Shown here: in pieces, positions 1-14,454 of the stretch
Layout: every line of letters starts with the position of its first letter
How positions within the stretch are numbered: the first letter of the stretch is position 1
From: a bacterium
GTDB lineage: Bacteria; UBP15; UBA6099; DSWB01
Length of the DNA: 14,454 bases
Assembly: GCA_020061125.1 (NCBI GenBank)
Contig: JAGUYV010000491.1
Coordinates: 1-14,454 of the forward strand
Reading direction: 5' to 3'
Translations under genes and position numbers: made by a program
The notes under the pieces: model-generated
What the model saw: only the letters and a program-made list of their open reading frames with translations
Database searches by the model: none
Told to the model about the DNA's origin: nothing

Positions 1-109
1 CAATCGGCGGCCTGCGCGGGCGCGTGGCGCATGGCCAGCATCGCCTCTTCGGGGGCGCCGCTTCTGGGCGCGCGCACCGCCGGGAGTTATCACGGGCTTC
101 GCCGCTCTC
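1..109 (-). other. Region downstream of rpsO; possible 5' end of a truncated gene
   Basis: This is 109 bases lying 3' of rpsO on the minus strand. No pnp start (the usual rpsO neighbour) is recognisable, and there is no clear intrinsic terminator. A minus-strand frame opens after an in-frame TAA and stays open to the edge through ATG codons at 41 and 32. A GAGG stands just before the first ATG, too close for a normal Shine-Dalgarno. The visible peptide is too short to identify, so a gene here is only possible. Confidence 0.25.
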
Positions 110-376
110 TTACTTGCGGATGCCCACTTCCTTGATGATGCGTTCGTACCGGCGCGCGTCCACCTTGGTCAGGTAGTTGAGCAGGCGGCGGCGCTGGCCG
201 ACCATCTTCAGCAGCCCGCGGCGCGAGCTGTGATCCTTTTTATGCACTTTCAAATGCTCGGTGAGTTCGCGGATGCGCTCGGACAACACGGCGATCTGAA
301 CTTCGGGGGAACCGGTATCTGTTTCGTGCAGGGCGTGCTTCTTAATCAGGTCTGTTTTCTTTTCTGCCTTAATCAT
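110..376 (-). CDS. rpsO: 30S ribosomal protein S15
   Basis: Primary 16S rRNA-binding protein that organises the central domain (platform) of the small subunit and often represses its own mRNA. The 88-residue product matches the usual length of 88-89. The S15 signature is intact: TGSPEVQIA at 21-29, then [12 protein letters not shown] at about 45-56, with H41, D48 and S51 at the positions of the conserved rRNA contacts. The start at 376 is fixed by an excellent Shine-Dalgarno, AAGGAGGTGA, about 10 nt upstream. The frame stays open further upstream to 565, but that part is arginine/proline-rich, unlike S15, and lies within the leader. The gene appears to be transcribed alone from the promoter at 623-650. 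Identification is secure. Confidence 0.98.
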
Positions 377-616
377 AGCGGGTGTGTCACCTCCTTTTGG
401 CGCGAAATGGGGAGGACCCGGCAGGCGCACGGCCAAACGGCAGGCGGTGTGCCACACCCGCGGGGGCCGGCGAAACGCTCCGGCCCGGCGTGTCGGGAGT
501 TGGGCAGACCAGTGTCCTTGCGCATCCGCCCAGGCCCTCAAGTTGTCAATCCGGACTCCCTGCAAAGGGAGCGCGGCGCACTGTCATTGCCGCCGCCGGC
601 CAGGCCGCGCGGCGCT
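377..616 (-). promoter_or_regulatory. rpsO 5' leader with candidate translational switch
   Basis: About 240 nt separate the predicted transcription start (about 616) from the rpsO ATG. Two structures are visible. First, a perfect 6-bp hairpin with a 4-nt loop (556-571). Second, a pair of mutually exclusive pairings: the segment at 453-461 (GCGGGTGTG in the mRNA) can fold onto 444-451 (CACACCGC, one bulge) or pair over 9 perfect bases with 378-386 (CACACCCGC), the spacer between Shine-Dalgarno and ATG. A short GGTG/CACC hairpin also covers the end of the Shine-Dalgarno itself. S15 is known to autoregulate through leader structures in several bacteria. That this leader does so is inference. No other gene is seen in this stretch. 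Confidence 0.45.
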
Positions 617-622
617 TCATGT

Positions 623-650
623 ATTATAGAAATTTATGCGCCGAACGCAA
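623..650 (-). promoter_or_regulatory. Sigma70-type promoter for rpsO
   Basis: On the minus strand the -10 box is a perfect TATAAT (628-623) and the -35 is TTGCGT (650-645), separated by 16 nt. The spacer is locally AT-rich in an otherwise very GC-rich region. It lies just beyond the stop codon of the upstream minus-strand gene, so rpsO is probably an independent unit starting near 616. Confidence 0.6.
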
Positions 651-671
651 GGGCGCGCCCGAAACCGCGGC

Positions 672-1127
672 TCATGCGTACAGTATGCCCAGCATAGGCA
701 GGGACATGAAAAATATCAACGCATACAATATTGACGAACGCAGGCAGCGCTTAATGAACCGCAGATCCGGATTCTCCCGGTCTCGCTTGGAAAACGCATA
801 TTTAATCAAAGCGATGGAGTTGAATTGCTTAAGCATCATGGAATTCTTGTCGAAGGTCTTTTCCGCCCATTCGGTCATGCCCGGCACATAATGGAATTCC
901 CGCCACAGCGCCGGATGGTTGTCCCGCACGAAATGCATGTGAGGAACCATCACGAGCTGGCCCAGCCCCGCCGTGGTCACCCAAAACAGCGCCACAAGAA
1001 TCCATAGTTTGCCGAAATCCACGAACACCGGAACGATCCCCACCCATTGCACGATTGCCAGGGTCCATATCCCGGCGAACGCAAGCCAGCAGCCCGCGAA
1101 ATACAATGACGAAACTTTCCGGGACAT
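672..1127 (-). CDS. Small integral membrane protein of unknown function
   Basis: A 151-residue protein with three likely membrane helices: about 8-35, 41-62 and 131-150. Between helices 2 and 3 lies a basic and aromatic loop of some 65 residues, with a PHMHF pair of histidines at 63 and 65, a WREFHYVPGM stretch near 75-84, and positive charges just before helix 3. I do not recognise the family. The start at 1127 is supported by AAGGA 9 nt upstream. A promoter at 1208-1235 would give a leader of roughly 75 nt. The gene stands between rpsO and a divergently transcribed secreted-protein gene, which says little about function. That it is a real gene is supported by the ribosome-binding site, the promoter and the membrane-type composition. 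Confidence 0.75.
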   Translation of the reverse strand: MSRKVSSLYFAGCWLAFAGIWTLAIVQWVGIVPVFVDFGKLWILVALFWVTTAGLGQLVMVPHMHFVRDNHPALWREFHYVPGMTEWAEKTFDKNSMMLKQFNSIALIKYAFSKRDRENPDLRFIKRCLRSSILYALIFFMSLPMLGILYA

Positions 1128-1207
1128 GCGTGATTATCCTTGATTTGTGTTTTGTGCGGCCGGGCGCAACACCGTTTCGCCCGCGAATTCCCCGCATTTT
1201 GCATGAC

Positions 1208-1235
1208 ATTATATGGCACAACCTTGAAATGAAAA
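1208..1235 (-). promoter_or_regulatory. Promoter for the small membrane protein gene
   Basis: Minus-strand -10 TATAAT (1213-1208) and -35 TTTTCA (1235-1230), 16-nt spacer. It is interleaved with an oppositely facing promoter at 1224-1253. Confidence 0.5.
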
Positions 1236-1253
1236 TTGTTTCGCGAACATAAT
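1224..1253 (+). promoter_or_regulatory. Promoter for the secreted cysteine-rich protein gene
   Basis: Plus-strand -35 TTGAAA (1224-1229) and -10 CATAAT (1248-1253) with an 18-nt spacer, predicting a start near 1260 and a leader of about 85 nt. Its -35 lies within the spacer of the opposing minus-strand promoter, so RNA polymerase could not occupy both at once. Confidence 0.5.
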
Positions 1254-1345
1254 CTTTATGGACTTGTCATGAGGCGCGTGACATGTCCGCAATGGACATC
1301 GGGATCGCGTTAATTGCTTTTCGCGCCAAAAAGGAGGCATTGAAA

Positions 1346-2251
1346 ATGAGGAACATTATTTTGCTGGCGATGATATGCGTTGTGTTGTCCGGCGCTCCGG
1401 CGTTTGGCGGGCAGGACGACAAGGCCTCCGCGCCCGCTCCAAATCTGCTCGAAACCGGAACGCGCGTGTGCCAGGCGCTCGAAAAAAACGACTTCCGGCC
1501 CATGTTCGATTTCTTGTTCCACCCATCGCTTCTGGGCGTGTTCGCGGAGATCGAGGGGATGCCGAAAAGCAATGAAGAAATTACGGAATTCTTATTGGGC
1601 AACATGGCGCTCATGGCCGAAACCAGCCCAATCATGAAATGCACGGCCGGGCCGGTCACGGACAGGGAATGCCCGGACTTCGCGCACTCCCACTTCGCCG
1701 AGTTTGGTCTCAAGGTGGAAAAGTGCGCAACCATCGGCGTGAAAATGGAGCTTGGCGGCGACAAACCCGAGTCCATAGACAACAGCGGGACCGCGGCCCT
1801 GGTGGAAGGCAAGTGGTACCTTGTGCTCGAAGATTTCCGCACCGGCATTGATTACTACGAAGAATATTCCGGAACCCAGCCACTGGGGAACAGGATATGC
1901 AGGGCCATAACCGCGGGCGCGGCGGACGGCGTCACAAAACTGCGACTGCCCGCCATGCTTCCGTCCGCGCCTGGCGCGCTGCCCGAAATCGCGCTGGCCG
2001 CTTCCTTGCGCAAGGCCTCGGATTCCGGCGAAGAAGTCCTGTGCTCAACCCAAGACTACGAAACCCTCGAATCCTGTCCCGCGGCCGTGCTGGACAGGCA
2101 CCGCGCCGCGGGCGTGGAGTTGCAGGCGTGCGGATACGCGGACCTGTCCATCGTCGCGAACGGCTCGATCACCGCCAGGGCGGACATGGTGAGGACCGGC
2201 AACCTGTGGTACCTTGACCAACTGGCCGTGGACGCGAAGCCTCAAGACTGA
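1346..2251 (+). CDS. Secreted cysteine-rich protein with duplicated module, function unknown
   Basis: A 301-residue exported protein. Residues 1-22 form a signal peptide (basic N-end, hydrophobic core, cleavage near APAFG). The mature part looks like two copies of one module: C42, C99, C109, C127 with KWYLVLE at 156-162, and C185, C233, C244, C262 with LWYLDQL at 287-293. The second-to-third cysteine spacing is 10 versus 11, the third-to-fourth spacing is 18 in both, and each copy opens with a similar RVCQA/RICRA element. Eight paired cysteines in an exported protein suggest disulfides. The start at 1346 was chosen because AAGGAGG stands 8-9 nt upstream and the signal peptide begins there; the upstream in-frame ATG at 1283 is less likely. 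The family is not recognised. The C-terminal WYL strand of each module recalls NTF2-like or DUF4878-type secreted domains, but that is only a resemblance. Confidence 0.85.
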   Translation: MRNIILLAMICVVLSGAPAFGGQDDKASAPAPNLLETGTRVCQALEKNDFRPMFDFLFHPSLLGVFAEIEGMPKSNEEITEFLLGNMALMAETSPIMKCTAGPVTDRECPDFAHSHFAEFGLKVEKCATIGVKMELGGDKPESIDNSGTAALVEGKWYLVLEDFRTGIDYYEEYSGTQPLGNRICRAITAGAADGVTKLRLPAMLPSAPGALPEIALAASLRKASDSGEEVLCSTQDYETLESCPAAVLDRHRAAGVELQACGYADLSIVANGSITARADMVRTGNLWYLDQLAVDAKPQD

Positions 2252-2299
2252 AGCCCGCGAGCAGCCGGACCCGTGAACACTGACTGCCCGGAGGGGGAA

Positions 2300-2791
2300 A
2301 TGACACTCGAACAACGCGTGGATTTGCTTGAAAAAGAACTGGCGCGCACCCGGCGGCTGGCGCGCTGGGCGCCGTGCGCGGCCGTGCTTGCGTGCCTGCT
2401 GGCATTTGGCCTGTTCGAGCCGATGGCGGCCAGGCTGTTCGCGCAGCCAGCCGCCGCGCCCGCGGAAATCAGGGCGAATGCGTTCATCCTCACGGACGCG
2501 CGCAACGCGGAGCGCGCCTCGCTGCGGCTCACGGACAACGAGCCGGTTCTCACGCTCAACGGCAACAGCGCCAGGGTGGAGATGGGCGCGTTCTCCGACG
2601 GCTCGTCGCTCCTGTTCAGCGGCGCGGATCGCAAGCCCAAAATTCTGATGTTCTCACACGACGAAGGCGAAGCGCTCGTCATGTACGGCAAGAAGGGAAC
2701 AAGCAGCCACGCCGAGCTTGGGGTCTATGACGATTACGGCTCGCTGATTTTCGGCGACAGTTCCGGGCACATCATCTGGGAAGCGCCGTAA
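2300..2791 (+). CDS. Membrane-anchored protein with coiled coil and C-terminal beta-strand repeats
   Basis: A 163-residue protein. Residues 1-22 are a charged heptad-like segment (probable short coiled coil) and about 24-48 a membrane anchor. From about 57 a series of short strands alternates with turns rich in D, N and G (for example FILTDARNAERASLRL, VLTLNGNSARVEMG, LGVYDDYGSLIFGD). The pattern looks like a small beta-solenoid or beta-sandwich exposed outside the cytoplasmic membrane. I know no function. The start at 2300 is preferred because GGAGG ends 5 nt upstream; an in-frame GTG at 2273 lacks a ribosome-binding site. The gene follows the secreted cysteine-rich gene by 48 nt in the same direction, so both may act in the envelope and share a transcript. 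Confidence 0.8.
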   Translation: MTLEQRVDLLEKELARTRRLARWAPCAAVLACLLAFGLFEPMAARLFAQPAAAPAEIRANAFILTDARNAERASLRLTDNEPVLTLNGNSARVEMGAFSDGSSLLFSGADRKPKILMFSHDEGEALVMYGKKGTSSHAELGVYDDYGSLIFGDSSGHIIWEAP

Positions 2792-2831
2792 AACATCGCC
2801 GGGGATCAAATAAATGAAAGCCCGGCCCTGA

Positions 2832-2854
2832 ATGTTGCATACCGGGGGCAACAT
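2832..2854. repeat. Inverted repeat in the convergent intergenic region
   Basis: A perfect 7-bp inverted repeat (ATGTTGC / GCAACAT) with a 9-nt loop lies between two convergent genes. On the minus strand an alternative CCCGG/CCGGG pairing is followed by the T-rich CTTTCATTTATTT, which could end the sufB transcript. Neither version is a textbook terminator, so termination here is only suggested. The rest of 2792-2925 holds nothing else I can recognise. Confidence 0.35.
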
Positions 2855-2925
2855 CAATCATCAGAATCAACTCGCAATATTCTTCATTAATTGAGCAGGC
2901 CGGCGGGCGGGATTGAGGCTGCGGG

Positions 2926-3864
2926 TCAGCCGAGCATGCCTTCGATGATGAGGTCGGTGGCGGCTTCTTCGTCCAGGCCGCGGGCGAGCAGGGTCTGGAG
3001 TTGCTTGGAGTCCACGCTGCCGATGGCGGCTTCGTGGGTGACATGCGCGCCGGGATGGCGCACATCCACGATGGGCACGGCCCGGGCCACGGCGCGGCCC
3101 TGCACGATCTCCTTGCAGTCCACATGCCCCTTGGCGCCGTCCGCGTGCGCGGTCACGGTGTTGTACACCTCGGCGAAGGCGTCGTGCTTGAGCGCCAGGT
3201 AGGATTGCAGGAACGCGCGCGAGCGCTCGCCGCGCAGGTGCGCGGTTTCGTTGATTTTGACCCTGTCGTCGCCCGCGCCGATGATGCGCGCGATGAGTTC
3301 GATGACGCTGCCGGCCTCGCACTCGGCTTCGTAGTCAATGTCCATGACGCCCACGCGGCCCTTGATCAGCTCGAATTCGGTCTTGAATCGCGCGTCCGCG
3401 CCCAGGTGGATTTTGGCTTTGGGGACAACGGTGACGCCGCCCGCTGGGCCGTGCACATGGCGCTCGAAGTAGCTGTAGCACGCGCCGCGGCCCACATTAA
3501 TGACGGCGTCCATGCGGTGCACCACATCCACGGCGTTGGGGAAGGTGCAGTGCGCCACCACCGAGGCACGCGAGTTTTCGCCGATGTTCAGGTTCAGCTC
3601 GATGTGCTGCATGCCGGTCTCGGGCATGACGCCGAAGCATAACTGGATGGGTTTGGCGATGAAGGCTTCGTCCAGAATGCGGAAATTCACGGCCACGCCG
3701 TCCGGCTTTTCGTCCGCGTCCACTTCCACGCCGGGCAGCAGGTGCGCGCCCAGCACGCGGTTGCCCGACACGGTTATCTTGACGACATCGTCCTCGTGCT
3801 TGTGCTCGGCCATGCCGATGGACTGCCATATCGCATCTATGTCATTTTGATCAACGAGGGTCAT
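2926..3864 (-). CDS. sufB: SufB/SufD-family Fe-S cluster scaffold (minimal SUF/SMS type)
   Basis: Scaffold partner of the SufC ATPase; cytosolic Fe-S clusters are assembled on the SufB-SufC complex. The 312-residue product is much shorter than E. coli SufB (about 495) and corresponds to the beta-helical core plus the C-terminal SufC-binding region. C250 lies 28 residues before H277-E278 (motif HEAAIG), close to the spacing I recall for the essential C405/E434 of E. coli SufB, and the C-terminal LLARGLDEEAATDLII helix pair is typical. The start at 3864 is set by an ATGA overlap with the sufC stop and an AGGGAG 7-8 nt upstream; an earlier in-frame ATG (3909) lies inside sufC. With no sufD, sufS or sufE nearby, it fits the two-gene minimal system known as SmsCB or archaeal-type SufCB. 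Confidence 0.9.
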   Translation of the reverse strand: MTLVDQNDIDAIWQSIGMAEHKHEDDVVKITVSGNRVLGAHLLPGVEVDADEKPDGVAVNFRILDEAFIAKPIQLCFGVMPETGMQHIELNLNIGENSRASVVAHCTFPNAVDVVHRMDAVINVGRGACYSYFERHVHGPAGGVTVVPKAKIHLGADARFKTEFELIKGRVGVMDIDYEAECEAGSVIELIARIIGAGDDRVKINETAHLRGERSRAFLQSYLALKHDAFAEVYNTVTAHADGAKGHVDCKEIVQGRAVARAVPIVDVRHPGAHVTHEAAIGSVDSKQLQTLLARGLDEEAATDLIIEGMLG

Positions 3865-4601
3865 TGCCAGGCTCCCTGCCGCTTTTCGGGTTCGTTGGGC
3901 GTTGCGCACATGATGCAGTTTTCCGCGAAATAGTTTTCGATTTTGCTGATCGGCCCCTTGTCGCGCAGGCGGCCGTTGCAGAGCAGGAACGCGTGTTCGG
4001 CCTGCTGGAGCACGGGCAGGCTGTGGGTGATGAGGATCACGGTGGCGCCGTTCTGCTTGAAGAACTGGATGGCGTCGAAGATGTGGTTGATGGCCTGGAT
4101 GTCAATGCCGCTGTCGGGTTCGTCCATGAGTACCACGCGCGGCTCCATGGCGAGGAGGGCGGCGATTTCCACGCGCTTGCGCTCGCCTCCGCTCAAGGTG
4201 CGGTCGCAGGCGCGGTCCCGGTAGGTGCGCGGGTCCAGGCCGACCTTGAGCAGCGCCTGGTCCACGCGATCATCGGACGGGTCTTTTGCGCCCGCGCGGA
4301 TGTACTTGTGAACGGGCAGACCCTGGAAGCGGGCGGGCTCCTGCCAGGCCAGGGTGATGCCGCGGCGCGCGCGCTCGTCCACGGGCACGCCTTTGAGGGA
4401 CTCGCCGTCGTACACGATGTCGCCCTCGAAAGCCGTGTATCCGAACAGGCCCATGATGGTGTTGGCCAGGGTGGATTTTCCCGCGCCGTTGGGGCCGACC
4501 AGGGCGTGAACATGCCCGGCCCAGAATTCCATGGTGAGGTGGTTCAGCACCGGGGTTTCCCCGAGCCTCATCACAACATCCCGTATCTCAAGCAGCGCCA
4601 T
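3861..4601 (-). CDS. sufC: SufC-type ABC ATPase for Fe-S cluster assembly
   Basis: Soluble ABC ATPase that powers conformational change of the SufB-type scaffold. The 246 residues match the family (about 245-260). Walker A is GPNGAGKST at 36-44, Q-loop Q87, signature LSGGE at 136-140 followed by the SufC-like RKRVEI, Walker B VVLMDEPDSGID at 156-167, and switch histidine H193. No membrane segments are present. GGGAGGT 8 nt upstream fixes the start. The stop overlaps the start of sufB, implying translational coupling and equal dosage. Unusual is a C-terminal CIMC pair (C229, C232) after the usual ATPase core, which is not part of the ATPase motifs. ilvD ends 88 nt upstream; a weak promoter may lie in that gap. 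Confidence 0.95.
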   Translation of the reverse strand: MALLEIRDVVMRLGETPVLNHLTMEFWAGHVHALVGPNGAGKSTLANTIMGLFGYTAFEGDIVYDGESLKGVPVDERARRGITLAWQEPARFQGLPVHKYIRAGAKDPSDDRVDQALLKVGLDPRTYRDRACDRTLSGGERKRVEIAALLAMEPRVVLMDEPDSGIDIQAINHIFDAIQFFKQNGATVILITHSLPVLQQAEHAFLLCNGRLRDKGPISKIENYFAENCIMCATPNEPEKRQGAWQ

Positions 4602-4637
4602 GCGCGCGGACCTCCCGGCGAATCGTTACCGGGTAAT

Positions 4638-4668
4638 AGTATAGGCAATCCGCGCCGGGCCGTTCCAA
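4638..4668 (-). promoter_or_regulatory. Weak candidate promoter for sufC-sufB
   Basis: Minus-strand TATACT (4643-4638) with TTGGAA (4668-4663) at a long 19-nt spacing, in the 88-nt gap after ilvD. The boxes are reasonable but the spacing is not ideal, so read-through from ilvD is equally possible. Confidence 0.3.
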
Positions 4669-4689
4669 TGAAAAGCGGCGGGGGCGGCG

Positions 4690-6372
4690 TCAGCGCCGGG
4701 AAGAGGCCAGGGAGGTGCGGAACACCGCGCCCGTGCTCGCGGAGGTGACGAGCTGCGCGTACCGGGCCAGATAGCCCGTGGTGATTTTGGGCGCGGGTTG
4801 CTTCCATTTTGCGCGGCGTTTCTCCAGTTCGGCATCGCCCACATGCAGATGAATCTTTTTGCCCGGGATGTCAATGGAGATGGAGTCGCCCTCGCGCACC
4901 AGGGCGATGGGACCGCCGGCCATGGCCTCGGGGGACACATGGCCGATGGCCGCGCCGCGCGTGCCGCCGCTGAACCGGCCGTCGGTGATCAGGGCCACGG
5001 ATTCGCCCAGGCCCATGCCCACGACCGCGCTGGTGGGGGAGAGCATTTCGCGCATGCCCGGCCCGCCCATGGGGCCTTCGTAGCGGATCACCACCACATC
5101 GCCGGGCTTGATGCGGCCGCCGAGGATGGCCTTGTAAGCCGCGTCTTCGGAATCGAACACGCGCGCGCGGCCTGTGTTCGTGAGCATGGAAGGCGCCACG
5201 GCCATGCTCTTGACCACGCAGCCTTCCGGGGCGAGGTTGCCGAACAGCATGGTGAGGCCGCCGGCCTTGCTGTAGGGTTTGGATACGGGCTTGATGATTT
5301 CGCCGTCCGCGCCGGGCGCGTTTTCGAGGTTTTTCGCCAGCGTGTTGCCTGTAGCGGTTATGGCGGTCAGATCCAGAAGTTTCTTTTTGGCAAGTTCCTT
5401 CATGACTGCGGCCACGCCGCCCGCGCGGTCCAGGTCGGTGAGGTAGTGCAGGCCGCCGGGGCGCAGCCGGCACAGGTTGGGCGTGCGCGCGCTGACCTGG
5501 TTGATGATTTCGAGATCAAGCGCAACGCCTATCTCGTGGGCCAGGGCCAGAAGATGCAGCACGGTGTTGGACGAGCAGCCAAGGGCCATGTCCACGGCGA
5601 GCGCGTTGCGCAGGGATTTTTCCGTGATGATGCGGCTCGGGGTGATGTTGTTTTTGAGGAGGCGCATCACGGCCTCGCCAGCCTGTCTGGCCAGGGCGGT
5701 GCGGCGGCCGGACACGGCGGGGATGGCGCCGTTTCCGGGCAGGGCGATGCCCACGGCCTCGCACATGCAGCTCATGGAATTGGCCGTGAACATGCCCGCG
5801 CAGGACCCTGCGCCGGGGCACGCGCAGTCCTCGATTTCCTTGAGTTGCTTTGCCGTGATTTTTTTGGTGTTGTACGCGCCCACGGCCTCGAACACATCAA
5901 TGAGATCGAGCTTCCGGCCGTGCAGGTTGCCGGGGAGCATGGGGCCGCCAGTGACGATGATCGAGGGAATGTCGAGCCGCGCGATGGCGAGTAGCGCGCC
6001 GGGCGTGATCTTGTCGCACGCGGTCACGCACACCAGGGCGTCGAACGCGTGGGCCATGGCCATGACCTCGATGGAATCGGCGATGAGTTCGCGGCTGGCC
6101 AGGGAATATTTCATGCCGTCGTGGTTCATGGCGATGCCGTCGCACACGCCGATGACCGGGAACGCGATGGGCGTGCCGCCTGCGGCGCGCACCCCCTGCT
6201 TCGCGGCATCGGTGAGGGTCCCGAGGTGGATGTGTCCGGGAATGATTTCGTTTTCCGCGTTCACAATGCCAACGAGCGGCTTCTTGAGATCTTCGTCCGT
6301 GAGGCCAAGGGCCTTGAAAAGGGATCGGTGCGGCGCTTTGGCCGGACCTTTTTTCACCACATCGCTGCGCAT
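4690..6372 (-). CDS. ilvD: Dihydroxy-acid dehydratase
   Basis: Converts 2,3-dihydroxy-isovalerate and 2,3-dihydroxy-3-methylvalerate to the 2-keto acids, the common third step of valine/leucine and isoleucine synthesis in the cytosol. The 560 residues match the family. It opens with the typical MRSD..KKG..KAPHRSL. Fe-S ligand cysteines are C77 ([10 protein letters not shown]), C119 (ACDKITPG) and C191 ([15 protein letters not shown]). K121 is the Mg-binding, carbamylated lysine position. Late motifs [11 protein letters not shown] and [10 protein letters not shown] are intact. The start at 6372 has a GGAG about 9-10 nt upstream. It lies 18 nt after the exported redoxin gene, so co-transcription is likely. 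No other branched-chain synthesis gene is in the window, which is unusual for ilvD but not rare in scattered genomes. Confidence 0.97.
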
Positions 6373-6390
6373 GGCTGTGTCTCCAGAAAG

Positions 6391-7773
6391 TTATTGACTG
6401 CTGAATTGCTTGTACAGATCGTCGAGGATTTTATCCGTAGCGTCGGAATATCCCACGGCCACATGCCGGATCACGCCCTTTTTGTCCACCACAACCCACT
6501 GCGGAACCCCGCCCACAAAATACTGATACAGAACATCGCCGGTGGGGTCGTAGACAATGGGATACGGAATCTTGTTCAGGGAAGCGAATTGATGCATTTG
6601 AGCGCGGTACTCCGGCCCGCTGTCCGGGGATACTGCGATGATTTCGAATTTGGGATTTGCAGCGTTCACGAGTTCGTAGTCAACGAGCTTGAGGAGCATG
6701 TTCCTTGAGTGAGGGCAGCCGAGGGTGAAGAACACCAGGACAGCAGGTTTGCGCGCCAGGGCATCGGCCAGCGCATGGGCTTTGCCGTCTGCGTCCTGCA
6801 ACGAGAAAACGGGCGCTTGCTGCCCCATGAGTTCATTGGGATCGTGCTTTTCCGCATAAAGGCCGGAGTCCGGGAACCGCATGGGCTTGCCGTCGCGCGC
6901 CTGTTCCGCGATTTGCGCAATGGAAAGTTTGCCCTGCGTGATCATCGGCTCATTGAAATCCGCGAACGCGCCCGCGCGCAAAATTCCGTCTTTGTCCACC
7001 ACGATGAATGTGGGCGCTGCCGCCGCGTTCAGGGCCTTGGCGGTTTCTCCGAGGGGATCCAGATAAACGGTTCCCTTGTATCCCGCCTTTTTAAGAGCGG
7101 CGTCCACGGTTTTGGCGTCGAGTTCCGGCGCGGGGATGGGGACCAGGGCCACGCCCTGGTTTTTGTTGGCGAACGCCGCAGCCTGCTGGAGAGCGGTTTC
7201 GGAGCGCGCGTCGCCGGGCTTCCAGGAGAGGATGATGATGATTTTGTTTCGGAACTCGGCCAGTGGCCGCGCGGGCTTTCCCTTGGCGGTTTTGATCTCG
7301 AAATCTGGGGCCGGGAAGCCGATGGCGGGGATGGACGCGACGATGTTCTTTTGCAGCGCGCGCGTGGCGTCCGGGTCATTGGCGTTGTGCTGTTTCAGAA
7401 ACATGGGAAGTTGCGCGATGCCGCCCTCAAGGAGCCTGAAACCGTTCACGCCCTTGTCCTGAAGCATTTTGGCGACTTCTCCGGCGCGGCGGCCGGTGCG
7501 GCAGTACACGACCCAAGGCTTGCCGGTGAATTCCTGCGCCCTGCTTGCGGCCTGGTCTTCGGGAATGTTGATCGCGCCCTTGAAGTGGATGAGACTGAAC
7601 TCCTCCGAAGTGCGCACATCTATGAGCGGCACGGCCTCGCCCGCTTTGTACATGTCCGCGAGTTGCTCGAAAGAGATGCTGGCCGGGTCCGCTGCGCATG
7701 GGACCGTAAGCGCGAACAGAAAAGTCAATGCGATAAGGTACGGATTGATAATTTTTGATTTCAAAGGATTCAC
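6391..7773 (-). CDS. Exported rhodanese-redoxin protein with two thioredoxin-fold domains
   Basis: A 460-residue exported thiol/sulfur protein, by inference periplasmic. Residues 1-28 are a signal peptide (cleavage near PCAA). Residues 33-128 form a rhodanese domain with active loop CRTGRR (C91). Residues 150-290 form a thioredoxin-like fold with cis-proline APTF (P254), but the active site reads SWKPGDA, with no cysteine. Residues 318-456 form a second AhpC/TlpA-like fold with one cysteine in CPHS (C353) and cis-proline VPQW (P425). The start is uncertain: GTG at 7773 lacks a properly spaced ribosome-binding site, whereas TTG at 7764 has GGAAG about 7-8 nt upstream; the signal peptide holds either way. 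It begins 15 nt after the radical SAM gene and ends 18 nt before ilvD. A role in sulfane-sulfur or peroxide chemistry is possible; the substrate is unknown. Confidence 0.85.
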   Translation of the reverse strand: MNPLKSKIINPYLIALTFLFALTVPCAADPASISFEQLADMYKAGEAVPLIDVRTSEEFSLIHFKGAINIPEDQAASRAQEFTGKPWVVYCRTGRRAGEVAKMLQDKGVNGFRLLEGGIAQLPMFLKQHNANDPDATRALQKNIVASIPAIGFPAPDFEIKTAKGKPARPLAEFRNKIIIILSWKPGDARSETALQQAAAFANKNQGVALVPIPAPELDAKTVDAALKKAGYKGTVYLDPLGETAKALNAAAAPTFIVVDKDGILRAGAFADFNEPMITQGKLSIAQIAEQARDGKPMRFPDSGLYAEKHDPNELMGQQAPVFSLQDADGKAHALADALARKPAVLVFFTLGCPHSRNMLLKLVDYELVNAANPKFEIIAVSPDSGPEYRAQMHQFASLNKIPYPIVYDPTGDVLYQYFVGGVPQWVVVDKKGVIRHVAVGYSDATDKILDDLYKQFSSQ

Positions 7774-7788
7774 TTCCAGACTGGTTTG

Positions 7789-8826
7789 TCACGCTTTTCC
7801 GCACAGCAAGGTGCGGGACAGGCGGCACATCTCGGCCGGGCGTTTGCGCAGGTCTCCATGCTCAAGAAGCGACAGGCCCGCGCAGGGCTTGCATGAGGGG
7901 AACAAATCGCAGGAAAAACACTCCAGTTCCTTGAGCCGGATGTCCCGTATGCGTTGCAGGACCGGAGATTTGAGCCAGATGTCCGCGAACGGCGTTTCCC
8001 GCACATTGCCCGCGGGTTCGCGCAGCAGGGAACAGGCGATGAGGTCTCCCTGGGCCGTGACCACCGCGAACCGTGCGGCCGGGCACCAGGCGTCCAGGGT
8101 GGCCTCGGCGTGGAACTGCGCCGGATCCTCCGGCCCCTCCGGGTTCAGATAACCATACCAGTTTACCGGAAGATCGGGCAGGAACTCAAGGGGGATGCGT
8201 TGGGCCAGGGGCGCGGCGCATCCGTCGTCGCGGGGGATGATGAATGTGTTGAACTGGAAGGGCAGGGCGTGTTCCTCGTAGAACGCCTGCATGTCGCGCG
8301 CGTGCGCCGCGTTTTCCTTCATGAGAAGTGTGAAGCAGAACACGGGCACGCCCGCGTCCCGCAGGGCGAACAGATTTTCGAGGGTGCGCGCGTGCGAGCC
8401 GGGCGTGCCGGTGATGCGGTCATGAATCGCGGCGTCGCGCGCGTAGAGGCTCACGGACACGCGCAGAATTTTTTTCGCGCGCGCGGCCAGATAAGCGATG
8501 TGGTGAGGCTGCATGGCTGTGGCGTTGGTCTGAATATGCAGGAGGAAATCGCGGTCCAGAATCGCCTCGAGGATGTCCATGATGTCCGGGCGGGCGAAGA
8601 CCTCTCCGCCTGTAATGCTGACTTCGATGGTTCCGAGCGATCTCGCTTGGTCCAGGAGGGCGGCGATTTCCGGGGCCGTGAGTTCGCCGCCGGGCTGCTC
8701 GCCGCAGTGAACTTTGCAGTGGATGCAGCGCAGATTGCAGCGGCGCGTGAGTTCCAGGCGCAGCTTGAGGGGCACGCACGCCGCGGCCATGCGTTTCATG
8801 AAAGGATGTTTTTCCTCTTGTCTCAT
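7789..8826 (-). CDS. Radical SAM enzyme with SPASM domain
   Basis: A 345-residue protein using a [4Fe-4S] cluster and S-adenosylmethionine to start radical chemistry. The CxxxCxxC cluster is C30, C34, C37; the SAM-binding GGE is at 73-75 (SITGGEVFARPD). The C-terminal half is a SPASM/twitch region with seven cysteines in family-like order: C248, C265 (GDLIAC), C303, C306, C312, C315 and C334, enough for two auxiliary clusters. The GNV...IW...L..IR stretch near 273-294 also matches this class (PqqE, AlbA, sulfatase maturases), members of which modify peptides or proteins. No precursor peptide or sulfatase gene is adjacent, so the substrate is unknown. The ribosome-binding site is weak (AGGG about 8 nt upstream). 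It is the first gene of a minus-strand run that continues into the redoxin and ilvD genes. Confidence 0.9.
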   Translation of the reverse strand: MRQEEKHPFMKRMAAACVPLKLRLELTRRCNLRCIHCKVHCGEQPGGELTAPEIAALLDQARSLGTIEVSITGGEVFARPDIMDILEAILDRDFLLHIQTNATAMQPHHIAYLAARAKKILRVSVSLYARDAAIHDRITGTPGSHARTLENLFALRDAGVPVFCFTLLMKENAAHARDMQAFYEEHALPFQFNTFIIPRDDGCAAPLAQRIPLEFLPDLPVNWYGYLNPEGPEDPAQFHAEATLDAWCPAARFAVVTAQGDLIACSLLREPAGNVRETPFADIWLKSPVLQRIRDIRLKELECFSCDLFPSCKPCAGLSLLEHGDLRKRPAEMCRLSRTLLCGKA

Positions 8827-8863
8827 GCGAAATGCCCTGTCACTGATGCCGTCATGTTCCTAC

Positions 8864-8869
8864 ATTGTA
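8864..8869 (-). promoter_or_regulatory. Candidate -10 box for the radical SAM gene
   Basis: Minus-strand TACAAT stands about 38 nt before the radical SAM ATG, just beyond the pckG terminator, where a promoter for the following run would be expected. No convincing -35 is present at 16-18 nt, so it may be a regulated or extended-type promoter, or chance. Confidence 0.3.
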
Positions 8870-8916
8870 ATTCCGGGGCGGGCGCAAATCCACGGCAGGA
8901 GCGGCGCGCGGGCATG

Positions 8917-8944
8917 AAAAAGCCCGGGCTGAAAAAGCCCGGGC
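8917..8944 (-). terminator. Intrinsic terminator of pckG, built from a tandem repeat
   Basis: On the minus strand GCCCGGGC (8944-8937), a 7-nt loop and GCCCGGGC (8929-8922) form a perfect 8-bp GC stem followed directly by TTTTT (8921-8917). It lies 25 nt after the pckG stop. On the plus strand the same DNA is an exact tandem copy of a 15-base unit (8915-8929 and 8930-8944). It should isolate pckG from the radical SAM run downstream. Confidence 0.88.
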
Positions 8945-8969
8945 CGGATGTTTCACGAAAGATCGAGAT

Positions 8970-10757
8970 TCAACCCATGGCGTTGATGCGTTTCTCGAGC
9001 GCCTTGTGCTCGTCGAGAATGAATTTTGGAACATCCTTGCCGAATTGTTTGAAGAATTCCTGCTGGGACTTGAGTTCGAGCTGCCAGATATTTTTGTCAA
9101 CATTGAGCAACTGCTTCATTTTGGCCGGGGTGATGTCCAGGCCGGAGATGTCAATGTCCGAGGGGATGGGCATGTAGCCGATGGGGGTCTCCACGGCGCT
9201 GACTTCGTAGCGGCAGCGGCGGATGATCCACTCGATCACGCGCAGGTTGTCGCCGAAGCCCGGCCAGATGAACTTGCCGCTCTTGTCCGTGTTGAACCAG
9301 TTGACATGGAAAATGCGGGGCGGGCGCATGAGCGTATCGCCCAGGGAGCGCCAGTGTTTCCAGTACTCGGTCATGTTGTAGCCGCAGAAGGGGAGCATGG
9401 CCATGGGGTCACGGCGCACCTTGCCCAGGGCGCCGTACTGCGCGGCGGTGAGTTCGGACGCCATGGTTGCGCCCACGAACACGCCGTGCTGCCAGTTGAA
9501 GGCCTCGTACACCAGGGGGGCGACCTGGGCGCGGCGGCCGCCGAACAGGAACGCGGAGATGGGCACGCCTTTGGGGTCTTCGAGCTTGTTGCTGGCCACC
9601 GGGCAATTGGTGATGGGCGCGGTGAAGCGGCTGTTGGGATGCGCTCCGTATTCGGCGCTCCCGTTTTCGTCCTTCATGCCGGGATGCCACTGGCGGCCTC
9701 TCCAGTTCAGCCCGCGCGCGGGCGCCGGGTCGTCGTGCCCTTCCCACCACACGGTCTTGTCTTCCTTGAGCAGCACATTGGTGTGGATGGAGTCTTTCTG
9801 CACGGACAGCATGGCGTTGGGGTTGGTTTTCATGTTGGTGCCTGGCGCCACGCCGAAGAAGCCCGCCTCGGGGTTGATGGCCCAGAGCGCGCCGTCTTCC
9901 TTGGCGCGCATCCAGGCGATGTCGTCGCCCACGCACCAGATTTTGTAGCCTTTGTTTTTGAGCGCTTTGGGCGGGACGAGCATGGCCAGGTTGGTTTTGC
10001 CGCACGCGCTGGGGAACGCGCCCGCGATGTAAGTGGTGCGGCCCTGCGGGTCCTCGATGCCCATGATGAGCATGTGCTCGGCGAGCCAGCCTTCCTTGCG
10101 CGCCAGATAGCTGCCGATGCGCAGGGACAGGCATTTTTTGCCCAGCAGCACATTGCCGCCGTAGCCCGAGCCGACGCTCCAGATGGTATTGTCCTCTGGG
10201 AAGTGCAGAATCAGGCGCTTGTCAACATCCAGTTCGGCCTTGCCGTGAAGGCACTTGGTGAACTCGCCGCTGGTTCCGAGCACATCCAGGACTTTGCTTC
10301 CCATGCGGGTCATGATGCGCATGTTCAGCACAACATAAATGCTGTCCGTGAGTTCCACGCCGATCTTACTGGATTCGGAGCCGACCGGTCCCATGGAGAA
10401 GGGGATCACATACATGGTGCGGCCCTTCATGGAGCCGCGGAAAATGTCCGCGGCCTTTTTGTAGGCGTCTTCCGGGGCCATCCAGTTATTGGTGGAGCCG
10501 GCGTCTTTTTTGGATTTGGTGCAGATGAATGTCAAATGCTCGGTGCGGGCCACATCATTTTCCGCGGTGATGTGGTACACGCAGCCGGGCATCTTTTTCT
10601 GATTGAGCTGGATCAGTTCGCCGGTCTTGAACGCTTCCTTTTCAAGGCGTTTCTTTTCGGCCAGGGAGCCGTCGCAAAGCACGACCTTGTCAGGCTTGCA
10701 TAGCGCGGCCATTTCCTTGACCCACTTCTTGAGTTCCTTGTGCTTGACATCAATCAT
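8970..10757 (-). CDS. pckG: Phosphoenolpyruvate carboxykinase (GTP)
   Basis: Interconverts oxaloacetate plus GTP with PEP, CO2 and GDP at the junction of gluconeogenesis and the citric acid cycle, in the cytosol. The 595 residues match the GTP-type family (about 590-640), not the ATP-type. Visible motifs: ARTEHLTFICT at 70-80, the 120-135 loop FSMGPVGSESS, kinase-1a P-loop FPSACGKTN at 248-256 with reactive C252, kinase-2 GDDIAWMR at 277-284, and the guanine-binding KFIWPGFGDNLRV at 495-507 (D where E is usual in FGEN). The start at 10757 gives the family-like N-terminus, though GGAG is only 3 nt upstream; a GTG 9 nt earlier with AAAGG before it is an alternative. The frame stays open upstream to 10928 but crosses the promoter. 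The gene is apparently monocistronic, with its own promoter and terminator. Confidence 0.97.
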   Translation of the reverse strand: MIDVKHKELKKWVKEMAALCKPDKVVLCDGSLAEKKRLEKEAFKTGELIQLNQKKMPGCVYHITAENDVARTEHLTFICTKSKKDAGSTNNWMAPEDAYKKAADIFRGSMKGRTMYVIPFSMGPVGSESSKIGVELTDSIYVVLNMRIMTRMGSKVLDVLGTSGEFTKCLHGKAELDVDKRLILHFPEDNTIWSVGSGYGGNVLLGKKCLSLRIGSYLARKEGWLAEHMLIMGIEDPQGRTTYIAGAFPSACGKTNLAMLVPPKALKNKGYKIWCVGDDIAWMRAKEDGALWAINPEAGFFGVAPGTNMKTNPNAMLSVQKDSIHTNVLLKEDKTVWWEGHDDPAPARGLNWRGRQWHPGMKDENGSAEYGAHPNSRFTAPITNCPVASNKLEDPKGVPISAFLFGGRRAQVAPLVYEAFNWQHGVFVGATMASELTAAQYGALGKVRRDPMAMLPFCGYNMTEYWKHWRSLGDTLMRPPRIFHVNWFNTDKSGKFIWPGFGDNLRVIEWIIRRCRYEVSAVETPIGYMPIPSDIDISGLDITPAKMKQLLNVDKNIWQLELKSQQEFFKQFGKDVPKFILDEHKALEKRINAMG

Positions 10758-10878
10758 GATCTCCACCAGCGCCTTTCCGTCAAATATAAAAGCCGACAGT
10801 GTTCCGGCTCTTGAGCCTGTTGCTATTCCGGGTTTGCTGCGTGAAACCGGCCAGAGGCTACGCAGAAATAAAACTTGA
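10758..10878 (-). promoter_or_regulatory. pckG 5' leader with overlapping hairpins
   Basis: The predicted leader of about 120 nt holds two overlapping stems. The first (10817-10806) pairs GGCT with AGCC over a CAAG loop. The second (10809-10791) pairs AGCCG with CGGCT over 9 nt and is followed by TTTATATTT. They share the AGCC segment, so only one can form. The arrangement resembles an attenuator, but the stems are short. No uORF or known riboswitch is recognisable. Confidence 0.3.
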
Positions 10879-10884
10879 AAGATT

Positions 10885-10912
10885 AATATATTCACGAATT
10901 CATATTTTTCAA
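10885..10912 (-). promoter_or_regulatory. Sigma70-type promoter for pckG
   Basis: Minus-strand -35 TTGAAA (10912-10907) and -10 TATATT (10890-10885) with a 16-nt spacer, each 5 of 6 to consensus, inside a markedly AT-rich island. It predicts a start near 10878. Confidence 0.62.
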
Positions 10913-10969
10913 GAAAACCGGATTTCATGCGGGTTCCGTCCGCGGTATATGAAATGAATGCGCCGCGCC

Positions 10970-10998
10970 TTCATTGCCGCGCCGGGGTCGTGTATAAT
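10970..10998 (+). promoter_or_regulatory. Promoter for the polysaccharide cluster
   Basis: A perfect TATAAT (10993-10998) with a poor -35 TTCATT (10970-10975) at 17 nt. The transcription start would fall at about 11005, almost on the ATG at 11007. It faces away from the pckG promoter; nothing else is recognised in the divergent region 10929-11006. Confidence 0.45.
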
Positions 10999-11066
10999 CT
11001 ACTGATATGACGCGATTTTTTCCGGGTTCCGGCAGGCGCCCGAATTCGACAGGGACCACTCCCCCT

Positions 11067-11948
11067 ATGAACGAAGAACTTCTGGACAAACTGAAACGCC
11101 ATGCAGCCCGGAGCCGGGGCGGAACGCTCGAAAAAGTCATGCGCGCTCCGGCCAGGCTCATTTATTCCAAGCTGCTCGAAAAACAGTGCATCCGGAACAA
11201 CACCGCGAAAAAAGTGAAAACGCCCACCTTCTGGGGCGGCGAAATGACTGTGGTGTTCCCCGAGGCCATTTCCTGTTTCCTGTACCGCTACGGGTTTTTC
11301 GAGGAAAATCTGACCGCTATTGTGCTGGACCATTTAAAACAGGGCAGCGTGTTTTTCGACATCGGGACGCACTTCGGGTATTTCAGCCTCTTGGCGTCGA
11401 GCCTTGTCGGGCCGGAGGGCCGGGTGCACAGTTTCGAGCCGACGCCTTCCACTTTTGATATATGCAGCGCCAATCTTGCGCACAGGCCCAATGTCATTCT
11501 GAACAACATGGCCGTGTGGTCCGAGGCCGCAACCCTTTCCTTCAAAGATTATGGGGTGCGGTTCAGCGCCTTCAATTCCATCTACGGGGCCAAGATCGCC
11601 GAGGAAAAGGCGCAGGGCGCCGTGGCCAGGGAAATTGATATCAGGGCCGAGAGCCTGGACCGGTACATAGAGGCTTCGGGCGCGCGTCCGGACTTTATTA
11701 AAATTGACGCGGAGAGCGCGGAATATGACATCCTGCAGGGCATGGAGCGCACGCTCACCCAGATCCGGCCCGCCATCACCGTGGAAGTCGGCGACATCCA
11801 GGGCGGCGATTTCATAGACAGCAGGGAAGCCGTCGAGCATCTTCTGAAATATGGATACCGGGCATATCAGCGCCAGGACGGCAGGCTCGTTCCCCACCAG
11901 ACGAAACAGGAATACCGTTACGACAATCTGCTGTTCCTTCCCGAGTGA
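11067..11948 (+). CDS. FkbM-family SAM-dependent methyltransferase
   Basis: Transfers a methyl group from S-adenosylmethionine, probably to a hydroxyl of a sugar or glycolipid in a surface polysaccharide. The 293 residues include the class I Rossmann core: motif I FFDIGTHFGYFSLLA at about 96-110, the FkbM-typical SFEPTP near 122-127, and DFIKIDAESAEYDILQGME near 209-227, the family hallmark. The N-terminal 80 residues are basic and variable. The start is uncertain: ATG at 11067 begins sequence that looks coding but has no clear Shine-Dalgarno; ATG at 11007 adds 20 proline/glycine-rich residues and would be almost leaderless relative to the promoter. It is followed after 12 nt by a glycosyltransferase gene and then a flippase, which supports a role in glycan decoration. 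Confidence 0.88.
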   Translation: MNEELLDKLKRHAARSRGGTLEKVMRAPARLIYSKLLEKQCIRNNTAKKVKTPTFWGGEMTVVFPEAISCFLYRYGFFEENLTAIVLDHLKQGSVFFDIGTHFGYFSLLASSLVGPEGRVHSFEPTPSTFDICSANLAHRPNVILNNMAVWSEAATLSFKDYGVRFSAFNSIYGAKIAEEKAQGAVAREIDIRAESLDRYIEASGARPDFIKIDAESAEYDILQGMERTLTQIRPAITVEVGDIQGGDFIDSREAVEHLLKYGYRAYQRQDGRLVPHQTKQEYRYDNLLFLPE

Positions 11949-11960
11949 GAGCGGCTGCCC

Positions 11961-13112
11961 ATGAATGCGGTCATCAGCACATTGCATGTGAAGCCGGAAT
12001 ACAACCCGAGCCAGGAGGTCTATGTTCACGGGCTTCTGTCGGGGCTGGCGCAGTGCGCGCCGCGGGACGCGCGCATCACGGTTCTGGTCACGCCACGGAA
12101 TCGCGCGCTGTTCCCACTGGACGCATTCGAGGCCGTGGAGTGCAATCCTCCTGCCTCGGCATCGCGCCGCATCCTGTGGGAGCAAAAGAATCTGCCGCCG
12201 CTTCTGGACAAACTCGGCGCCGCTGTGTACCACGGCACGGGAAACATGATGGCGTTCAAATGGCGCGGTCCGCAGGCCGTAACCGTGCATCTTGCCATGG
12301 AGTTCAAGGTGACGGGCGGCCTGCGGCACACGGCACAAATCGCCTGGCGCAAGTGGATCATCCATCGCACCGCGCACAGGGCGCACGCTGTGATCTGCGC
12401 ATCGCAGTATCTCAAGGACGGACTCCGGCGGGTGCACGCGCTGCCGCACGCGGACCACATCCATGTCGTTCCCATGGGCGTGGACCAGAGCCTGTTCCAC
12501 CCGCTTCCCGACGATGCGGAAGACCGGGAGACACTGTCCCGTTTAAGCATCAATGGTCCGTTCTTTTTCGGCTATGCGGACATCCTGGGATTGAAAAATG
12601 TGCCACGCATTCTGGTCGCGTGGGAACAGTTGCGCCGCCAGCCGCAATGCCCGCCCGTGAAACTCGTGCTCATGGGCGATCCAGCGAGCCGCAATTTCGT
12701 GCGGCGCGAGCTTGCCGCGCTCGGACCGCTGGAGCGGGATGTCATCTTTCCCGGGTTCGTGACGAGGCGGGACCTGGCGGCGCTGTACCGAGGGGCGCTC
12801 GCCCTGGTGTTCCCCTCCCTCGCCGAGTCATTCGGCCTGTGCATCATTGAGGCCATGGCCTGCGGCGCGCCTGTCATTACGAGCAATGTCACCGCCATGC
12901 CCGAAGTGGCGGGCAGCGCGGCGCTTCTGGTGGACCCGACAGACACAAACCAGATACGCGACGCCATGGGCCTCGTGGCGCGCGACGAGGACGCGCGGGC
13001 GCGACTGGCCGCGGCCAGTCGCGTTCGTGCACGCGATTTTTCATGGGAGAACACGGCCCGGCGCACACTCGACATTTATTCCCAACTGGCGGCGCGGCAG
13101 CAATCATCGTGA
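11961..13112 (+). CDS. GT4-type glycosyltransferase
   Basis: Retaining GT-B glycosyltransferase, probably adding a sugar from a nucleotide-sugar donor to a lipid-linked glycan at the inner face of the cytoplasmic membrane. The 383 residues are full length for GT4. The N-terminal acceptor domain holds YNPSQEVYVHGLLSGLA near 14-30 and a VYHGTGN element near 89-95. The linker VVPMGVDQSLFHP is typical. The donor domain has the EX7E motif ESFGLCIIE (E289, E297) followed by AMACGAPVITS and an EVAGSAALLVDP loop. The donor sugar cannot be read from sequence. The ribosome-binding site is weak, so coupling to the methyltransferase gene 12 nt upstream is likely. Its TGA overlaps the GTG start of the next gene. 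Confidence 0.93.
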   Translation: MNAVISTLHVKPEYNPSQEVYVHGLLSGLAQCAPRDARITVLVTPRNRALFPLDAFEAVECNPPASASRRILWEQKNLPPLLDKLGAAVYHGTGNMMAFKWRGPQAVTVHLAMEFKVTGGLRHTAQIAWRKWIIHRTAHRAHAVICASQYLKDGLRRVHALPHADHIHVVPMGVDQSLFHPLPDDAEDRETLSRLSINGPFFFGYADILGLKNVPRILVAWEQLRRQPQCPPVKLVLMGDPASRNFVRRELAALGPLERDVIFPGFVTRRDLAALYRGALALVFPSLAESFGLCIIEAMACGAPVITSNVTAMPEVAGSAALLVDPTDTNQIRDAMGLVARDEDARARLAAASRVRARDFSWENTARRTLDIYSQLAARQQSS

Positions 13113-14454
13113 CACACGACTCTGGCAACTCCTTTGAATCGCGCGGCTCCGTGTTCCGCTGGATGAGCCTGTTCTCGATCGGGCAGATTTCCGAAAAACT
13201 CTTCATGCTCGCCAAGCTCGTGCTCGTGGCCTACCTGTTCGGAGCGTCGCGCGAGCGGGATGTGTATCTGCTGGCCATGACCATTCCGGCCGTGTTCTTC
13301 AATCTCGTGGGCGACGCCATGTACATGTACTGTCTGTCCGTGTTCACGAGCCACAAACAGGATCTGACCCACGCATGGGACATGGCCAACATTCTGCTCA
13401 CCCTTGCGCTGGTTCTCACGGGCATCTTCACTGCGGGCTACATCCTGGCCGCGCCCGTTCTGTTTCATGCGCTGGCCGGGGATCAGCTCGATTCCGGCAT
13501 GCTCGGCCTGGGCGTGCGCCTGGCCCTGGTTCTGTCTCCGCTCTATTTCTTTTACATGGTTCACGCCATATTCAGGGGCTTTTCCGAAGCGTTTCGCATG
13601 TTCGGCGTTTCCTCGTTCGTGTTTTCCATATCCAACGGAGCGGCTTTCGCCGCGCTCTGGATTCTTCGCGATCATGGCATCATGGGACTGGCCTGGGCCA
13701 CGCTTGTTTCCGAAGCGCTCACCATGCTCGTTTTCGTGCCCCAGCTTGCGGGCAGGGGGTTCCGGTACAGGCCGGATTTTAGGTTCGCGCATCCGGACCT
13801 GCGCAGCACCTATGCGCACGCCGTGCAGCTCACCGCAGGCACCGGGGCGTTCAAATTCGCCACCCTCATCAACAGGGTTTTCGCCCTGTACCTTCCTCCG
13901 GGCATGATTTCGGTTTTCGATTACGCGCTCAATCTGACGCAGAATTTTTCCACCCTGCTGCGTTCATTTGTGAATGCGGTGTTTCCGTCGCTGACCCAGG
14001 CGTCGCACGAGCGCGACCCCGCGTCCATGCGCCGCTTTCTGGACATGGCGCTGCGGGCCATGGCCATCGCGGGCCTTCCCATGACCGCGCTTGTCTGGTC
14101 GTTGCGCGCGCCGCTGGTGAAGTTGTTCGAGCGCGGAGCGTTCAGCCCGCAGGTGTCTCTGGATGTGGCCGCAACCGTTGCGTTCCTTGCGCCGTGCATC
14201 CTTTTGTTCCCTTTCATGTATCTGCTCATCCGTTTGTACGCGGTGCTTGAGCGCATGAAAACACTCACCATTCTCGGGGTGGCGTGCATGGCGCTGATCG
14301 GGGCGTTCAACGCGCTGTTTCTGGATCGCGGCGTGACAGGGCTGGCTCTCGGAAACACCCTGGCTCTGACAGTGACCATGGTGCTGGGCTGGCTGCTGCT
14401 GCCGCGGAATCTGCGCGGACTCGACGCGCGCGTCACGGGGCCAGCCGTGATCAA
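13109..14454 (+). CDS. MurJ/MVF-superfamily lipid-linked glycan flippase, 3' end cut off
   Basis: Polytopic membrane protein; 448 residues are visible without a stop, and the gene continues past the right edge (family length about 450-530). It starts with GTG overlapping the TGA of the glycosyltransferase (GTGA), so translation is probably coupled. Ten or more hydrophobic helices alternate with short loops. MVF-like motifs are YLFGASRERDVYLLAMTIP near 42-60, a YALNLTQNFSTLLRSFVNAVFPSLTQ block in the middle, and PLVKLFERGAFSP before the later helices. The arginine-aspartate pair that usually follows the first MurJ helix is not seen (SEKLFMLAK instead), so I favour an exopolysaccharide or O-antigen-type flippase over the peptidoglycan lipid II flippase. 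The neighbouring GT4 and FkbM genes support that. Confidence 0.87.
   Translation, partial: MTHDSGNSFESRGSVFRWMSLFSIGQISEKLFMLAKLVLVAYLFGASRERDVYLLAMTIPAVFFNLVGDAMYMYCLSVFTSHKQDLTHAWDMANILLTLALVLTGIFTAGYILAAPVLFHALAGDQLDSGMLGLGVRLALVLSPLYFFYMVHAIFRGFSEAFRMFGVSSFVFSISNGAAFAALWILRDHGIMGLAWATLVSEALTMLVFVPQLAGRGFRYRPDFRFAHPDLRSTYAHAVQLTAGTGAFKFATLINRVFALYLPPGMISVFDYALNLTQNFSTLLRSFVNAVFPSLTQASHERDPASMRRFLDMALRAMAIAGLPMTALVWSLRAPLVKLFERGAFSPQVSLDVAATVAFLAPCILLFPFMYLLIRLYAVLERMKTLTILGVACMALIGAFNALFLDRGVTGLALGNTLALTVTMVLGWLLLPRNLRGLDARVTGPAVI

Follow-up and report, generated by a model that had tools for sequence, protein, structure and literature searches.

Gene context and extent of the leader

The question raised by this locus is whether the ribosome-binding site (RBS) of rpsO, the gene of ribosomal protein S15, is controlled by a structure in its own mRNA leader, and of which kind such control would be. 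The gene lies on the minus strand, as do all leader features described below, of a stretch of 14,454 nucleotides (the window) with which contig 11 of a draft genome (4.1 Mb, 79% complete) begins. Its coding sequence (113-376, stop codon 112-110) specifies 88 amino acids and matches Pfam PF00312 with E=1e-35, and the protein has 71-75% identity to S15 of six genomes of the same order. Reading of the sequence places the start ATG at 376-374 and a Shine-Dalgarno (SD) sequence, AAGGAGGUGA, at 396-387, within which AAGGAGG ends at position 390. The first-pass annotation had described a leader of about 240 nt, and this length is supported by a TATAAT at 628-623, a sigma70-like hexamer that is the likely -10 box of an rpsO promoter; the -35 element TTGCGT, 16 nt away, matches at only 3 of 6 positions. 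The nearest upstream gene in the same orientation terminates at 672, and the sequence suggests that transcription starts near 617-616 from a promoter belonging to rpsO itself. We also observed that the rpsO frame is open upstream to a TTG at 565 (110-565, 151 codons), which is probably a chance frame of GC-rich DNA and not an extension of S15.

A predicted hairpin over the ribosome-binding site

The longest Watson-Crick helix in the leader is a perfect 9-bp pairing between 461-453 and 386-378. The first-pass annotation had pointed out this complement between the SD and the AUG, and both its letters and its coordinates are correct. The 5′ arm, GCGGGUGUG (461-453), pairs in the full-length transcript with the 3′ arm, CACACCCGC (386-378), which lies within the SD-AUG spacer, with a probability of about 1.0. 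Between the two arms, CACACCGCC constitutes an imperfect anti-SD that extends the helix inward: the segment CACC-G-CCU (449-442), overlapping the middle segment CACACCGC (451-444) of the first-pass annotation, pairs with AGG-A-GGUG (395-388) with P about 0.83, by way of CACC 449-446 with GGUG 391-388 and of CCU 444-442 with AGG 395-393. In the minimum free energy (MFE) structure an inner stem is added by UUUGGC (437-432) and GCCAAA (401-396). The result is an irregular hairpin of 22 bp spanning 461-378, with stems of 9, 4, 3 and 6 bp, 3x1 and 1x1 internal loops and one bulge, whose MFE is -39.8 (z -2.0 to -2.1), or -41.2 kcal/mol (z -2.1 to -2.4) for the segment 465-374. Clearly, the arms are complementary, and their pairing is predicted to dominate over the alternatives: of 170 combinations of transcript ends, 163 give the stem P>0.5, and the fold is kept under every dangles and lone-pair setting tried. 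An exception is the transcript ending at 340, in which a small GGUG/CACC hairpin over the SD is predicted to compete; this hairpin, too, would occlude the SD. Burial of the RBS by the 9-bp pairing, as had been proposed, is thus the predicted ground state, and a stronger one than first described, since the pairing takes in the SD as well.

We considered an RNA thermometer and rejected it, as the outer stem remains paired throughout the range of 10 to 75°C (P of at least 0.88), which indicates no switch near growth temperature; the pairing of the SD shifts at both extremes of this range. A repeat element was likewise rejected, the segment 374-470 having no second copy in the genome. With respect to the remainder of the leader, a 7-bp hairpin GGGCCGG/CCGGCCC (486-464, P 1.0) adjoins the RBS hairpin, and in longer transcripts the two are predicted to join in a loose three-way junction (503-368, 486-464 and 461-378) whose closing stem has P of 0.79. 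The separate hairpin at 556-571 to which attention had been drawn is indeed present, at chance level, a similar one being found in 55.5% of shuffled leaders. No terminator-like site was found on the leader strand.

These predictions are consistent with a model in which rpsO would be transcribed with its own long leader, the last 84 nt of which would fold as the single irregular hairpin 461-378. As the 3′ strand of this hairpin is made up of the SD and the spacer to two bases before the AUG, ribosomes would have poor access to it in the default state. For translation the hairpin would have to open, either by unfolding of the type attributed to standby 30S subunits or S1, or by translation through an overlapping frame, and a protein that stabilizes the hairpin would act as a repressor, by precedent S15. 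What we infer comprises the promoter, the occlusion of the RBS in vivo, its regulation and the role of S15 as ligand, and autoregulation by S15 would follow by analogy with the gene family. Taken as a whole, the reading of 461-378 as a lineage-specific, RBS-occluding hairpin in a long leader of its own is a tentative one, to which we assign somewhat less than an even chance. As a candidate, this hairpin has more in its favor than the 9-bp complement by itself.

Comparison with relatives

The comparison set comprised seven genomes of the phylum, in which the six relatives are of the same order and each of another family; a scan of contigs for further relatives gave no clear member of the order. 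In all six relatives the gene order, as judged from reading frames, is truB-ribF-rpsO-pnp, with rpsO about 50-60 nt downstream of ribF and a short leader, and the rpsO start sites are unstructured (z -0.2 to 1.1). Unlike these, rpsO of the window has no ribF upstream (window 1-672), and no match to the TruB, FAD synthetase or PNPase families was found in the whole bin; since this bin is 79% complete, truB, ribF and pnp are either lost or missing from the assembly. The long leader is absent from the six relatives and thus is specific to the lineage of the window among the seven genomes. The first-pass annotation had named a lack of conservation in relatives as grounds for refuting the pairing, and the outcome goes halfway in that direction: the leader is missing from six relatives of the same order, and these represent other families.

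The differences extend to the RBS itself. In relatives of genus g3 it reads GGAGGTGACACA-TATG (GGAGGTGACACATATG), in the window GGAGGTGACACACCCGCTATG, and it is precisely the additional CCCGC of the window that forms the pairing with GCGGG; 12 nt separate AAGGAGGU from the AUG in the window and 7 nt in the g3 relatives. A set of 104 rpsO starts from varied bacteria has an average z of -0.45, and a 9-bp RBS helix within 92 nt is absent from all of them. As a separate observation, the interval from ribF to rpsO in one relative (G001, L003) contains a short hairpin of its own, GGAACCATATATGTGTGGTTTCC, which is not homologous to that of the window.

Complementarity at the RBS and chance

The alternative that fares best is that the complementarity arose by chance in intergenic DNA that is rich in GC and changes fast, in which case the RBS would be weakly folded or opened by ribosomes, and unregulated. 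Its probability we also place a little below one half, chance being about as likely as function for the hairpin 461-378. Taken over its full length, the leader does not fold more stably than its shuffles (z 0.28), and a helix of at least 9 bp arises somewhere in 28% of shuffled leaders, both of which agree with a chance origin, as do the absence of the hairpin from the six relatives and the fact that the site was picked after the fact, by hand, from a GC-rich window of 14 kb. Indeed, a hairpin z of about -2 is attained by about 5% of the genes of the same genome, and the accessibility of the rpsO SD, within the lowest 21% of these genes, is not extreme.

The pairing was also evaluated at the RBS specifically. 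Watson-Crick helices of 9 bp that involve the RBS region arise in 0.9% of cases when the upstream part is shuffled and in about 6% when both sides are. The RBS-to-upstream duplex energy is -37 kcal/mol; in comparison with dinucleotide shuffles, P is 0.0008 when these are local and 0.002 when they cover the whole leader. The genomic background consisted of 409 SD-bearing start sites, drawn from about 0.59 Mb of this genome, and an equally strong duplex occurs at 2 of them (top 0.5%), or at 2 of 80 sites matched in GC content. The P values of the duplex and its rank among these start sites speak against chance, as does the placement of the hairpin exactly over the SD and spacer of a gene whose family is known for leader control.

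Relation to known S15 regulators

Published S15 regulators vary among phyla yet include the SD, and they mimic part of the rRNA site by means of a three-way junction or a GU/GC motif (PMC4684408, PMC4137082); inclusion of the SD is common to all known S15 leaders (PMC4137082). The leader of the window lies upstream of rpsO and includes the SD, as S15 autoregulatory leaders do. No GU/GC step is found in the hairpin 461-378, and no compact three-way junction of the known kind, with a GGC triple, was recognized in the leader; the predicted junction is loose and thereby a weak sign of tertiary mimicry of the 16S site. The Rfam S15 family (RF00114), a search that had been recommended with the first claim, gave no sensible match at the gathering threshold or at E<=10; this silence is weak, because an S15 leader was likewise not called at control rpsO loci taken from several other phyla.

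The resemblance to individual systems is partial. In the alphaproteobacterial (Rr) leader (PMC4137082) the RBS is likewise part of the 3′ strand of a helix in the leader and translational control has been proposed, but there a conserved S15-binding hairpin H1 carries the GU/GC motif that the window leader lacks. As in the Geobacillus (Gk) leader (PMC4684408), the prediction contains a junction of several stems, to which the RBS hairpin contributes an arm; that of the window is however loose (16-nt linker), has no GU/GC one turn away and shows no homology. The E. coli and mycobacterial pseudoknot leaders (RF00114; PMC8470358) share the location in an rpsO leader that includes the SD, whereas the window leader has no Rfam match and no evident pseudoknot in programs that do not model such folds. 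Work on regulators obtained from random pools shows that S15 regulators arise easily and independently, that folds without any relation to one another are able to regulate and that it suffices for S15 to bind near the SD (PMC5100602), so that a lack of resemblance is compatible with S15 here; those were selected and tested, whereas the present leader is a candidate known from its sequence.

A more specific proposal is that a leader responsive to S15 evolved independently in this phylum, which is poorly sampled: rpsO would have left the truB-ribF-rpsO-pnp order and gained a promoter and an SD/anti-SD hairpin, with the three-way junction 503-368/486-464/461-378 as the S15 site. We consider it unlikely in this complete form. 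If correct, it would add one more independently evolved form of S15 feedback, consistent with an easy origin of such regulators (PMC5100602), and would link the acquisition of a leader with departure from the operon context; at present the case stands on a single species and modest statistics.

Possible translational coupling and the proposed two-state switch

The leader also contains an open frame of 50 codons (525-373) with a weak SD, whose UGA overlaps the rpsO start (AUGA). Its arrangement is compatible with a possible translational coupling, in which the frame would be translated through the hairpin and its ribosomes would open the rpsO RBS, and may also be due to chance. The frame is indeed open and terminates in AUGA, but this stop is imposed by the rpsO start itself, which reads ATGA, long frames often stay open at such GC content, its SD is weak and the relatives have no counterpart, so that we regard coupling as quite improbable.

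The remaining alternative, a two-state switch in which 461-453 would alternate between 451-444 (ON) and 386-378 (OFF) as the first-pass annotation had put forward, is very improbable: the letters do contain both pairings, and the local hairpin forms in the isolated fragment 465-444 (P 0.97), but the two folds are not of comparable energy. Imposing the local one takes 9-15 kcal/mol in near-RBS segments and 6 kcal/mol in the leader 617-340, and in transcripts that extend as far as the RBS its predicted probability is always about 0. During transcription, after about 430-410 has been made, 461-453 and 451-444 are moreover predicted in other structures. As the arms would be held in other local pairs before the RBS emerges, the SD may be free briefly, which does not involve the proposed switch mechanism.

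Other genes of the window

The protein of 151 amino acids encoded upstream of rpsO (672-1127, minus strand) has no Pfam match and shows apparent membrane segments. At 2926-4601 (minus) a SufB/D-core protein adjoins a SufC-like ABC ATPase, and a frame of 460 amino acids at 6391-7773 (minus) joins a rhodanese domain to two AhpC/redoxin-type stretches, an unusual fusion. On the plus strand, consecutive genes at 11007-14452 encode an FkbM methyltransferase, a group 1 glycosyltransferase and a MurJ-like flippase, which probably constitute a surface polysaccharide cluster.
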